Positions 1 through 64,000 of a stretch of DNA of 64,000 nt are shown here, in pieces (within the stretch, counting starts at the first letter, position 1; the number at the start of each line of letters is the position of its first letter). The position numbers and the translations under genes were made by a program. The stretch is taken from positions 1 through 64,000 of the forward strand of contig NZ_BOMN01000013.1 in assembly GCF_016862215.1 (NCBI RefSeq). The letters run 5' to 3'. The stretch is from Winogradskya humida (lineage in GTDB: Bacteria > Actinomycetota > Actinomycetes > Mycobacteriales > Micromonosporaceae). Below the pieces are notes generated by a model, which worked only from the letters and a program-made list of their open reading frames with translations, did no database searches and had not been told where the DNA came from.

Positions 1-333
1 GAATAGCAGATAGCGAGTATTCGGATAGCCATGAAGTGGTGGCGGATGGATCCTGGGAGGTGATCGTCGTGCTTACCGCGCCATGAGTTCGGTGGCCGTC
101 TTGTTGTCATCGGCAGATTCGAGTAATCATGCTCGTATCGGTCCAAGGTCGATTGCACGGAGAGGGAGTTGACTCCGAGGTTGTTGTCCGCCACGCCGAT
201 GAAGAAGATCTATAAGTGGAGCCGGTTCCGCGAACATTTGGCACGCGGCGCTCGCGCGGTGTTGGCGCGTGGGGCCGGAAGACGCGAACCCTCTGGCACC
301 CGATCTCGCGAACGAAGCCGATCCGGAGTGAGG
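1..333. other. No confident gene; possible edge of a leftward gene
   Basis: I see no convincing coding region here. On the minus strand a frame stays open from a GTG near position 198 to the window edge and reads plausibly at first (VADNNLGVNSLSVQSTLDRY). An in-frame stop lies only a few codons upstream of that GTG, and no ribosome binding site is visible. It could be the start of a gene that continues outside the window, a remnant, or chance. Base composition is noticeably less GC-rich than in the neighbouring genes. Confidence 0.3.
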
Positions 334-927
334 TCAGGCGCGGGGGATGAGGGTGGCCATGGCGCGGTCGAGGGCGTTGGCGAAGGTGCCCTGGGTGCTG
401 GAGGCGAGCCAGGAGTGTTGCGCGGCGACCAGGCAGCCGAAGGCCGACGCGGTGAGCGCGCGTGGCGTCGGGTCGTCGGCGGGGTAGGGGTTTCCGGCCT
501 TTGCGGCGCGCTCGACCAGGACGGCGACGACAGCTTCCTGCATCAGTTGGAGTCGGTGCAGGTAGGCGGCGGACAGGGCTGGGGTGTCGAACACCATGCG
601 GTGGATCAGCGCGGAGAGCTCCTGCTGGTCGCCGTAGTGGTCCACCACGTCGAAGACTCGGCGCAGGGATGTCCAGACCGGCTCGCCCGGCGGGCGGCGG
701 CGTAGGACGTCGAGCATGTCGTCGACGGCGAGTTCGAGTTTGCCGACGACGATTTCTTCCTTGGTGGCGAAGTAGCGGAAGACGCTGCGCTGGGACATGC
801 CCACGGCGGCCGCGATGTCGTCGATGGTGGTGGCGTCGTAGCCGCGTTCGGCGAACAGGGTCAGGGCCGCGTCGCCGATCTCGCGCTGCACTGCGCGGCG
901 GGTGCGCTCCCGCAAATTCTCGCTCAT
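334..927 (-). CDS. TetR/AcrR family transcriptional regulator
   Basis: A one-component DNA-binding repressor of 197 aa, the usual TetR length. The N-terminal helix-turn-helix spans about residues 32-56 (TTIDDIAAAVGMSQRSVFRY), followed by the typical FATKEE segment. The C-terminal ligand pocket is not recognisable to a specific class. The gene is divergent from a short-chain dehydrogenase, with only 68 bp between the two start codons, so it probably controls that enzyme and itself. TGACAG-like repeats lie in the shared promoter region. The ATG at 925-927 is the natural start because the canonical N-terminal helix begins just after it. The inducing ligand is unknown. Confidence 0.9.
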   Translation of the reverse strand: MSENLRERTRRAVQREIGDAALTLFAERGYDATTIDDIAAAVGMSQRSVFRYFATKEEIVVGKLELAVDDMLDVLRRRPPGEPVWTSLRRVFDVVDHYGDQQELSALIHRMVFDTPALSAAYLHRLQLMQEAVVAVLVERAAKAGNPYPADDPTPRALTASAFGCLVAAQHSWLASSTQGTFANALDRAMATLIPRA

Positions 928-958
928 GATGTGACAACAATAGCAGCCAAAGACAAGC

Positions 959-995
959 TTGACAGTGACTGACAGGTTCGGCGTACGCTGACAGC
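959..995 (+). promoter_or_regulatory. Leaderless promoter of the SDR gene with TGACAG repeats
   Basis: TTGACA at 959-964 and TACGCT at 984-989 are separated by 19 nt. The -10 ends 6 nt before the ATG at 996, so the transcript probably starts at or next to the start codon. No Shine-Dalgarno sequence is present. TGACAG recurs at 960-965, 970-975 and 989-994. These repeats overlap the promoter and are candidates for binding by the divergent TetR protein. Confidence 0.5.
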
Positions 996-1826
996 ATGTC
1001 TAAGACCATTGTCATCACCGGAGCCTCCGACGGGATCGGGGCGGCGGCCGCGCGGCAGTTGCACGCCAAGGGTCATCGCGTCGTTGTGGTTGGCCGCTCG
1101 CCCGACAAGACGCGGGCCGTTGCCCGCGAGCTCGGCGTGGCGTACCACCTGGCCGATTTCACCCGCCTCGGGGACGTGCGCACGCTGGCGGCCGAGCTCG
1201 ATGCGGCGTACCCGCGGATTGATGTTCTCGCCAACAATGCCGGCGGTGTCTTCGGTGACCGGGTGAAGACGGTCGACGGGTTTGAGAAGACGTTCCAGAT
1301 CAATCATCTGGCGCCGTTCCTGCTGACCGAGCTGCTCATGGACAAGCTTGTCGCGAGCGGGGCGTCGGTGCTGCAGACCTCGAGCATCGCTGCGCGCATC
1401 GGTGGCAAGGTGGTGCTCGACGATCTGGATCACGACCGGGACTACACGCCGGTCCGGGCCTACGGGACCGCCAAGCTCGAAAATATCCTGTTCACCAAGG
1501 AGCTGCACCGGCGTTACCACGACCGGGGCCTCTCCGCGGCGGCGTTCCATCCGGGCAATGTCGCGAGCAGCTTCGGCTCCGAGACCACGAGCCCGCTGAT
1601 GCGGTTCATGACCGGGAACCCGGTCGTCCGCAGGTTCTACATCACCGCGGAGAAGGGTGCCGACCAGCTCGTCTGGCTCGCCGAGGGCCGCCCCGGCACC
1701 GACTGGGTCTCCGGCACCTACTACGAGCGGCGCAAGCCGGCCCGGCGGCCGAATCCGCAGGCCCTCGATGCTGCCCTGGCCCGTGAGCTGTGGGACCGCA
1801 CCGAGGGGCTGCTCGCCTCGGTCTGA
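996..1826 (+). CDS. Short-chain dehydrogenase/reductase (SDR)
   Basis: An NAD(P)(H)-dependent oxidoreductase of 276 aa with a Rossmann fold. The cofactor motif TGASDGIG is at residues 8-15, NNAG is at 80-83, the catalytic Ser lies in TSS at 128-130, and Tyr156/Lys160 form the YxxxK motif (YGTAK). The extended ending and the VRAYGTAKLEN segment resemble the retinol-dehydrogenase/WW-domain-oxidoreductase-like branch often found in actinobacteria. The substrate cannot be read from sequence. The gene is transcribed away from a TetR regulator and is likely its target. Its TGA stop directly abuts the stop codon of the convergent small gene. Confidence 0.9.
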   Translation: MSKTIVITGASDGIGAAAARQLHAKGHRVVVVGRSPDKTRAVARELGVAYHLADFTRLGDVRTLAAELDAAYPRIDVLANNAGGVFGDRVKTVDGFEKTFQINHLAPFLLTELLMDKLVASGASVLQTSSIAARIGGKVVLDDLDHDRDYTPVRAYGTAKLENILFTKELHRRYHDRGLSAAAFHPGNVASSFGSETTSPLMRFMTGNPVVRRFYITAEKGADQLVWLAEGRPGTDWVSGTYYERRKPARRPNPQALDAALARELWDRTEGLLASV

Positions 1827-2105
1827 TTAGAAGGGTGCCGGACCCTTGCCCACGAGAGACATCAGGACCTGGGTTGCCAGCAGGCGCCGGACGCCCGTGA
1901 CATCCACCTCCCCGATCTCCTCGTAAGGCAACTCCAGGCGCAGTCCGTCACTTGCGTTGCGGACCTCCGTGCTCGCCTGGTCGGGGCGGAAAGAGCCGGT
2001 CCAGCCCTTGAGATCACCACGCTCGTTCGTCTTGAGCGTTGCCATGCCTGCCACGCGCGCGCCGTCGGTGAGGATCAGCGTCGCGGGGCCCGAGTAGGAC
2101 GTCAT
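1827..2105 (-). CDS. Conserved hypothetical protein, 92 aa
   Basis: I do not recognise the family. From the ATG at 2103-2105 the protein has 92 residues and starts MTSYSGPATLILTDGARV. An upstream extension of the frame is Ser/Thr/Ala-rich and looks non-coding, which is why the short start is preferred. The sequence reads as a small beta-rich domain (alternating hydrophobic strands such as ATLILTDG and LRLELPYEEIGEVDV) with no signal peptide or membrane helix. Its stop codon (TTA at 1827-1829) directly follows the TGA of the SDR gene, so the two genes converge without any spacer. Confidence 0.6.
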   Translation of the reverse strand: MTSYSGPATLILTDGARVAGMATLKTNERGDLKGWTGSFRPDQASTEVRNASDGLRLELPYEEIGEVDVTGVRRLLATQVLMSLVGKGPAPF

Positions 2106-2181
2106 GGGATGAACCGTAGCCGCTCGGGCCCGCACGGCACCTGTGGCAGTGATGTATTGCCCGGATGACAGACTGGCGCGC

Positions 2182-2547
2182 ATGGCTCTGTTCACCGTCG
2201 CGGAGGCGCGCGCGGAGCTCGCCGCGCTGCTCCCGCTGCTCGACGAGATCGTGGTCGTCCGGGCCGATGTGGTCGAGCTGACCGCCGGCCTCAATCCCGG
2301 CGGCACCCCCACCGACCTGGGCGGTCTGCCCGAGCGTAAGGCCGCGGAGGCCCGCCTCGACGAGCTGATGACCCGGGTTCAGCAGACCGGCGCGGAGCTG
2401 AAGGGCATCGCACCGTTACTCGTCGACTACCCGGCCGAGCTCGACGGCGTACCCGTCCTGCTCTGCTGGTTGGAGGGCGACACCTCACTCGACTGGTACC
2501 ACCGCCTCGACCTCGGCTTCGCCGGAAGACGCAGGCTCCCGGCCTGA
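2182..2547 (+). CDS. DUF2203 family protein
   Basis: A 121-residue cytoplasmic protein of unknown function. The opening MALFTVAEARAELAALLPLL and the later GVPVLLCWLEGDTSLDWYHR match the pattern I know for DUF2203 proteins (FTxxEAxxLLPxL at the N-terminus, then LCWxxGExxIxxWH near the end). The start at 2182 is chosen because family members begin at this motif; the frame is open for 13 more codons upstream. It is followed within 54 bp by the promoter of the winged-helix regulator, so it is probably transcribed separately. The molecular role of the family is not established. Confidence 0.75.
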   Translation: MALFTVAEARAELAALLPLLDEIVVVRADVVELTAGLNPGGTPTDLGGLPERKAAEARLDELMTRVQQTGAELKGIAPLLVDYPAELDGVPVLLCWLEGDTSLDWYHRLDLGFAGRRRLPA

Positions 2548-2548
2548 C

Positions 2549-2604
2549 CATATGCCAAAGAAAGCTTTGACAAATCCAGGTGTCAAAGTAATCTTTGGCA
2601 TATG
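2549..2604 (+). promoter_or_regulatory. Double palindromic operator over a leaderless promoter
   Basis: Two 24-nt arms (2549-2572 and 2581-2604) form an inverted repeat with only three mismatches around an 8-nt spacer. Each arm is itself a near-palindrome of the form TGYCAAAG-N4-CTTTGRCA, so the region holds two operator copies. TTGACA at 2567-2572 and TAATCT at 2589-2594 are 16 nt apart and give a promoter whose start point falls near the ATG at 2602. The right operator overlaps the -10 and the start codon. Repressor bound at both copies would cover the whole promoter, which points to tight autoregulation. Confidence 0.75.
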
Positions 2605-3141
2605 CGCGTTCCCGATCCGCAGGCGATCCGGGCCCTGACCCACCCGCTGCGGCTGAACCTTCTCGAACTGCTCGGGGCCACCGGCCCGGCGACCGCGGCG
2701 CAGTGCGGCCGGGTCCTCGGCGTGCCCCAGGCGAACTGCTCGTTCCATCTGCGCCAGCTCGCCAAGTACGGCTACGTCGAGGAATCGTCGCCCGGCCCCG
2801 ATCGGCGGGAACGGCAGTGGCGCGTGGTGGCGCCCGCGCCCGATCTGCGCGTCGACGGCAGTGCGGCAGCTGGGCGGGAGCTCGAACGGCTCGTCGTCGA
2901 GCGCGAGACCGCGGCGATCCGGGCGTACGCCGATCGGGCCGCCGGCGAGGACGGCCTCGGCATGGTCGCTGCGGTTGCCTCGGTGACGCCGGAGGAGGCC
3001 GCCGAGCTGCGGGCCAGGTGGAAGGAGCTGCTCGAGCCGTACCTCGGGCGGGCCGACGGGGACCGGCCGGGAGCGCGCCACGTCCGGTTTTTCATGGCGG
3101 CCACGCCGTTCGTGGCCGGGGCCGAGGGGGAGAGGTCATGA
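2602..3141 (+). CDS. ArsR-like winged-helix transcriptional regulator
   Basis: A 179-residue DNA-binding protein. Residues 1-65 form an ArsR/HTH_20-type winged helix: AIRALTHPLRLNLLELLGATG, then a recognition helix with PQANCSFHLRQLAKYGYVEE. The remainder is an Arg/Glu-rich helical region typical of ArsR proteins with a C-terminal effector or dimer domain. No Cys-based metal site (CxCxxC) is present, so it is probably not a metal sensor. The start codon lies inside its own double operator. The 3' end overlaps the next gene by 4 nt (ATGA), so the regulator and the metallo-hydrolase form one operon. Confidence 0.85.
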   Translation: MRVPDPQAIRALTHPLRLNLLELLGATGPATAAQCGRVLGVPQANCSFHLRQLAKYGYVEESSPGPDRRERQWRVVAPAPDLRVDGSAAAGRELERLVVERETAAIRAYADRAAGEDGLGMVAAVASVTPEEAAELRARWKELLEPYLGRADGDRPGARHVRFFMAATPFVAGAEGERS

Positions 3142-4016
3142 GTTTCGACGTCACGTGGGGCCACGGCGGGCAGGATGATCCCGCGATCCAGATCCATCAC
3201 TACGACGAGCGTACGGTCATCCTGCGGCAGAGCCGGGCGGTGAACTACGAGGCCCCGTTCCTGGTCCTGCTGATCGGCGACGAGCGGGCGTTGCTGCTCG
3301 ACACGGGCGCCACCGCCGACCCGCAGCTGTTTCCCCTGCGGGAGACGGTCGACAACCTCCTTCCTGATGGGTACGAGCTGATCGTCGCCCACTCCCACCC
3401 GCACGGCGATCACGTCGCCGCTGACGGGCAGTTCGCCGACCGGCCGCGCACCACGGTCGTCGGGCACGGCGTCGACGACGTCCGGGCGTACTTCGGATTC
3501 GGCCCGGGCTGGCCTGCCGGCACCGCTTCGCTCGACCTCGGCGGACGGGTTCTGGAGATCTTCGGGTCGCCCGGGCACCACGCGGCGGCGATCAGCGTCT
3601 TCGATCCCCGCACCGGCCTGCTGCTCACCGGGGACACTGTCCTGCCCGGCCGGCTGTACGTCGCCGACGCCCCGGCGTTCATGGCCACCCTCGACCGCCT
3701 GGTGGAGGTCGCCGAGACCCGCGGCGTCACACACGTGCTCGGCTGTCACGTCGAGATGCGCAACCGGCCCGGGCGTGACTACCCGATCGGTGCGCCGCGC
3801 CAGCCGGACGAGCGCGCCCCGCAGATGACGGTCGACCAGTTGCGGGCCGTACGGGACGCCGCCCACGCCGTGCAGAGCCGGCGCGGGGTGCACCGCTTCG
3901 ACGACTTCCTGATCTACAACGAGCCCCGCCGGATCGACAAGCTCCGTCTCATCGGGCGCGGTCTCGTCCACCAGGCCTTCTCCCGAATCGCCACCACCCG
4001 CGCCGGGGCGGCCTGA
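3138..4016 (+). CDS. Metallo-beta-lactamase fold hydrolase
   Basis: A 292-residue cytoplasmic hydrolase of the MBL superfamily. The zinc motif HxHxDH is at His87, His89, Asp91 and His92 (HSHPHGDH), followed by a His pair in SPGHHAAA at 147-148 and TGDT with Asp166, so both metal sites look intact. There is no signal peptide. It is translationally coupled (ATGA overlap) to the upstream winged-helix regulator, which suggests that its substrate or a related molecule is the inducer. Family members include lactonases, glyoxalase II-like enzymes and phosphodiesterases; the sequence alone does not choose between them. Confidence 0.88.
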   Translation: MSFDVTWGHGGQDDPAIQIHHYDERTVILRQSRAVNYEAPFLVLLIGDERALLLDTGATADPQLFPLRETVDNLLPDGYELIVAHSHPHGDHVAADGQFADRPRTTVVGHGVDDVRAYFGFGPGWPAGTASLDLGGRVLEIFGSPGHHAAAISVFDPRTGLLLTGDTVLPGRLYVADAPAFMATLDRLVEVAETRGVTHVLGCHVEMRNRPGRDYPIGAPRQPDERAPQMTVDQLRAVRDAAHAVQSRRGVHRFDDFLIYNEPRRIDKLRLIGRGLVHQAFSRIATTRAGAA

Positions 4017-4112
4017 CCTTCGCGTCCGGTAGCGCCGACCGGGCCTCGTCCTGAGCCGCCCGGACGCTCAGCAGCAACGCCGACAAGTCCATGAGTCACC
4101 CTTCCGTGGCTT

Positions 4113-4140
4113 CCGTTAACGGTCACGTGACCGTTAACGG
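4113..4140. promoter_or_regulatory. Perfect 28-bp palindrome, likely LacI operator
   Basis: The element is a perfect 28-bp palindrome made of two copies of CCGTTAACGG, each itself palindromic, on either side of TCACGTGA. It lies 58 bp before the preferred GTG start of the LacI-type regulator. A central palindrome with a short, regulator-proximal position is what an autoregulatory LacI operator would look like. The surrounding 4017-4198 interval contains no convincing gene. Confidence 0.7.
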
Positions 4141-4198
4141 GAGTCTGCACCCGGTGCTGCCCGGGCGTCAACCGGGTTCGGATTACGATGCGGGGATC

Positions 4199-5209
4199 GT
4201 GGAAGACAAAGCCGAGGACGAGCCCGGGGCCGGTGGTGCCGCCCGGCGGGTGACGCTGCGCGACGTGGCGAAGCTGGCCGGCGTCTCGCATCAGACCGTG
4301 TCGCGGGCCATCAACGACAAGGGCGAGATCGACCCGGAGACCCGCCGCCGGGTCCTCGAGGCGGCCAAGGAGCTGCGCTACCGCCCGTCCCGCTTCGCCC
4401 GCGGCCTGGTCCGCCCCGGGGCCGTCACGGTCGGCCTGATCGTCCCGGACGTGGTGAACCCGTTCTTCCCCGAGCTGATCGCCGGGGTGATCGACGCCGC
4501 CCAGGCCCGTGGCTGGCAGATCGTCGTCGCCAGCTCCCAGGACGACACCTCCCGCGAGCCCGGCCTGCTCCGCGGGCTCGCCGGCCAGGTCGACGCCATG
4601 ATCGGCTACCTGTTCCAGACCGACGACGTCATCACCGCCGCGATCGAGGGCGTCCCGCTGGTCGTCATGAACCGGCGCCCGGCCGAGACGATCTTCGCCG
4701 CCGTCGACCTCGACGTGGCCCCCGGCGTGCACGCCGCCGTGGACCACCTGGTCGCGCGGGGACACCGGCGCATCGGGATGCTCGACTGCCCGCCGGCCTG
4801 CGACCCCGCCCGCCGCAGCGGGTTCCTGGCCGCGATGGCCGCCCACGACCTTCCGGCGGACGCGATCGTGGACGTCGAGCAGTCCATGGCCGGCGGCGAG
4901 ACCGGGTTGGAGAAGTTGCGCGCTGCCCATCCCGGGCTGACCGCGGTGTTCGCTTTCAACGATCTGATCGCGCTGGGTGCGTACCGTGCGATCCGTCGCC
5001 TTGACCTGAACATCCCCGCCGACCTGGCCCTGGTCGGGTTTGACGGCCTCACCGTCGGCGAGATCCTCGACCCGCCCCTCACCACGGTCCACATCGACAA
5101 ACGCAGGATGGGCGAGCTCGCCGTCGCCCAGGCCCAGCACCTGCTCGACGGCACCCGGCCCGACCCGGTCTTCCTGGAGACCCGGCTCCTCGTTCGTGGC
5201 TCGGCCTGA
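4199..5209 (+). CDS. LacI family transcriptional regulator
   Basis: A 336-residue sugar-responsive repressor. The LacI helix-turn-helix (VTLRDVAKLAGVSHQTVSRAI) is followed by the hinge helix and a periplasmic-binding-protein-like effector domain (VTVGLIVPDVVNPFF ... VFAFNDLIALGAYRAI ... LVGFDG). The GTG at 4199 is preferred because TACGAT at 4184-4189 lies 9 nt upstream, suggesting a leaderless message, and because the DNA-binding domain then starts at a normal distance. An upstream in-frame ATG at 4091 would place the 28-bp palindrome inside the gene. No sugar gene is adjacent, so its regulon may be distant or it may act mainly on its own operator. Confidence 0.88.
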   Translation: MEDKAEDEPGAGGAARRVTLRDVAKLAGVSHQTVSRAINDKGEIDPETRRRVLEAAKELRYRPSRFARGLVRPGAVTVGLIVPDVVNPFFPELIAGVIDAAQARGWQIVVASSQDDTSREPGLLRGLAGQVDAMIGYLFQTDDVITAAIEGVPLVVMNRRPAETIFAAVDLDVAPGVHAAVDHLVARGHRRIGMLDCPPACDPARRSGFLAAMAAHDLPADAIVDVEQSMAGGETGLEKLRAAHPGLTAVFAFNDLIALGAYRAIRRLDLNIPADLALVGFDGLTVGEILDPPLTTVHIDKRRMGELAVAQAQHLLDGTRPDPVFLETRLLVRGSA

Positions 5210-5229
5210 CTCCGTCTCAGGCCGGGGTG

Positions 5230-6093
5230 CTACCGGTCGGAGCGGGCCAGGGTGGCCAGCAGGTCCACCACGTCGAGGGCTACGTCGCGCAGGCGGTGGT
5301 TGATGTCGTGGGCGGGGTCCCAGGAGGCGAGGGTTGCGGAGCTGATCCGGGTCTGGCCGCTGAGCTCGTGCAGGATGGCGCCGACGTCGGCGGGGAAGAG
5401 GCCGTCCGGTGCGGCGTAGCTGTTGGCCGGGGCGATGGACGGGTCGTACGCGTCGAGGTCCAGGTGGATGTGGACGGCGTCGACCCGGGCGGCGAGCGCG
5501 GTGACGGCGGCGGTGCTGTCGCGGGCCTGGGCGGCGTTGAGCGTGGTGATGCGGCTGTCTTTCAGTGGCCCGGCCTCGAGGTCGTCGAGGGCGCGGGTGC
5601 CGATCATCAGGACCCGGTCGTCGGGGATGGCGTGGAAGCCGGGGACGGACGCCGTCATGGCCGGCCAGCAGCGGCCGGTGATCATCGCGAGGGCCTGGCC
5701 GTCGAGGTAGGCGTTCGCGTCGGTGTCCGGGGTGTTGAAGTCGCCGTGCGCGTCGAACCAGACCAGCCCGAGGCGGGGCGCCGACGCTGACAGGCCCGCC
5801 AGTACGCCCAGCGTGGCGTTGCAGTTGCCTGATAGCAGCACGGGCACCTCACCCGCGGCCCGTGCGCCGGTCGTGGCGTCAGCGATCAGGCGGTGCAGTT
5901 CGAAGGATGTTTCCAGCTCGGCCTGCCACTCCGGTCGTACGGACAGGCTCTGTTCCCGCACGGGATGCCCGCGCCCGCGTAAGCGATCCGCTGCGCCGGA
6001 GAGGGCCAGGGGGCCCGCGCCCATGCGCTTCCCGTGGTGTCCCGAGTCGTACGGGGCCGACAGCAGGGCTATCGACTGGTGGTTGGCGGTCAT
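5230..6093 (-). CDS. Arginase/agmatinase-fold hydrolase with altered metal site
   Basis: A 287-residue ureohydrolase-fold protein. Two of the three family metal motifs are intact: DAHGD at residues 114-118 and LDLDAYDP with Asp212, Asp214 and Asp217. The first motif, normally GGDHS, reads SGNCN at 88-92, so the His ligand of the first manganese is replaced by Cys91. Similar GNCN-type sequences occur in a subgroup of arginase-like proteins, but their substrates are not known to me. It may act on a guanidino or formimino compound, or have lost classical activity. It lies 15 nt downstream of the GGDEF gene and probably ends the leftward operon; it converges on the LacI gene. Confidence 0.8.
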   Translation of the reverse strand: MTANHQSIALLSAPYDSGHHGKRMGAGPLALSGAADRLRGRGHPVREQSLSVRPEWQAELETSFELHRLIADATTGARAAGEVPVLLSGNCNATLGVLAGLSASAPRLGLVWFDAHGDFNTPDTDANAYLDGQALAMITGRCWPAMTASVPGFHAIPDDRVLMIGTRALDDLEAGPLKDSRITTLNAAQARDSTAAVTALAARVDAVHIHLDLDAYDPSIAPANSYAAPDGLFPADVGAILHELSGQTRISSATLASWDPAHDINHRLRDVALDVVDLLATLARSDR

Positions 6094-6108
6094 GACCCAG
6101 GGTAAGGC

Positions 6109-7686
6109 TCAGCCGGCTACGACGAAGCGCGCCTTGCCGGCCTTCTTGGCGGTGTACATGGCCAGGTCGGCTTCGCGCAGGACGTCGTCGGCGTCGTTGC
6201 CGGGGTGGTTGAGGGCGATGCCGACGCTGGCGGTGACGCTGGCCGGGCCGGCATCGAGGAGGTAGGGGCGGCCGACCGTTTCGACGATGCGGGCGGCGGC
6301 GACGCGGACGTCGGCGGGGTCGGCGAGGTGTTCGGTGAGGACGGCGAACTCGTCGCCGCCGAAACGGGCGATGGTGTCGCCGGCGCGCAGGCAGGCGCTG
6401 AGGCGGCCGCCGACCTGGCGCAGGAGGTCGTCGCCGCCGGCGTGGCCCAGGCGGTCGTTGACCTGTTTGAAGCCGTCGAGGTCGATGAAGATGACGGCGA
6501 AGGACTCGCCGAGCTCGGCATGGGTGATCAGGGCCTGGGTGACGCGTTCGTGGAAGAAGCTGCGGTTGACCAGGCCGGTCAGGTGGTCATGGAAGGCGAG
6601 ATGCTCGAGCTGGCTCTCGCGTTCGCGCAGGCGCTGCTCGACCTCCTCGCGGTGGGCGATGTCGCGGCGAAGCTCGGCGGTGGCGTGCTCGACCTGGGTG
6701 ATCGCGCGGTTGCGGGCGCCGGCGAGGACACCGACCAGCACCGCCAGGACGAGCGAGATGCCGAGACAGGAGCCGATCGCCACCGTACGCAGGGTGTGGT
6801 CGGTCCCGCTCAGCAGATGCTCGGTGGGGTAGAGGGTGAGCCGCCAGACCCGCTGGCCCACGCTGATCGCCCGTTCGCGGACCAGGGCCGGGTCGGGGTT
6901 CTCGGCGCCCGCGCCGGTGCTGGCGATCACCATGGTGTCGGTGCCGGACGGGTCGTTGACGGCGACCCGGACGACGCCCTGGGAGTGGTCGCTGATCGTG
7001 CGGTCGAGGAAGTCCGCGCCGTGCACGCCCATCACGAGCCAGCCCCGGAACTTCCCGGTGCGGGTCTGCACGCGGGAGACCAGGCTGAACGACGCCTCGT
7101 GCCGGGTGGCGGCCTGCGCGCGATCCTTGAGCAGGACGTACGTGCTCGTGGCGGCGAGCGCGCCGCCGTAGCGCGCGGTGGCCAGGGCTTCGGCGAGCAC
7201 GGGGACGGTGTCCACGTCCTGCCCGGGGTTGACCGGCACGCCGTCGGCGGAGCGGGAGTAGATGACGAACTCATGCGAGGTGCCGGGGCCGGCGGCCCTG
7301 AGGGTGAGGCCGATGGCACCGCGGACCCGCCAGTAGTTCTGGACGGTGGTGAGGTCCTTGCGGGCGACCTCGACGACGAACGACAGGCCACTGGCGCCGG
7401 GCAGGCGGTCGGCGTCGAGGCCGTCGGTGATGTCGCGGAAGTCGTCGCGGCTCAGGTCGCTCTGGGCGGCGACCGCCCGGGACATGTCCGCGAGGGTCGC
7501 GCCGTACCGGTTGACCTCGGCGGTCACGGCCGCCGAGACGTCGCTGGTGTAGCGGTCCATCGACTGCGAGGCGTAGCGCTGCTCGCTGCGGGTCAGGGCG
7601 TACCCGACGACCGCCGACACCACGCCGCCGGCCAGCAGCACGACGCCGACCAGCAGCACCGCCGTCCCGCGTCGGCTCCACCTCAC
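6109..7686 (-). CDS. CHASE-domain diguanylate cyclase (GGDEF)
   Basis: A membrane protein that should make the second messenger cyclic di-GMP. From the GTG at 7684-7686 it has 525 aa. An N-terminal membrane helix (GTAVLLVGVVLLAGGVVSAV) is followed by an extracellular region of about 250 residues resembling a CHASE sensor domain, a second membrane helix (GSCLGISLVLAVLVGVLAG), a short coiled segment and a C-terminal GGDEF domain with an intact RFGGDEF active site. The frame is open to 7821, so an earlier start overlapping the STAS gene is possible. The gene follows the STAS gene by about 34 nt on the same strand, so the two are likely co-expressed. Confidence 0.88.
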   Translation of the reverse strand: MRWSRRGTAVLLVGVVLLAGGVVSAVVGYALTRSEQRYASQSMDRYTSDVSAAVTAEVNRYGATLADMSRAVAAQSDLSRDDFRDITDGLDADRLPGASGLSFVVEVARKDLTTVQNYWRVRGAIGLTLRAAGPGTSHEFVIYSRSADGVPVNPGQDVDTVPVLAEALATARYGGALAATSTYVLLKDRAQAATRHEASFSLVSRVQTRTGKFRGWLVMGVHGADFLDRTISDHSQGVVRVAVNDPSGTDTMVIASTGAGAENPDPALVRERAISVGQRVWRLTLYPTEHLLSGTDHTLRTVAIGSCLGISLVLAVLVGVLAGARNRAITQVEHATAELRRDIAHREEVEQRLRERESQLEHLAFHDHLTGLVNRSFFHERVTQALITHAELGESFAVIFIDLDGFKQVNDRLGHAGGDDLLRQVGGRLSACLRAGDTIARFGGDEFAVLTEHLADPADVRVAAARIVETVGRPYLLDAGPASVTASVGIALNHPGNDADDVLREADLAMYTAKKAGKARFVVAG

Positions 7687-7720
7687 ACACTGCCCATCGG
7701 CACCGGGGCCGGAGAACTGA

Positions 7721-8113
7721 TCACGTGGCGCGACGATGCGGCCAATCGGGCCTACCACGCTCGGCGGGCAACGGTACGACGTTCGGGCCGGACGGGGCCG
7801 CTCCGAACAGGTCGAGCACACCGGTGACGGTCAGCACCGTACGCACGACACCGCGCGCATTGATGATCTCCGCCTGTTTGCCGCTCTCCCGGGCGTGCAG
7901 GCACCCTTCGAGCAGCGCCCCGACCGCCTCCGAATCCAGGAACCGGGTCTCGTCCAGGTCCACCACGAACAGCGGGGCGGTGTTGTCGACGACCGCGTCG
8001 TGCAGCTCACGACGCAGCTCGTCCCGGGCGTCGCCGTCGACGTCGCCGAAGAGCCGGACGCAGACCTCGCGGCCGCCGTCAACCATGATCCGGGTGATGC
8101 CATAGTGCCGCAT
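7721..8113 (-). CDS. STAS domain protein (anti-anti-sigma factor-like)
   Basis: A 130-residue cytoplasmic protein with a single STAS domain. The core segment VVDLDETRFLDSEAVGALLEG carries the Asp-Ser pair at the position where anti-sigma-factor antagonists are phosphorylated. A downstream portion reads ESGKQAEIINARGVVRTVLTVTGV, the usual ending of the fold. Such proteins bind anti-sigma kinases or act as small-molecule sensors. A good ribosome binding site (AAAAGG) precedes the ATG at 8111-8113. It sits between the shikimate genes and the GGDEF gene on the same strand; no anti-sigma kinase is in the window. Confidence 0.85.
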   Translation of the reverse strand: MRHYGITRIMVDGGREVCVRLFGDVDGDARDELRRELHDAVVDNTAPLFVVDLDETRFLDSEAVGALLEGCLHARESGKQAEIINARGVVRTVLTVTGVLDLFGAAPSGPNVVPLPAERGRPDWPHRRAT

Positions 8114-8181
8114 GGCACCTTTTGTAGCAGTAGGCCCGGAAACCGTACTTCTATAGTGCGCGGCGGTCCTTCTTTGCGCTT

Positions 8182-9981
8182 TTATGCGAGGCGATACTGC
8201 GCGGCCATGCGTACGGGAGTGTTCGCGGCGCCGTACCCGTCGTAGCCGTCGATGCGCTGGACCACCTCGAAGAACAGGCGGCGGCCGAGCATCGTGGTGA
8301 AGAAATGCAGGAACTCGCCGTCGTCGGTGCGGTCGTACAGGATGTTCGCTCCTCGCAGGCCGGCGAGGAAATCGGTGCTGAGGCCGGTGCGGGTGGCCAG
8401 GTCGGCGTAGTAGTTGTCCGGGATCGGCAGGATGCTCGCGCCGGAGTCGTGGACGGCGCGGGCGGTGGCGAAGATGTCGGTGCACGCGAACGCGACGTGC
8501 TGGTGCCCGGCCGACTGCGGCAACGGGTCACCGGCGAGGGCGGGGACGCTCAGCGCGAGCCGGACGGCGCCGCCGGGGCTCGTCATGGCGAAGCTGCGGA
8601 CCAGGCCGTACGGGTCGGCGATCTCCACCGGGTCGTGCCGGCGCATGCCCAGCACCGACTGGTAGAACAGCGCCGCCTCCTGGGCGTGGTGGGCGGGCTG
8701 GGAGAGCGCGATGTGGTCGATGGCCGTGATCCCGGCCGCGCCCGGCAGGGGTGTTTCGAGCTCGCTGAAGTCGCCGAGCCATTCCGTGCCGCAGAAGAAG
8801 ACCAGGGTGCCGTCGGGGGCGGTGATCGCGGTCAGCTCGGCCTCGCCGGGCCCGAAATTACGCGGTACGCCGGGAGCGAGCAACGCCTCGGCACGCGCGG
8901 CGGACTGCGCGGGATCGGCGCTGTCCACGGCCACCGCGGACACGGCGGCGTCACCACGGCGGCGGTCGGCCGGGGCCGGGCGGGCGGCGTTGACCAGGAT
9001 CCGGGCGTCGCCCTGCTGCCAGAGGTGGACGGGCTTGGTGCGGTGCCGGGCGGCGCGGGCGAACCCCAGGGCGCGCAGCAACCGCTCGGCGGCGACCCCG
9101 CCGAGCGGGTCGACGGCGATCTCCGCGAACGAGAAGCCCCGCAGCGGCGCGGGCGGGGCCACCGGCGACTCCGGCAGGACCGCCTCCTCGAGCGCGATCA
9201 GCGAGCGCAGGGCGTCGGTGGCGGTCCGCTCGGCGTCGGCCTGCCGGAAGACGTCGTTGAACACCTCCAGCGACAGCGGGCCCTCGTATCCGGCATCGAG
9301 GGTGTGGCGCAGGAACCCGGCCAGGTCGAACGAGCCCTGACCGGGGAAGCAGCGATGGTGCCGGCTCCACTGCAGCACGTCCATCAGCATCTGCGGCGCG
9401 TCCGCCAGCTGCAGGAAGAAGATCTTGTCGCCGGGGATCTCGCGGATGCCGGCGGGGTCGTGCCCGCGCGACAGGATGTGGAAGCTGTCCAGGCACACAC
9501 CGAGGCTCGGGTGCCCGGCGGCGGCGACCAGTTTCCAGGCATGGTGGTAGTCGTTGACGTGCCGTCCCCAGGCGAGCGCCTCGTAGGCCACCCGGCACCC
9601 GTGCCCGGCGGCGAGCTCCGCGAGCGTGTGCAACTGCTCGGCGATGAGCCCGTCGTCGCCGATGGTCCGCGGCGCGACGCTGGAACAGACGAGCAACAGG
9701 TCGGTGCCGAGCTCGCCCATGAGCTCGAACTTGCCCGCGGCCCTGCGGAGGTTGGCCCGCAACGTCTCCGGGCCGGCGCCCTCGAAGTCCCGCAGCGGCT
9801 GGTAGATCTCGATGCCGAGACCCAGGTCGGCACACATCGCCCGGATGTCGCGCGCCGGGCTCGCGGCGCTGATCAGGTCGGCCTCGAAGATCTCGACGGC
9901 GTCGAAACCGGCCCGCGCGGCGGCCGCGAGCTTCTCCTCGAGGGTGCCGCTGAGCGACACCGTGGCGATCGACTTACGCAC
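8182..9981 (-). CDS. 3-dehydroshikimate dehydratase, two-domain (QsuB/QuiC type)
   Basis: Converts 3-dehydroshikimate to protocatechuate. The 599-residue protein has an N-terminal TIM-barrel sugar-isomerase-like dehydratase domain (about 1-285) and a C-terminal 4-hydroxyphenylpyruvate-dioxygenase-like VOC domain (about 300-599), the architecture of Corynebacterium QsuB and Pseudomonas QuiC. Metal ligands expected for this family are in place: Glu134 (YEALAW), Asp165 (CLDSFH), Gln191 (FFLQLAD) and Glu239 (LEVFND). The C-terminal domain keeps IDHIAL, HQHVAF and FFEVVQ, the usual metal-binding His/His/Glu strands. The start is a GTG at 9979-9981 that overlaps the dehydrogenase gene by 8 nt, so the two are translated together. 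Confidence 0.9.
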   Translation of the reverse strand: MRKSIATVSLSGTLEEKLAAAARAGFDAVEIFEADLISAASPARDIRAMCADLGLGIEIYQPLRDFEGAGPETLRANLRRAAGKFELMGELGTDLLLVCSSVAPRTIGDDGLIAEQLHTLAELAAGHGCRVAYEALAWGRHVNDYHHAWKLVAAAGHPSLGVCLDSFHILSRGHDPAGIREIPGDKIFFLQLADAPQMLMDVLQWSRHHRCFPGQGSFDLAGFLRHTLDAGYEGPLSLEVFNDVFRQADAERTATDALRSLIALEEAVLPESPVAPPAPLRGFSFAEIAVDPLGGVAAERLLRALGFARAARHRTKPVHLWQQGDARILVNAARPAPADRRRGDAAVSAVAVDSADPAQSAARAEALLAPGVPRNFGPGEAELTAITAPDGTLVFFCGTEWLGDFSELETPLPGAAGITAIDHIALSQPAHHAQEAALFYQSVLGMRRHDPVEIADPYGLVRSFAMTSPGGAVRLALSVPALAGDPLPQSAGHQHVAFACTDIFATARAVHDSGASILPIPDNYYADLATRTGLSTDFLAGLRGANILYDRTDDGEFLHFFTTMLGRRLFFEVVQRIDGYDGYGAANTPVRMAAQYRLA

Positions 9982-10885
9982 GGTACGGCTCCTGTCGTGC
10001 CGGCTCTTCTGCTGCCAGTTCTTCTGCTGCCAGTTCTTCTGCCGCCAGGGTGGTGAAGTCGGCGGTCATCGCGGCCACGTCGGGCCGGTGACCGGTGAAC
10101 AGTTCGAAGGCGGCGGCGGCCTGGTGCACGACCATCCCGCCGCCGTTCAGGGTGCGGCAGCCCAGCGCCGCCGCGGCACGCAACAGCTCGGTGCGCAGCG
10201 GGCTGTAGATGATGTCGGTGACCCACAGGCCGGGATGCAGCAGCTCCTCGGGGACCGGCAGGCCGGGGTGCGCGGCCATCCCGACCGGGGAGGCGTTGAT
10301 CAGCCCGTCCGCGTCGGCGAGCAGGGTGCCGAGCCGATCGGGGGTGGCGCTGCGGGCCGGCAGCCCGCGTTCTCGCAGCGCCTGGGCGAGACCCTCGGCG
10401 CGGCCCTCGTCCGGGTCGATCAGGGTGAGCCGTCCGACTCCTAGACGGCTTATCGCGTACGCGACTGCGTGACCGGCGCCGCCCGCACCCAGCTGGACCA
10501 CCTCGCCGAGCCGTGCCCCGGGCAGCCCCCGCCGGAACCCCTCCGCGAACCCGTCCCGGTCGGTGTTGTGCCCGGTGGCGCGCCCGTCGTGGAAGACCAC
10601 CGTGTTGACGGCCTGCAACTCGGCGGCGCCGGGGGAGAGGGCGTCCAGGTGCTTGACGACCTCCTGCTTGCACGGGTGGGTGATGTTCAGCCCGCGGAAG
10701 CCGAGCCGCCGCGCGTCGCGGACCAGGTCGCCGATGTCGTCCGGGGCCGCACCGAGCGGCGTCAGGTCGATCAGCTGGTAGAGCAGGCGCAGCCCGAGGC
10801 GGTCGGCCTCGCGCTCGTGCAGGGCCGGGCTCAGCGACGCGCCGATACCGGCGCCGATGAGACCCACGAGGTAGCGCTCGGACAT
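9974..10885 (-). CDS. Quinate/shikimate dehydrogenase (AroE family)
   Basis: An NAD(P)-dependent dehydrogenase of 303 aa. Visible motifs are SLSPALHE near the N-terminus, NITHPCK with the catalytic Lys73, HNTD with Asp109, and the nucleotide loop GAGGAG at 133-138. The NITHPCKQ form and the dehydratase partner point to catabolic quinate/shikimate oxidation rather than aromatic amino acid synthesis. The ATG at 10883-10885 is chosen because GGGAGG precedes it by 5 nt; a GTG two codons upstream is weaker. The C-terminus carries an odd tail of three LAAEE-like repeats encoded by tandem 15-nt repeats. A divergent TetR gene probably controls the operon. Confidence 0.9.
   Translation of the reverse strand: MSERYLVGLIGAGIGASLSPALHEREADRLGLRLLYQLIDLTPLGAAPDDIGDLVRDARRLGFRGLNITHPCKQEVVKHLDALSPGAAELQAVNTVVFHDGRATGHNTDRDGFAEGFRRGLPGARLGEVVQLGAGGAGHAVAYAISRLGVGRLTLIDPDEGRAEGLAQALRERGLPARSATPDRLGTLLADADGLINASPVGMAAHPGLPVPEELLHPGLWVTDIIYSPLRTELLRAAAALGCRTLNGGGMVVHQAAAAFELFTGHRPDVAAMTADFTTLAAEELAAEELAAEEPARQEPYRA
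10004..10048 (-). repeat. Three 15-nt tandem repeats in the aroE-like 3' end
   Basis: The unit TTCTGCTGCCAGTTC (plus strand) occurs three times in tandem, the last copy with one change. Read on the coding strand it gives the in-frame peptide repeat AEELA. The array lies just before the stop codon, so copy-number slippage would change only the tail length and not the frame. Confidence 0.7.
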
Positions 10886-10897
10886 CGGCACCTCCCA

Positions 10898-10937
10898 CTA
10901 ATGTACGAACCAGTACGTTAGTTAGCACGTACGTTAG
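10898..10937. promoter_or_regulatory. Repeated operator before the shikimate genes
   Basis: CTAATGTACG at 10898-10907 and AGTACGTTAG at 10912-10921 form an imperfect inverted repeat (8 of 10 positions) with a 4-nt spacer. A third half-site, CGTACGTTAG, follows at 10928-10937. The site is 13 bp from the dehydrogenase start codon and overlaps where its promoter should be. Size and symmetry suit a TetR-family dimer. Confidence 0.55.
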
Positions 10938-10990
10938 CCAGCGCGGGGGTGCGCGGTCAACGAGACGTTGCGTGGGACACTTCCAGCCGC

Positions 10991-11065
10991 GCACAACTAA
11001 GTTGTGTGCAATTTAGTTGTGCACAACTAAATTGCCCACAACTTAATTGCACGCAACCTAAATCG
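10991..11065. promoter_or_regulatory. Five tandem 15-bp iterons including a perfect 28-bp palindrome
   Basis: Five consecutive 15-bp units start at 10991, 11006, 11021, 11036 and 11051. Each contains the quasi-palindromic core CAAYTWARTTG; the fifth copy is degenerate. Positions 11008-11035 form a perfect 28-bp palindrome centred on GTGCAC. The array is AT-rich compared with its surroundings and lies between the shikimate operon and the divergent TetR gene. Cooperative binding by several regulator dimers is the simplest reading. Confidence 0.7.
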
Positions 11066-11075
11066 CGCCGGTAAG

Positions 11076-11094
11076 GGCGCGACCCAGTCGCGCC
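11076..11094 (+). other. Stable hairpin in the TetR leader
   Basis: GGCGCGAC and GTCGCGCC pair perfectly around a 3-nt loop. The hairpin ends a few nt before the AAGGAGGAGG ribosome binding site of the TetR gene. It could protect the mRNA end or tune translation. Confidence 0.4.
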
Positions 11095-11108
11095 AGCAAG
11101 GAGGAGGC

Positions 11109-11747
11109 ATGGACACCGGGCGCCGCCGGGACGCCGCTCGTACGCGGGCTGAGATTCTCGAGGTCGCGTCGGCCGAGTTCGCCGATCAGGGGTATGCCGG
11201 GGCGCGCGTGGACGAGATCGCGGCCCGCACCCGTACGACGAAACGGATGATCTACTACTACTTCGGTGGCAAGGAGCAGTTGTACGTCGCGGCGTTGCAG
11301 GCCGCGTATGGCCGGATCCGTGCGGCTGAGCAGGAGGTCGACGTCGCCCATCTCGGCCCGGTCGCGGCGATCAGGCGCATCGCCGAGGTGACGTTCGACC
11401 ACCATGAGGCGAACCCTGACTTCATCCGGCTCGTCAGCATCGAGAATATCCACCGGGGTGAGCACATCGCTCGCATGCCCGAGGCCGACCTGGTCAGCCT
11501 CAATACCCCGGCGGTGGATCTGCTCGGGGAGATCCTCGAGCGCGGCCGCGGGCAGGGGCTGTTCCGGACGGGCGTCGACGCGCTCGACGTACACATGGCC
11601 ATCAGTGCTTTTTGTGTCTTCCGGGTCGCTAACCGGCACACGTTCGGGGCGATTTTCGGCCGGGATCTCGTCGATCCTGACCGCCGGTTGCACTACCGCA
11701 CGATGCTGGCCGATATGATCGTGTCCTACCTCTCCGCCGCTGAGTGA
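11109..11747 (+). CDS. TetR family transcriptional regulator of the shikimate genes (predicted)
   Basis: A 212-residue repressor with an N-terminal TetR helix-turn-helix (ARTRAEILEVASAEFADQGY, then VDEIAARTRTTKRMIYYYF). The C-terminal domain has FDHHEANPDFIRLVSIENIH, which I have seen in TetR proteins that accompany aromatic-acid and shikimate catabolic genes. A very strong Shine-Dalgarno sequence (AAGGAGGAGG) fixes the ATG at 11109. It is divergent from the quinate/shikimate dehydrogenase operon and separated from it by two sets of operator-like repeats. Control of that operon, with shikimate, dehydroshikimate or protocatechuate as possible inducer, is an inference from context. Confidence 0.88.
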   Translation: MDTGRRRDAARTRAEILEVASAEFADQGYAGARVDEIAARTRTTKRMIYYYFGGKEQLYVAALQAAYGRIRAAEQEVDVAHLGPVAAIRRIAEVTFDHHEANPDFIRLVSIENIHRGEHIARMPEADLVSLNTPAVDLLGEILERGRGQGLFRTGVDALDVHMAISAFCVFRVANRHTFGAIFGRDLVDPDRRLHYRTMLADMIVSYLSAAE

Positions 11748-11750
11748 AGT

Positions 11751-11780
11751 AGCCGGTTTGCGGCCTGCCACATACCGGCT
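11751..11780 (+). terminator. Probable terminator hairpin after TetR
   Basis: AGCCGGT at 11751-11757 pairs with ACCGGCT at 11774-11780 around a 16-nt loop, immediately after the TetR stop codon. There is no clear U-tract, as is common in high-GC actinobacteria. Confidence 0.4.
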
Positions 11781-11875
11781 TGCCGATGTGCGGCCTGATG
11801 TGCGGCATAGTTCAGCGGTGTCTGGGTAGATCCCGATCCGTCCCTGCCCCCGATCCCAAGCTGGAGCCGCAAGAC

Positions 11876-12073
11876 ATGGTTCCCGAGAACCTCTCCAACC
11901 CGCAGTTCGTCGCCGACACCAGTCGCGACGAGGCGGCCCCGGACAACGCTCCGGCCGACCACAGCGACGAGAACATGGCGCGCCTGCGCCACCCGTTCGA
12001 GACGCAGGCCGCTGCGGCCCCCCGCGTTCCGGCCTCCGGCGTTCCGGCGCCCGTGGAGGGCAGCGCCGGCTGA
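11876..12073 (+). CDS. Small acidic hypothetical protein, 65 aa
   Basis: I do not recognise this gene. From the ATG at 11876, preceded by GGAG with 9-nt spacing, it encodes a 65-residue protein rich in Asp, Glu, Asn, Ala and Pro (for example SRDEAAPDNAPADHSDENM), with no Cys, no signal peptide and no membrane helix. The composition suggests a disordered polypeptide. The frame is open upstream to 11780, but that part reads as non-coding. It lies alone between a TetR gene and NhaA, on the same strand as both. Confidence 0.45.
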   Translation: MVPENLSNPQFVADTSRDEAAPDNAPADHSDENMARLRHPFETQAAAAPRVPASGVPAPVEGSAG

Positions 12074-12104
12074 TCCGCCGGCCGTCGATCTTGCGCGGCG
12101 CGGT

Positions 12105-14003
12105 GTGGATCAGCACGCTTACCGCGTGAGCAATGCGATGCAGGGCCGGACCCCGTGGGCGCGGCAGCTCGGCGCTCCGTTGCGCGCGTTCCTGCGGACG
12201 GAGGCCGGCAGCGCCGGGGTGCTCGTCACCGCTATCGCTGCCGCCCTCGTCTGGGCGAACGTCGCGACCGGGTCGTACGAAGCGCTGTGGCACACCGAGT
12301 TCTCGGTGAACCTGGGCGCGTACGGCATCTCCGAGGACCTGCGTACCTGGGTCAACAGCGGCCTGATGACCCTGTTCTTCCTGGTCGTGGGGCTGGAGGC
12401 GCGGCGCGAGTTCGACCTCGGCGATCTGCGCGAGCGGCGCCGTTTTGTCCTGCCCGCCCTGGCCGGGCTGGTCGGCATGCTGATCCCGGTGCTGATCTAC
12501 CTCGCGGTCACCGCGGGCGGGCCCGGCGCGCACGGCTGGGGTGTGGCCATGTCCACCGACACCGCGCTGGCCCTCGGCCTGGTCGCGCTGCTCGGCAGGG
12601 GCGTGCCCGACCAGGTACGCGTCTTCCTGCTCACCGTCTTCGTCGTCGACGACCTGGTGGCCCTCGTGGTCATCGCGCTGGTCTACAGCGAGGACATCGA
12701 GTTCATGCCGCTGGCCGTCGCCGTGGTCACCTTCGGCGTCTTCATCTCGCTGCGGGTGTTCCGGGTCAAGCGCAGCGCCGTGTACGCGCTCGTCGGCATC
12801 GTGCTGTGGGCGGCGATGCTGGCCAGCGGCGTCGACCCCGTGGTGGCCGGGCTCGCGATGGGGCTCACCGCGGTCGCGTACACCCCGGCCCGGGAACGGC
12901 TCGAGGAGGCCAGCGGGCTGTTCAAGCTGTTCCGCGAGCAGCCGACCCCGGAGATCGCCCGTTCCGCCGCGATCGGGGTCATCGAGACCCTGTCACCGAA
13001 CGACCGGCTGCAGCGACGGTTCCACCCGTGGTCCAGCTACGTGATCGTGCCGCTGTTCGGGCTGGCCAACGCGGGGATCACCGTTGACGGCGGTTTTCTC
13101 GTCCGGGCGTACACCTCGCCGGTGACCTGGGGGGTGATCCTGGGTTATCTCGTCGGCAAACCGATCGCGGTCGTCGGGGTCTCCGCCGCGCTGACCTGGA
13201 TGAGCGGGGGCCGGATCCGGCCGGGGGTCGGCTGGGCCTCCGTGCTCGGCAGCGGCACCATCGCCGGCATCGGGTTCACCGTGTCCCTGCTCATCGCGGC
13301 GCTCGCCTTCGAGGGTCCCGAGCTCGCCGAGGCGAAGATCGGCGTCCTGACCGCGGCGGCCGGCGCCTCGGTGCTGACCTGGGCGGTCTTCCGGGCCACC
13401 CGGCTGCTGCCGAAGCAGCGGCGGGCGCGGGCGCTGCTCGGTGACACCGAGGGCATCATCGACCTCATCCCGGAGGTCGACCCGGAGCGCGACCACTGCC
13501 GGGGCCCGCTCGACGCGAGCGTCACCGTGGTCGAGTACGGCGACTTCCAGTGCCCGTACTGCGGCCAGGCCGAACCCGCCGCCCGCGCCCTGATCGTCGA
13601 CGCCGACCTGCGCTACGTCTGGCGGCACCTGCCGCTGACCGACGTTCACCCCCTCGCCCAGCTCGCCGCCGAGGCCGCGGAGGCCGCCGCGGAGCAGGGC
13701 AAGTTCTGGGAGATGCACGACCTGATGCTCGACGACCAGGACCACCTGCGGATCATGGACATTCTCCGGTACGCCGACCAGCTCGGCCTGGACGTCGACC
13801 GCTTCCACGACGAGCTGATGGACCACACGTACGCCGAGCGCGTCGCCCAGGACGTCGACTCCGCCGACCTGAGCGGGGTCTCGGGCACCCCGACGTTCTT
13901 CATCAACGGGCGGCGCCACTACGGGGCGTACGACGTCGCCACCCTCAAGGAAGCCGTGAAGGCCGCCCGGATCCGCAGCTCGTTGTCGCCAAAAGTGCCC
14001 TGA
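12105..14003 (+). CDS. nhaA: Na+/H+ antiporter NhaA with C-terminal DsbA-like thioredoxin domain
   Basis: A 632-residue fusion. Residues about 25-440 form the multi-helix NhaA antiporter that exchanges cytoplasmic Na+ for protons; Asp152, Asp182 and Asp183 (STDTAL, FVVDDLVAL) match the spacing of the essential aspartates of Escherichia coli NhaA (133, 163, 164). Residues about 455-632 form a DsbA-like thioredoxin domain with the CPYC active site at 483-486 and the cis-Pro loop GTPTFFING. This fusion is known in actinobacteria; whether the redox domain regulates transport is unclear. The GTG start at 12105 lacks a clear ribosome binding site, and an internal ATG at 12138 is an alternative. Confidence 0.92.
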   Translation: MDQHAYRVSNAMQGRTPWARQLGAPLRAFLRTEAGSAGVLVTAIAAALVWANVATGSYEALWHTEFSVNLGAYGISEDLRTWVNSGLMTLFFLVVGLEARREFDLGDLRERRRFVLPALAGLVGMLIPVLIYLAVTAGGPGAHGWGVAMSTDTALALGLVALLGRGVPDQVRVFLLTVFVVDDLVALVVIALVYSEDIEFMPLAVAVVTFGVFISLRVFRVKRSAVYALVGIVLWAAMLASGVDPVVAGLAMGLTAVAYTPARERLEEASGLFKLFREQPTPEIARSAAIGVIETLSPNDRLQRRFHPWSSYVIVPLFGLANAGITVDGGFLVRAYTSPVTWGVILGYLVGKPIAVVGVSAALTWMSGGRIRPGVGWASVLGSGTIAGIGFTVSLLIAALAFEGPELAEAKIGVLTAAAGASVLTWAVFRATRLLPKQRRARALLGDTEGIIDLIPEVDPERDHCRGPLDASVTVVEYGDFQCPYCGQAEPAARALIVDADLRYVWRHLPLTDVHPLAQLAAEAAEAAAEQGKFWEMHDLMLDDQDHLRIMDILRYADQLGLDVDRFHDELMDHTYAERVAQDVDSADLSGVSGTPTFFINGRRHYGAYDVATLKEAVKAARIRSSLSPKVP

Positions 14004-14034
14004 GCAGCGGCTTTCGGGGGATAACCTGAGCGCG

Positions 14035-15099
14035 ATGGCCGGAAATCGGGCGCCCACGATCTACGACGTCGCCCGCCGGGCCGGTGTGGCGGCGTCAACT
14101 GTGTCGCGCGCGTTCTCCCGCCCGGGACGGGTCGCCGCGGGCACCGCCGACCGGATCCGGGCCGCCGCCACCGAGCTCGGCTACCGGACGAACCCCGTGG
14201 CGCGGGCGACGGCCACCGGGCGTACCTCGATGATCGCCCTGATCGTCACCGACGTGACCGACCCGGCCACCGCCGAGCTGCTGCGCGGTGCCCAGGAGGC
14301 CGCGGGCGCCGCGGGATTCACGACGGTCGTGTCCGACGCCCAGGACGACGGCGTGCCGCAGCGCGAAGCCCTCGAACGGGCACTGTCCACGGTCGACGGC
14401 GCCGTGGTCGCCGCGCCGCACGCACCCGACACCGCGCTGCGCTCGCTGGTCGCCCAGCGCCCGGCGGTCCTGCTCGACCGGATGCTGGACGGGCTGCCGA
14501 GCGTGGTCCCGGACATCGCGGACGGGATGCGGCGGTTGATGGCCCACCTCGGCGAGCTCGGCCACGAGATGGTCACCTATGTCGCGGGGCCGGCCGACGC
14601 CTGGGCGGACGGGATGCGCCGGCGGGGCCTGCGCCAGGCCGGCTGCGAGTACGGCGTGCAGTCGCGGCGCATCGGGCCGTTCCCCGCGACGATCGCCGGG
14701 GGGATGACCGCGGCGGGGGAGCTGCTGCGGCGGCCCACGACGGCGGTCATCGCCTATGACGACCTGATCGCGATCGGACTGATCCGGGCGCTGAGCGCGC
14801 GGGGGATCCTCGTGCCGCAGGAGGTGAGCGTGGTCGGGTTCGGCAACGTCGCCGCGTCCGCCCTGATCACGCCCGGGCTCACGACGGTGGCGTCGCCGTT
14901 GCGGGCGATGGGGGCTCTGGGCGTACGAAATCTGCTGGGTCTGCTTGATGGCTCGGGGTCTGCCGCCTCCGAGGCGTTGCCGGTGCGGCTGGTGGTCCGG
15001 GGGTCGACCGCGCACCGGCGGCGCAATCCCGCGTCGGCCGGGCGGGGATCGCTCATCGTGTCCGGCGCGGGGTCGTACCTGCCGGTCGCCACCCTGTGA
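14035..15099 (+). CDS. LacI family transcriptional regulator
   Basis: A 354-residue LacI repressor with the helix-turn-helix PTIYDVARRAGVAASTVSRAF at the N-terminus, a hinge ending in ARATATGRTSMIALIVTDV, and a sugar-binding-like effector domain (VIAYDDLIAIGLIRALSARG, VSVVGFGN). Effector-binding residues are not specific enough to name a ligand. TAACCT at 14022-14027 ends 7 nt before the ATG, so the mRNA is probably leaderless. The protein ends with an unusual 30-residue Arg/Ser/Gly-rich tail after the fold. The next gene, a HAD phosphatase, is on the same strand 160 bp downstream and may or may not be co-regulated. Confidence 0.88.
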   Translation: MAGNRAPTIYDVARRAGVAASTVSRAFSRPGRVAAGTADRIRAAATELGYRTNPVARATATGRTSMIALIVTDVTDPATAELLRGAQEAAGAAGFTTVVSDAQDDGVPQREALERALSTVDGAVVAAPHAPDTALRSLVAQRPAVLLDRMLDGLPSVVPDIADGMRRLMAHLGELGHEMVTYVAGPADAWADGMRRRGLRQAGCEYGVQSRRIGPFPATIAGGMTAAGELLRRPTTAVIAYDDLIAIGLIRALSARGILVPQEVSVVGFGNVAASALITPGLTTVASPLRAMGALGVRNLLGLLDGSGSAASEALPVRLVVRGSTAHRRRNPASAGRGSLIVSGAGSYLPVATL

Positions 15100-15259
15100 C
15101 CGACCGACTTCCTTGTCTCTGAACGGGTTTCATCCCAGCAACCTAGGATGCTGTAGCGGGTGCGGCGTGGCTCACCCGGCGGTAATGCGGCGCCGGGGCC
15201 TCGACGGGCGGTCAGTAGCGTCGGGGATTCTGGTGGCCGGGCCTTGGTAAGGGGAGTTC

Positions 15260-16123
15260 ATGACCGCAGCGGTGACGACGGCCGACGCTCTGCCGGACGG
15301 GCCGGCCGATCTGCGGCTGGTGGTCGCGGACATGGACGGGACGCTGCTCGACGAGCACGGGCGGGTGCCGGACGGGTTGTGGCCGCTGCTCGACCGGATG
15401 CGGGAGCGTGGTGTGGTCTTCGTCCCGGCGAGCGGCAGGCAGTACGCGACGCTGCTGCGGGACGTCGCGCATGCTGCGGAAGGGATGCCGATCATCGCGG
15501 AGAACGGCAGCTACGTGGTCCGCGACGGGGTCGAGCTGAGTTCCGACATGCTGGGCGCCGACTTCGTACGGTCAGTGGTCCTCGCCCTGCGTGCCCTGGC
15601 AGAGGCCGGCGCTGACCTCGGTGTTGTGGTCTGCGGGAAGCGGTCCGCCTATATCGAGCGCACCGACCGGCCGTTCCTGGACGAGGCCGAACGGTACTAC
15701 GCCGCGCTGCAACCGGTTGCCGATCTGCTCGCCATCGGGGACGACGTGCTGAAAATCGCGGTGTACGACTTCGGGAACGCCGAGCGGGACACCGCCCCGC
15801 ACCTCACCCGGTTCCACGACGGCACGCACCGCGTCGTGGTGTCCGGGCCGCACTGGATCGACCTGATGAGCGCGACCGCCGACAAGGGTGCCGCGGTCCG
15901 CCGGCTCCAGGCCGAGCTGGGCATCACGGCGGCGCAGACGGCGGTGTTCGGCGACTACCTCAACGACCTCGAGATGCTCGACGCGGCGGACCTGTCGTTC
16001 GCCATGGCCGACGCCCACCCGGAGGTCCTGCGCCGCGCCCGCTACCGTGCGCCTTCGCACCGCGACCACGGCGTGGTCACGGTGCTCGAGCACCTTCTGG
16101 GTCCGGACCCCATGGCCCTGTGA
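15260..16123 (+). CDS. HAD-superfamily phosphatase, Cof-type
   Basis: A 287-residue cytoplasmic phosphatase of the Cof/IIB subfamily, which usually dephosphorylates sugar phosphates or nucleotides. All four HAD motifs are visible: VADMDGTLLDE (nucleophile and acid/base Asp), PASGR (motif II), ADKGAAV (motif III Lys) and FGDYLNDLEML (motif IV). An insert of about 100 residues between motifs II and III forms the IIB cap. AAGGGGAG lies 5 nt before the ATG at 15260. Its last 47 nt overlap the end of the convergent HEAT-repeat gene. The LacI gene upstream suggests a sugar-phosphate role, but only weakly. Confidence 0.88.
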   Translation: MTAAVTTADALPDGPADLRLVVADMDGTLLDEHGRVPDGLWPLLDRMRERGVVFVPASGRQYATLLRDVAHAAEGMPIIAENGSYVVRDGVELSSDMLGADFVRSVVLALRALAEAGADLGVVVCGKRSAYIERTDRPFLDEAERYYAALQPVADLLAIGDDVLKIAVYDFGNAERDTAPHLTRFHDGTHRVVVSGPHWIDLMSATADKGAAVRRLQAELGITAAQTAVFGDYLNDLEMLDAADLSFAMADAHPEVLRRARYRAPSHRDHGVVTVLEHLLGPDPMAL

Positions 16124-19100
16124 TCCGGTTGAGCACCTCGCTGTAGTGGTGCCGTTTGTCCGGCCGTGCGTGGTGGGCCGCGTACGTGAGGGCGGATGCC
16201 GCGGGCGGTCCGATGTGGACGAGGGCGTCGGCGGCGGTCCGGCGGACGGTGGCGTGTGGATGGGTGAGCAGGCCGACGACGGCGGGGATCGCGGGCTCGT
16301 AGGCCGCGTGGCCGACGGTGCTGATCGCTGAGCGGACCACATCGGGTTCGGCGTCGTCGAGCAGGACCGCGGTGTGCCGTAGGTAGGTCGGGCGGTCCAG
16401 GAGCTTGCGGCCGACGCGGTGGGCGTGCAGGCGGATCCGGGACTCGCGGTGGTGCAGGAGCTCGGCCAGCAGGTCTTCCAGCTCGGGGTCCAGTGCCGCG
16501 TTGCTGTCCTCGAGGGTTTCGGCGAGGGCGGTGAGCGCGCGGCGGATCTGGTCCGGGTGACCGGTGCGGATCAGGGTGATCAGCCCGGGCCGGGACGGGT
16601 CGCGGCTCACCGCGTCGGCCTGGGGTCGCTCCTGGAATGCGGCGACCTTGCTGCCCGCGAGGGGGCCGTCCACGAGGATGATTTTTTCGGCGAGGTCGTC
16701 GCGTCCTTCGGCGTGCAGGCGCCGGCAGGTTTCGGTCAGGGCGGGAGTGCGGAGCAGGCTGCGGCCGATGATGAGGTCGAGCAGCCCCCACGCTCCGGCA
16801 TCGAGGCGACTGCGGAGGCTCTCGGCGATGGTGTCGGCGAGTTCGGGGAACTGGCGCAGCGTACGTTCGGCTGATGCCCGGGTTGCGGGGGCGCCGTGTT
16901 CCGACCATTCCAGCAGCATCGGGAGCAGCCGCTGCAGGCCGGCGGGGTCGAGGTGGAACGCGGCGCGGGCCACTCGTTCCTGGACGGCGTCGCCGGCTCG
17001 TAGCTCGGTTTCGTCCATGGTGGTCAGGGCTTGGGCCAGGCTCGGGGTGATCGTCACGTCGGCGCGTCCGTGCAGGAACGCGCGGAGCACGGCCTGGGTG
17101 GTTTCCGGCTCGGGCCAGTCCCGCAGCGCTGCGGCCGCGGCGCTGCGGCGGGCCGGGTCGGGTGCGTCGAGGGCGGTCAGGAGCCGCTCGCGTTGCGCGG
17201 CTGATCGGGGCTGGTCGAGGTCGCTGTCCTGTGGTGTTCGTGGGACGTCGGTGGGCAGGTGGGTGTTCTCGGTGATCGTCCAGGCCGGTGCGTCGAGGGG
17301 CTGCAGGGCCTCTATGCGGTCGAGGAGCGCGGCCCGTTCGTCCTGGCTGGTCGACGGGAATGCTTCGATAAGCGCGTTGAGGTGCTCCCGGGAAGTCGTC
17401 GTGGTGACGGCGAAGGCGTCGCGGAGCAGGGCGGGTTCGGCCAGCCAGGGGTCGGGGCCGAACCGGGCTGCGGCCAGGGCGTGCTCGAGGTCGGCGCGGG
17501 TCACGACCGCGCCGCACCGGCGGAGCAGAGGCAGCGTCGAGCGGCGTCCGGCTGCGGTGGGCGGGAGGGCGCGGAGGCGGGTGACGATGTCGAGTGCCTG
17601 GGCGTCGAGGCCCGGCGCGACCGCTTCGAGTGCCTCGAGGAGATCGTCGCGATCATTACCGGTGGCGCCGGCGAGGCCTTCGACAAGCGTGCGGGCAGCC
17701 CGGGTGAAGACGCTGATCTCGTGGGCAGACCACGGCGCGGGGCAGATCCGCAGAGCGAGCCGGAGGGCGGCCGGGACGACCTCGGCCAGGTCCAGCCAGT
17801 CGGCGAGCATCGGCCGGAGCCGGGTGAGGTGGCCGGCGCTCAGCGGATGGTCCATGACGCGCCGGGCGATCTCGGTGTCCCAGCCGTCCAGGGCGAGGGC
17901 GTCGACGTCGTGGTCGCTCCGGTTGCCGGCAGCCGGGTCCCGTCCAGCCGGTGCGGCGATGCCGTACGCCGTCAGTTGCGCTGAGAGCTCCTCGACGGTC
18001 CCGGAGGCGAGGCTGATCCGGCCCGCGGCGACCAGCGTGAGCAGGGCGGGTGCGATCGGGGAACCCTGCTGGGCGAGGGCGTTGACCGATCGTGGCGACA
18101 GCGCGCAGCCGAGCCCGTCGAGCAGGAGCTCGCGGGTGCGGTCGTCGGGGGCCTGTTCGGCGGCGGCCAGGACGGTGGCGGGGTAGGCGTCGGCGAGGAT
18201 CGCGCGGAGTGCCTCGATGAGGGTGGCGCGCAGGCCCGGGTTGTCGTGGTGGCCGAGCCAGAACAGCAGCTCGGGCACCACGGCCGGCGTACCCGCGTCG
18301 ACCAGGACCGCGGCGGCGGTCTTCTTGATGTTCATGGTGGGATGGCCGAGACACCTCGCGATCGCGGGTGCTGCCCAGCGGGCCTGGAGGTGACCGAGCG
18401 CGAGCAGTGCCTGCCGGACCGTCTGAGCGTCGCGGGCGGCGGTCAGCACGATCAGGCTTGCCGACAGCGCCTCGGCATCGTCACCGGTGGTGTCGGCGGC
18501 CAGAACGGCGATCACCTGCTTGCGGACGTGGCGGTCACGGTGCCGCAGCAGCCGGTGGACCCGGGCGCGGGTCCCGGCGTACGGGGCCTGCTGCAGCATG
18601 GCGAGCAGGACCGCCTGCTCGCCGGGGGCCAGCCCGGGGCGGTCCAGCAGGTCGAGCACGATGGTCGCGACGAGTGCGTGGCCCGCTTCGTCGGCGGTGC
18701 CGGCCTCGCGCAGGCAGAACGGCCGCAGCTTTCCGCGGTTGTGGAGACGGGCGCCCAGCCCACGGATGGCGGCCACGACGTCATCGGGATCGCCGGGCTC
18801 GTCGGACGCCGCGAGGTCCGCCACGATGCGCACCAGGAGCTCGGCGATGGTTTCCAGGGTGGCCGCGTCGCCGTTGCGGGCCAGCGCGAGCAGCGCCTCC
18901 ACGGGGCTGCCGGGTTCGAACCCGGCGCTCAGCACGGCCAGTTCCCCGCGGTCGGCCGCGCCGAGGTCCGTCGCGATGCGCCGGGGAAGATCGCGGGGGT
19001 TGAGGCGGGCGAGGATCGTTCGCCGCCGGTCAGGATCGTCGGTGAGATGCCACAGCAGTTCAAGGGCTTGGTTGCGTACGGTACGCAGGTGCGGCGCGAT

Positions 19101-20474
19101 GACCGTGCCGAGCCCGTCCTCCAGCGCCGCCACGGTGAGCCGGCCGCCGATGGCCTCGAGAGCGTCCAGCGCCGCCGCGGGGGCCCGTGGCAACGCGTCG
19201 ATGACCGCCGCTTCGGCCGGGAGGTGACGCAACGCGCGGATCGCGGCCAGGAAGGGCTCCGGGCGTGACGCCGCAGGAAGCAGGCCGGTGACCGTTTCGC
19301 CGGCCGGAAGGTCGTCGCTTCCCTGCCGGGCGAGGCCGACCAGCAGCTCCAGGCGGCGCGGCCACATCGCGTCGTCGTCGGCCACCAGCGCGCGGAACGC
19401 CTCGTGCCGGCACGTGAACATGATCGTGGCAGCGTCGCTCGCGGTGATGCTGTGATCGGCGAGCGCCAGGTCCACGATCGATGCCGCGTCGTCGCCGCTC
19501 GGGAACAGGCCCCGGCGGTGCATCGAGCGCAGGCACGTGATCGCCGATTTCCCGTACAGCAGCGGGTCCGTGGCCGCGATGGCCATGACGGCGGGAATGT
19601 CGTCGCGGGCGGCTGTCTCCCCGAGCACCTGCAACGCTCTCTGCCGGGATCGCGGCGGTACGGCGTCGTCCACGACGATGTCCCGCAGAAGATCGCCGTG
19701 ACCGTGTCGGGCCGCGACCGTCACCGCGGCATCGATCCCGGCGGGTTCCGCTGCCAGCTCCGTCGCGCGGAGGAACGGCGTCAGGCGTTCCCGGGGGAAC
19801 GGAGCGAACGCGGCCCACGGCTCGGCGAGCTCCCGCAGCGCCGCGACGGCCACACCGGTGTGCGGGGTGTCGAGCAGGTGGCCGATGTGCTCGCGAGCCC
19901 GGTCGGGTGCCAGCAGCGCGGCGTGGAGCGCCTCGCGGGCCAGTCGCAGTGCGGCGTCGCTTAGCACCGGGTCCCTGCTCGCCGCCAGCTCACGGATCAG
20001 GTCGTCGGGGTGAGGGGCGTCGGCGGCGGTGAGTCCCTCGACGGCCTGGTAGAGCAGCTCCGCCACGGGCTCGTTGCGTACGCTCTCCGGCTGGTTGAGG
20101 ATCTCGGCCCGTAGCCAGGCGATCTGCACGCGGGCAGGGAGCCCGGCGCCGCGCCACCGGGGGCGGCGCTGCCGCGGGACGTGCCGCCAGAGCACCTGGT
20201 GGATCCGGGCCAGGGTGAGCGCTGTCTCCGGCGGCCCGTCCAGCGTCTGCGGGAGGAGCCCGGCGAGTTCGGCCCGCTCGGATTCGTCGTCCCGGGACAT
20301 GGCGATCCGCGCGGCGAGCCGTTCCAGGCCCCAGTGGCGCAGTCGCGGGTCGTCCTGGCGGACGAGCAGCTTCAGGACGGCCGGTGTGCACTCCTGCACG
20401 CCGAGATGCGCGGAGAGCCAGACGAGGTCGCCACGCCGCACCGCCTCACGAACCTGTCCGGTCACTGAACTCAT
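16077..20474 (-). CDS. Giant HEAT-repeat protein, 1465 aa
   Basis: A very long all-helical cytoplasmic protein. Arrays of HEAT/PBS-lyase-type helical pairs recur through its length, for example RHRDRHVRKQVIAVLAAD, LGHPTMNIKKTAAAVLVDAG and, near the C-terminus, LTHPHATVRRTAADALVHIG. No catalytic domain, membrane helix or signal peptide is visible, so it is probably a binding scaffold. The ATG at 20472-20474 begins a well-formed N-terminus (MSSVTGQVREAVRRGDLVWL), and TACCAT ends 8 nt upstream, suggesting a leaderless message. Its end overlaps the HAD phosphatase by 47 nt in the opposite orientation. Its partner is unknown. Confidence 0.82.
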   Translation of the reverse strand: MSSVTGQVREAVRRGDLVWLSAHLGVQECTPAVLKLLVRQDDPRLRHWGLERLAARIAMSRDDESERAELAGLLPQTLDGPPETALTLARIHQVLWRHVPRQRRPRWRGAGLPARVQIAWLRAEILNQPESVRNEPVAELLYQAVEGLTAADAPHPDDLIRELAASRDPVLSDAALRLAREALHAALLAPDRAREHIGHLLDTPHTGVAVAALRELAEPWAAFAPFPRERLTPFLRATELAAEPAGIDAAVTVAARHGHGDLLRDIVVDDAVPPRSRQRALQVLGETAARDDIPAVMAIAATDPLLYGKSAITCLRSMHRRGLFPSGDDAASIVDLALADHSITASDAATIMFTCRHEAFRALVADDDAMWPRRLELLVGLARQGSDDLPAGETVTGLLPAASRPEPFLAAIRALRHLPAEAAVIDALPRAPAAALDALEAIGGRLTVAALEDGLGTVIAPHLRTVRNQALELLWHLTDDPDRRRTILARLNPRDLPRRIATDLGAADRGELAVLSAGFEPGSPVEALLALARNGDAATLETIAELLVRIVADLAASDEPGDPDDVVAAIRGLGARLHNRGKLRPFCLREAGTADEAGHALVATIVLDLLDRPGLAPGEQAVLLAMLQQAPYAGTRARVHRLLRHRDRHVRKQVIAVLAADTTGDDAEALSASLIVLTAARDAQTVRQALLALGHLQARWAAPAIARCLGHPTMNIKKTAAAVLVDAGTPAVVPELLFWLGHHDNPGLRATLIEALRAILADAYPATVLAAAEQAPDDRTRELLLDGLGCALSPRSVNALAQQGSPIAPALLTLVAAGRISLASGTVEELSAQLTAYGIAAPAGRDPAAGNRSDHDVDALALDGWDTEIARRVMDHPLSAGHLTRLRPMLADWLDLAEVVPAALRLALRICPAPWSAHEISVFTRAARTLVEGLAGATGNDRDDLLEALEAVAPGLDAQALDIVTRLRALPPTAAGRRSTLPLLRRCGAVVTRADLEHALAAARFGPDPWLAEPALLRDAFAVTTTTSREHLNALIEAFPSTSQDERAALLDRIEALQPLDAPAWTITENTHLPTDVPRTPQDSDLDQPRSAAQRERLLTALDAPDPARRSAAAAALRDWPEPETTQAVLRAFLHGRADVTITPSLAQALTTMDETELRAGDAVQERVARAAFHLDPAGLQRLLPMLLEWSEHGAPATRASAERTLRQFPELADTIAESLRSRLDAGAWGLLDLIIGRSLLRTPALTETCRRLHAEGRDDLAEKIILVDGPLAGSKVAAFQERPQADAVSRDPSRPGLITLIRTGHPDQIRRALTALAETLEDSNAALDPELEDLLAELLHHRESRIRLHAHRVGRKLLDRPTYLRHTAVLLDDAEPDVVRSAISTVGHAAYEPAIPAVVGLLTHPHATVRRTAADALVHIGPPAASALTYAAHHARPDKRHHYSEVLNRITGPWGPDPEGARAP

Positions 20475-20523
20475 AGCGGCCGATGGTAGGACACCGCCAC
20501 CGCTCCCCGATGTCCCGCTCGGG

Positions 20524-20697
20524 TGACGGAGGTTCCAGCGGGTGGCAGCTGCGGGCTGGACCAGCGGGGGACAGTGCTTCGGCGGGCGGAAGCTGCGGGC
20601 CGGCTGGTGGCGACGGAGCTTCCGGCGGCGGCTGCAGGGCTGGGCTAGCCAGCGACGGAGCTTCCGGCGGACGGCGGCTGCGGGCCGGGCTGGTGGG
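20524..20697. repeat. Four degenerate ~43-bp tandem repeats
   Basis: Imperfect copies begin near 20525, 20567, 20610 and 20653. The clearest shared core is GCGACGGAGCTTCCGGCGG, seen in the last two copies, followed in each unit by GGCTGCRGGSCBGGSCTGG. The array fills the gap between the HEAT-repeat gene start and the ROK gene end and runs into the last codons of the ROK gene, so it has changed that protein's C-terminus. Confidence 0.6.
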
Positions 20698-22015
20698 TGG
20701 CGGCGGCGACCACGGCGGTGCGGAGGAGGGCTACGGCTTCGGTGCGGGCGCCGGTCAGGGCGGGTTCGGTGGGGATGGTGGCGGGGTGGACCGGGACGGG
20801 GCGGGGGAGGTGGGCGACCACGGCGGTGATGGCCGAGAACAGGGCCGGGTGGGTGCCCCAGGAGCCGCCGATCACGATCGCTGCGGGGTTGGTGAGGGCG
20901 ACGATCGCGGCTGTCACGCCGCCGACGGCGCGGGAGATGGTCGAGCGGACGGCGGTGGCCTGTGCGCCGGGGGCCGTGGCGGTGGCGATCAGGCGGGCGG
21001 TGTCGATCGCGGTGGAGGTGGCGATGCGCAGGCCCAGTTCGCCGAAGACCTGGATGAACGTGGTGGCGTTGCCGTGCGGGCCGTTGGTGACCAGGTGGGA
21101 GATCTCGCCGGCGAGGCCGTCCGTGCCACGGCGGACCTCGCCGTCGCTGACGATCGCGCAGCCGAGACCCTCGCCGAGATGGAGATACGCGAAGTCGGCC
21201 GGCTGCGCGAGCCCGGGTTCGCGCCCGGGATCACGGGCGGCATCGCGCCCGGCATCGAACCCAGCGTTGAGGGCGGCATTTGGCCCGGTGTTGAGTCCGG
21301 GATCACGCCTGGCGTTGAGTCCCGCATTGAGCGCGACGTCGGGCCCGGCGTTGAGGCCGGCATTGAGTTCCGCGTTGAGGGCGGCGTCGGGGCCGGCGTT
21401 GAGGGCGGCGTCGCGTTCGGCGCGGGCTGCCCAGTTGACGTCGTTGTCGACGGTGATCGGGCCGGTGACGTGGGGGGTGAGGACGGCGACCGGGTTGAGG
21501 TCGCCGAGGAGGAACGGGGCGTCGGGGAGGCGCATGATGCGGCCGGTGTGGCGGTTGACGGGGTCGGCGGCGCTGACGACGGCCAGGCGGGAAGGGAGGT
21601 CACCGCTGCAACCGGTGACGGCCGTGTCGAGGGCGGCGGCGATCTGGCCGGGGGTGGCCGGGGTGTCGAGCGGGTGGGTGGCGCGGGCGAGGGTCTCGCC
21701 GTAGACGTCGATGCGTTCGGCGATGACGCCGTCCGGGCCGATGCTCACCGCGAGGGCTGTCCCCGCCGAAGCTGTCAGCGCGTAGTAGGAGCCCACCCGG
21801 CCTCGGCCGCGTCCGCCGGGGGTGCGTTCGCCGGTGTCGGCGAGCAGGCCGAGCCCGGTGAGGCGGCGCACGCTCTCGCCGATCGTCGGTTTCGAGATGC
21901 CGGTTTCGGTGGACAGCTCCGCCCTGGTCAGGCGGCGGTGACGCATCAGGCCGCGCAGGACGTGCTCATCGGTGAGGGTGCGCAGCAGGTCGAGGGACGG
22001 CTTGGCGGGATCCAC
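20645..22015 (-). CDS. ROK family transcriptional regulator with repeat insertion
   Basis: A 456-residue sugar-responsive repressor. Residues about 12-60 form the winged helix-turn-helix (LTRAELSTETGISKPTIGESVRR), followed by a ROK domain with VDNDVNWAA near 189-197, GEGLGCAIV at 281-289 and GLAGEISHL at 300-308. Between the first two ROK motifs sits a 70-residue low-complexity insertion (about 203-272) of repeated ALNAG-like units. The zinc motif CxCGxxGC that normally follows GEIGH is absent. Both changes suggest altered effector handling. It is divergent from the DUF1479 gene across 90 bp and may regulate it. Confidence 0.82.
   Translation of the reverse strand: MDPAKPSLDLLRTLTDEHVLRGLMRHRRLTRAELSTETGISKPTIGESVRRLTGLGLLADTGERTPGGRGRGRVGSYYALTASAGTALAVSIGPDGVIAERIDVYGETLARATHPLDTPATPGQIAAALDTAVTGCSGDLPSRLAVVSAADPVNRHTGRIMRLPDAPFLLGDLNPVAVLTPHVTGPITVDNDVNWAARAERDAALNAGPDAALNAELNAGLNAGPDVALNAGLNARRDPGLNTGPNAALNAGFDAGRDAARDPGREPGLAQPADFAYLHLGEGLGCAIVSDGEVRRGTDGLAGEISHLVTNGPHGNATTFIQVFGELGLRIATSTAIDTARLIATATAPGAQATAVRSTISRAVGGVTAAIVALTNPAAIVIGGSWGTHPALFSAITAVVAHLPRPVPVHPATIPTEPALTGARTEAVALLRTAVVAAATHQPGPQPPSAGSSVAG
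21200..21409 (-). repeat. ALNAG low-complexity repeat inside the ROK gene
   Basis: About 210 nt encode repeated five-to-six-residue units (ALNAG, ELNAG, GLNAG, ALNAE, GFDAG, GRDAA). At DNA level the motif GGCGTTGAG and close variants recur. The block keeps the reading frame open and sits between two conserved ROK motifs. It probably arose by slippage and forms a surface loop. Confidence 0.65.
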
Positions 22016-22105
22016 CCGACGATTCTAGGCAGGACTCTTGCCTTGAACGTGGCCGACCCGTACCGTGCTCTAAATAAGGAGACCTCACTAGAAGGAGTCG
22101 CCGCC
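22016..22105. promoter_or_regulatory. Divergent promoter region ROK / DUF1479
   Basis: The 90-bp interval contains AGGCA at 22027-22031 and TGCCT at 22039-22043 as a small inverted repeat, and a relatively AT-rich stretch near 22069-22080. GAAGGAG at 22091-22097 is the ribosome binding site of the DUF1479 gene. Confidence 0.35.
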
Positions 22106-23410
22106 ATGTCAGCACCCGTCGTCCCCGCCCCGCACGCGAGCGAAATGTTGCCCCCGCTGCCGCACTGGGAGCAGACTCCGAGCGATCTCAAGGGCGCGAT
22201 CCGCGAGGTGAAGGCGGCTTTGCGGGCAAGGATCGCGCACTCCGGGCGTACCGTCGAAGAGGTTTTTGCCGTTGCTGAAGAGCGTGTGCGGGTCGCTGTG
22301 AGTGAGATCGTGGCCGCGAAGCGGCGGGGCGAGGCCGTCTGGCCGACCATTTCGTACGCGGACATCGCGGCAGGCACGGTTTCCGACGAGCAGATCGCAC
22401 TGGTACGCCGTCGCGGCTGCCTCGTCGTCCGCGGGCATTTCGAGCGGGAGCAGGCGCTCGGCTGGGACCGCGACATCGTCGGCTACGTCGAGGGCAACGC
22501 GTTCTTCGACAACTATCGCGGCCCCGGTGACGACTTCTTCGGCAGCGTCGGCTCGAAGCCGGAGATCTACCCTGTCTACTGGTCACCGGCGCAGATGCAG
22601 GCCCGGCAGAGCGACCGCATGGCGAACGTCCAGGCGTTCCTCAACGGGCAGTGGAAGCACGAGTCCGGCGGCGTCCAGTGGTTCGACCCGTCGCGTGACT
22701 CGCTCTACCCCGACCGGATCCGGCGCCGTCCCGAGGGCGCCGACTCGGGCGGGCTCGGCACCCACCTCGACCCGGGGACCCTCGACCTCTGGATGACCGA
22801 GTCGTACCAGCGGGCCTTCCGGCACCTCTTCGACGGCACGATCGAACAGTACGACCCCTGGGACGCCGCCCACCGCACGGCGGGCCCGCAGTACCCGGGC
22901 AGCACCATGTGCTCGGCGTTCCGCACGTTCCAGGGCTGGACGGCGCTGTCCGACATGGCCCACGACCAGGGCGTCCTGCACACCGTCCCGATCCCCGAGG
23001 CGATGGCGTACCTCATGCTGCGCCCGCTGCTCCCGGACGTCCCCGACGACGACATGTGCGGCGTCACGGTCAACCAGGTCTTCCCCGCGAGCGAGAAATG
23101 GCACCCGCTGCTGCTGGAGGCCCTCACCGCCATCCCGGACGTCCGCGCCGGCGACTCGGTCTGGTGGCACGCTGACATGATCCACAGCGTCGCCCCGGTG
23201 CGGGACCAGCAGGGCTGGGGCAACGTCATGTACATCCCGGCGGCCCCGTGGTGCCCGCGCAACGAGCGGTACGCCGCCGACGTACGCGCCGCCTTCGAGA
23301 CCGGCTCGAGCCCGAGCGACTTCCCCGAGGAGCACTACGAGCGCACCTGGCCGAACCGTTTCCAGCCCGCCCAGCTCAACGAGACCGGCCGGCGCGGCCT
23401 GGGCCTCTGA
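22106..23410 (+). CDS. DUF1479 (YbiU-like) putative Fe(II)/2-oxoglutarate-type oxygenase
   Basis: A 434-residue cytoplasmic protein matching the DUF1479 family (E. coli YbiU). Family members have a double-stranded beta-helix fold, and bacterial and fungal homologues are usually considered possible non-haem iron oxygenases. GLGTHLDPGTLDLW supplies an HxD pair, and WWHADMIHSVAPV supplies the distal His of the expected 2-His-1-carboxylate triad. GAAGGAG sits 8 nt before the ATG. A frame open for more than 500 codons upstream is antisense to the ROK gene and is not part of this protein. The substrate is unknown; the neighbouring ROK regulator hints at sugar-derived compounds. Confidence 0.85.
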   Translation: MSAPVVPAPHASEMLPPLPHWEQTPSDLKGAIREVKAALRARIAHSGRTVEEVFAVAEERVRVAVSEIVAAKRRGEAVWPTISYADIAAGTVSDEQIALVRRRGCLVVRGHFEREQALGWDRDIVGYVEGNAFFDNYRGPGDDFFGSVGSKPEIYPVYWSPAQMQARQSDRMANVQAFLNGQWKHESGGVQWFDPSRDSLYPDRIRRRPEGADSGGLGTHLDPGTLDLWMTESYQRAFRHLFDGTIEQYDPWDAAHRTAGPQYPGSTMCSAFRTFQGWTALSDMAHDQGVLHTVPIPEAMAYLMLRPLLPDVPDDDMCGVTVNQVFPASEKWHPLLLEALTAIPDVRAGDSVWWHADMIHSVAPVRDQQGWGNVMYIPAAPWCPRNERYAADVRAAFETGSSPSDFPEEHYERTWPNRFQPAQLNETGRRGLGL

Positions 23411-23425
23411 GGGCACAATCGGTGC

Positions 23426-24469
23426 ATGCGTGCGGTCCTGTATGAGGCGTTCGGTGAACTTCCCACTCTCGCGGAGGTCGCCGACCCGGCCCCGCCGCCC
23501 GGAGGCGTGGTGGTCACCGTCGAGGCGACCGGCGTCTGCCGCAGCGACTGGCACGGCTGGCGCGGCCACGACCCCGACATCCGCCTGCCGCACGTCCCCG
23601 GCCACGAGTTCGCCGGGGTCGTCGCGGCCGTCGGCGCCGGGGTCCGCGACTGGCACCCCGGCGACCGCGTCACCACCCCGTTCATCTGCGCCTGCGGCAC
23701 CTGCCCGGCCTGCCTCGCCGGCGACCAGCAGGTCTGTTACCGCCAGCACCAGCCAGGATTCACCCACTGGGGCTCGTTCGCCGACCAGGTCGTGGTCCAC
23801 CAGGCCGACATCAATCTCGTACGCCTCCCACCCGCCGTAGCCTTCGCCGAAGCAGCCACCCTCGGCTGCCGCTTCGCCACCTCGTTCCGCGCCGTCGTCA
23901 CCCAGGGCCGCACCCGCCCCGGCACCTGGCTCGCCGTCCACGGCTGCGGCGGCGTAGGCCTCTCCGCCGTGATGATCGCCGCCGCATCCGGCGCCCGCGT
24001 CATCGCCGTCGACGTGAACCCCGCAGCCCTGGACCTGGCCACCCGCTTCGGCGCGTCGGTGACCATCAACGCTCGCACGACGCCCGACGTCCCCGCAGCT
24101 ATCCGCGACGTGACGGGCGGCGGTGCACACGTCTCCCTCGACGCCCTGGGCAGCGCGGTCACGATGACAGCCTCGATCGAATCACTGCGGCGACGGGGCC
24201 GGCACGTGCAGGTGGGACTCCTCCCGCCCGCTGCCGGTGGGCGCCCCGCGGTGCCGATGGAACTCGTCGTCGCCCACGAACTGGAGATCGTGGGGAGCCA
24301 CGGGATGGCAGCTCACGCGTACCCGCAGATGATGGCCATGATCGAAACCGGCGCCCTGCGCCCCGCTGAGCTGATCACCCACGAGATCGCGCTGCCCGAC
24401 GCCCCTGCGGCGCTCGCCGCCATGGACGGCCCCGCCCCGGCCGGCTTCACCGTCATCAAGGTCCGCTGA
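23426..24469 (+). CDS. Zinc-dependent alcohol dehydrogenase
   Basis: A 347-residue medium-chain dehydrogenase/reductase. The catalytic zinc motif is visible as GVCRSDWHGW with its Cys, followed by GHEFAGVV. The four structural-zinc cysteines are in CACGTCPACLAGDQQVC. The nucleotide-binding loop is HGCGGVGLSAVMIAAASGA, and VDVNPAALDLA carries the Asp expected for NAD(H) preference. No signal peptide or membrane segment is present. It starts 15 nt after the DUF1479 gene on the same strand, so the two probably form an operon in which an oxygenase and a dehydrogenase act in series on the same metabolite. The substrate is not evident. Confidence 0.9.
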   Translation: MRAVLYEAFGELPTLAEVADPAPPPGGVVVTVEATGVCRSDWHGWRGHDPDIRLPHVPGHEFAGVVAAVGAGVRDWHPGDRVTTPFICACGTCPACLAGDQQVCYRQHQPGFTHWGSFADQVVVHQADINLVRLPPAVAFAEAATLGCRFATSFRAVVTQGRTRPGTWLAVHGCGGVGLSAVMIAAASGARVIAVDVNPAALDLATRFGASVTINARTTPDVPAAIRDVTGGGAHVSLDALGSAVTMTASIESLRRRGRHVQVGLLPPAAGGRPAVPMELVVAHELEIVGSHGMAAHAYPQMMAMIETGALRPAELITHEIALPDAPAALAAMDGPAPAGFTVIKVR

Positions 24470-24479
24470 CCCCGGCGGA

Positions 24480-24917
24480 TCAGACGCCCGCGAGCAGGTG
24501 GGCGCTGGGTTCGTAGTCGATCTTCCAATCGGCGTAGACACCGAGCGTGCCGTCGGTCAGGCAGCGCAGGCCGACACTGATCCAGCGCACCTCCTCGTCG
24601 TCCGTCATGGCGAAACCGACGGCTACGGCGAACGTCTCGCCGCCGCACGGGCAGGCGCACTCGCCGATGTCGGCATCGTCGAGGTGATCGGCGCTGTCAG
24701 CCACGGGTGCCTCGACGCGGCAGGCAAGGCAGGCGGTCACGGCGCAGCCGTCCTCGTCGTCGACGCTGACGGCGAAGGAGGTCCCGCCGCATTGCCGGCA
24801 GACGACTTCCTTGACCTGTCCGACCGGGTAGCCGCCGGCCCGGAACTCGCGCACATAGGTCTCGAGATCGGCGAAGCTGTCGCCGCGCCAGACCCCGCGG
24901 CTCTTCTTGATCGTCAC
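24480..24917 (-). CDS. Cys-rich zinc-ribbon-like hypothetical protein, 145 aa
   Basis: The function is not known to me. The protein contains CRQCGG near residue 40, CLAC near 83, CACPCGG near 107 and a further Cys near 128, a pattern expected for one or two zinc ribbons. The N-terminus (KKSRGVWRGDSFADLETYVREF) is a short helix. There is no signal peptide, and the overall charge is acidic. The start is the GTG at 24915-24917, with GGAG 6-7 nt upstream. It converges on the alcohol dehydrogenase 10 bp away. Similar small zinc-ribbon proteins occur singly in actinobacterial genomes with no fixed context. Confidence 0.65.
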   Translation of the reverse strand: MTIKKSRGVWRGDSFADLETYVREFRAGGYPVGQVKEVVCRQCGGTSFAVSVDDEDGCAVTACLACRVEAPVADSADHLDDADIGECACPCGGETFAVAVGFAMTDDEEVRWISVGLRCLTDGTLGVYADWKIDYEPSAHLLAGV

Positions 24918-25746
24918 GACGGGCTCCAGATCTCGTCAGAGTGACCGGCCCGGTCACACGCTCTCGCGGGCGCCGGCCGGGATGGTCAGCGGGTGCCGAT
25001 CACGGTGCAGCCACCCTGACGCCGAAGCCTATGCCGGTGATCGGTCTGGACCTTGGTGGCCACAATTATCACAGCCAGTCACCTCGGCCGGAACGTATAT
25101 GTTATGCGCTGAGGCATGATTGCCGCGTGTTTGACAGTCAGCGGTCCAAAAAGTTGCGGCATTCAGGGTTTCAGCACAATTATGGTGGACGTTTGACCCC
25201 GTGGTGGAGAGCCTCCGTCCGGTTCCCAAGAATGCAACACGGGGTGTCACCGGGCGCAGCGGAGCCGCGCTACTCGAAAGGACCTTCTCACCAACTTCGA
25301 CGCCGTCACGTCGCTCGTCGCCGACGGGAATGCGTCGTGCGACGCCGCTCCCCAAACTTCATAGACGCGCCATCGAATGGTGACACTTCGCGCTGTTCCT
25401 TCGTTGATTCGATAGTCGCCTATTTGGGAGGACGGAAAATTCGCCGGACATTGCGCTGAAGCACCGGAAGTCACAATCTTTGGTCGTAGAGGTCGTCAAG
25501 CGCGTGGCAATCACGTCTCGGCACATGGCATATAGGTCTGGCGGAGGTGACGGATCGTGACGACGACGGCGGAAGCTGCCGAGTGTCATTCGAGGGTGGC
25601 CATTCCGAGCCCGTCTTCCTGCCGGTCGCTGCAGGACTCCAGGTCGCTGCGGCGTCCGGCTCCTGGCTCGTGACCGGCCCGGATGTCGGGCCGGTCAGCG
25701 GCGGGTAACGGCAGAGGCCGGGCCGGGCAGCGGCGGAGGCCGGGGG
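24918..25746. other. 829-bp interval without a convincing gene
   Basis: No frame here has plausible protein composition. The central part (about 25030-25560) is clearly less GC-rich than the flanks. A hairpin-forming near-palindrome (24941-24957, GTGACCGG/CCGGTCAC) lies at the left end, and a terminator-like hairpin lies at 25671-25697 on the right. Both hairpins contain the identical 11-mer TGACCGGCCCG. The middle may be a decayed gene, an untranslated RNA or acquired DNA. Confidence 0.4.
25671..25697 (-). terminator. Terminator hairpin after the giant surface protein
   Basis: TGACCGGCCCG at 25671-25681 pairs perfectly with CGGGCCGGTCA at 25687-25697 around a 5-nt loop, 50 nt beyond the stop codon of the surface-protein gene. 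The 11-bp GC-rich stem fits an actinobacterial intrinsic terminator without a U-tract. Confidence 0.65.
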
Positions 25747-28700
25747 TCAGCGGGTGCGGCCCTTGCGGGCGGCGAGGCGGGCGGCGCCGCCGCCGATGAT
25801 CATGAGGATGGCGAGGAGGAGGAGGCCGGTCAGGTCCTGGCCGGTCTTGGGGAGGTTGCCGGAGCCGGTGGTGGTGTCGGAGTTGTCCGTCGGCGGGGTG
25901 GTGGTGGGGTCGGTCGGGTCATCGTCGGTGTCGGTGGGGGTTGAGGCGATGGTGAGGTTGGCGGTGGCGGTGTTGTTGACCGTGTTGCCTTCTGTGCTGG
26001 TGGTGCTGATGGTGACGGTGACCGGGAAGGTGCCGGCCTTGGCGGTTTTGGCTACCGCGAGGTAGAGCCAGAGTTCGCTGCTGGAGCCGACCGGGGCTTC
26101 CGGGCCGGTGCAGGTGACGGCGTTGCTGTCGACGTCGGGGGCCGGGTCGCAGGTGAGTTCGACGGTGTCGGCCTCGGTGGCGGCGGCGGTGAAGTCGGTG
26201 GCGGAGGCGTCGAGCAGGACGACGGCCTTTGTCAGGGTGGTGCCGGTCGGCGGGTTGATCAGGAAGGTGACGTCCGAGGCGCTCTGCGAGCCGTTGTTGC
26301 TGTAGGGGAGCTTCAGCAGGATCGCCTTGCCCTGGGTGGCCGTCGGGGCCGGGTTGCTGTAGTCGATGTCCAGGTCGACCGTGGGGGCCGACACCGTCAG
26401 ATCGGGCAGGGCGAGGTCGTCCGTGGCGCCGCAGGTGCCGGTGTTGCCGCCGTCGACGCAGCCGCCGGTGAGCTTCGAGCCGACCGTGGCCGAAGCGTCG
26501 ATGATCAGCGGGAGGTCCAGTTCGGTGGTCTCCCCGTCGGCGATCGCCAGGGTGCAGGTCACGATGCGGGCGGTGGACCCCTCGGAGCAGCCCGTGGGCA
26601 GGGTGCCGTGGGTGGTGCCGGTGGGCAGGACGAACGTCGCCGTGTACGGGTCCGCGTCCTGCGGCCCGCTGTTGGTCAGCGTGATCGGCAGGATCGTGGT
26701 CTGACCCGGCGCGGGGCGCGGCACCGACGGCGTTCCGACGTTCACGGTGACCGTGTAGTCGGCCGTCGTGGTCGTGACCAGGGTGCCCTGGGCGGTCAGG
26801 ACGTCGGTGTTGTTGGCGTCGTTGCTGAGCGTGACGCCCGTGACGCTCCACAGGGTGCCGGTGGTGACCGAGCCGTCCACCGTCACCGCGAGGGTCACGG
26901 TCACCGCCTGGTTGGCGATGAGGTTGAAGGCGCGGCAGGCGACAGCGGTTCCCGCGGTGACCGTGCAGTCCGCGTCGCCGACCGTGGCGCTGGTGACGGT
27001 CATGCCCGCGGGCAGGCCGGTGAGCGGCACCGTCAGCGTCACCCCGGTCTTGTCGGCGGTCGAGACCACGCTGATCGTGGCGTTGCCGGTGGTGCCCGCC
27101 GGGATCGTCTTCGGGGTGATCGTGACGGTGGCGGTGTCCTTGAGCGGGCGGTCCGAGGCGAACGCGACGACCGTTGCCGAGCCGCCGCAGGTGCTGACGC
27201 CGTCGCGGGTGAAGCAGCCGTTGCCGACGATGTCGCCGTCCAGGGCGGTGCTGGAGACGACCACCGGCAGGTTCCAGATCTTCGCGGCGGTACCGACGGC
27301 CTGGGTGATCGTGCAGCTCAGCACGACGGTGCTGGACGGGTTGCAGTCGAGGGCGGCCTGGCCGGACAGTGCGCCGAACGTGCTGTTGGTCGGGGCCGAG
27401 ACCGTCGCGGTGACGCCGATCGCGTCCGACGGGCCCGGGTTGGTGACCGTCACGGACATCGTGGTGGTGCCGGCCACCTCGACGTTGCCGGACGGGCCGC
27501 TGACGGCCACGGCGAGCGGGCTCGACGGCGTACCCGTGGTGGCGAGCTGACCGCCGCCGGGGACCGACTCGCCGTTGACCGTGAGGGTGATGCCGCTCGC
27601 GGTCCAGGTGACGCCGTTGCGCAGGGCGGAGGCGGCACGCACGACCAGCGAGACCGCGTTGGTCTGCCCCTGGACGAGGTTCACGCCGGTGCAGGTGACC
27701 TGGGTGGAGGCCAGGGTGCAGGTCGAGCCCGCCGGGCCGGAGGCGCCGGTGACGAGGAGGCCGGCCGGCAGGGTGAGCGGGACGGTCACGGTGGTGCCGG
27801 GGATCGCGCCGGTGGCGGTTGCCCGGACGACGGCCGTACCGGTCTGGCCGGGTGTGATCGTGACCGGCACCGTCGCGAGGGTGACCCGGCCGCCCAGCGG
27901 GGTGGCCAGCTCGATGGCGGGGAGCGGCTCGCAGGTCGTGGAAACGGTGACACAGCCACCGCCGACCGGGGACGTCGCACCGAGCGGGACGGCGACCGGG
28001 AGGGTGAACTGCAGGGTTCCGTCGGCGGCCACGGCGACCGGGCAGGTCACAGCGGCCGGGGTGTCGACGGTGCAGCCGGCGAGCGAAGGCGTGCCGAAGG
28101 TCGTGCCACTCGGGGCCGTGAAGGCCAGGCTCCTGGTGGTGGCCGGTCCGGTGTTGGTGACGGTGACCGCCAGGTCGGCGGTGCTGCCGGGCAGGACAGT
28201 GCCGGCGGCGGGCGCGACGACCGTGACGGTGAACGCGTTGGCGGCGGTCACGATCGTCGCGGTGGGGACGTTGCGGGTGATGGTCCTGGCCGCCTGGGCG
28301 ACCACGATCGCCGGCGTCCATTGACCCGGGGTCGCGGACGAGACGGGGGTCAGGGCCAGCGCGATGCCGGTGCTGCCGCCGGCGGTGAGGTCCACCCCGG
28401 AGCACGTGACGGCGTCGGTGCTGATGACGCAGTCGGTGGTGCCACCCTGACGGGCCGAGACCACGGCGGTCCCGGCGGGCAGCCCGGCGCGGGGGACAGT
28501 GACGGTCAGGCCGGTACGCGCGTCGGCGGATGCGACCGTGACGGTCGCGGTGCCCGTACTCCCCGCGGTGATGGTCTTGTTGTCGGCGCTGACGGTGATG
28601 GCCTGGTCCAGGGTGCGGGTCGTCGGGATCCCGGGCAGCGACGGGTCGCCACTGGTGCAGGCGCCGTCGGAGCCCTTGTCGAGGCAGCCGCCGGTGAGGA

Positions 28701-31700
28701 CGATCGCCGGCGGGGCGTCGGGGGCGACCTGCACCGGCACCGACCAGACGACCTGCGGCGCCGTCATCGGCACGGAGAAGTCGCAGTCGATCCGGACGTT
28801 GCCGTCGGCGAGGATGCAGTCGTCGTCGGCCCGGCCGGTGAGCGGGCCGAACGTCGTGTACGGCGGCGCCAGGATGCTGGTCACGACGTGCATGGCGTCG
28901 GACGGACCGGCGTTGGTCGCGGTGACCGTCAGGGTGGTGGTGCCGCCGACCTCGACGGGACCGGGCGGGAGCGAGGTCTCGTAGGTCACCGCCGCGATCG
29001 GGTCGCCGGTGGTGATCAGCGTGCCGGAGGGGGCCTGGGTGCTCTGCCCGGAACCGTCGGTCATCGTGATCGGGCCGGGTGTCCAGCTGATCGCGGTGCC
29101 GAGGCTGGACGCCGCCGTGACGGTGACGGTGATGACCCGGTGGCTGCCGGTGGTGAGGCTGACGCCGGTGCAGACGACATCGGTCGTGAACGTGCACGCC
29201 GAGCCGCTGGGGCCGGTGGCACCGGTGATGGTGAAGCCGGCGGGCAGCGTGTTCGTGGGCACGGTGGCGGTGAGGCCGGAGATCGCACGGTCGGCGTCGA
29301 CGACGACGTATCCGGGGCTGGCCGGGCCACCCGGGACGGCCGTGCCGGGTTCGGTGCTGATCCGGGCGTCGGCGCTCAGCGGCGAGTCCAGGGTGATCGG
29401 CGGGAAGTAGCCGTCGGGCGGGTTCGTGCAGTCGCCGTCGAGGTTGGCGTCGTAGCAGCCGTCGTCGAGCACGTCGTCCGGGTCGGCGGTGCCCGGGACG
29501 ACGATCCGCAGCGGGAACGCGAGGTCGCCCTCGGGCAGGTCGCGTACGCAGGTGACCACGGTGGCGGTCGCGGTGCAGAAGCCGTCGGCGGGTGTGGTCA
29601 GCGCGGCGAACGTGGTGCCGGTCGGGGCCTTGAACTGCACGCGGGCCTGCCGGTAGAGCGACGGGCCGGCGTTGGTGACCGTAACGCCGAGGTCGCCGGT
29701 CGCGCCGGGCAGCAGGGTGCCGGGGGCGGGGACGGTCACGGCGACGCTGAGCGGGTGGACGGGGGCGCCGATCGTCGCGGCTCCCGGCGTACGCGTAACG
29801 GTCTCCGAGCCCTGTGTGATGGTGACGGCGGGTGTCCAGACGGCCTCGGCCGCACCCGCGTCGGCACTGAGCGAGAGCGGAATCCCGTAGGTCCCGCCCG
29901 CGGCGATGTCGACGCCGGTGCACTCGACGAAGCCGGTCTGCACAGCGCAGGTCGTGGCCCCGGTGAGGGTCAGCCCGGACGGCAGCGAACCCGTGTCGAC
30001 ACGGACGGTGAGGCCCTGCCGGGCGGCTGAGGCGGCGACACTCACCGTGGCCGTTCCGCTGGTACCAGGAGTGAGGGACGGGTTGTCGGCGCTCACGGTG
30101 AGTACGGTGCCGAGCGGCGCGCGCAGGGTGATGTCGGGCAGGACCACGTCGCCGGTGCCGCCGCAGGCCCCGTCGCCGCCGAGGTCGGCGCAGCCACCGG
30201 TGATCGCCACGGCGGGGTCGGCGTTCGCGGGGATGACGATCGGCAGCGTCCAGACCAGGGGCTGGTCGTCAGCGGCGAGGGTGACCCGGCAGGTCAGCGT
30301 GCTCGCCGACGCGACGGTGCAGGACTGGGCGATCGCGCCGTCGAGCGTGCCGAAGGACGTTCCGGCCGGGGCGTTGAGCGTGACCGGCGCGTTGACGGCG
30401 TCGGACGGCCCGGTGTTGTCGAGGGTCATCGTCACGGACGTGGTCTCGCCCGGCAGCACGGTCCCGGGGGCCGGGCCGCTGGTCGTGGCCGTGAGCGTGT
30501 AGCTCGCGGTGCCGGTGTTCAGCAGGACACCGTTGGCGGTCGCGGTGTCGCCGCCCGGGTTCGTGACGGTGATGCCGGTCGCGGTCCAGGTCCCGTTCGC
30601 CGCGGCGGCGGTGACCGACAGCGGGATGGTGACGGTGGCCGCCGTACCCGCGGCGATGTCGACGCCGGTGCACTCTACGAAGCCGGTCTGCAGCGTGCAC
30701 GTACCGCTCGGGGCCACGCTGGGCGCGCCGGCGAACACATCGCCGGGCTTGTCGTTCAGCGGAACCCTGACCGTCAGGTTGCTCTGCGCGGGATCGGTCC
30801 CGACGGTCACGCGGGCGACACCGTTCCGGCCGGGCGTCACGGTGGCCGGGGTGGTGCTGATGGTGACCTGCTGGTTGAACGGCGTCGACAGCGGCATCGG
30901 CGGGATCGGCCGGTCGGGCGGGTCGGCACAGGTGCCGTCGTTGTTCAGGTCGATACAACCACCGGGCAGAGGGGTACGCGGATTCGCGCCGGCCGGCACG
31001 TCCAGCGGCACCGGGAACCGTAGCGGGGCCGCGGCGGCGGTCAGCGGGAACGTGCAGGTCAGCCGGGTGCGGGCGGCGTTCGCGGTGCACAGGGTCGAGG
31101 TGGGGGCGGTGAGCGTACCCAGGGTGGCGCCGGTCGGGACGGCGATGCCGATCGTGGCGGTCGCCAGGTCGGACGGGCCGAGGTTGTCGACGTCGACGGT
31201 GAGCGTGCCCGAGCCGCCGGGCAGGATCGCCGGCTGTGGCAGCGTGACGACGGCGTCGAGCGTGGCCCGCGGCGGCCCGACGACGGCGAGTTGCGGGTCG
31301 CCGGTGATCTGGTTGCCACCGCCCGCGTCGACGGTGACCCCGGTGGCGGTCCAGGTGGTGCCCTCAGCAGCTCCGGCATCCGCCCGTACGCGCAGAGTCA
31401 CACTCGTCGTCTGCTGGTCGGCGACATTGATCCCGGTGCACCGGATCTGCCCCGCCGTCGCCGTGCAACCCGCGTCGGCGGGCGTGACGGTCAGCGACGC
31501 CGGCACAGCGCCCAGCGGCACGGTCAGCGTCAGGTTGCTGAGTGCGCCGTGCAGCGCCTTGACGCCCACGGTCGCGGTCTCCTGGGTGCCGGGCGTGACG
31601 GTCGCGGCGGCGGTGACGAGCTGCGCGCGCCGGTCGAACGGCACCTTGAGCATGATGGTCGGCACCGGCCGGTCGCCGGGGCCGGAGCAGCCCGCGGTGC

Positions 31701-34700
31701 CGGACAGGTTGACGCAGCCCCCGGTGACCGGTGTGAACGGGTCGGCGTTCGCGTCGACGACCAGCGGCAGCAGCAGGTCCGGGGTGCTGGTCCCGGCGGG
31801 CAGGGTGACCGTGCAGGAGACCGACAGCCCGTCACCGGCGCGGGTGCAGCGGGCCACGGCGGCGGCATCGGTCAGGGTGCCGAAGGTCGTGCTCGTGGGG
31901 GCGGTGACGACAAACGTACGGCCGGTCGCGTCGGACGGCCCCGCGTTGGTGGCGACGACGGTGAGGTTCGTGGTGCTGCCCGCCGTGACCGTGCCGTCGG
32001 CGGGGCCGGTGACGGTGACGGTGACCGCGTCGGCGGGCGTACCGGCGGTGGCGATCGGGCCGGTGCCGTCGACGCTGTCCGTGCCGTCGGTGACCGTGAC
32101 GGTGGTGCTCCATGTCTGCGGCGGCACGACCGACGAGGCGACGGCGACCTGGACGTCCACGGTCTTGGTGACCCCGGCGGTGAGCGCGACGCCGGTGCAG
32201 GTGATCGCCGTCGTCCCGTTCACGGTGCAGGTGCCGCCGTCGACGGCGGCGGCGCTCGCGGTGAACCCGGCGGGCAGGTCGGCGAGCGGGATGCTGACGG
32301 TCAGCCCGGTCTCGGGCCGGGTGGAGCGCAGGGTGACCTGGCCGGTGCCGGCGCGGCCGGGCACGATCGTGCCGGGGCCGGTGCCCACGGTGACTACCTG
32401 GGCCAGCGGGGTCGCCAGATAGATGTCGGGGATCCCGGGATCGCCCGGACCGCAGACGCCGTTGTTGTCCAGGTCGATGCAGCCGCCGTCGACGGGCTGG
32501 CCGGGGTCGGCGCCGCCGTCGATCTTGATCGGGAAGAGGAAGGTCAGCGGCGTGGCGGCCTCGGCCAGGTCGAACAGGCAGGTCGCGTGGGTGGTGTCGG
32601 TCAGTGTGCAGGCGGCCATGGTGCCGGGGTCGGCCAGAGGCTCGAAGGTCACCCCGGCCGGTGCGAGGACCCCGATGCGGGCACCCGTGGCGTCGGACGG
32701 GCCCAGGTTGTCGACCTCGACGCTCAGGTCGCCGGTGTCACCGGGCTCGAGCTCACCCTCGTCCGGCACGGTCACCGTGGTCGCGAGCCGGTAGCTGGGA
32801 GCGCCCACGGTCGCGAGCTGCTTGTCCGCGGTGATCTGGTCGGCGCCGTCCGAGACGGTGATGCCGGTCGCGGTCCAGTCCGTGCCCTGCGCGGTGCCGG
32901 CGGTCGCGGCGACGACGACGCTGATCGCGGCGGTGCCGCCGTTGCTGATGGTGACGTTCGGGCAGGTGACGTTCCCGCCGCCGATCGTGCACGTCGCCCC
33001 GGTCAGGCTGGCGCTGGTCACCGACAGACCGGTGGGCAGCACCAGCGGTACGGTCACCGTCAGCCCGCTCACCGCGCCGTGCACGGCGTTGACGGCGACC
33101 GTCGCACTGCCCGACGAGCCGGGCGTGACCGTCACCGGGGTCGCCGTGATCGTGACCCGCTGCGCGAACGGCACCTTCAGGATGATCGGGTCGAACGCCT
33201 TGTCCGGGGCGCCGCCGCAGCTTCCGTTGTTGTTCAGGTCCACGCAGGCGCCGCCGAGCGGGGTGTTCACGTCCGCGCCGGCCGGGATGCTCACCGGCAG
33301 GGTCAGCTGCGGGCTGCTCACCCCGGCGGCGAGCGCGACGGTGCAGGACGCGCTGGTGCCATCCGGGGCGACCGTACAGGCGGTGGCCGCCGGGCCGGTG
33401 GGGGCGCCGAACGTGGTGCCGGTCGGCGGGATCACGCCGAACGGGGTCGCCGGGGCGTCGGAGGGGCCCGAGTTGCGTACGGTCAAGGAAAGATCGGTGG
33501 TCTGACCCGGCTCGACGGTGTTGTCGGGCGGGCCGGTGACCGTGGCCGTCAGCTGGTACGCGGGAGTGCCCGCATTCGCGAGGGGACCGCTGGAGGTCAT
33601 CTGCTCGCCGCCGTCCGAGACGGTGATCGGGCTGACGTTCCAGGTGGCCGGCGGCGTCACCGAGGAGGCGACCGCGACCGCCACCGCGATGCTGTCCGCC
33701 TGGCCCGCGCTCAGGTCGACGCCCTCGCACGTGATGACGGCGGCGCCCACGGTGCACGTGGACCCGGCCGGGCCGGTGGCGCCGGTGGCCGTGAAGCCAG
33801 CCGGCAGCCCGGTGACCGGGATCGTGACGGACAGGTCATCCTCGGACTGCGTGGAGGTCAGGCCCACCCGGCCGGTGCCGTTCTCGCCGGGAACGATCGT
33901 CGCGGGGGTGGTGGTGACGGTGAGGCGGTTCGCGATGGGCGTACGCAATTCGATCGCCGGCAGTGGCTTGTCCCCCGGGTCACCGCAACTCGTGTCGTTG
34001 TTGAGACTCACACAGCCACCGGTCAGCGGCGTCGCCGGATCGGCCTGCGCGGAGACGACCAGCGGCAGGGTCAGCGTCACCGCGGGCCCGGCAGCCGGGA
34101 TGTCGTTCGTGCAGCGCAGCGTGGTGGGGGAGAGCTGGGTGCAGGCGGCCGCGGTCCCGGTCAGCGTCCCGAACGTCGTGCCCTGCGGCGCCACCACCAC
34201 ATAGCTCGCGGCGCGGGCGTCGGACGGGCCGTTGTCGGACACCGTCACCGACATCGTCGCGGTCTGCCCGGGGCGCACGGTGCGCGCCGCAGGTCCCGTC
34301 GCCGTCACTCCGAGTGTCCACTGGGGATCGGCGGCGACGATCGTACCCGTCGCCGTACCCGTGGAATCTCCGCTCGTGGCCGTCACCGGCTCACCCGCCG
34401 CAGCCGACCAGCCGGCCGTGACCCCCGCGCCGAGCGTGACCGGAACGGAGACGGTGACGGTCCCGGTGGCGGGCACGGTGACGCCGGTGCAGCGGATGCC
34501 GTTCGTCGTGGTGCAGGTGCCGCCGCCGGTCGTGGTGACGGTGCCGGCGGTGTAACCGGCCGGGGGAGCGGGCAGCGTGATGGTGGTGCCGGTCGCGGGG
34601 ATGATACCGAGGTTCCGGACCCGGACGGTCGGCGTCGCCACGCCGTCACCCGGCACCGCGGTGGCCGGGGTGATGGTGACGCCGGTGTCGAGGTTGACGT

Positions 34701-36126
34701 CGGGATCGCTGACCGTGAGGACCCGCCCGGCGCCGCTGATCGCGGTTCCGTTGAGAGTGGCCGCCATGCCGGTGACGTTCCAGACGGTTCCGGGCGCGGT
34801 GGTGGTCGTGGCCGCGGCGCGCAGGCTGATCGTCGACGTGCCACCACCCGGGACGACGACACCGGTGCAGGTGATCGCGGTGGCGTTGACCGAGCAGGGG
34901 TTGCCGGCGACGGTCGCGGAGACGATCGAGACACCGGCGGGCTTGTCGGCGAGCGGGATGGTCACCGTCGTGGTCGCGTCCGAGGGGCCGTCGTTGGCGA
35001 CCGTCACCGGGGTGGTGGCCGCCTTGCCGGCTGCGAGGCTCATCGGCGTCACGGTGATCGAGCCGCCGGTGCTCTTCGGGGCGGCCCGGTTCACCAGGGT
35101 GCCACCGCCGTTCACGCTGATCGTGGTGTCGGTGACCCCGGGGATCGGGGTGCTGACCGCGGTGATCGTGCTCGCGGCGGGCGCCCAGTCCGCGGCGGAG
35201 GTCGCCGACGCGGCGAGCGACACAGGCAGCGACACCACGGCGTTGCCGGAGCCGGGCACGGTCACACCCGTGCACGTGATGAACGTGGCGCTGGTCGTGC
35301 ACGTGCCGCCACCGGTCACCGTCGGCGTGCCCAGGGTGTAGCCGGTCGGCGGCATCGGGATCCGGATCGTGGTGCTCGGCGCTGCCACGTCACCGGTGTT
35401 GGTGACCGTGACCTTCGGGGTGCCGTTCTCGCCGGGTGCCAGGGTGGCGGGGGCGAGGTTCACCGCGCCGAGCTTGACGATGCCCGAGCAGGTGGACTGG
35501 CCGACGATGATCGATCCGTCCACCACCGCGCCGCCCGGGATCAGCGCGACGTCCAGCGCGCGGACCGAGTAGTTCAGCCGCCCGGTGCTCGTGTTGTAGG
35601 TGGCGACCCGGTGGTCGACGATGAGGCTCAGCACGCCGGCCACCTCGAGGGGCAGGTTGACCGAGGGGTTGATCACCTGGCCGCCGACGTTGAGGTTCGC
35701 GACGTCCGTGGTCGTGGCGATGGTGGACGCACTCATCGTGCAGCTCGTCTGGACCGCACCGACCGACAGGGCGCCCAACGCGCCGAGCCCGGCCGTGCCC
35801 GCGGACGCCGTGCCGCCCCCGGTCACCGGGCCCACCGAGGAGTTGACGGCCCCGAGGTTCAGCACCCCGGGGACGTTCGCGCCGACGGTGCTGCTGGTGC
35901 TCGCCGCGCCGCCGGTCGTCCAGGTCTTCGCCGGGTCGGGCAGCGCGATGGTCACCGGGATCAGCCCGCCCAGCACCTTCACGGTGATGTTCGCGGCCTG
36001 CGCGGTCGTGTTGATCGGGCCCACGGCCGCGTATGCGGCGATAGGGGGCCCGGCCAGGGCGACAAGCAGCAGCACGACGGCCGCCAGGGCCATCTTTTTC
36101 ATCATGGTGAGTACGGGTGTCGCCAC
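25747..36126 (-). CDS. Giant LPKTG-anchored repeat surface protein, 3459 aa
   Basis: A secreted, probably wall-anchored protein. It starts at a GTG at 36124-36126 with an export signal (KK followed by MALAAVVLLLVALAGPPIAA), then an opening beta-rich domain. About 2,600 residues of repeats of the DUF11/conserved-repeat type follow. A Thr/Pro/Asp-rich wall spacer and a C-terminal sorting signal complete it: LPKTG at 3425-3429, a hydrophobic helix and a positively charged tail (AARKGRTR). Each composite repeat holds a WTATGITV-like module, a GPSDA module and a GGCxDxNxDGxC loop. Sortase should link it to peptidoglycan; no sortase gene is in the window. The gene stands alone with its own terminator. 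Adhesion, sheath or spore-coat roles are possible. Confidence 0.9.
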   Translation of the reverse strand: MATPVLTMMKKMALAAVVLLLVALAGPPIAAYAAVGPINTTAQAANITVKVLGGLIPVTIALPDPAKTWTTGGAASTSSTVGANVPGVLNLGAVNSSVGPVTGGGTASAGTAGLGALGALSVGAVQTSCTMSASTIATTTDVANLNVGGQVINPSVNLPLEVAGVLSLIVDHRVATYNTSTGRLNYSVRALDVALIPGGAVVDGSIIVGQSTCSGIVKLGAVNLAPATLAPGENGTPKVTVTNTGDVAAPSTTIRIPMPPTGYTLGTPTVTGGGTCTTSATFITCTGVTVPGSGNAVVSLPVSLAASATSAADWAPAASTITAVSTPIPGVTDTTISVNGGGTLVNRAAPKSTGGSITVTPMSLAAGKAATTPVTVANDGPSDATTTVTIPLADKPAGVSIVSATVAGNPCSVNATAITCTGVVVPGGGTSTISLRAAATTTTAPGTVWNVTGMAATLNGTAISGAGRVLTVSDPDVNLDTGVTITPATAVPGDGVATPTVRVRNLGIIPATGTTITLPAPPAGYTAGTVTTTGGGTCTTTNGIRCTGVTVPATGTVTVSVPVTLGAGVTAGWSAAAGEPVTATSGDSTGTATGTIVAADPQWTLGVTATGPAARTVRPGQTATMSVTVSDNGPSDARAASYVVVAPQGTTFGTLTGTAAACTQLSPTTLRCTNDIPAAGPAVTLTLPLVVSAQADPATPLTGGCVSLNNDTSCGDPGDKPLPAIELRTPIANRLTVTTTPATIVPGENGTGRVGLTSTQSEDDLSVTIPVTGLPAGFTATGATGPAGSTCTVGAAVITCEGVDLSAGQADSIAVAVAVASSVTPPATWNVSPITVSDGGEQMTSSGPLANAGTPAYQLTATVTGPPDNTVEPGQTTDLSLTVRNSGPSDAPATPFGVIPPTGTTFGAPTGPAATACTVAPDGTSASCTVALAAGVSSPQLTLPVSIPAGADVNTPLGGACVDLNNNGSCGGAPDKAFDPIILKVPFAQRVTITATPVTVTPGSSGSATVAVNAVHGAVSGLTVTVPLVLPTGLSVTSASLTGATCTIGGGNVTCPNVTISNGGTAAISVVVAATAGTAQGTDWTATGITVSDGADQITADKQLATVGAPSYRLATTVTVPDEGELEPGDTGDLSVEVDNLGPSDATGARIGVLAPAGVTFEPLADPGTMAACTLTDTTHATCLFDLAEAATPLTFLFPIKIDGGADPGQPVDGGCIDLDNNGVCGPGDPGIPDIYLATPLAQVVTVGTGPGTIVPGRAGTGQVTLRSTRPETGLTVSIPLADLPAGFTASAAAVDGGTCTVNGTTAITCTGVALTAGVTKTVDVQVAVASSVVPPQTWSTTVTVTDGTDSVDGTGPIATAGTPADAVTVTVTGPADGTVTAGSTTNLTVVATNAGPSDATGRTFVVTAPTSTTFGTLTDAAAVARCTRAGDGLSVSCTVTLPAGTSTPDLLLPLVVDANADPFTPVTGGCVNLSGTAGCSGPGDRPVPTIMLKVPFDRRAQLVTAAATVTPGTQETATVGVKALHGALSNLTLTVPLGAVPASLTVTPADAGCTATAGQIRCTGINVADQQTTSVTLRVRADAGAAEGTTWTATGVTVDAGGGNQITGDPQLAVVGPPRATLDAVVTLPQPAILPGGSGTLTVDVDNLGPSDLATATIGIAVPTGATLGTLTAPTSTLCTANAARTRLTCTFPLTAAAAPLRFPVPLDVPAGANPRTPLPGGCIDLNNDGTCADPPDRPIPPMPLSTPFNQQVTISTTPATVTPGRNGVARVTVGTDPAQSNLTVRVPLNDKPGDVFAGAPSVAPSGTCTLQTGFVECTGVDIAAGTAATVTIPLSVTAAAANGTWTATGITVTNPGGDTATANGVLLNTGTASYTLTATTSGPAPGTVLPGETTSVTMTLDNTGPSDAVNAPVTLNAPAGTSFGTLDGAIAQSCTVASASTLTCRVTLAADDQPLVWTLPIVIPANADPAVAITGGCADLGGDGACGGTGDVVLPDITLRAPLGTVLTVSADNPSLTPGTSGTATVSVAASAARQGLTVRVDTGSLPSGLTLTGATTCAVQTGFVECTGVDIAAGGTYGIPLSLSADAGAAEAVWTPAVTITQGSETVTRTPGAATIGAPVHPLSVAVTVPAPGTLLPGATGDLGVTVTNAGPSLYRQARVQFKAPTGTTFAALTTPADGFCTATATVVTCVRDLPEGDLAFPLRIVVPGTADPDDVLDDGCYDANLDGDCTNPPDGYFPPITLDSPLSADARISTEPGTAVPGGPASPGYVVVDADRAISGLTATVPTNTLPAGFTITGATGPSGSACTFTTDVVCTGVSLTTGSHRVITVTVTAASSLGTAISWTPGPITMTDGSGQSTQAPSGTLITTGDPIAAVTYETSLPPGPVEVGGTTTLTVTATNAGPSDAMHVVTSILAPPYTTFGPLTGRADDDCILADGNVRIDCDFSVPMTAPQVVWSVPVQVAPDAPPAIVLTGGCLDKGSDGACTSGDPSLPGIPTTRTLDQAITVSADNKTITAGSTGTATVTVASADARTGLTVTVPRAGLPAGTAVVSARQGGTTDCVISTDAVTCSGVDLTAGGSTGIALALTPVSSATPGQWTPAIVVAQAARTITRNVPTATIVTAANAFTVTVVAPAAGTVLPGSTADLAVTVTNTGPATTRSLAFTAPSGTTFGTPSLAGCTVDTPAAVTCPVAVAADGTLQFTLPVAVPLGATSPVGGGCVTVSTTCEPLPAIELATPLGGRVTLATVPVTITPGQTGTAVVRATATGAIPGTTVTVPLTLPAGLLVTGASGPAGSTCTLASTQVTCTGVNLVQGQTNAVSLVVRAASALRNGVTWTASGITLTVNGESVPGGGQLATTGTPSSPLAVAVSGPSGNVEVAGTTTMSVTVTNPGPSDAIGVTATVSAPTNSTFGALSGQAALDCNPSSTVVLSCTITQAVGTAAKIWNLPVVVSSTALDGDIVGNGCFTRDGVSTCGGSATVVAFASDRPLKDTATVTITPKTIPAGTTGNATISVVSTADKTGVTLTVPLTGLPAGMTVTSATVGDADCTVTAGTAVACRAFNLIANQAVTVTLAVTVDGSVTTGTLWSVTGVTLSNDANNTDVLTAQGTLVTTTTADYTVTVNVGTPSVPRPAPGQTTILPITLTNSGPQDADPYTATFVLPTGTTHGTLPTGCSEGSTARIVTCTLAIADGETTELDLPLIIDASATVGSKLTGGCVDGGNTGTCGATDDLALPDLTVSAPTVDLDIDYSNPAPTATQGKAILLKLPYSNNGSQSASDVTFLINPPTGTTLTKAVVLLDASATDFTAAATEADTVELTCDPAPDVDSNAVTCTGPEAPVGSSSELWLYLAVAKTAKAGTFPVTVTISTTSTEGNTVNNTATANLTIASTPTDTDDDPTDPTTTPPTDNSDTTTGSGNLPKTGQDLTGLLLLAILMIIGGGAARLAARKGRTR
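26403..34258 (-). repeat. Eleven ~756-bp repeats in the surface-protein gene
   Basis: Eleven copies of the GPSDA-type module lie between these positions, with a mean spacing of about 756 bp (252 residues). DNA identity between copies is only moderate; amino-acid landmarks are much better kept, for example TNAGPSDA, TTFGTLT and GGCVDLNNDG. The repeats are old and diverged under selection rather than freshly duplicated. Copies 9 and 10 have lost parts of the Asp/Asn-rich loop. Confidence 0.75.
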
Positions 36127-36199
36127 GAGCGAACCCTAAGACGGACTTATACGAGCAGTCTTCGTTTTTCGGAAACCGGTCGAGACCGCTTTTCTCCGG

Positions 36200-36655
36200 T
36201 CAAAGCCCCGCTTTTCCTGGCAACCGCTTGCCATGGTCGCCGGGAAGTGCGCGGCCGCCGATCGCCTCGGTGATGGCGTAGGCCGTCTCGACGAAGGACT
36301 CTGCCTGCTGCTGCGACAGGTCCCGGACGGAGGTCTGTTCCAGGGACTGCCACAGGGCCGTGATGGGCTCGCGCATCGCCCGGCCCTTGTCGGTCAGGTG
36401 GACCACCATGACGCGCCGGTCATGGGCGGCCGGCTCGCGGATGACCAGGCCGGCGTCCTGCATGCGGCGCAGCGCCTTGGAGATGGTGGAGTGGTCCACG
36501 CCGAGGCCTTCGAGCAGTTCGGACTGGGACTGGCCGTCCCTGTCAAAAAGGTGCATCAGTAGCAGCTCCTGCCCGGGATGCAGGTCCATCGCGCGCAGCA
36601 GGGTGGCGGCGTAGGAGCGGTGGGCGCGGGCGAGTTGGAAGATTGCGTAGCTCAT
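36200..36655 (-). CDS. MarR family transcriptional regulator
   Basis: A 151-residue winged-helix regulator. FQLARAHRSYAATLLRAMDLHPGQELLL matches the opening of MarR proteins, followed by the recognition helix (LGVDHSTISKALRRMQDAGL) and the wing (HDRRVMVVHLTDKGRAM). The ATG at 36653-36655 has AGGA close upstream; a GTG at 36701-36703 would add 16 residues and is a real alternative. Upstream, on the same strand, lies the start of an oxidoreductase gene broken off after about 30 codons, so the regulator may have lost its target gene. An inverted repeat at 36875-36893 in front of the remnant may be its operator. Confidence 0.82.
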   Translation of the reverse strand: MSYAIFQLARAHRSYAATLLRAMDLHPGQELLLMHLFDRDGQSQSELLEGLGVDHSTISKALRRMQDAGLVIREPAAHDRRVMVVHLTDKGRAMREPITALWQSLEQTSVRDLSQQQAESFVETAYAITEAIGGRALPGDHGKRLPGKAGL

Positions 36656-36768
36656 CGGTCCTGCGCCGGCCGTCGTGGGGATGCGGGGTTCGTCCTGGGC
36701 CACGGCGGCCAGCTGGCCGCCGGAGCGTTGCGGGGACCCCTGGGAGAAGGTGATGCCCCGTTGCCGTG

Positions 36769-36858
36769 CACCTGGCCTGGGCCGGGCTGCGGGACCTCCA
36801 CATTTGCCTCGTGCAGCACGTCCGGGCCGCCGCATCGGTCAAACACGATTGCTCTCAC
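36769..36858 (-). pseudogene. Remnant of a quinone-oxidoreductase-type dehydrogenase gene
   Basis: The first 30 codons (MRAIVFDRCGGPDVLHEANV, then EVPQPGPGQV) match the N-terminus of zinc-free medium-chain dehydrogenases such as NADPH:quinone oxidoreductase. After that the similarity ends, and the frame continues as unrelated sequence into the MarR gene. GAGGAG lies just before the GTG at 36856-36858, so the translation signals survive. A deletion that joined the remnant to the MarR region is the simplest explanation. Confidence 0.55.
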
Positions 36859-36874
36859 GTTGACTCCTCAGCCT

Positions 36875-36909
36875 GCCACACCACTTATGTGGCTAGACAC
36901 CTGTGTGGC
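36875..36909. promoter_or_regulatory. Inverted repeats between remnant/MarR and the SGNH hydrolase
   Basis: GCCACA at 36875-36880 pairs with TGTGGC at 36888-36893, and a third copy (GTGTGGC) follows at 36903-36909. Repeats of this size suit a MarR dimer. The site lies between the remnant start and the SGNH hydrolase gene. Confidence 0.4.
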
Positions 36910-36974
36910 TGGCCAAGTATTTAGTGGTACGCCTCTCTCCCGGCTGGTTGCGCAGGGGCGCTAGAAAGAACACC

Positions 36975-37643
36975 GTGCGAACAGGGCGATGGGTGGCGGC
37001 AGGGTTGCTCGGTGTGGTGGCGGTTGCCGCGGGGATGACCCCCGCCTCAGCCTCCGAGCCGGTGGTGCTCCTGCCCCTCGGGGCGTCGATCACCCATGGG
37101 TACGGCTCGACGGACGGCAACGGCTACCGCGGTGTCCTCCATGAGCGGCTCACCCGCGAGGCCGGCCTCAGCGTCGACTTCGTCGGCTCGCAGCACTCCG
37201 GCACCGCCCCGGACCCCGACCACGAGGGGCATCCGGGCTGGCGCATCGACCAGATCGCGGCCCGCGCCGACGGCTGGCTGGCCACGTATCACCCCGACAT
37301 CGTGGTCATGCACCTCGGCACCAACGACATGATCCAGGACTACCGGTCGGCGACCGCCCCCGACCGCCTGGTCGCGCTCGCCGATCACATCGTGGCCGCC
37401 GACCCGGGCGTGACCGTCTATGTGTCGTCGCTGGTCTGCAGCTCCGTCCCGGCGGTGAACGCCCGCATCGACGCCTTCAACGCGCGGCTGCCCGCGCTGG
37501 TGGCCGGCCACTACGGCGTGGTCTACGTCGACCAGCACGCCGTGATGACCGCGGCGGATCTCAGCGACCAGGTCCACCCGACGAACGAGGGCTACCGCAG
37601 AATCGCCAACGCGTGGTACGACGCCATCGTCGCGCGCCGTTAA
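36975..37643 (+). CDS. Secreted SGNH/GDSL-type hydrolase
   Basis: An exported esterase/lipase-like enzyme of 222 aa. The signal peptide is short (RTGRWVAAGLLGVVAVAAGM, cleavage likely after ASA). The SGNH blocks are present: GASITHG with the catalytic Ser39, the Gly of block II, LGTND with its Asn, and DQVHPTNEG with the Asp/His pair. Cellulose- or xylan-associated acetyl esterases and rhamnogalacturonan esterases share this pattern, so a deacetylating role on polysaccharides is possible but unproven. The start at GTG 36975 is chosen because the signal peptide then begins normally. Its stop overlaps the stop of the transporter ATPase gene (shared TTAA). Confidence 0.85.
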   Translation: MRTGRWVAAGLLGVVAVAAGMTPASASEPVVLLPLGASITHGYGSTDGNGYRGVLHERLTREAGLSVDFVGSQHSGTAPDPDHEGHPGWRIDQIAARADGWLATYHPDIVVMHLGTNDMIQDYRSATAPDRLVALADHIVAADPGVTVYVSSLVCSSVPAVNARIDAFNARLPALVAGHYGVVYVDQHAVMTAADLSDQVHPTNEGYRRIANAWYDAIVARR

Positions 37644-38380
37644 GGGCGTACGGGGTGGAATCCGAAAGGGAGCTCCAGGCGGTGCGCGTGCAGGAGGGCC
37701 TCGTCCGCCAGGATCTCGGGGGTGGGGCCGTCGGCGACGATCCGGCCGCCGTCGAGGATCACCGAGCGCGAGCACAGCTGCATCGCGTACGGCAGGTCGT
37801 GCGTGACCATCAGCACGGTCACGGGCAGCGTCTGCAGGATCTCGGCGAGCTCGCGCCGGCTCGCGGGGTCCAGATTGGACGAGGGTTCGTCGAGGACCAG
37901 CAGGTCGGGCCGCATCGCCAGCACCGTGGCCACCGCGACGCGCCGGCGCTGGCCGAACGACAGGTGATGGGGCACCTGATCGCGGTGCGCGGCCATGCCG
38001 ACCGCTTCGAGGGCCTCGTCGACGCGGGCGGTGAGCTCGGCACCGCGTACGCCGAGATTGGCCGGGCCGAAAGCCACGTCCTCCGCGACCGTCGGCATGA
38101 AGAGCTGGTCGTCGGGGTCCTGGAAGACGATCCCGACCCGGCGGCGGATCTCGCTCAGCCGGGCCCGGTCCCGGCCGTCGACCCGCAACCCGCCGACGTC
38201 GACGCTGCCCGCGCCGCCGTGCAGGATGCCGTTGAGGTGCAGCACCAGGGTGGTCTTGCCGGCGCCGTTCGGGCCGAGCAGCGCCACCCGTTCACCCTCG
38301 GCGACGGACAGATCGACGCCGCGCAGCGCCACACTGCCGTCGGGGTAGGCGAACGTCAGCCCGCTGATCGACAGGCTCAC
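37640..38380 (-). CDS. ECF metal transporter ATPase (NikO/CbiO type)
   Basis: The ATP-hydrolysing subunit of an energy-coupling-factor transporter for nickel or cobalt. The 246-residue protein has Walker A (GPNGAGKTT), a Q-loop in VFQDPDDQLF (the form typical of CbiO/EcfA), the signature LSFGQRRRV and Walker B (LLVLDEPSS), followed by an H-loop in VTHDLPYAM. The GTG start at 38378-38380 overlaps the stop of the membrane subunit gene by 4 nt (GTGA). It is the last gene of the four-gene operon. Nickel specificity is inferred from the Nur-type box upstream of the operon. Confidence 0.92.
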   Translation of the reverse strand: MSLSISGLTFAYPDGSVALRGVDLSVAEGERVALLGPNGAGKTTLVLHLNGILHGGAGSVDVGGLRVDGRDRARLSEIRRRVGIVFQDPDDQLFMPTVAEDVAFGPANLGVRGAELTARVDEALEAVGMAAHRDQVPHHLSFGQRRRVAVATVLAMRPDLLVLDEPSSNLDPASRRELAEILQTLPVTVLMVTHDLPYAMQLCSRSVILDGGRIVADGPTPEILADEALLHAHRLELPFGFHPVRP

Positions 38381-39138
38381 CGCAGGACCGCTGTCATCGC
38401 GATGGCCGCGGCCGCCGCCGGGAGGACCGCCGACTGGGCCCACTGGGCGGCCGTCGCGCCGCCCGCCTCGGGCCGGGGCAGCCGCCCGTCATAACCACGC
38501 GACACCATCGCCAGGTAAACCCTTTCGCCGCGCTCGTACGCCCGCAGGAACAGCGATCCCACGCTGACCGCGAACGCCTTGACCTGCCACAGGAACCTAG
38601 GATCGTAGCCCCGTGACAGCCGCGCGATCCGCATCCGCCGCGCGTCGTCGGCGAGGATGTCGAGATAGCGCAGCATGAACGTCGCGATCTGGGTGAACAC
38701 CGCCGGGCAGCGCAGCCGGTCGAGCCCCACGATCAGGTCACGCATCGTGGTCGACGCCGCCAGCAGCAGCGACGCCACCACCCCGAGCGTGCCCTTCGCG
38801 ACGATGTTCCACGCGCCGTAGAGCCCGTCCACCGACAGCGACATCCCCAGCCAGCCGACCCGCTCGCCGTGCCCCGCGAACGGCAGGGCGACAGCCAGGA
38901 GCACAAACGGCAGCTCGATCGAGGCGCGCCTGGCCAGCCATTTCATGGGTACGCCCGCCGCGCCGGCAACCGCAGCCAGCAGCACCGCATACCCGCCGAA
39001 CGCCCACAGCTCCTCGCGCGGGGTCGCCACCACCACGACGGTGAACAGCAGCGTCGCGAGGATCTTCACCTCCGGCGCGAGCCGGTGCACGGGGCTGGGC
39101 CGGTCGAGATGCAGCGGGTGGGCGTGCCCGGCTCCCAC
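38377..39138 (-). CDS. ECF metal transporter transmembrane subunit (NikQ/CbiQ type)
   Basis: The 253-residue T-component that couples the ATPase to the metal-binding subunit. Several membrane helices are visible (KILATLLFTVVVVAT, LLAAVAGAAGVPM, LPFVLLAVALPFAG), and two cytoplasmic coupling motifs of the Ala-Arg-Gly type occur as IARLSRGYD and LAMVSRGYDG, which are typical of EcfT/CbiQ. The GTG start at 39136-39138 overlaps the stop of the preceding gene by 1 nt (TAGTG). The ATPase gene overlaps at the other end, so all three genes are translationally coupled. Confidence 0.9.
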   Translation of the reverse strand: MGAGHAHPLHLDRPSPVHRLAPEVKILATLLFTVVVVATPREELWAFGGYAVLLAAVAGAAGVPMKWLARRASIELPFVLLAVALPFAGHGERVGWLGMSLSVDGLYGAWNIVAKGTLGVVASLLLAASTTMRDLIVGLDRLRCPAVFTQIATFMLRYLDILADDARRMRIARLSRGYDPRFLWQVKAFAVSVGSLFLRAYERGERVYLAMVSRGYDGRLPRPEAGGATAAQWAQSAVLPAAAAAIAMTAVLR

Positions 39139-39494
39139 TAGCGGGTCGCTTCTTCGGGGGTCTTGCGCTTGCGGGCCAGCCAGAACACGCCGCCGCCGAT
39201 CCCGAACGTGATCAGCACCCCGAGGACGCCGGACAGGCCGGTCGACAGCCAGGCGTTGTCGATGCCCCGGATGCCGTACCCCGCGAGGGGGCTGTCGTCC
39301 ATCTGGTGCGCCTGCTCCTGCTGCAGCATGCAGGTGCCGCCGGTGATCTCGTCGTCGGCGTTGAACGTGCAGCCCTGCCGGGCCGTCGCGTCGAGCCCGT
39401 CCGGGCTGCCCGACGCGAAGTTGCTGACCACCCCGGCCAGCAGCAGCGCGACCAGCAGACCGCCGGCCAGGAACCATCCGAGTCGCTTACTCAT
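39138..39494 (-). CDS. PDGLE-domain accessory subunit of the metal transporter (NikN/CbiN-like)
   Basis: A 118-residue protein with an N-terminal membrane helix (GWFLAGGLLVALLLAGVV), the PDGLE-type motif SPDGLDATA just outside the membrane, and a second helix near the C-terminus (GVLGVLITFGIGGGVFWLA). CbiN/NikN proteins of this layout help load metal into the M subunit. Cys42 and Cys55 in the extracellular loop may form a disulfide. GGGAGG lies 6-7 nt before the ATG, a strong ribosome binding site. It lies between the M and Q subunit genes, as in nik/cbi operons. Confidence 0.85.
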   Translation of the reverse strand: MSKRLGWFLAGGLLVALLLAGVVSNFASGSPDGLDATARQGCTFNADDEITGGTCMLQQEQAHQMDDSPLAGYGIRGIDNAWLSTGLSGVLGVLITFGIGGGVFWLARKRKTPEEATR

Positions 39495-39530
39495 GCTGTG
39501 CCTCCCTTTGGCATGCGCTCATGGCCCTCG

Positions 39531-39556
39531 CCGTCACGGCCGTCCGTCGGTGACGG
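39531..39556 (-). other. Hairpin between the M and N subunit genes
   Basis: CCGTCAC at 39531-39537 pairs with GTGACGG at 39550-39556, with partial extension of the stem. It lies in the 85-nt gap after the M subunit gene and could be a partial terminator or an mRNA-processing site that sets subunit ratios. Confidence 0.35.
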
Positions 39557-39579
39557 GAGGCGTAGCTCGGTGCAATCGC

Positions 39580-40284
39580 TCATGCCGCATCAGCCATCTC
39601 TGCGGCGGGAACGGTATTGCGGTAACGGCGCAGCGCGTAAACGAGGTCGGGGCGGACCCGGGCGACCGTGGCGACCGTGGTCGCGGCGATCACACCCTCA
39701 CCGAGGCCGATCAGCACGTGTACGCCGGCCATCGTCCCGGCGATCGTCGTCATGGACAGCTCGGTCGTGCCACCCAGCCAGTACTCGAGGACGAAGCCCT
39801 GCGACGCGACGACCACGCCGACCACCGAGGCGATGAACGCGGTCGCGCCCACCCCGCCCGGCGTCTTCGGCAGGAACCGCATCAGCGCGGCGACCAGCAG
39901 GTAGCCGGCGGCCGTACCGATCAGTGCCATGTTGGTGATGTTCAGACCCAGCGCGGTGAGCCCGCCGTCCGCGAACAGCAGGCACTGCACGATCAGCACG
40001 GTGGAGACGCAGAGCGCACCGACCCACGGCCCGACCAGGGCCACGGCGAGCGCGCCGCCGAGCAGGTGCCCCGAGACGCCCGGCAGCACCTGGAAGTTGA
40101 GCATCTGCACCGCGAAGATGAACGCGGCCACCAGCCCCGCCATCGGTGCCAGCCGGTCGTCGAGGTCGGCCCGGGCCCGCCACACGCAGAACGCGAGCGC
40201 CAGCACGGCGATGACGGCGAACAGTGCCGACACCGGCCCGTCCACGATCCCGTTGGCGATGTGCATCGCCTGAACGTCGTCCAT
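39580..40284 (-). CDS. ECF metal transporter substrate-binding subunit (NikM/CbiM type)
   Basis: The membrane subunit that binds the metal ion. It has about six membrane helices (for example VSALFAVIAVLALAFCVW and MAGLVAAFIFAVQMLNFQ), the loop GVSGHLLGGALA with its metal-ligand His, and ALGLNITNMALIG. In NikM/CbiM the metal is held by the N-terminal Met-His, and here MHIANGIVDG starts at residue 7. The ATG at 40284 has a strong ribosome binding site (GGGGAGG), whereas an ATG at 40264-40266 gives the functional MH terminus but lacks a good one. Either the short start is used or the first six residues are removed. It is the first gene of the operon, behind a Nur-type box. Confidence 0.9.
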   Translation of the reverse strand: MDDVQAMHIANGIVDGPVSALFAVIAVLALAFCVWRARADLDDRLAPMAGLVAAFIFAVQMLNFQVLPGVSGHLLGGALAVALVGPWVGALCVSTVLIVQCLLFADGGLTALGLNITNMALIGTAAGYLLVAALMRFLPKTPGGVGATAFIASVVGVVVASQGFVLEYWLGGTTELSMTTIAGTMAGVHVLIGLGEGVIAATTVATVARVRPDLVYALRRYRNTVPAAEMADAA

Positions 40285-40342
40285 CGATTCCTCCCCAGGA
40301 ACGCGCCACGGTCCATCGCAGCATATTGGCCAACGTGTGTAG

Positions 40343-40359
40343 TTGCACAGTATTGGCAA
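40343..40359. promoter_or_regulatory. Nur-type box before the metal transporter operon
   Basis: TTGCACAGTATTGGCAA has the form TTGC-N9-GCAA, matching the consensus (TTGCnn-N5-nnGCAA) known for Nur, the nickel-responsive Fur-family repressor of Streptomyces coelicolor. It lies 59 bp before the NikM-type start codon, where a repressor would block the promoter. A second copy with the same layout precedes the superoxide dismutase gene 15 kb away. Confidence 0.7.
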
Positions 40360-40441
40360 CTGAGCCACCATGGCGGCGACGCGCGGGATTCACGAAGTGA
40401 TGATCATCTCCAGCCACCGCCGTCCTCGTCCGGGCACAAGC

Positions 40442-40474
40442 GAAGGCCCGGTCGTCGATGACGGCCGGGCCTTC
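40442..40474 (-). terminator. Strong terminator hairpin
   Basis: GAAGGCCCGG at 40442-40451 and CCGGGCCTTC at 40465-40474 form a perfect 10-bp stem with a 13-nt loop. It starts 14 nt past the stop codon of the E/P-rich membrane protein gene and should end that transcript before the nickel operon. Confidence 0.75.
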
Positions 40475-40487
40475 TGGGTAGTGCTGG

Positions 40488-41468
40488 TTACTTGGTGCCC
40501 ACCAGGGCCTGGGCGCGCTCCGGCCAGGTGTTGATGGTCGGGGCGAGCCGCATGCCCGCCGTCGAGATCATCGTGCGCAGGGTGGCCACGTCGGTGTCCG
40601 CGAGTTCCGCGAACGTCGTGATGCCGCCGGCCGCGAGGGCCATCGCCATCTTCGGGCCGATACCGGCGATCTTCGTCAGGTCGTCGGGCTCGTGCGTGAG
40701 GATCTCGTGCGGCTGGTCGGTCGTCTGCTCCGCGACGGGGGCAGCGGCCTGGGCGGGGATCACGACCGGCTCGGGCTCCGCGAACGGCTCCGGTTCCGGC
40801 TCCGTGAACAGCGCGGGCTCGGTAACCGGCTCGGGTTCGGTCGCGGCGATGGGCGCGACCGGCTCGGACTCGGCGACCGGTTCGGTGACCGGCTCGGCAA
40901 CCGGTTCCGCGAACGACGCGGATCCGGCGACCGGCGCGGCCTCCGTGATCGCGACGGTTTCGGTCTCGACGATGAGAACCGGCTCCGTCTCGGTCTCCAC
41001 CACGGACACGGTTTCCGTCTCCGCTACCAGAATCGGCTCGGACGCGGTCTCCACGAGGGTGACCGTGTCCGTCTCCGCGACGACAACCGGCTCCGGCTCC
41101 GAGGCCAGATCCGGCTCCGGCTCCGTGACAGCGACCGGCTCCGGCTCGAAGGCCGGCTCCGGGTCCGTGACGGGGGCCGGTGCCGGCTGACCGGCGGCGA
41201 CGGGCTCCACGATGGGCTCCCCGGCGACCGGTTCGGTCGTGCTGAGAGGCTTGGCGAGGGGCTCGTCGACGGGCTCGGCGGCCGGCTCCGGGTCGGAGAC
41301 GGCAGCGTCGGCGGCGGGACTCGGGTCGGGGATCGGCTCGGCGGCCGGCGGCGTTGCCGGTGCCGACGTGCCGGCGGGAACGGCCGGGGCGGATTTCCTG
41401 CCCCAGATGAGCCAGCCGGCGATCACCCCGACCACGAGCCCGCCGACGAGGGAAAGGACTGATGCCAC
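40488..41468 (-). CDS. Membrane-anchored E/P-rich protein with C-terminal helix-hairpin-helix domain
   Basis: Three parts are visible in 326 residues. An N-terminal membrane helix (ASVLSLVGGLVVGVIAGWLI) is followed by about 215 residues of Glu/Pro/Val/Thr low complexity (repeated EPEPV, ETETV and EPVAEP). The C-terminal 60 residues read DDLTKIAGIGPKMAMALAAG and ITTFAELADTDVATLRTMIS, a helix-hairpin-helix of the type found in DUF4332 and in predicted nucleic-acid-binding proteins. The GTG at 41466-41468 is chosen because GGAGG lies 6 nt before it. The acidic linker could place a DNA-binding domain at a distance from the membrane. The role is unknown. Confidence 0.75.
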   Translation of the reverse strand: MASVLSLVGGLVVGVIAGWLIWGRKSAPAVPAGTSAPATPPAAEPIPDPSPAADAAVSDPEPAAEPVDEPLAKPLSTTEPVAGEPIVEPVAAGQPAPAPVTDPEPAFEPEPVAVTEPEPDLASEPEPVVVAETDTVTLVETASEPILVAETETVSVVETETEPVLIVETETVAITEAAPVAGSASFAEPVAEPVTEPVAESEPVAPIAATEPEPVTEPALFTEPEPEPFAEPEPVVIPAQAAAPVAEQTTDQPHEILTHEPDDLTKIAGIGPKMAMALAAGGITTFAELADTDVATLRTMISTAGMRLAPTINTWPERAQALVGTK

Positions 41469-41559
41469 GGCATGCCTCCGGACGGCTTCGGGTGAAGTTG
41501 TAGCGCGCATCATAGGGGAGAGCTGCGCCGTCACGTTCACGCACCGCCGATCCGTTGTG

Positions 41560-43761
41560 TCACACCACAGCGACCCGGGCTCCGGTGAAGTCCGGTTCGG
41601 CCACCGGTCGGCCGAAATGGTAGCCCTGCGCGAGCCGGTACCCGAGCCGGTGGAGCTCCGCCGCCTGTTCCGCTGTCTCTACCCCCTCGGCCACCGCCAT
41701 CAACCCCAAACCGTTACTGACTTGGATCAATGCGGTGGCGATGACCGCGTGCCGGCCGGCCATCGTGATCCCGTCCACGAATGATTTATCCACTTTGAGC
41801 ACGTCGACCGGGATCGTCTGCAGCAGCCCCAGCGACGAGTGCCCGGTGCCGAAGTCGTCGAGCGCGATCTTCACGCCCAGCTCGTGCAGGTCCTTCACCG
41901 TCTGCACGGTCTGACCGCCGCCGAACACCGCGGTCTCGGTCACCTCGACGATCAGGTGCCGCGCCCCGAGACCGGTCCACGCCAGCACCGAGGCGACGAC
42001 GTCGGCGAAGCCCGGCTCGGCCAGCTGGCGGGCGGAAACGTTGACAGACATACGTTCCGGGGCCGCCTCGCCCAGTTCGTTACGCCACATGACGGCCTGC
42101 GCACACGCCGTACGCAGAATCCACGCACCCAGCTCGACGATCAGCCCGTTCTGCTCGGCCACCGGGATGAACTCGACCGGACTGACGAACCCACGCGTCG
42201 GATGTTCCCACCGGACGAGCGCCTCCACCGACACGATCCGCCCGTCGGGCAGCGAGACGATGGGCTGGTAGACGACCCGGAACTGGCCGGTGTCCAGCGC
42301 GGCACGCATCTCCGCCGCGAGCAGCGCCTGCTCACCCGCGACCACGTCCAGCTCGCTCTGATGACTGCGGTGCCGCACGCCGGCGTGCTTCGCCGCGTAC
42401 ATCGCGACGTCCGCGCGCCGCAGCACCTCGCCCGCGTCATCGGTGTCCGTGCCGTCGGCGGTGCCGATGCTCGCGCCGATCAGAAGCTCGTGCCCGGCGA
42501 CCTCGATCGGCCGGTCCAGCGCCGCGCAGATCCGCGCGACGACACCGTCCATTCCGTCACTCACCAGCACGGCGAACTCGTCGCCACCCATCCGCGCGAC
42601 GAGACCGCGGTCGTCGCCGAGCGCGGCCGCCAACCGCTGCGCCACCACGGTCAGCAGCCGGTCACCGATCGCATGTCCGAGCCGGTCGTTGACGTCCTTG
42701 AAGCCGTCCAGGTCGAGCATCGCGACCTGCGAGCTCCCGGCAGCCACCGCCACTTCGAGCCGTTCCTCGAAGACGCGCCGGTTCGGCAGCCCGGTCAGCG
42801 GGTCGTGCAACGCCAGATCCTCCAGCTGCACGGCCTGCGACTGCACCTGCGACACGAAGCCGACGAGCCGTGCCATCACCAGCAGCACCAGCAGCGTCGA
42901 GCCGATCCCGACCGCGAGCCAGTCCACGTGGTCCGGTGCCCGCCCACCCTCGACGAACAGGACCACGGGCACGAGCATCGTCGCGGCCGCGGGCATCGCC
43001 AGCCTGCGGGGTCCGGTGCGCTCCGGGCCGGCATCGGGCGTACGCGACGAGGAGTGCACAGCCGCACCCGCCCAGCAGATGTACGTGCAGACGAACGCCC
43101 CGTAGACAAGACCGCCGTACTGGGCCAGCAACCCGGGGAAGAGCGTGTACACGACATTGCCCGGCAGGACCGTCACGCAGCCCATGGCGAGCAGCCACCC
43201 GCTCGGGCTGCGCCGCCCGGCCCGCACGATCAGCGGCAGCACCGCGGCGAGCATCAGCACACTGGCCGTCGGATAACCGATCGTCGCGATCCGGCCCAGC
43301 AGCGGCAGCGAGGTGTCACCGGCGATGGGCCCGATCACGAACACCCAGTAGACCAGGCCCAGCCCGGTGATGCTCACCCCGGCGTCGATCAGCCGGGACA
43401 CGCCCGCCCGCCGGCCGCGGGCAAGCCGGAACAGGGAGAAGACGAAGAAGGGGTACGCGCACAGGTACGAAGCGTCCGCCCACGACGGGTACGGCTGATA
43501 GCCCAGCAGATGCGAGTTCGCGGCGTACGCGATGTCCCCGGTCGCCCAGAACACGTGACCCGCCGCGAAGACGAGCCACGCCAGGGGATCGGCCGGCCTG
43601 TTACGGCGTACCCCGAGAATTGTCACCACGGCGGCCAGATAGCCGACCGCGGCCGAAAAGGCAGCCGCGACCGCCCCCGATGGCAGCGTCAGGTAGACGA
43701 GGCAGCCGGCCAGGCCCAGCACCGGCCAGATCGCCCACCACCGGTCCGCGATTCTCAGCAC
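41560..43761 (-). CDS. GGDEF-EAL cyclic di-GMP enzyme with membrane sensor
   Basis: A 733-residue bifunctional candidate for making and breaking cyclic di-GMP. The N-terminal 290 residues hold about eight to nine membrane helices with small loops (a MASE-like sensor). The GGDEF domain has RMGGDEF intact, and the C-terminal EAL domain has VEALVRW, NVSARQL, EVTETAVF and DDFGTGHSSL, with the DD metal pair and the Lys in LKVDKSFV, so both activities look possible. Which activity dominates cannot be told from sequence. It is transcribed alone between the E/P-rich gene and the low-complexity gene. Confidence 0.92.
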   Translation of the reverse strand: MLRIADRWWAIWPVLGLAGCLVYLTLPSGAVAAAFSAAVGYLAAVVTILGVRRNRPADPLAWLVFAAGHVFWATGDIAYAANSHLLGYQPYPSWADASYLCAYPFFVFSLFRLARGRRAGVSRLIDAGVSITGLGLVYWVFVIGPIAGDTSLPLLGRIATIGYPTASVLMLAAVLPLIVRAGRRSPSGWLLAMGCVTVLPGNVVYTLFPGLLAQYGGLVYGAFVCTYICWAGAAVHSSSRTPDAGPERTGPRRLAMPAAATMLVPVVLFVEGGRAPDHVDWLAVGIGSTLLVLLVMARLVGFVSQVQSQAVQLEDLALHDPLTGLPNRRVFEERLEVAVAAGSSQVAMLDLDGFKDVNDRLGHAIGDRLLTVVAQRLAAALGDDRGLVARMGGDEFAVLVSDGMDGVVARICAALDRPIEVAGHELLIGASIGTADGTDTDDAGEVLRRADVAMYAAKHAGVRHRSHQSELDVVAGEQALLAAEMRAALDTGQFRVVYQPIVSLPDGRIVSVEALVRWEHPTRGFVSPVEFIPVAEQNGLIVELGAWILRTACAQAVMWRNELGEAAPERMSVNVSARQLAEPGFADVVASVLAWTGLGARHLIVEVTETAVFGGGQTVQTVKDLHELGVKIALDDFGTGHSSLGLLQTIPVDVLKVDKSFVDGITMAGRHAVIATALIQVSNGLGLMAVAEGVETAEQAAELHRLGYRLAQGYHFGRPVAEPDFTGARVAVV

Positions 43762-43807
43762 AGTCCGCTGTTCGGCGCCCTTGACCTTCTCTTGAGGTAT
43801 TCCGCCC

Positions 43808-46234
43808 TCAGAGCCCGCTGGCCGCCACTGTCAACGCCGCCAGCCCCGCCACCGCATCAAGATCGACCCGATCCGCCGCGGTGTCCCAGCTCGGCGAACT
43901 GAACGTCTTACCCGCCGCCACCCCGGAATGCGTCAACCCGTCCAGCACCACCTGCCCCGCCCCACGACCCACCCGGACCCGGACCGGCACATCCGCCGCG
44001 GTCCGCACATCCAGCAGACTGACCCCACCCGACATCCGCACGTTCAACGTCCCGTCCGGCGGCGGCAGCACCAGGCTGATCCGGGTGGCCCCACCGCTGA
44101 GCTCCACCCCACCGACCCGCCCGCCACTGAGATCGATGACGCTGCTGTCCGCACCCCCACCGACCCGCAGATCCCACCGCACCCGCGAACTCAGCGTGAT
44201 GTCAACCGCGTCCGCATTCCCGGCCATCCGCACCTGAACCCGCCCGTCCCGCTCCTCACTGAGCGGCACAGCCGGCTGCCCCTCAGGCGTACTCACCCGA
44301 TAGAGCCCCTCCCCGAGATCAGCCGTCCGAAGCGTCACGCTCCGAGCCCCATCCACAAGATCAAATCCCGCCACCGTACGCCCGGAGCGCACCCCTTCCA
44401 CCACATGCGCCCCAGCAGCATTGCCAGGCTGCCCGCCCGCGCCGTTCTCCTGCTGCCCGGCTTGTTGCCCGTCCTGCTCGCCGCTTTGCTGGCCGGCTTG
44501 CTGCCCGTCCTGCTCGCCGCTTTGCTGGCCGCCCTGGCTCCCCGCCCCCGGCTGGCCGGCGCCGTTCTGCTGACCCGCCGCTCCCTGCTGGTCTCCCGCG
44601 TCACCCTGCCTACCTCCAGCGGCGGCCGGCGGAGCCCACTGCCTGCTGTCCGCCCCGGAGCCATCCCCACCGTGCCCCACCACGACAACCGCCGCCCCGG
44701 CCAGCACCAGCGCAACAGCCACAACCCCGGCCCCGACCAGCCACCGCCGCCCCGGCACCCCATCACCGGCGACACCATCGCCCTGATCCGCTACGTGGCC
44801 CTCCTCTGCATGCTGCATCCCCGGCAGAATCCACCCAGCATCCTCACCCCCACCGACACCCTCGCCGTCAAATGCCCCGGCTCCGTCCCGCGCCCCCGGG
44901 CTGATGCCACCCGCCCCCATCCGCCCGAACGTCCTCGTACTGTCGCGATCGGCGGCATCGCTGCCCGCGGAGCCAAAGTCGTCCTTCGCATCACCGGCCG
45001 CCCTGCCGCCGGTCGGCCCACCACTCACGAACACCGGCGTGGCCTCCCACCTCGCCGCCTCGCCATCCACAGCCCCACCGGCATGCGACGCCGCACCCGT
45101 CCCCGCATAGAGCGGCGCACCCATTCCCGCCCCGGCGGTTGACGTGCCCGTTTCGGCGTGGGGGAGCTTTGTCGTTTCCGCGTGGGGGAGTGTGCTCGTT
45201 TCGGCGTGGGGGAGCTTTATCGTTTCCGCATGGGGGAGCGTTGTCGACTCGGCCCAGGGCGCCGACGATGACGCGTCGAGGCCCCCGCCGGATGTCGGGG
45301 CCGCAGCGTCAAGCCGCGATGCCGGCCCGGTCATCGACGGCCCGGTCATCGACGGCCCAGTCCTCGACGGCCCAGTCCATGACGGCCCAGTCCACGACGG
45401 CCAGGCGCCCGACGACATCAGCGGCCCGGCAGCAGGCGGCGGTTCCATCGCAAGACCGGCCATTCCCCCAGCCGCCCCCGTCGCTCCGGTCGCCTCGGCT
45501 GTCCCTGTCGCTCCGGCCAGCCCGGTCGTCCCCGTCGTTCCGGTCGTCCCCGTCGCTCGGGTTGTCTCGGTCGCTCGGGTTGTTCCGGTTGTTCCGGTCG
45601 CTCGGGTTGTCTCGGTCGCTCGGGTTGTTCCGGTTGTTCCGGTCGCTCGGGTCGTTCCGGTCGCTCGGGGAGCGCTCTCCCCGGCCGCAGCGTCAACCGA
45701 CCCGGCTCCGCGTGATGTGTCAGCTGACCCAGATCCGTGCTCGCCAACCGTCCCAGCTCCGGGTTGCCCGCCGATCGCCTCGGGCCCGGTTTCCCCGCCG
45801 ATTCGCTCGGGCCCGGCCTGCCCGCCGATCCCCTCAGGTCTGCCTTCCTCGCCGACCGCTTGAGGTCCGCCTTCCCCGTGGGCTGAGCCGGGTTCGTTTT
45901 CCCCGGTGAATGGGGGTTGCGCGGCAGCCGTCGGGGCGGGGTCCTTGGCGGCGGGAGGTCTTCCGGCCCGGGGATCATCAGGATGCCCATCCACTGACCG
46001 CTCCTTCGCCGCCGTCCGGCCGGCAATGGGCTGGTCCGCCCCCTCGGGATCCGGGGCAGAGGATTTGTGGTTGGTCAAGGCCATGGAGAGGGCGGCCTGG
46101 GCCAGGGTGGGGCCGTTCCAGCCGGGCTTTCGGGCCGTGATGACGGGGAGTTCGGCCGTGGGTTCCTCCTCCGGGCGGGGGGTGTCGGCCGGGGGCCAGT
46201 CGGGCTGCGGGTCTGACTCGGGAAGTGCAGGCAT
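43808..46234 (-). CDS. Low-complexity single-pass membrane protein, 808 aa
   Basis: I do not recognise the family. From the ATG at 46232-46234, with GGAGG 7 nt before it, residues 1-480 are disordered and full of short repeats: ATGTTGTTRATETTR-type Thr/Gly blocks, a five-fold PSWTG/PSMTG block and a four-fold LPHAET block. One membrane helix (WLVGAGVVAVALVLAGAAVV) is followed by an outer segment with GGQQSGEQDGQQAGQQ repeats. The last 190 residues form beta-strand repeats (for example VIDLSGGRVGGVELSGGATR) resembling DUF4097-type beta-helices. A cytoplasmic tail and an external sensor or adhesin domain are likely. Its start lies 124 bp from the divergent TetR gene. Confidence 0.72.
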   Translation of the reverse strand: MPALPESDPQPDWPPADTPRPEEEPTAELPVITARKPGWNGPTLAQAALSMALTNHKSSAPDPEGADQPIAGRTAAKERSVDGHPDDPRAGRPPAAKDPAPTAAAQPPFTGENEPGSAHGEGGPQAVGEEGRPEGIGGQAGPERIGGETGPEAIGGQPGAGTVGEHGSGSADTSRGAGSVDAAAGESAPRATGTTRATGTTGTTRATETTRATGTTGTTRATETTRATGTTGTTGTTGLAGATGTAEATGATGAAGGMAGLAMEPPPAAGPLMSSGAWPSWTGPSWTGPSRTGPSMTGPSMTGPASRLDAAAPTSGGGLDASSSAPWAESTTLPHAETIKLPHAETSTLPHAETTKLPHAETGTSTAGAGMGAPLYAGTGAASHAGGAVDGEAARWEATPVFVSGGPTGGRAAGDAKDDFGSAGSDAADRDSTRTFGRMGAGGISPGARDGAGAFDGEGVGGGEDAGWILPGMQHAEEGHVADQGDGVAGDGVPGRRWLVGAGVVAVALVLAGAAVVVVGHGGDGSGADSRQWAPPAAAGGRQGDAGDQQGAAGQQNGAGQPGAGSQGGQQSGEQDGQQAGQQSGEQDGQQAGQQENGAGGQPGNAAGAHVVEGVRSGRTVAGFDLVDGARSVTLRTADLGEGLYRVSTPEGQPAVPLSEERDGRVQVRMAGNADAVDITLSSRVRWDLRVGGGADSSVIDLSGGRVGGVELSGGATRISLVLPPPDGTLNVRMSGGVSLLDVRTAADVPVRVRVGRGAGQVVLDGLTHSGVAAGKTFSSPSWDTAADRVDLDAVAGLAALTVAASGL
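45150..45250 (-). repeat. Four 24-nt tandem repeats (LPHAET block)
   Basis: The plus-strand unit TTTCSGCGTGGGGGAGCTTT occurs four times with a 24-nt period, encoding the eight-residue unit LPHAETxx. The copies are close to identical, which indicates recent slippage. Confidence 0.7.
45552..45664 (-). repeat. 45-nt tandem repeat (TTRATETTRATGTTG block)
   Basis: The segment GTCGCTCGGGTTGTCTCG is repeated exactly at 45552 and 45597, inside a longer run of 9-nt Gly/Thr/Arg codon repeats. It encodes the Thr/Gly-rich part of the low-complexity protein and is a likely site of length variation. Confidence 0.65.
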
Positions 46235-46307
46235 GGTGTTGCCTCCAGGTCGGGTGCCAACCACGGGTACGGGCGGGAGCGCCCCGCGGCCGGGTTCCGG
46301 GCAAAAA

Positions 46308-46352
46308 TTGCGGGGCACGCATCTTTGCGGGGCGCGCAAGTTCGGGTAGGGT
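46308..46352 (+). promoter_or_regulatory. Promoter and operator of the TetR gene at 46359
   Basis: Direct repeats TTGCGGGGCACGCA (46308-46321) and TTGCGGGGCGCGCA (46325-46338) are 17 bp apart, and the second extends to a 5-5-5 inverted repeat (TTGCG/CGCAA). TTGCGG at 46325-46330 and TAGGGT at 46347-46352 give a promoter with a 16-nt spacer, whose start falls at the ATG. The operator covers the -35 element. Confidence 0.55.
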
Positions 46353-46358
46353 GGGGGC

Positions 46359-46970
46359 ATGGGGCTGCGGGAATCCAAGAAGGTGGCGACGCGGGCGGCG
46401 CTGAGTTGGGCGGCGATCCGGCTGACCGTGGAGCGCGGTTACGACGAGGTCAAAGTGGAGGACATCGCGGCGGCGGCGGGGGTGTCACCGCGTACGTTCA
46501 ACAATTATTTTTCGAGCAAGGCGGAGGCGATCGCTGCCCGGCAGCTCGACCGGTTCCTGGAGGTCTCCGCCGAGCTGCGCCGCCGGCCGCCGGGGGAGTC
46601 ACTCTGGACGGCGATCACGGCGGCGGCGATGGCCCAGTTCCAGCCGGGCCCCGAGGTGCTCGCGCATCCCGTGCCCGACCAGCTCCAATGGACCGTCGGC
46701 CTGCGCCTGATGATGGCCGAGCCGGTCCTGCAGGGCGAGCTCCTGCGCGCCGGCGCCGTCGCTGAGGCCGAGCTCGCCGCCGCGATCGCCGAACGGACCG
46801 GCACCGACGCACACCACGACTTCTACCCGAACCTCGTCGCCGCCACCGTCACAGCGATCAACGCCGCCACCGTGGCCTTCTACCTCCGCGCCGACCCCCC
46901 GGTCCGCATGGACATCCTGCTCCCCGAAGCCTTCACCCGAGCCGCAGCCGGTCTCCCGCCGCCCACCTGA
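46359..46970 (+). CDS. TetR family transcriptional regulator
   Basis: A 203-residue TetR repressor. The helix-turn-helix is KVEDIAAAAGVSPRTFNNYF, preceded by ATRAALSWAAIRLTVERGYD and followed by SSKAEAIAAR; the C-terminal domain (YPNLVAATVTAINAATVAFYLR) resembles the AcrR-type C-terminus found in regulators of efflux or flavin enzymes. The message appears leaderless. It could act on the divergent low-complexity gene, on the flavin monooxygenase 557 bp downstream, or only on itself. Its 3' end has been duplicated imperfectly into the downstream interval. Confidence 0.88.
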   Translation: MGLRESKKVATRAALSWAAIRLTVERGYDEVKVEDIAAAAGVSPRTFNNYFSSKAEAIAARQLDRFLEVSAELRRRPPGESLWTAITAAAMAQFQPGPEVLAHPVPDQLQWTVGLRLMMAEPVLQGELLRAGAVAEAELAAAIAERTGTDAHHDFYPNLVAATVTAINAATVAFYLRADPPVRMDILLPEAFTRAAAGLPPPT

Positions 46971-47527
46971 CCCCCAGCGCCGCCGCCCACCTGAGCCCCC
47001 GACGCCACAGCCGGCCTCCCGCCGCCAGCCTGACCCTCAACGCCGTAACCGCCCTCCCGCCGCGTGCCCGTCTGACCACAGGACGCCGCAGCCTGCCCGA
47101 GCACAAAGGGCTGCAGACCCCGCCACAACAAGGTCGTGCGTGACCAAGAGTGACCAGCGCAGAACCAAAGTCGCCAGTAGCGGCGAGATATTGCGCCGAA
47201 ACTCGGGATACCGCAATTTCTCAAGGACCCGGCTGTCAAACCCGGTCAATCACTTCCGCGCACGAAATACACAATCTCGGGCCGATCCCGCATCCACTCA
47301 GGCCACTCGCAACGACCAGCAAAACGCACTGACCGCCCGCGGCCAGGCGCAACCGCCGCCCGCGGCTGGGCACGCCCGCGACCGCCCGCGGCCGGGCTCG
47401 ACCGGTGAGGCTCACGCGTGGGCTCGATCAGCGAGCAACGCCCTGCTGTCCCCAGATCGAACGACCAGAAACCGCCCGCCCGGCTCGTACCGGGCCGATG
47501 ACCCATGCCCTTGAAAGGGGTTTTGTC
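46971..47527. other. 557-bp interval with decayed repeats, no gene
   Basis: 46950-47060 contains imperfect repeats of the TetR gene's last codons (CTCCCGCCGCCCACCTGACC and variants). 47140-47300 is less GC-rich and may hold the monooxygenase promoter. 47325-47405 contains three copies of a CCGCCCGCGGCC-type element, each able to form a short hairpin. AAAGGGG before 47528 is the ribosome binding site of the next gene. Confidence 0.4.
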
Positions 47528-48976
47528 ATGATTGACGTAGTGATTGCCGGCGCTGGACCGAACGGTCTGATGCTGGCCTGCGAGCTGGCCCTAGCCGGCA
47601 TCCGCCCCGTGGTCCTGGAGCGACTGACCGGCCCGACCACCGAGCAGCGCGCGAACGGCCTGGTAGGTCAGGTGGTCCGCGTGCTGGACCGCCGGGGCCT
47701 TTACGAGCGTCTGGTGCAGGCAGACGGCCCGCCCGCCCCGGCGGAGGGTTTCATCTTCGGGGCGTTCCCGTTGGACCTGCGCGGCGTACCCAAGAATGAT
47801 GTGTTCACGGTGATGGTGCCGCAGCGCCGGATCGAGGCGATGCTGACCGGGCGGGCGGCCGAGCTCGGTGTCGAGATCCTGCGGGACCACGAGGTGGTGG
47901 GGCTGGAGCAGGGCGAGAAGTCGGTCGTCGTACACATCAGGGGCCGTGAGCCGATCGAGGCCGCGTACCTGGTCGGGGCTGATGGTGGGCGCAGTGCCGT
48001 GCGGAAGCTGGCGGGGATCGGGTTTCCCGGGGTGACCACCGATACGTCGGTGTGGTTGTCGGGGCATGTGAGTGTTCCTGACGGGATGGTCGCGGAGGAC
48101 GGCGGGCTGATCATCGAGGGGTACGGGAAGGTGCCGCCGTTCCAGCACACGCGCACCGATCATGGGGTGATCACGTGGGCGCCGGGGCAGGTGCCGTTGC
48201 TCAACACCGCTGAGTGGGATCGTGCTGACAAGCCGGAGGCGTCGCTCGAGGAGCTGGCGGCCAGTGCGAGCCGGGTGGTCGGGGTGCCGGTGACGCTCGG
48301 GCCGCCGGCGGGGCCGGGACCGCATCTGATGCGCCGGCTCGAAGGGGGCAACACGCGGCTGGCGGAACGGTATCGCGAAGGCCGGGTGCTGCTGCTCGGG
48401 GACGCCGCGCATGTGCATTCCGCGATCGGGGGGCCGGGGCTCAACCTGGGGCTGCAGGACGCGGTCAATCTCGGCTGGAAACTCGCGGCGGCGGTGCGGG
48501 GCGAGGCCAGGGAAGGACTGCTCGACACGTACGAGTCGGAGCGCCGGCCGGCCGCCGAAAGGGTGACCATGCACACCCAGGCGCAGTCCGTCCTGATCGG
48601 ACCCGGTGCGGAGGTGACCGCGCTGCGGGAGTTGTTCGGTGAGCTGATGACGATGCCGTCGACCCGCAAGCACATCGCGGACCTGATGGCCGGCACGGAT
48701 GTGGTCTACGACATGGGCGCGGCCGAGGGTCCCCTGGTCGGCCGGCTCGCCCCCGATTTTCCCGGGCTGCGGGAGCTGACCCGGCAGGGTCGCCCCCTGG
48801 TGATCGATCCGGCCGGGAACCTGACGCCGGGGCGGTTCGCCGACCGGGTGGACACGGTGGTGACGGGGGCGGCCCCGGCGGGGATGCTGGTGCGGCCCGA
48901 CGGCTATGTCGCCTGGCAGGGCGACACGACCGACGGGCTCCAGGAGGCGTTGAGCTACTGGTTCGAAAGGCCGTGA
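47528..48976 (+). CDS. FAD-dependent aromatic-type monooxygenase
   Basis: A 482-residue class A flavoprotein hydroxylase. The FAD-binding GxGxxG is in IAGAGPNGLMLACELALAG, with VLERLTGP closing the Rossmann segment. The second FAD motif is VGADGGRSAVRKLAGI, and RVLLLGDAAHVHSAIGGPGL with LGLQDAVNLGWKLA is the GD motif that binds the FAD ribityl chain. Overall layout matches the PheA/TfdB group, which includes phenol, polyketide and rifampicin monooxygenases; which substrate is used is not visible. Its 3' end overlaps the GH3 gene by 22 nt on the opposite strand. The upstream TetR gene is a plausible regulator. Confidence 0.9.
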   Translation: MIDVVIAGAGPNGLMLACELALAGIRPVVLERLTGPTTEQRANGLVGQVVRVLDRRGLYERLVQADGPPAPAEGFIFGAFPLDLRGVPKNDVFTVMVPQRRIEAMLTGRAAELGVEILRDHEVVGLEQGEKSVVVHIRGREPIEAAYLVGADGGRSAVRKLAGIGFPGVTTDTSVWLSGHVSVPDGMVAEDGGLIIEGYGKVPPFQHTRTDHGVITWAPGQVPLLNTAEWDRADKPEASLEELAASASRVVGVPVTLGPPAGPGPHLMRRLEGGNTRLAERYREGRVLLLGDAAHVHSAIGGPGLNLGLQDAVNLGWKLAAAVRGEAREGLLDTYESERRPAAERVTMHTQAQSVLIGPGAEVTALRELFGELMTMPSTRKHIADLMAGTDVVYDMGAAEGPLVGRLAPDFPGLRELTRQGRPLVIDPAGNLTPGRFADRVDTVVTGAAPAGMLVRPDGYVAWQGDTTDGLQEALSYWFERP

Positions 48977-50715
48977 CCGTACGCGAAGAGCGGGTCCACG
49001 GTGTCGTTCGGGACGTCCTCGCGGGAGGCCTCGACGGCCGCCATCGATGACGGGAGCTCGAACGGCAGCGTGCCCGTGGCGGGGAACCGGCCGAAGAGGA
49101 TGTCGAGCAGGGCCTCGTCGCTCGCGCCGAACGTACCGGTCAGCGCCCGGGTCGCCGGGAGCAGCGCAGTGAGCACCGCCGGGCGGTCGAGCATCACGTC
49201 GACCACGGTGGGCACCTCGGCCGCGACGGACAGCACCGGGGCGAGCTCGTCGGTGGTCCAGTCGAGGCGGCCCGCGTGGAAGAACGCCTCGAAACCGCCG
49301 CCGCGCTGCTCGTACGGTGCGGTGCGCCGCACGATCGCCACGTCCGCCTCCGCCGGGGTGTCCACGACCTTGGCGTAGCGGGCGGCGACGGCGGGGTCGA
49401 CGCCGTCGAGGTGGACGGCGATGCCCTCGGCGAGTGGGAGCAGGGACTCGTTCTGCAGGACGACGACCGATTTGCGCTGGGCGTCGAGGCCGGCGTCGAG
49501 GAATGCGGGGGTGCCGACGCTGCCCGCGACGGCGGTGGCGTCGACGAACCGGCGGTCGTCGAACAGGCCCAGGCGGAACTTGTCGCGCAGGATACGGCGT
49601 ACCGAAAGATCGATCCTCTCGATGGACACGCGACCGTCCTGGACGAGCTCGATGATCAGTTCCGGGCAGTGTTCGCCGCCGAGCTGGTCGGCGCCGGCGT
49701 TGATGATCTTCTCGACGCGCTGGACGCGGGAGAGGCTTTCGACGCCCCAGGCGCGGGCGGGCATCGGGGCACCCATGACGTTGTCGGCGTCGGTGACCAG
49801 GCCCCAGTCGGTGCAGACCACGCCGTCGAAGCCGTAGTGGTCGCGCAGCAGGCCCTGGATGATCTCGCGGTTGAAGCCGAAGCCGACCTCCTCGTACTCG
49901 GTGCCGACCGGCATCCCGTAGTAGGGCATGACCTGCGCGACCCCGGAGGCGAACGCCGCCTCGAACGGCTTGAGGTGCAGGTCCCACCGACCACCGGGGT
50001 AGACCTGCTCCCGCCCGTACGGGAAATGCGCGTCCTCGCCGTTCATCTGCGGCCCGGCACCGGGGAAGTGTTTGACCATCGCGGCGACGCTGTCATGTCC
50101 GAGGGAAGAGCCCTGGAAGCCCTCGACGTAAGCCTTGATCAGTGAGGACACCACGTGGGCGTCGGAGCCGAGGGTGCCGCTCGTGCGGGCCCAGCGCGGC
50201 TCGGTGGCCAGGTCGGCCATCGGGTGCAGCGCGACCCGGATGCCGACGGCGAGGTATTCGCGCCGGGCGACGTCGGCGAAGCGCCGCATCACCTCGGGGT
50301 CCTTGATCGCGCCGAACCCGATCGGCTCCGGCCACAGCGAGAAGCCGCCGGCCGCCGCGCTGGTCGCCGGGTTGTCGAGCACGCCGTGCCGCGGGTCGGT
50401 GGACACCGTGACCGGGATGCCGAGCCGGGTGCCGCGGGCCAGCTCCTGGATGCGGTTGTGCCACTCGGCGATCAGCGTCGGCGCCGTGGGCTGCAGCGTC
50501 AGGATGTTGACGTGGTTGATCAGCTTCTCGGTGACCAGCCAGGACGTCGACGGGAACATCCCGCCGGGCCCGTCCGGCTCGTGCAGGGTGCCGTCCGGGT
50601 CGACGGCGGCCATCGTGTGGAACATCAGCCCGGCCTTCTCGGCCAGGGTGAGCCGGTCCAGCAGGTCGTCGACGCGCTGATCGACGGTCAGTTCGGGATT
50701 CTCGTACGGGTACAT
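48955..50715 (-). CDS. Glycoside hydrolase family 3
   Basis: A 586-residue cytoplasmic beta-glycosidase (no signal peptide). The N-terminal TIM barrel has VKHFPG at 214-219 and the catalytic nucleophile Asp303 in VVCTDWG, followed by the C-terminal alpha/beta sandwich that supplies the acid/base. The protein is shorter than many GH3 enzymes because it lacks the fibronectin-like domain. It lies 11 nt downstream of the MFS permease gene on the same strand, forming an uptake-and-hydrolysis operon. Beta-glucosides or xylosides are likely substrates. The fused ROK regulator divergent from the permease probably controls the operon. Confidence 0.9.
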   Translation of the reverse strand: MYPYENPELTVDQRVDDLLDRLTLAEKAGLMFHTMAAVDPDGTLHEPDGPGGMFPSTSWLVTEKLINHVNILTLQPTAPTLIAEWHNRIQELARGTRLGIPVTVSTDPRHGVLDNPATSAAAGGFSLWPEPIGFGAIKDPEVMRRFADVARREYLAVGIRVALHPMADLATEPRWARTSGTLGSDAHVVSSLIKAYVEGFQGSSLGHDSVAAMVKHFPGAGPQMNGEDAHFPYGREQVYPGGRWDLHLKPFEAAFASGVAQVMPYYGMPVGTEYEEVGFGFNREIIQGLLRDHYGFDGVVCTDWGLVTDADNVMGAPMPARAWGVESLSRVQRVEKIINAGADQLGGEHCPELIIELVQDGRVSIERIDLSVRRILRDKFRLGLFDDRRFVDATAVAGSVGTPAFLDAGLDAQRKSVVVLQNESLLPLAEGIAVHLDGVDPAVAARYAKVVDTPAEADVAIVRRTAPYEQRGGGFEAFFHAGRLDWTTDELAPVLSVAAEVPTVVDVMLDRPAVLTALLPATRALTGTFGASDEALLDILFGRFPATGTLPFELPSSMAAVEASREDVPNDTVDPLFAYGHGLSNQ

Positions 50716-50726
50716 GGCCGGACCTT

Positions 50727-52013
50727 TCAGCGAACGCCGCGGATGAAGTGGACCAGGGTGGAGCCGGCAGCGGCCACGATCGCGCCGAACAGGAACAGCG
50801 CGGCGTAGTTGCTGCCGGAGCCTGCGCCGATCGCGAGGATCGGGGCGGCGATGATCGGGACGAGCGACTGCGGCAGGGCGTTGGCGATGTTCATGACGCC
50901 CATGTCCTTGGCCGCGTCGTCGGGGTTGGGCAGCACATCGGTGGCCAGCGCCAGGTCGACGGCGAGGTAGAGGCCCTCACCGAGACCGAACACCGCCGCC
51001 GCGAAGAGGAACACGCCGTAGCTGTTGCTGAACCCGATGATCAGCAGCGCGACGACGATCACGGCGCCGGCGGCGAACACGAAGGGACGGCGGCGCCCGG
51101 TGCGGTCGGAGAGCCAGCCGCCGAACGTCGAGCCGATCAGCATGCCGGCGGTGGTCAGCACGGTGGCGACGAGGATGGCGTCGGCGACGTTGTCCGTGGT
51201 GTAGCCGAACCGGTCGATCAGCAGGTACGCCTGGTACGACGTGAGCGACGCGATGCCCATCCAGACCAGGAAGCGGCTGAGGACGTTCCACGCGAAGTCG
51301 GGGTGCCGGCGCGGGCTGATGTAGAACGTCCGCAGGAACTCGTGGACCGTGTACCTGCCGAACGCGCCCTTCACGGCGGGCTTGTCCTTGAGGATCAGCA
51401 CGAGCGTGCCGACCGACAGCACCCCGATCACCGCCGGGACCATGAACATCAGGAACGTATTGCCGGACAGCAGCGACGCGAGCCCCGTACCGATCAGGAT
51501 CGCGATCGAGGTCATCAGGCCGAGGATGCCGCCCACCCGGCCCCGCTGGTGCGCGGGGATCTGATCGGGCAGCAGGGCGGTGACGGTGGCGAGTGTGGCG
51601 TTGATGCCGAGCTGCGCGAGCGCCCAGCCCGCGGTCAGCACCAGCACGCTGCTGCCGGTCGCGACGATCAGCAGGCCGATCGCGCCGAGCAGGATGCCGC
51701 CGATCAGCCACGGGCGGCGCTTGCCGAACCGGGAGGTCGTGCGGTCGGACATCGCGCCGAAGAACGGGTTGCCGATCAGGGCGAGCAGCGCGCCGACCGA
51801 CAGCACCGAGCTCAGCGCCGAGTTGCGGTTGTCCGGGGCGATCTCGGCGACGCGGATGGACAGCGTCACGACCACCGGGGTGAGCACCGCGACGTACGTG
51901 CCCAGCTGGGCGAGGGCCATCGCGGCGATCAGCCGGGCCGGCGCGTCGGGCTTGGGGGCGGGGGCGTCCGTGGGGACGGTTCGGACCGCTGCCGCGGGGT
52001 TCAGTGTGGTCAT
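50727..52013 (-). CDS. MFS sugar transporter
   Basis: A 428-residue integral membrane permease with about 12 helices. MFS signatures are visible: GNPFFGAMSDRTTSRFGKRR between helices 2 and 3, and the repeat of this loop, GGWLSDRTGRRRPF, in the second half. Layout and the neighbouring GH3 glycosidase suggest import of an oligosaccharide or glycoside, in the manner of SLC45/GPH-like carriers. GAGG lies 6 nt before the ATG at 52011-52013. A very long open frame extends upstream antisense to the ROK gene but has no coding character. The GH3 gene follows in the same operon. Confidence 0.88.
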   Translation of the reverse strand: MTTLNPAAAVRTVPTDAPAPKPDAPARLIAAMALAQLGTYVAVLTPVVVTLSIRVAEIAPDNRNSALSSVLSVGALLALIGNPFFGAMSDRTTSRFGKRRPWLIGGILLGAIGLLIVATGSSVLVLTAGWALAQLGINATLATVTALLPDQIPAHQRGRVGGILGLMTSIAILIGTGLASLLSGNTFLMFMVPAVIGVLSVGTLVLILKDKPAVKGAFGRYTVHEFLRTFYISPRRHPDFAWNVLSRFLVWMGIASLTSYQAYLLIDRFGYTTDNVADAILVATVLTTAGMLIGSTFGGWLSDRTGRRRPFVFAAGAVIVVALLIIGFSNSYGVFLFAAAVFGLGEGLYLAVDLALATDVLPNPDDAAKDMGVMNIANALPQSLVPIIAAPILAIGAGSGSNYAALFLFGAIVAAAGSTLVHFIRGVR

Positions 52014-52244
52014 GGCGCACCTCGATGTGACGTGGACGGGACGCCTCCCACCGGCGACCTCGTCCCTCGAAGTTATCGATCGGATTGACGCTAAACCAAG
52101 CCCAAATGACGGATGGGTTTCCTTTGAATTAGCTATGCGTTTCGTATCCGGGCCGACTTTTGTTTCGTTCTGGGCGTTCTGCGCGTTCCATGCCGGCCGG
52201 GTTAAGTCTGGATACGTCAATAACCCCCGGCGTACGGTGGAGCC
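52014..52244. promoter_or_regulatory. Divergent promoter region MFS/GH3 operon vs fused ROK gene
   Basis: 231 bp, clearly AT-richer than the flanks. AAACC and GGGTTT flank a 24-bp interval around 52091-52120, forming an imperfect inverted repeat that could bind a ROK protein. TACGGT at 52233-52238 lies 6 nt before the ROK ATG, suggesting a leaderless message. The permease promoter should lie near 52060-52100 on the minus strand. Confidence 0.45.
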
Positions 52245-54575
52245 ATGACGCCCCGCCCGGGCGGCCGGCGTGTGCACGTCGTGAGCCGCGACTACCTGCT
52301 CTCCATCGTCCGTGAGACGGGGGAGTTGAGCCGCGCCGAGCTCGTCCGGCGCACCGGCATGGCCCGGGTCACCGTCAACGGCATGGTCGCCGAGCTCCTC
52401 ACCGCCGGGCTGCTCGCGAAAGGCGCGGCGACCGTCGCGGCGGGTCCGGGACGGCCCGCCCGGATGCTCACCCTGGGGCCCGCCGCCGGCTGTGTGGTGG
52501 GTGCGGTGGTCGGCGGTCCCGGCGTACGGGTGGCAGTGGCCGACCTGACCGGCGCGATCCTCGTGGAGCACGACCGCGACCTCGACACCTCCGACGTCAC
52601 CGGCTCCCTCGACGCGGTCGCGGCCCTGATCCGGGACTGCGTCGCCGAGGCGGGCGCCGAACGGGGCCGCATCTGGTCCACGGTCGTCGGCTTCTCCGCA
52701 CCCATCGGCACCTCCAACGGCGCGATCGTCGCCAGCAGCGTCCTGCCCGGCTGGGGCGGCGTGGTCCCCGCGACCGAGCTCCAGCAGCGTCTCGGGCACC
52801 GCGTCACCGTGCGCAACGACGCCGACCTGAGCCTGATCGGCGAGGTCGCCCATGGCGCGGCGGGCGGCCACCGCAACGTCTGCTACCTGCGCATCTCCAC
52901 CGGCATCGGCTGTGGGCTGCTGCTCGACGGGCACGTGCACCACGGCGCGACCGGTGCTGCCGGCGAGATCGGCCACGTCCAGGTCGACGAGACCGGGGCG
53001 CTGTGCCGCTGCGGCAACCGGGGCTGTCTCGAGACGATCGCCTCGCCCCGCGAGATCCTCGCGATGCTGGCCGTGACGTACGGCGAGAACCTCACCGCGG
53101 AGCGGGTCACGGAGATCGCCCGGCACGACGCCACCGCCGAGCGGGTCCTCGCCGACGCCGGGCGCATGATCGGCCGCGTCGTCGCCGACCTCGCCAACAC
53201 GATCAACCCGTCGCTGGTGGTGCTGGACGGCCCGCTGATCGAACCCGAGGGCACCATCATCCAGGGCGTCCGCGAGTCGCTGCGCCGCTACGCCCAGCCG
53301 GAGGTCGCCGACACCACGGTGGTCCGGGCCAGCGCCCTCGACGGCCGAGCCCCGATCCTCGGCGCCGTCTCCGCGGCGGTCGACGCGACTCCCGCCGCCC
53401 GTGGCAGCCGCGTTTTCGACGCCGCCCCCGATGGCGTGTCCCCTACCTTGCGGGAGCGCGCCGTGCGCCGAGGCATGATCACCGACCTGCTGCGGGCCCG
53501 GGGGACCGTCGAGCGCAGCGACATCGTCAAGCTCACCCGGCTGCCCCGCGCGGCGGTGATCGAGTTGCTCGCCGAGCTCGACCACGACGGCATCGTCGAG
53601 ACCACCGCGCCGGTCGGGGAACGCCGCGCCGGCCGCCCCTCGCCCCACTTCCGGATCGCCGCGCCACCCGGACTGCTGATGGGACTCGCGCTGACCGCTT
53701 CCGGCATCCGGGCCGTGATCACGGACGGCGCCGGCACCGTACGCCATGACGACACGGACGCCGTACCCATCGGATTGTCCGGCGCCACCCACCTGCGCCG
53801 CGCCGCAGAATTCGGCCGTGACCTGCTGCTACGCCACGGTCATTACCTGTCGGAGCTCCGGGCGGCGGCGGTGAGTGTCCCCTCGCCCGTCGACCCTGCG
53901 ACCGGCCGTTTCGGCGCGCGCGGCGTGCTGCCCATGTTCGCGGGCTTCAACCCCGGCGACGAGATCACGGCCGTGCTCGGCGTACCCGTCACCGTCGAGA
54001 ACAACGCCGACCTCGCCGCACTGGCCGAAACCCGCCACGGCGCCGCGAAAGGCGCCCGCGACGTCCTCTACCTGCGCGCCGACCAGTACACGGGCGCGGG
54101 GATCATCGCCGGCGGCCGCATGCACCGCGGCGCGATCGGCTACGCGGGCGAGGTCGGCCACCTCAACGTCCGCGAGGTCGGCCCGTTCTGCGTCTGCGGC
54201 AGCCGGGGATGCCTCTCGGTCTACCTGTCCCCGGCGTACTTCGCCGCGCTGCTCGACAACGGCGCCGCGACCACCCGCCCGACGGAAGCGGACCTGCTCG
54301 CCCTCGCCGCGTCCCACCACCGCCCGGTCCAGCGCGCCCTCGCCGACGCAGGCCGCCTGATCGGCCGCTCGGTCGCCTCGGTCTGCAACGTGCTGAACCC
54401 GGCGGTGGTCGTCGTCGGCGGCGGCTTCGCCACAGCCGGCCCGTTCGTGGTGGACGGCGTCCGCGAGGCCCTGCTGCGGCACTGCTCCCCAAGCGCCACC
54501 GCCGGCCTGACCGTCGTCCCGACCTCCCTCGGCGCGGACGCCGAGATCCTCGGCGCCATCGAGACCCTGCTCTAG
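52245..54575 (+). CDS. Double ROK regulator: two complete wHTH-ROK units fused
   Basis: A 776-residue protein made of two consecutive ROK repressors. Unit 1 (about 1-385) has a winged helix (LSRAELVRRTGMARVTVNGM), sugar-kinase-fold motifs (VRNDADLSLIGE, ISTGIGCGLLLDG, GAAGEIGH) and the zinc motif CRCGNRGC at 254-261. Unit 2 (about 395-776) has its own winged helix (VERSDIVKLTRLPRAAVIEL), VENNADLAALAE, GYAGEVGH and CVCGSRGC. The kinase Asp is kept in unit 1 (NDAD) but is Asn in unit 2 (NNAD). One chain should act as a built-in dimer with two different sensor pockets. It probably represses the divergent permease/GH3 operon. Confidence 0.88.
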   Translation: MTPRPGGRRVHVVSRDYLLSIVRETGELSRAELVRRTGMARVTVNGMVAELLTAGLLAKGAATVAAGPGRPARMLTLGPAAGCVVGAVVGGPGVRVAVADLTGAILVEHDRDLDTSDVTGSLDAVAALIRDCVAEAGAERGRIWSTVVGFSAPIGTSNGAIVASSVLPGWGGVVPATELQQRLGHRVTVRNDADLSLIGEVAHGAAGGHRNVCYLRISTGIGCGLLLDGHVHHGATGAAGEIGHVQVDETGALCRCGNRGCLETIASPREILAMLAVTYGENLTAERVTEIARHDATAERVLADAGRMIGRVVADLANTINPSLVVLDGPLIEPEGTIIQGVRESLRRYAQPEVADTTVVRASALDGRAPILGAVSAAVDATPAARGSRVFDAAPDGVSPTLRERAVRRGMITDLLRARGTVERSDIVKLTRLPRAAVIELLAELDHDGIVETTAPVGERRAGRPSPHFRIAAPPGLLMGLALTASGIRAVITDGAGTVRHDDTDAVPIGLSGATHLRRAAEFGRDLLLRHGHYLSELRAAAVSVPSPVDPATGRFGARGVLPMFAGFNPGDEITAVLGVPVTVENNADLAALAETRHGAAKGARDVLYLRADQYTGAGIIAGGRMHRGAIGYAGEVGHLNVREVGPFCVCGSRGCLSVYLSPAYFAALLDNGAATTRPTEADLLALAASHHRPVQRALADAGRLIGRSVASVCNVLNPAVVVVGGGFATAGPFVVDGVREALLRHCSPSATAGLTVVPTSLGADAEILGAIETLL

Positions 54576-54663
54576 CAGATCTCCGGTGGGCCGCTCACCG
54601 ACGCGGCGGCGATGTGGAGGCTGAGCGTCCTGGAACGCCCGCCCGGCCTGTCCCGCCCGCTCG
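54576..54663 (-). ncRNA. sod 3'UTR, candidate small regulatory RNA
   Basis: This 88-nt tail lies between the superoxide dismutase stop and the end of the ROK gene. It contains short stems and a CCTCC segment (CAGCCTCCACATCG on the minus strand) that could pair with a ribosome binding site. In Streptomyces coelicolor a small RNA processed from the sodF 3'UTR silences the nickel SOD mRNA. Resemblance here is positional only. Confidence 0.25.
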
Positions 54664-55290
54664 TCAGGGAGCAACGATGATCGGGTTGCCGGCCGCGCGG
54701 GCGGCGTCGAAGCGCTTGATGACGTCTGCCCAGTTGGCCAGGTCCCACAGGCGGTCGACGTAGTCCGGGCGCACGTTCTTGTACTGCAGGTAGTACGCGT
54801 GCTCCCAGGCGTCGAACGCCAGGATCGGGGTGGAGCCGTGGCCGACGTTGCCGTGGTGGTCGTAGACCTGCTCGACGATGAGGCGCTGCGACAACGGTTC
54901 CCAGGCGAGGATGCCCCAGCCGGAGCCCTGCACGCCCTTGGTCGCGGCGGACAGCTGCCCGGCGAACGCCTCGAACGATCCGAAGTGCTCGTCGATCGCG
55001 GCGGCCAGCTCGCCGTCGGGGCGGTCGCCGCCGTCGGGGGAGAGGTTGTTCCAGAAGATCGAGTGCAGGACGTGCCCGGAAAGGTTGAACGCGAGGGTCT
55101 TCTCCAGCCCGACGAGGGTGGTGAAGTCGCCCTTGTCGCGGGCCTCGGCGAGCTGGTCGAGGGTGTCGTTGCTGCCCTTGACGTACGCGGCGTGGTGCTT
55201 GGAGTGGTGCAGTTCGAGGATCTGCCCGCTCATGGCGGGCTCGAGTGCACCGTAGTCGTAGGGCATGTCGGGAAGCGTGTAGAGCGCCAT
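54664..55290 (-). CDS. sodF: Superoxide dismutase, Fe/Mn type
   Basis: A 208-residue cytoplasmic enzyme that disproportionates superoxide. The metal ligands are visible: His28 (ELHHSKHH), His76 (GHVLHSIFW) and the Asp/His pair in [29 protein letters not shown] matches mycobacterial SodA closely, which indicates an iron- or manganese-type enzyme rather than a nickel SOD. The ATG at 55288-55290 is preferred because AAGG lies 5 nt before it; an ATG four codons upstream lacks a ribosome binding site. A Nur-type box lies 31 bp before this start. In Streptomyces the iron SOD is repressed by nickel through Nur, and the same logic is likely here. Confidence 0.92.
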
Positions 55291-55320
55291 CGCCGCCTTC
55301 ATTCTGCATAGAATTTGTTA

Positions 55321-55337
55321 TTGCCAACAGTATGCAA
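55321..55337. promoter_or_regulatory. Nur-type box between sod and the zinc-finger gene
   Basis: TTGCCAACAGTATGCAA has the form TTGC-N9-GCAA, the same layout as the box before the metal transporter operon; the two share TTGCCAA at one end. On the minus strand it contains TTGGCA, a plausible -35 of the sod promoter, so a bound repressor would shut it off. The divergent zinc-finger gene starts 42 bp to the right and may also be affected. Confidence 0.7.
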
Positions 55338-55378
55338 CACGTGGATCGTGGCGGCGGGCGGAGTGGAGGGGTAGCCGG

Positions 55379-55978
55379 ATGAGCAGGCACGGGCATCTGT
55401 GGCGGTTGCCGGACGGGACCGGGTTGCACGCTCCGCCTGGGGAGCTGGCCGTCGAGGAGTCGACTGGGCGGTTGTGCTGCCACCTGTGTGGCCGGTGGTT
55501 CACGTCGCTGGGGTCGCACGTCCGCGCTCACGGGTACACCGCGCAGAGCTACCGCGCAGTCATGGGAGCGCGGCGGGAGCGGGACCTCGCCGATCGGCTG
55601 GCGCGTCTCGGTCATGCGGCGTTGGAGGATTACCTGCGTTCCGCGTACGCCGCAGGGGCCTCGCTGGAAGCCCTGGCCGCCGCCACCGGTCTGGGCCGGG
55701 CCCGCCTTCGTGCCGCGCTCGACCGGGCCGGTGTCGCGCTTCGTCCTACCGGGATCAACTCCGCGACCGGCCGCCGATCCCGTGCCGTCGCCGCCGAACT
55801 GCGTGCCGCCCAACGCCTCGGCACCGAGGACCTGCCCGGCTGGCTCCGGCAACGGCGCGCCGCCGGGTGGACACTCGGGCGGCTCGCCGAGGCCGTCGGG
55901 CACAGCACCCACTGGGTTCGCTGGCGGCTCGACGCTCCGCTCCTCAGTCACGGCGGTGAGTTACGGCGCCGTTGGTGA
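55379..55978 (+). CDS. Ros/MucR-type zinc-finger DNA-binding protein
   Basis: A 199-residue protein with one prokaryotic C2H2 zinc finger: Cys34-x2-Cys37-x9-His47-x3-His51 (CHLCGRWFTSLGSHVRAH), followed by GYTAQSYRAVMG, the helix expected after the finger in Ros/MucR regulators. The rest contains two helix-turn-helix-like segments (LEALAAATGLGRARLRAALD and LGRLAEAVGHSTHWVRWRLD), so it may touch DNA at several points. GGAGGGG lies 8-9 nt before the ATG. It is divergent from superoxide dismutase with a Nur-type box between them. Its targets are unknown. Confidence 0.75.
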   Translation: MSRHGHLWRLPDGTGLHAPPGELAVEESTGRLCCHLCGRWFTSLGSHVRAHGYTAQSYRAVMGARRERDLADRLARLGHAALEDYLRSAYAAGASLEALAAATGLGRARLRAALDRAGVALRPTGINSATGRRSRAVAAELRAAQRLGTEDLPGWLRQRRAAGWTLGRLAEAVGHSTHWVRWRLDAPLLSHGGELRRRW

Positions 55979-56048
55979 GGTGTTCAATTTGTGGCTGCCC
56001 GGGTGGCTGACGCTTCGCTGAGACCCTCTGGACGAAGGACCGGCCACA

Positions 56049-57431
56049 TTGCGTACGCGTAGAAATGCCTCTGTCGTTGCTGCCCTTGCTGTGCTCGGCC
56101 TCGGGCTGGCGTGCGCGCCTGCCTCGGCGCAGGACGCGTCCTCGATCAGGATCAACGAGGTCGAGTCGAGCGGCGGAAGTCCCGGGGACTGGATCGAGCT
56201 GGTCAACACGGGGACCGTCGCGGTTGACGTGTCGAAGTGGATCGTCAAGGACGACGACAACTCCCACTCGTACAAGATCGCATCGGGTACGTCGCTGGGT
56301 CCGGGTGCGTTCCTGGCTCTGGACGTCGAATCGGCGTACGGGCTGGGCAGCGCGGATTCCGCACGGTTGTACGCCGCGGACGGCTCGACGCTCGTGGATT
56401 CCTACGCCTGGACCAGCCATGCCACCACCACGTACGGACGGTGCGCCGACGGTACCGGCGCGTTCACGACCACCGTCGCCGTGACCAAGGGTGCCGCGAA
56501 CGCCTGTGGTAGCCCCTTGAGCACGAGCTGGCCGGGTGGCACGGCCGTCACCGTCGCGGACGGGTCGAACGTCTTCGGCACCAACCTCAGCGGACTGTCC
56601 TACGAGAGCGCGACCGTGCTGTGGGCCGTGCGCAACGGACCGGGCACGCTGTACCGCCTGGTGCCCAACGGCACGACGTGGCGGCCCGACCCGGCCGGGG
56701 GCTGGGCGTCCGGCAAGACCCTGCACTTCGCCAACGGCAGCGGCGACCCCGACGCCGAGGGTGTGGTCGTCTCGCCGGACGGCACCTTCGTCATTACCGA
56801 ACGCGACAACAGCGGCTCGTCCAGTGCACCGAAGATCCTGCGCTTCGACACCACCTCGACGGCGACGACGCTGAACGCGACCGCCGAGTGGAACCTCACC
56901 GCCGATCTTCCCGGCCTGCCCGCCAACGCCGGACCCGAAGCCGTCTCCTGGATCCCGGACACGTTCCTGACCGCGCACGGCTTCCGCGACGAGCACACCG
57001 GCGCCGCCTACACCCCGGCGACCTACCCCGGGCACGGCAGCGGGTTGTTCTTCGCGGGGGTCGAGAACAACGGCATGGTGTACGCGTACGCGCTCACCCC
57101 GTCAGGTACCTACACCCGCGTCGCCACGTTCACGAGCGGCTTCCCCGCCGTCATGGACCTGGAGTTCGAGCCGGCCACCGGTCACCTGTGGGCCGCCTGC
57201 GACGACACCTGCCAGGGCCGCACCGCAACCCTCGACCTCAACGCCCAGGGCAGATTCGCCGTCACCCGCACCGCCGACCGCCCCACCGGCATGCCCAACT
57301 ACAACAACGAGGGCTTCGCCATCGCACCCCAGTCGGCCTGCGCCGGCGGCCTCAAGCCTGTCCTCTGGTCCGACGACACCAACGACGCCGGCCACGCCCT
57401 TCGCGCCGGCACCCTGACCTGCACGTCGTGA
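56049..57431 (+). CDS. Secreted lamin-tail-domain protein
   Basis: An exported 460-residue protein. The signal peptide (RTRRNASVVAALAVLGLGLA, cleavage near ASA) is followed by a lamin-tail (LTD) domain at about 32-135: SIRINEVESSGGSPGDWIEL, KWIVKDDDNSHSYKI and LDVESAYGLGSADSARLY are its hallmarks. The larger C-terminal part resembles a beta-propeller (LWAVRNGPGTLYRLV, GVVVSPDGTFVITERDN, LEFEPATGHLWAACDD) with four conserved Cys near the end. The start is TTG at 56049, with AAGGA 9 nt upstream. LTD proteins are often found with secreted nucleases or wall enzymes; the function here is unknown. Confidence 0.82.
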   Translation: MRTRRNASVVAALAVLGLGLACAPASAQDASSIRINEVESSGGSPGDWIELVNTGTVAVDVSKWIVKDDDNSHSYKIASGTSLGPGAFLALDVESAYGLGSADSARLYAADGSTLVDSYAWTSHATTTYGRCADGTGAFTTTVAVTKGAANACGSPLSTSWPGGTAVTVADGSNVFGTNLSGLSYESATVLWAVRNGPGTLYRLVPNGTTWRPDPAGGWASGKTLHFANGSGDPDAEGVVVSPDGTFVITERDNSGSSSAPKILRFDTTSTATTLNATAEWNLTADLPGLPANAGPEAVSWIPDTFLTAHGFRDEHTGAAYTPATYPGHGSGLFFAGVENNGMVYAYALTPSGTYTRVATFTSGFPAVMDLEFEPATGHLWAACDDTCQGRTATLDLNAQGRFAVTRTADRPTGMPNYNNEGFAIAPQSACAGGLKPVLWSDDTNDAGHALRAGTLTCTS

Positions 57432-57438
57432 CGCATTA

Positions 57439-57478
57439 GCAAACAAGCGCTTGTGCAAGCGTACGTTTGCGTTAGGGT
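57439..57478 (+). promoter_or_regulatory. Nested palindromes over the ArsR promoter
   Basis: GCAAAC at 57439-57444 and GTTTGC at 57465-57470 enclose ACAAGCGCTTGT (57443-57454, a perfect palindrome) and the overlapping GCTTGTGCAAGC. TTGTGC at 57451-57456 and TAGGGT at 57473-57478 form a promoter with a 16-nt spacer. The -10 ends 6 nt before the ATG at 57485, so the mRNA is probably leaderless. The arrangement implies autoregulation. Confidence 0.6.
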
Positions 57479-57484
57479 GGTGTC

Positions 57485-57871
57485 ATGCCTCCCGATCTCG
57501 ATATGGCCTTCGCCGCCCTCGGTGACCCCGTGCGCCGGGCCCTGGTGACCAGGCTCGCGCACGGGGACGCGACGGTGGGGGAGCTCGCCGGGCCGTTCGA
57601 CCTGACCCCGCAGGCGATCTCCCACCACGTCGGCGTCCTACGGCGGTGCGGCCTCGTCGAGCAGCGCCGGGAGGGGACCCGCCGCCCCTGCCGGCTCCGT
57701 GCCGATCAGCTCGCCCTGATCGGCACGTGGGTCGACGACCAGCGCCGCGCCTGGGACGACCGCCTCGACGCCCTCGGCAAGCACCTCACCGAGCCCGGCG
57801 CCGGCTTCCCCCTGGAGGTCGAGCCCGGCGCCGGCTTCCCCCTGGGGGCCGAGCCCGAGGAGGCGCCGTGA
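57485..57871 (+). CDS. ArsR-type helix-turn-helix regulator
   Basis: A 128-residue winged-helix repressor. FAALGDPVRRALVTRLAHGD and the recognition helix LTPQAISHHVGVLRRCGLVE are typical of the ArsR subgroup that pairs with SRPBCC (AHSA1) genes; no metal-binding Cys motif is present. The C-terminus ends in a duplicated EPGAGFPLEV/EPGAGFPLGA segment encoded by a 30-nt tandem repeat. It is the first gene of a three-gene operon: its stop overlaps the next start by 4 nt (GTGA), and that gene overlaps the third in the same way. Its promoter region carries nested palindromes. Confidence 0.88.
   Translation: MPPDLDMAFAALGDPVRRALVTRLAHGDATVGELAGPFDLTPQAISHHVGVLRRCGLVEQRREGTRRPCRLRADQLALIGTWVDDQRRAWDDRLDALGKHLTEPGAGFPLEVEPGAGFPLGAEPEEAP
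57790..57849 (+). repeat. 30-nt tandem duplication in the ArsR gene
   Basis: GAGCCCGGCGCCGGCTTCCC followed by CCTGGRGGYC is present twice in tandem with two differences. It keeps the frame and adds ten residues to the C-terminal tail. Confidence 0.75.
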
Positions 57872-58320
57872 ACGGGGCCGCGAAGCTGCGCGGCGACGAA
57901 CTGATCGCCGAGCGGCACTACGCCGTTGACCCCGGACGGGTCTGGGCCGCCTTCACCTCGCCGGTGAGCATCGCGAGCTTCTGGGGCGGCTCGCACGCCA
58001 CGGTTCCCCCGGAATCCGTGACCCTCGACCTGCGCCCCGGTGGTGAGTTCGCGCTCGACACCCGTGCACCGGACGGCGCCACCCGCCGGCTCACGTTCGT
58101 CTACGTGAGCGTCACCGCGCCGCACGAGCTCGTGTTCGACGAGCCCGTCACCGGCCTGCGGACCACCGTCACGGTCCGGAGGTCCGGAGACGGCACCCAT
58201 CTGACGGTGCACCAGCGCCGGCTTCCCCCCGAGCTCCGCACGGCCCGGGCGGCCACCGGACTCGGCTCGATCCTCGACTCCCTCGGCACCTACCTTCAGC
58301 TCGACAGGAGCACATCATGA
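57868..58320 (+). CDS. SRPBCC domain protein (AHSA1-like)
   Basis: A 150-residue cytoplasmic START/Bet v1-fold protein of the AHSA1 type. The opening AERHYAVDPGRVWAAFTSPV and the central SIASFWGG segment match this family, whose members bind hydrophobic ligands or act in stress responses. The GTG start at 57868 overlaps the ArsR stop (GTGA), with GAGGAGG as ribosome binding site. ArsR-SRPBCC pairs are very common in actinobacteria and are thought to form simple ligand-sensing units; the ligand is unknown. The following SnoaL-like gene overlaps it by 4 nt. Confidence 0.85.
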   Translation: MNGAAKLRGDELIAERHYAVDPGRVWAAFTSPVSIASFWGGSHATVPPESVTLDLRPGGEFALDTRAPDGATRRLTFVYVSVTAPHELVFDEPVTGLRTTVTVRRSGDGTHLTVHQRRLPPELRTARAATGLGSILDSLGTYLQLDRSTS

Positions 58321-58673
58321 CCGCACCGACACAGCGCGACCTCGTCGACCAGTACTTCGCCGGATTCCGGACGAGCGACCACCCGAGCATCCTCGCGACG
58401 CTCACCGACGACGTCGAATGGGTCATCCACGGCCATCGGACGACGCGCGGTAAGGCGGACTTCGACGGCGAGATCGAGAACCCGGCCTTCACCGGCAGCC
58501 CCGAGCTCGACGTCCAGCGTGTCTACGAGGACGGTCCCGTCGTCGTCACCACGGGCGAGGGCCGGGGTGCCACCGTCGAGCACGGCCCGTTCCGGTTCGG
58601 CTTCAACGACCTCTTCACGTTCCGCGACGGCCTCATCGCCCGGGTCGACTCCTATGTGGTCCCGCTCGCCTGA
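58317..58673 (+). CDS. SnoaL/NTF2-like protein
   Basis: A 118-residue protein of the cone-shaped NTF2-like fold. The N-terminal helix DLVDQYFAGFRTSDHPSILA and the strand TLTDDVEWVIHG are typical of the SnoaL-like group, and ARVDSYVVPLA closes the barrel. Members of this fold are ketosteroid isomerases, polyketide cyclases or ligand-binding proteins; catalytic residues cannot be assigned here. It is the third gene of the ArsR-SRPBCC operon (ATGA overlap) and converges on a MarR gene 8 bp away. Confidence 0.85.
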   Translation: MTAPTQRDLVDQYFAGFRTSDHPSILATLTDDVEWVIHGHRTTRGKADFDGEIENPAFTGSPELDVQRVYEDGPVVVTTGEGRGATVEHGPFRFGFNDLFTFRDGLIARVDSYVVPLA

Positions 58674-58681
58674 GACCACCG

Positions 58682-59146
58682 TCAGGGCTGCAGCTTCGCG
58701 AGCCCTTCCTTCACCTTGCCGGCGATGGTGGTGATGGTCTGCAGCTCTGCCGCGGTGAGATGGTCGAAGAACGCGGCGCGGACGTCGGCGACGTGCCTCG
58801 GGGCGGCGGCGGTGATGAGGTCGGTGCCGCGGCGGGAGATGGTGACGTCCGCGCCACGCTGGTCGGCGAGCGAGCGTTCGCGGATCACCAGGCCACGGTT
58901 CTCCATCCGCCCGAGGTGCTGGGAGAGGCGGCTCTTCTCCCAGCGCAGCAGCTCGCCGAGCCTGAAGGAGCGGAGCCGGCCCCCGGGTGCCTCGGACAGA
59001 TGGGCCAGGACCTCGTAATCGGCTTTGGAGAGCCCGTCGCGGTTACGTATCTGCCGGTCGAGGAACTCTGCCAGGTCGTCCTGCATCGTCATCAGGGCAC
59101 GCCAGGCTTGCTGTTCCCCTTCGTCCAGCCACGGCACCTCTGTCAT
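58682..59146 (-). CDS. MarR family transcriptional regulator
   Basis: A 154-residue winged-helix regulator. MTEVPWLDEGEQQAWRALMT is the characteristic start of a large actinobacterial MarR subgroup; DYEVLAHLSEAPGGRLRSFR, LRWEKSRLSQHLGRMENRGL and the wing DQRGADVTISRRG follow. The ATG at 59144-59146 is chosen because of that N-terminus; a GTG three codons upstream is possible. It is divergent from the nitroreductase gene, and two near-identical palindromic operators lie between the start codons. It therefore probably represses both genes. Confidence 0.9.
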   Translation of the reverse strand: MTEVPWLDEGEQQAWRALMTMQDDLAEFLDRQIRNRDGLSKADYEVLAHLSEAPGGRLRSFRLGELLRWEKSRLSQHLGRMENRGLVIRERSLADQRGADVTISRRGTDLITAAAPRHVADVRAAFFDHLTAAELQTITTIAGKVKEGLAKLQP

Positions 59147-59162
59147 GGGCGTCACTCTACCG

Positions 59163-59215
59163 TTGGTTGACGTGTGAACCAGTTGCGATCTACCTTTGGT
59201 TCACACGTTAACCAA
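59163..59215. promoter_or_regulatory. Two MarR operators between the divergent genes
   Basis: TTGGTTGACGTGTGAACCAG (59163-59182) and TTGGTTCACACGTTAACCAA (59196-59215) share the form TTGGTT-N8-AACCA. Their centres are 33 bp apart, about three helical turns, so bound dimers would lie on the same face of the DNA. They cover the likely promoters of both the MarR gene and the nitroreductase gene. Confidence 0.8.
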
Positions 59216-59237
59216 GTGCTGTGGTGAGGAACCGGAC

Positions 59238-59840
59238 ATGGATCGCTCGCTCGAATCTCTGGACGCGAAGTCCAAGGACCTGCTGTTCACCGAGGCGCGG
59301 ACCGCGAACACCTTCGCGGACACGCCGGTGACCGACGCGGAGCTGTCGGACATCTGGGAGCTGGCGAAGTGGGCGCCGACATCGGCCAACTCCCAGCCCC
59401 TGCGCGTGCTCTACGTCCGGCAGGGCGAGGGCCGTGACCGGTTGCTCAAGCACATGAGCGAAGGCAACCGTGCCAAGACGGCGGCTGCGCCCGCGGTGGC
59501 TGTTCTCGCCATGGACACCCGGTTCCACGAGCACATCCCCACGGTCCTGCCGTTCCGGCCGGAGCTGAAGGACGTCTTCGCCGCGGACGACGCGAAGCGC
59601 ACCGGGACAGCCACCTTCAATGCCACCCTCCAGGCCGGCTACTTCATCCTCGCCGTCCGCGCCCACGGCCTGGCGGCCGGCCCGATGGCGGGTTTCGACG
59701 CGGCGGGCATCGACGCCGAGTTCTTCCCCGACGGGCGCCACCGATCGATCCTGGTCGTCAACATCGGCCACCCCGGGGAGAATCCCTGGTTCGGCAGGCT
59801 CCCACGCCTGGAGCACGACGACGTGGTGCAGTGGGTCTGA
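59238..59840 (+). CDS. Nitroreductase-fold malonic-semialdehyde reductase-like protein (RutE/HadB type)
   Basis: A 200-residue FMN-dependent oxidoreductase. LLFTEARTANTFADTPVTDA and ELAKWAPTSANSQPLRVLYV match the RutE/HadB group, which reduces malonic semialdehyde in pyrimidine breakdown or acts on related aldehydes and quinones. FMN-contacting residues (ART, PTSANSQP) and the C-terminal GHPGENPWFGRLPR are visible. The ATG at 59238, with GAGGA 7-8 nt upstream, is preferred to an upstream in-frame ATG at 59196 that lies inside the operator. No other rut genes are nearby, so a detoxification role under the MarR regulator is as likely as uracil breakdown. Confidence 0.88.
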   Translation: MDRSLESLDAKSKDLLFTEARTANTFADTPVTDAELSDIWELAKWAPTSANSQPLRVLYVRQGEGRDRLLKHMSEGNRAKTAAAPAVAVLAMDTRFHEHIPTVLPFRPELKDVFAADDAKRTGTATFNATLQAGYFILAVRAHGLAAGPMAGFDAAGIDAEFFPDGRHRSILVVNIGHPGENPWFGRLPRLEHDDVVQWV

Positions 59841-59891
59841 GCGGCTGTCCTACGACACCAGCGACACGCCCTGACCCGTCGTGGCCGTCCT

Positions 59892-60596
59892 CTACTGCGG
59901 AATATCCCAGGCTGACGCCTTGAGCGTGACCGTCCCGTCCTGCGCCGTCGCGGTCACGGCGAGGATGACCATCTTCCAGGTGATCCCGCTGGTCTGGGCG
60001 GCGTTCGGCGACGTCTTGACGCAGTAGACCGAGCCGCGGCGGATCGGCTCGTTCGCTTTGCCCAACGGGCTCGTGCGAATTTGTTCCGCGCATTCGATCG
60101 GGGTCACGGCCTCGGAGGGGACGGCGCTCGCGGTCACGTCGCTCTGGAGGCTGAACTGGGCGGTGGTGCCGCCGCCACACGGATTTTCGTAACTCAGTTC
60201 AGCGACATTCGATTCCGTCTGCACCCGGGGCTCGTCGAGATCGATGTAGACGGAACTGGTGCAGCTGGGCGGAATGCGCAGCGTCTGGCTGGTGTACCGG
60301 GTCTTGTACTGGGTCTGGGCGTTGAGGCTCGGCACTGTCGCTGCCGGTTCCCCGGCGGGATCCTCCGTGGCGGCGGCTGTGGGTGGATCGGCGGTCGTGG
60401 CGGCGACGGTCGGGTCGGCGACCACCTGCGGGGGTGCCTCGGCCGCCCGAGCGGAGGCGAGGGCGTTGACCTGGGTGAGGGCATCGTCAGCCTTTCCCAG
60501 TGCGCGCCAGGAGAAGAAAGCGGTGAACGCGAAAAGGATCACAGCGATCACGGAAATGATCGACATGGTTCTGCGGACGGTAATCTTTGGACTCAC
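59892..60596 (-). CDS. Hypothetical single-pass membrane protein, 234 aa
   Basis: No family was recognised. From the GTG at 60594-60596, with AAGGTG about 7 nt upstream, the protein has a short basic N-terminus (SPKITVRRT), one membrane helix (MSIISVIAVILFAFTAFFSW), an Ala/Thr/Pro-rich linker and an outer C-terminal domain of about 140 residues with four Cys (IPPSCTSSVYIDLDEP, YENPCGGG, PIECAEQ, SVYCVKTS). An internal ATG at 60566 would remove the basic start. It is divergent from another single-helix protein 24 bp away; the two share the same layout and may work together. Confidence 0.65.
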   Translation of the reverse strand: MSPKITVRRTMSIISVIAVILFAFTAFFSWRALGKADDALTQVNALASARAAEAPPQVVADPTVAATTADPPTAAATEDPAGEPAATVPSLNAQTQYKTRYTSQTLRIPPSCTSSVYIDLDEPRVQTESNVAELSYENPCGGGTTAQFSLQSDVTASAVPSEAVTPIECAEQIRTSPLGKANEPIRRGSVYCVKTSPNAAQTSGITWKMVILAVTATAQDGTVTLKASAWDIPQ

Positions 60597-60620
60597 CGGC
60601 CGCACCTTAGTACGGCGGAA

Positions 60621-61316
60621 TTGGCCCGTAAGGTCCCCAAGTCGCGTGGCTGGCGCGGCTGGGACACGGGAGTCCGGGCGACCGTGCTGGGCACCGTCGC
60701 GGGCATCCTCAGCCTTCTCGTGGCATTCGTGGCCTGGCAGTGGCCGAAGTCCCCGCCGGGCCCCGGCGCCACCGACGCCGGGGCCGCTCCTTCCGCGGCT
60801 CACGAGACGGCCGCCGGACCGGGGCCGTCCAGCGCTCCACAAAGCCCGAGCGGGCCGGCGCCGGCCGCGAGTGCGGAATACCTGAACGGCTTCGCCGCGG
60901 AATCCGGCGGCGCATTCCTCGTCGCGGTTCCGCGGCCGGTGCGCGGTAAGGACGGCTGGACCGATCGGCCCATCGCGATCAGCTGCCCGTCGAACCAGAC
61001 CGGCGACCAGGAGCACAGCGTCACCTACCTGCTGAAGGGCCGATACGTAGAGTTCCGCGCCGACGTCCGGCCGTACTATCCGCCGGACGCCGATGAACGG
61101 TCGGCCACTTACGTGACCGCTCTCACCGGGACCCGGCAGCGGGATGGCGAGGTGGTGACCGCCGAGGCCGGCGCGCAGCAGCGGGCCACCGCGGCGCAGT
61201 CCCAGCAGTTGACCGCGACCGTCGATGACGCCGAGAAGCTCACGCTCCGGGTGCAGTGCGGCGACCCCAACGGCACTGTCGTTCTCACTGGCGCTGTGCT
61301 CATCCCTGCCGACTGA
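60621..61316 (+). CDS. Hypothetical single-pass membrane protein, about 231 aa
   Basis: I do not recognise the family. The protein has a basic start (ARKVPKSRGWRGWDTG), one membrane helix (VLGTVAGILSLLVAFVAWQW), a Pro/Ala/Ser-rich linker and an outer domain (FLVAVPRPVRGKDGWTDRP, SCPSNQTGDQEHSVTYLLKG) with two Cys. The TTG at 60621 is a tentative start, since TAGTAC at 60608-60613 lies 7 nt before it and a longer open frame upstream is antisense to the neighbouring gene. A GTG near 60681 is an alternative. The layout mirrors the divergent gene at 59892-60596. Confidence 0.55.
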   Translation: MARKVPKSRGWRGWDTGVRATVLGTVAGILSLLVAFVAWQWPKSPPGPGATDAGAAPSAAHETAAGPGPSSAPQSPSGPAPAASAEYLNGFAAESGGAFLVAVPRPVRGKDGWTDRPIAISCPSNQTGDQEHSVTYLLKGRYVEFRADVRPYYPPDADERSATYVTALTGTRQRDGEVVTAEAGAQQRATAAQSQQLTATVDDAEKLTLRVQCGDPNGTVVLTGAVLIPAD

Positions 61317-61372
61317 GGCCGTCGCGAAGGCTGGGCGCAGGGGTGGGGCGGGGGCGAACTACGATTCCGTGC

Positions 61373-61843
61373 ATGGACGACCTGGCGCCCCGGCTCGCTG
61401 CGCTGACGTTCACCGGGCTCAGCCAGGAGCAGGTGACGGCCCTGATCATCGACACGGTCGGTGAGTGGGGTGAGGCGCACGGGTGGCGGGTGTACCGGCG
61501 GGCGGCGAGTGTGGTGACGTTGCCGCCGCCGATGGAGCGGCAGCATTCGGTGCTCGATGTCGCGCTGGCCAGGGAGGACGGGCCGCCGATCGTGGTCGAG
61601 GTGGACCACACGCATCGGCAGCGGACCGTCGACAAGTTGCTCGCCGAGGCGGAGGAGGGGCGGCTGCCGTTCTGGATCCGGTGGGGGACGGGGCGGTTCG
61701 TCGAGCCACCGCCGCCGATTCATTTGATCACGCTGCCGGTGACCCGGCAGCAGGGCCGCTACACCCGCAGTCTGCTCGCGGCGCCCGAGCATTCCGCCGC
61801 GCCCGCGACCGGCGAGGCCGCTGAGCTACCGATGCCGGAATAA
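61373..61843 (+). CDS. Hypothetical protein, 156 aa, possible nuclease-like fold
   Basis: No named family recognised. The N-terminal half (LSQEQVTALIIDTVGEWGEA) is helical, and the central part SVLDVALAREDGPPIVVEVD with HTHRQRTVDKL resembles the core of PD-(D/E)xK nuclease-like folds: an Asp, about ten residues, then Glu-x-Asp instead of Glu-x-Lys, followed by a helix. The missing Lys argues against normal catalysis. TACGAT at 61360-61365 ends 7 nt before the ATG, suggesting a leaderless message. It lies between two unrelated genes on the same strand. Confidence 0.6.
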   Translation: MDDLAPRLAALTFTGLSQEQVTALIIDTVGEWGEAHGWRVYRRAASVVTLPPPMERQHSVLDVALAREDGPPIVVEVDHTHRQRTVDKLLAEAEEGRLPFWIRWGTGRFVEPPPPIHLITLPVTRQQGRYTRSLLAAPEHSAAPATGEAAELPMPE

Positions 61844-61865
61844 AGAGACCGTCGTTGAGCCTGGT

Positions 61866-62987
61866 GTGAAGATCATCAGGGCGGCGCTGACCGGAATCCT
61901 CGCGACGAGCCTGCTGGCCGGGCCCGCACAGGCGGACTGGACCCATGACGGCGGCAGTCCGTACGCGAACTTCTACAACCCGTACGAGCAGCCGCCGGGC
62001 TTCACCGGGATGAGCCTCAGCTGGTCCGCGCAGCTGGCGCCCGACAACGAGGTCTGTACCCAGTTCGGCGCGCCGGTCGTGCACGCGGGCCGGATGTTCG
62101 TGCGGACCGGGCACAGCATCGACTCGTACGACGGGGTCAGCGGGACGAAGCTGTGGAGCCGGCGGCTCGGGCACTGGGGGCCGCGAGCCGTGGACCGGGA
62201 ACGTGCCGGGGCGATGGTGGTGGCCGGCGGGATGCTCCTCACGCTCTCCACCACCTGCCGCAAGGCCGGGAGCTCACCGTCGTATCTCACCGCGGTGGAC
62301 GAGCTGACCGGCGCGCGCACATGGCGGGTGCGGCTCCCCGTGTCGACGTTCGAGCTGGTCGCCGATCGGGGGATCGCCCTGGTCAGCGGGTGGGCGGCGA
62401 AGCAGAGTCACGTCACGGCGTACCGGATCAGTGATGGCAGGAAGCTGTGGCGGCGCACCGACGGCTGGACCCGATCGGTGGCCGCCCTCGGAACGATCCT
62501 CGTGACGCGGCGCGACGGGCGGGGCGCCTATGCGATGGCCATGACGACAGGCAAGATCCTGTGGCGTACGGCGAAGAAGTGGTCGGTGCTCGCCGGGAGC
62601 CCGTCCGTGTTCTATCTCCGCGCAGGCGACCAGATCGTGCGCGTGCGGTCGAGCACCGGCAAGGTGTACGCGGGCAGCGGCTTCCCCGTAGGACCGTTCA
62701 CGATCAGCGGGAACCAGCTCTTCGTCTCCCGCAGCGGCAAGGTCGAGGTCCGCGAGGTGACCGGCCAGCTGGTCAAGGTCTACTACGGGTTGCCGGCGGC
62801 CGCGCAGCAGCCCGTCCACGCCCGGGACCAGCTCTACGTCGGCACGACGTTCGTGGACCCGGACACCGGCAACCAGCGGCTCGACGTCCCGGTCGCCGGG
62901 CGGCCCCGGACCCACCCGGTCGTCACCGACGGCCGCATCTACTACGTCGAGGACAACTGGGTGCTGCGCTCCTACCTGGTGGGGTGA
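61866..62987 (+). CDS. Secreted PQQ-like beta-propeller protein
   Basis: An exported protein of 373 aa. The signal peptide (KIIRAALTGILATSLLAG, cleavage after AQA) is followed by repeated beta-propeller blades of the PQQ-enzyme type: SGTKLWSRRLGH, LTGARTWRVRLP, SDGRKLWRRTDG and TTGKILWRTAKK are the tryptophan-docking-like repeats. No PQQ-binding or catalytic residues are evident, so it probably serves as a binding or assembly protein outside the cell. It starts at GTG 61866 with no strong ribosome binding site. Its end overlaps the esterase gene by 16 nt on the other strand. Confidence 0.82.
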   Translation: MKIIRAALTGILATSLLAGPAQADWTHDGGSPYANFYNPYEQPPGFTGMSLSWSAQLAPDNEVCTQFGAPVVHAGRMFVRTGHSIDSYDGVSGTKLWSRRLGHWGPRAVDRERAGAMVVAGGMLLTLSTTCRKAGSSPSYLTAVDELTGARTWRVRLPVSTFELVADRGIALVSGWAAKQSHVTAYRISDGRKLWRRTDGWTRSVAALGTILVTRRDGRGAYAMAMTTGKILWRTAKKWSVLAGSPSVFYLRAGDQIVRVRSSTGKVYAGSGFPVGPFTISGNQLFVSRSGKVEVREVTGQLVKVYYGLPAAAQQPVHARDQLYVGTTFVDPDTGNQRLDVPVAGRPRTHPVVTDGRIYYVEDNWVLRSYLVG

Positions 62988-64000
62988 TGCCCGAACACCG
63001 CGCGCAGGCCGTCGGCGAACGTGTTGCGCCAGTTCACGTAGTCGTGCTCGCCCGGGTATTCCGCGTACGTCACCGGGTAGCCCCTGGCCCGCAGCGCGTC
63101 ACGCATCCGCCGGTTGACCGTGACCTGGTCGGGCACGCCGGGCAGGAAGATCTGCCGCTCCCGGTCGCCGACGTCGAGGTAGAAACGCACGTCGGCGCGG
63201 GGACGGCGGGCCACCTCGCGGGTCAGCCACTCCGGGTCGCCGCCGGCGGGCGCCGGCCACCAGAAGCTGCCCGAATGGCTGATCACCGCGCCGAACACCT
63301 CCGGCGCCCGCAGCGCCAGTGCGGCAGCGGTGAGACCACCGAGCGACATCCCGGCCAGGGCGACATCCTGCGGGTACGGGCTGATGCCGTGAACCCGGCG
63401 TGCCCACGGCATCAGCTCGCGGATCATGAACCGGGTGGTTTTCTCCGACGACGGCGCCAGATCCTCGAGCCGGGTCTCGTCGGTGCCGTCCACGAAGATC
63501 GCCACCAGCGGCGGTATCTCCCCGGCGGCGATCAGGTTGTCGATGGTCACCGGCATCGCCATCATCGTGCGCGCGAGATATCCGTCGAAGACGATCACCG
63601 CGGGCAGACCGGCCCTGAACCCGCCGGGCTGCCCGCCACGACCGGAAGTGCCGGAGGAGGGCCGGTAGATCGCGACCCGGTGGCCGCCGTCCAGCTCGAC
63701 CCGCTCGACCGTCCCCGCCGGAACCCCCGGCCGCGGCAGGCACCAGGTCTGGGGCGCGGCCCGCGGCAGGGTCAGCACCGACACCCAGCCGTCACGGTCG
63801 GTGGGATCGTCGGGGTCGCCGGGGAACAGCAGCCGGTCGGGGTTCAGCGGGTCGACGTGGGTGGGGCCGGAGCCGCTGTCGCCGGGAGGGGGACGATGCT
63901 CGTCGACCGCGATATGCGAGAAGTAGTAGATGGTGCGCATCGTCGCCGGCAACCGGAACGTGCGCTGCCAGATGTCCGTGCCGGGCGCACGCTCCATCGG
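62972..64000 (-). CDS. Esterase of the enterochelin-esterase (Fes) type, 5' end beyond the window
   Basis: An alpha/beta-hydrolase that resembles Fes/IroE and related trilactone or siderophore esterases. An N-terminal domain (QRTFRLPATMRTIYYFSHIA) precedes the esterase-D-like domain, with the nucleophile Ser in AGMSLGGLTAAALALRAP, a catalytic Asp near YLDVGDRE and His in EYPGEHDYVNWRNTF. The frame stays open to the window edge and the first visible residues (PMERAPGTDIW) lie inside the domain, so the gene continues beyond 64000. It could hydrolyse a siderophore or another ester; no siderophore genes are visible. Confidence 0.85.
   Translation of the reverse strand, partial: PMERAPGTDIWQRTFRLPATMRTIYYFSHIAVDEHRPPPGDSGSGPTHVDPLNPDRLLFPGDPDDPTDRDGWVSVLTLPRAAPQTWCLPRPGVPAGTVERVELDGGHRVAIYRPSSGTSGRGGQPGGFRAGLPAVIVFDGYLARTMMAMPVTIDNLIAAGEIPPLVAIFVDGTDETRLEDLAPSSEKTTRFMIRELMPWARRVHGISPYPQDVALAGMSLGGLTAAALALRAPEVFGAVISHSGSFWWPAPAGGDPEWLTREVARRPRADVRFYLDVGDRERQIFLPGVPDQVTVNRRMRDALRARGYPVTYAEYPGEHDYVNWRNTFADGLRAVFGHHPTR

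Follow-up and report, generated by a model that had tools for sequence, protein, structure and literature searches.

The window (the whole stretch of DNA analysed, 64,000 nucleotides) contains an ECF transporter operon and a superoxide dismutase gene, each preceded by an exact TTGC-N9-GCAA palindrome. The operon runs leftward in the order CbiM, PDGLE-domain N component, CbiQ and ATPase CbiO, with adjacent genes on the same strand, and the M, N, Q, O gene order is that of the NikMNQO/CbiMNQO group I ECF transporters. The features annotated in the window are listed below.

37640..38443, minus strand: cbiO/nikO, ECF ATPase; PF00005 and TIGR01166 above cut-off (start codon not fixed)
38377..39147, minus strand: cbiQ/nikQ, ECF transmembrane T component; PF02361 with E 4.5e-33, TIGR02454 above cut-off (searched stretch; start codon not fixed)
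39138..39494, minus strand: N component, PDGLE domain; PF13190 with E 8.6e-30, sole Pfam match
39580..40284, minus strand: cbiM/nikM, ECF substrate-binding component; PF01891 with E 8.7e-54
40320..40325, minus strand: TATGCT, -10-like hexamer 17 nt downstream of the cbiM box
40343..40359, minus strand: Nur-type box TTGCCAATACTGTGCAA (cbiM sense); exact match and conservation in relatives
54664..55290, minus strand: sodF, Fe/Mn superoxide dismutase; PF00081 and PF02777; start taken at MALYTLPD, with an in-frame ATG 12 nt upstream
55321..55337, minus strand: second Nur-type box TTGCATACTGTTGGCAA (sodF sense); exact match and conservation

The cbiM gene is the only PF01891 match in the genome (for the profile searches the CbiM query included two extra codons before the start), and no match to CbiN was found when the N component was compared with Pfam. 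Sequence is a poor guide to whether an ECF transporter carries nickel or cobalt. The names of the NCBIfam models matching the M and N components are mostly cobalt names, all below cut-off, and TIGR02454, matched by the T component above cut-off, carries the name of a cobalt transporter component; these names weigh against the nickel reading. The PDGLE domain was tried as a nickel marker and rejected: it fails to separate the metals, since the PDGLD motif after cbiM was also found by text match in 5/5 Nur-lacking loci examined. No cobalamin riboswitch was found in the window, and hence none at the ECF operon; all six found in the genome lie at other loci, two of them adjoining CobN- and chelatase-like genes.

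The CbiM protein begins with a leader of six residues, MDDVQA, ahead of the metal-site Met-His, whose Met codon lies at 40264-40266 (leader and Met codon together span 40264-40284). The residue preceding the Met-His was observed to be alanine in 79/80 GTDB loci and serine in the remaining one, and alanine in 6/12 further loci that are more distant or of other kinds. The GTDB CbiM proteins have a short in-frame leader with its own start codon, often of 4-9 residues, before this alanine. PMC6828968 reports that substrate binding by M components involves their first two residues, so the short leader may be cleaved off after the alanine.

The cbiM box, TTGCACAGTATTGGCAA at positions 40343-40359, is an exact TTGC-N9-GCAA pattern match and lies where the earlier note had placed it. 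It ends 58 nt before the cbiM ATG at 40284. The claim that it matches the Nur box holds for the outer TTGC/GCAA, which agree with the Nur consensus tTGCaa-N5-ttGCAA as given in the available text of PMC3919588; the inner bases deviate (TTGCCA...GTGCAA), and they do likewise in relatives. A scan with the consensus sigma-70 promoter found no promoter at the cbiM box region, so the assignment of TATGCT as a -10-like element is grounded in conservation. The pattern TAN[GA]CT stands exactly 17 nt past the box in 30/46 exact-box GTDB cbiM upstream regions; in 5 the spacing differs, and 11 have no such element.

The second box precedes the sodF start codon by 30 nt and did not form part of the earlier note's finding. 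It is the strongest local evidence for the Nur reading.

Nur orthologue and nickel superoxide dismutases

Five Fur-family proteins were found in the genome, three of which were compared with solved structures. The first (L005) has 3MWM as its best structure, followed by the probable zinc regulator FurB; we take 3MWM to be the S. coelicolor Zur. The second (L007) showed no close match to the solved structures. The third (L006, C50) aligns best with 3EYY, gapless over 134 residues with an E-value of 4.7e-45, the next best structure being at 1e-22. According to a figure legend in PMC7055735, 3EYY is the S. coelicolor Nur. Nur is followed by a gene for a GCV_T-family protein, YgfZ-like by eye, and S. 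coelicolor nur likewise neighbours ygfZ according to PMC4531530. The Nur gene for which the earlier note had suggested searching the genome is accordingly present as a clear orthologue.

Histidines occur in this orthologue at positions 33, 70, 72, 88, 90 and 126, with aspartate at position 86. The nickel-site histidines of S. coelicolor Nur are presumably 70, 72 and 126, and those of its M-site 33, 86, 88 and 90. Among 30 Nur copies of the genus, this one counted, the 70/72 pair and His126 are present in 30/30, and position 86 is aspartate in 27 and histidine in 3. This loss of one of the four M-site histidines weighs against the proposed Nur switch.

The genome encodes two Ni-SODs (L010 and L011). 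No exact TTGC-N9-GCAA was observed in either of these 3.4-kb loci. The longest exact complementarity between sodF and the two sodN genes was 11 nt and 8 nt, and same-sense controls in this one genome gave 11 and 10. Because the complementarity is no longer than in the controls, the s-SodF RNA arm is probably absent here.

Occurrence and conservation of the box

The bare motif was compared with chance at several scales. Two exact TTGC-N9-GCAA sites occur in the window, as against a mean of 0.24 and a largest count of 1 in 100 dinucleotide shuffles. Over the whole genome (11.1 Mb) the motif occurs at 60 places and the reversed pattern at 207; the genome density leads one to expect 0.35 sites per 64 kb and 0.0008 per 150-nt upstream region. 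Without genome-wide enrichment of the bare motif, a lone match is weak evidence. The search for further sites proposed by the earlier note brought up the second box before sodF. Of the 60 places, 50 were surveyed (49 viewed as loci, and the sodF site). A rough mechanical call put 35/49 sites inside open reading frames and 14 between genes, with even the cbiM site placed inside a reading frame. The cbiM box goes beyond chance by its placement, its sister box before sodF and its conservation; in 200 rounds of base-shuffled 150-nt upstream regions of 80 GTDB cbiM genes, the mean was 0.15 and the largest count 2, against 46 observed.

Two further sites were inspected individually. At L207 (G000:C29:25640-25656) two divergent genes, neither with a Pfam match, flank the box TTGCCACATTATGGCAA; homologues of one of these genes in 39 relatives number two, one with a one-mismatch box (L254) and one with none (L255). 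At L222 (G000:C56:28579-28595) an exact box lies upstream of a DUF4328 membrane protein, of which three homologues were found in two of the 39 relatives (G006 and G017), none with a box in the 500 nt preceding the match.

A total of 37 cbiM copies were examined in the genus, leaving out the second copy of G006. An exact box was found within 300 nt upstream of 32 of them, a one-mismatch box in 2 and none in 3. Present in 33/36 genus genomes, cbiM has at least one boxed copy in each of the 33 (in G015 with one mismatch). All three boxless copies are second copies; identity is 76% for one of them and 51-52% for the other two. The latter two (L195 and L196), divergent second CbiM proteins in two members of the genus, may serve another metal or regulator.

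In the GTDB set the exact box was found in 46/80 cbiM upstream regions and the reversed motif in 0/80. The genomes behind 78/80 loci were searched for Nur (L081 and L077, the latter a second copy in one genome, were left out), with matches at E <=1e-34 called Nur and those above 1e-19 called other Fur paralogues, the two groups being separated; in one part of the search the cut-off was 1e-22, and all matches there were at or below 4e-52. The exact cbiM box occurs in 45/48 Nur-bearing loci of the Micromonosporaceae type, in 0/6 Nur-bearing loci of the Pseudonocardiales type, a type assigned by reading genus names, and in 0/24 without detected Nur. A Micromonosporaceae bin with a one-mismatch box and no detected Nur (L098) was counted as Nur-lacking and without exact box. 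Within the same order outside the genus, the closest cbiM is preceded by an exact box in 3/4 Nur-bearing and 0/4 Nur-lacking genomes, and in the remaining Nur-bearing genome (G049) cbiM is preceded by no more than a doubtful one-mismatch match. Nur control of the cbiM transporter is thus not universal, as seen from G049 and from the Pseudonocardiales-type loci, all six of which are without an exact box. The GTDB cbiM loci that lack an exact box and either lack Nur or belong to the Pseudonocardiales type number 30; eleven of these were scanned for a cobalamin riboswitch at gathering thresholds, and none was found (0/11). The counts are not independent events because the genomes are related, and the GTDB and genus/order sets partly overlap, as some genomes seem to recur. 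One-mismatch boxes are weak, since the reversed motif at up to one mismatch matches as many as 12/80 of the 150-nt upstream regions.

Before cbiM the box accompanies Nur within the Micromonosporaceae type; before sodF it does so more widely. At up to one mismatch the sodF box was found in 12/12 Nur-bearing genomes vs 0/8 Nur-lacking ones (Fisher p 8e-6; genomes related), and as an exact box in 8/12 vs 0/8 (p 0.005; genomes related), the exact figure being the safer because one-mismatch reversed matches are frequent. Three fragmentary genes (L069, L070 and L071) were dropped from these counts and two with one internal TGA each (L050 and L059) were kept. Just 8/36 genus genomes yielded a full-length sodF. 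The Fe-SOD half of the proposed switch is therefore sporadic in the genus rather than general, unlike the boxed importer, which nearly all members carry.

A predicted nickel switch and its alternatives

We consider it highly probable, judging from the sequence comparisons, that the box is the site of the Nur orthologue, and that nickel-bound Nur represses the NikMNQO-type operon and sodF, from which a swap between Ni-SOD and Fe-SOD would follow. With plentiful nickel, which would act as the co-repressor, Nur would sit on the boxes over the promoters of the ECF operon and sodF, nickel uptake and Fe-SOD would be shut off, and the cell would depend on its Ni-SODs. Under nickel scarcity, Nur would be released, uptake would rise, and Fe-SOD would be made in place of Ni-SOD. 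The 3' half of the cbiM box would overlap the -35 region, and from this overlap Nur on the box would be expected to block RNA polymerase.

The assignment of the ECF operon to nickel is well supported at the level of sequence, and the suggestion of the earlier note that the regulatory site favours nickel is strengthened by the Nur orthologue, by the co-occurrence of box and Nur, and by the lack of a B12 riboswitch in the window. A nickel-sensing regulator is no proof that the transporter excludes cobalt. Nur might instead restrain a broad-specificity importer that carries cobalt or both metals, a reading that we regard as improbable though worth keeping in mind. The genome appears to need a cobalt route, as the CobN- and chelatase-like genes lie beside cobalamin riboswitches, yet it has a single CbiM, and no other cobalt route was identified (NiCoT, NikABCDE and Cbt transporters were outside the search). 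Against a cobalt transporter, the six riboswitches are all placed away from the ECF operon, and the box links this operon to the gene of a nickel-replaceable superoxide dismutase.

It is very unlikely that the box serves a different metal regulator, for example Zur, one of the other Fur paralogues or a SrnR/SrnQ pair of the ArsR type. The presence of five Fur-family proteins would allow it, and sodF of S. griseus is reported to be under SrnR/SrnQ in the available part of PMC7055735. The Nur-lacking genomes nevertheless speak against it, being without a sodF box in 8/8 and without an exact cbiM box in 24/24 GTDB and 4/4 order cases, and those checked still hold other Fur-family paralogues; the outer TTGC/GCAA also fits the consensus tTGCaa-N5-ttGCAA printed in PMC3919588. 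A chance palindrome would agree with the 60 genome occurrences below the reversed control and with the 35/49 sites roughly called inside reading frames, but chance would hardly keep a palindrome at promoter distance ahead of orthologous cbiM and sodF genes while its central bases diverge, and we give this explanation almost no weight. Binding by Nur remains the preferred reading, with nickel as the ion that the operon would transport.

Comparison with known systems

Control of sodF by Nur is described in the available text of PMC3919588, PMC7055735 and PMC4531530, and the latter two also place nikABCDE under Nur. The S. coelicolor Nur regulon comprises Nur, sodF, nikABCDE and, indirectly, sodN, and both nickel uptake and Fe-SOD are already known as targets. 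Shared with S. coelicolor are the Nur orthologue, the nur-ygfZ neighbourhood, the outer bases of the box, a boxed sodF, the presence of Ni-SOD and a boxed nickel-type importer. This importer is an ECF M-N-Q-O operon here and nikABCDE in S. coelicolor, and, unlike in S. coelicolor, there are two sodN genes. The s-SodF RNA of Streptomyces rests on 16-19 nt of complementarity between sodF and sodN, a length that was not found here (longest 11 and 8 nt). The statement of the earlier note that Nur represses nikMNOQ in Streptomyces could not be confirmed, as the accessible parts of PMC4531530 and PMC7055735 name nikABCDE and sodF as the targets, and a literature search for 'nikMNOQ' returned only titles outside Streptomyces. 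No title on Nur control of this operon in Actinoplanes or its relatives stood among those listed from the literature searched, whose coverage leaves out most subscription journals.

In a 2009 survey of 40 actinobacteria, transporters of this kind were left unassigned in 13 organisms, with 2 assigned to cobalt and none to nickel in the available part of the source (PMC2667541). Compared with the Cbi/NikMNQO transporters surveyed there, the present one comes with an argument for nickel from its regulation, and a nickel assignment is of some value given those 13 organisms. A site that accompanies its regulator would allow the metal of many actinobacterial operons to be assigned in one step, and a swap between Ni-SOD and Fe-SOD is predicted in those Actinoplanes relatives that have sodF. 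To a wider reading we give about an even chance: a whole branch of actinobacterial Cbi/NikMNQO transporters, left without an assigned metal so far, would consist of nickel importers under a Nur switch, the sodF-bearing Micromonosporaceae would change from Ni-SOD to Fe-SOD without the s-SodF RNA, and the mycobacteria-like sister transporters, which are without Nur and box, would be controlled in another way.
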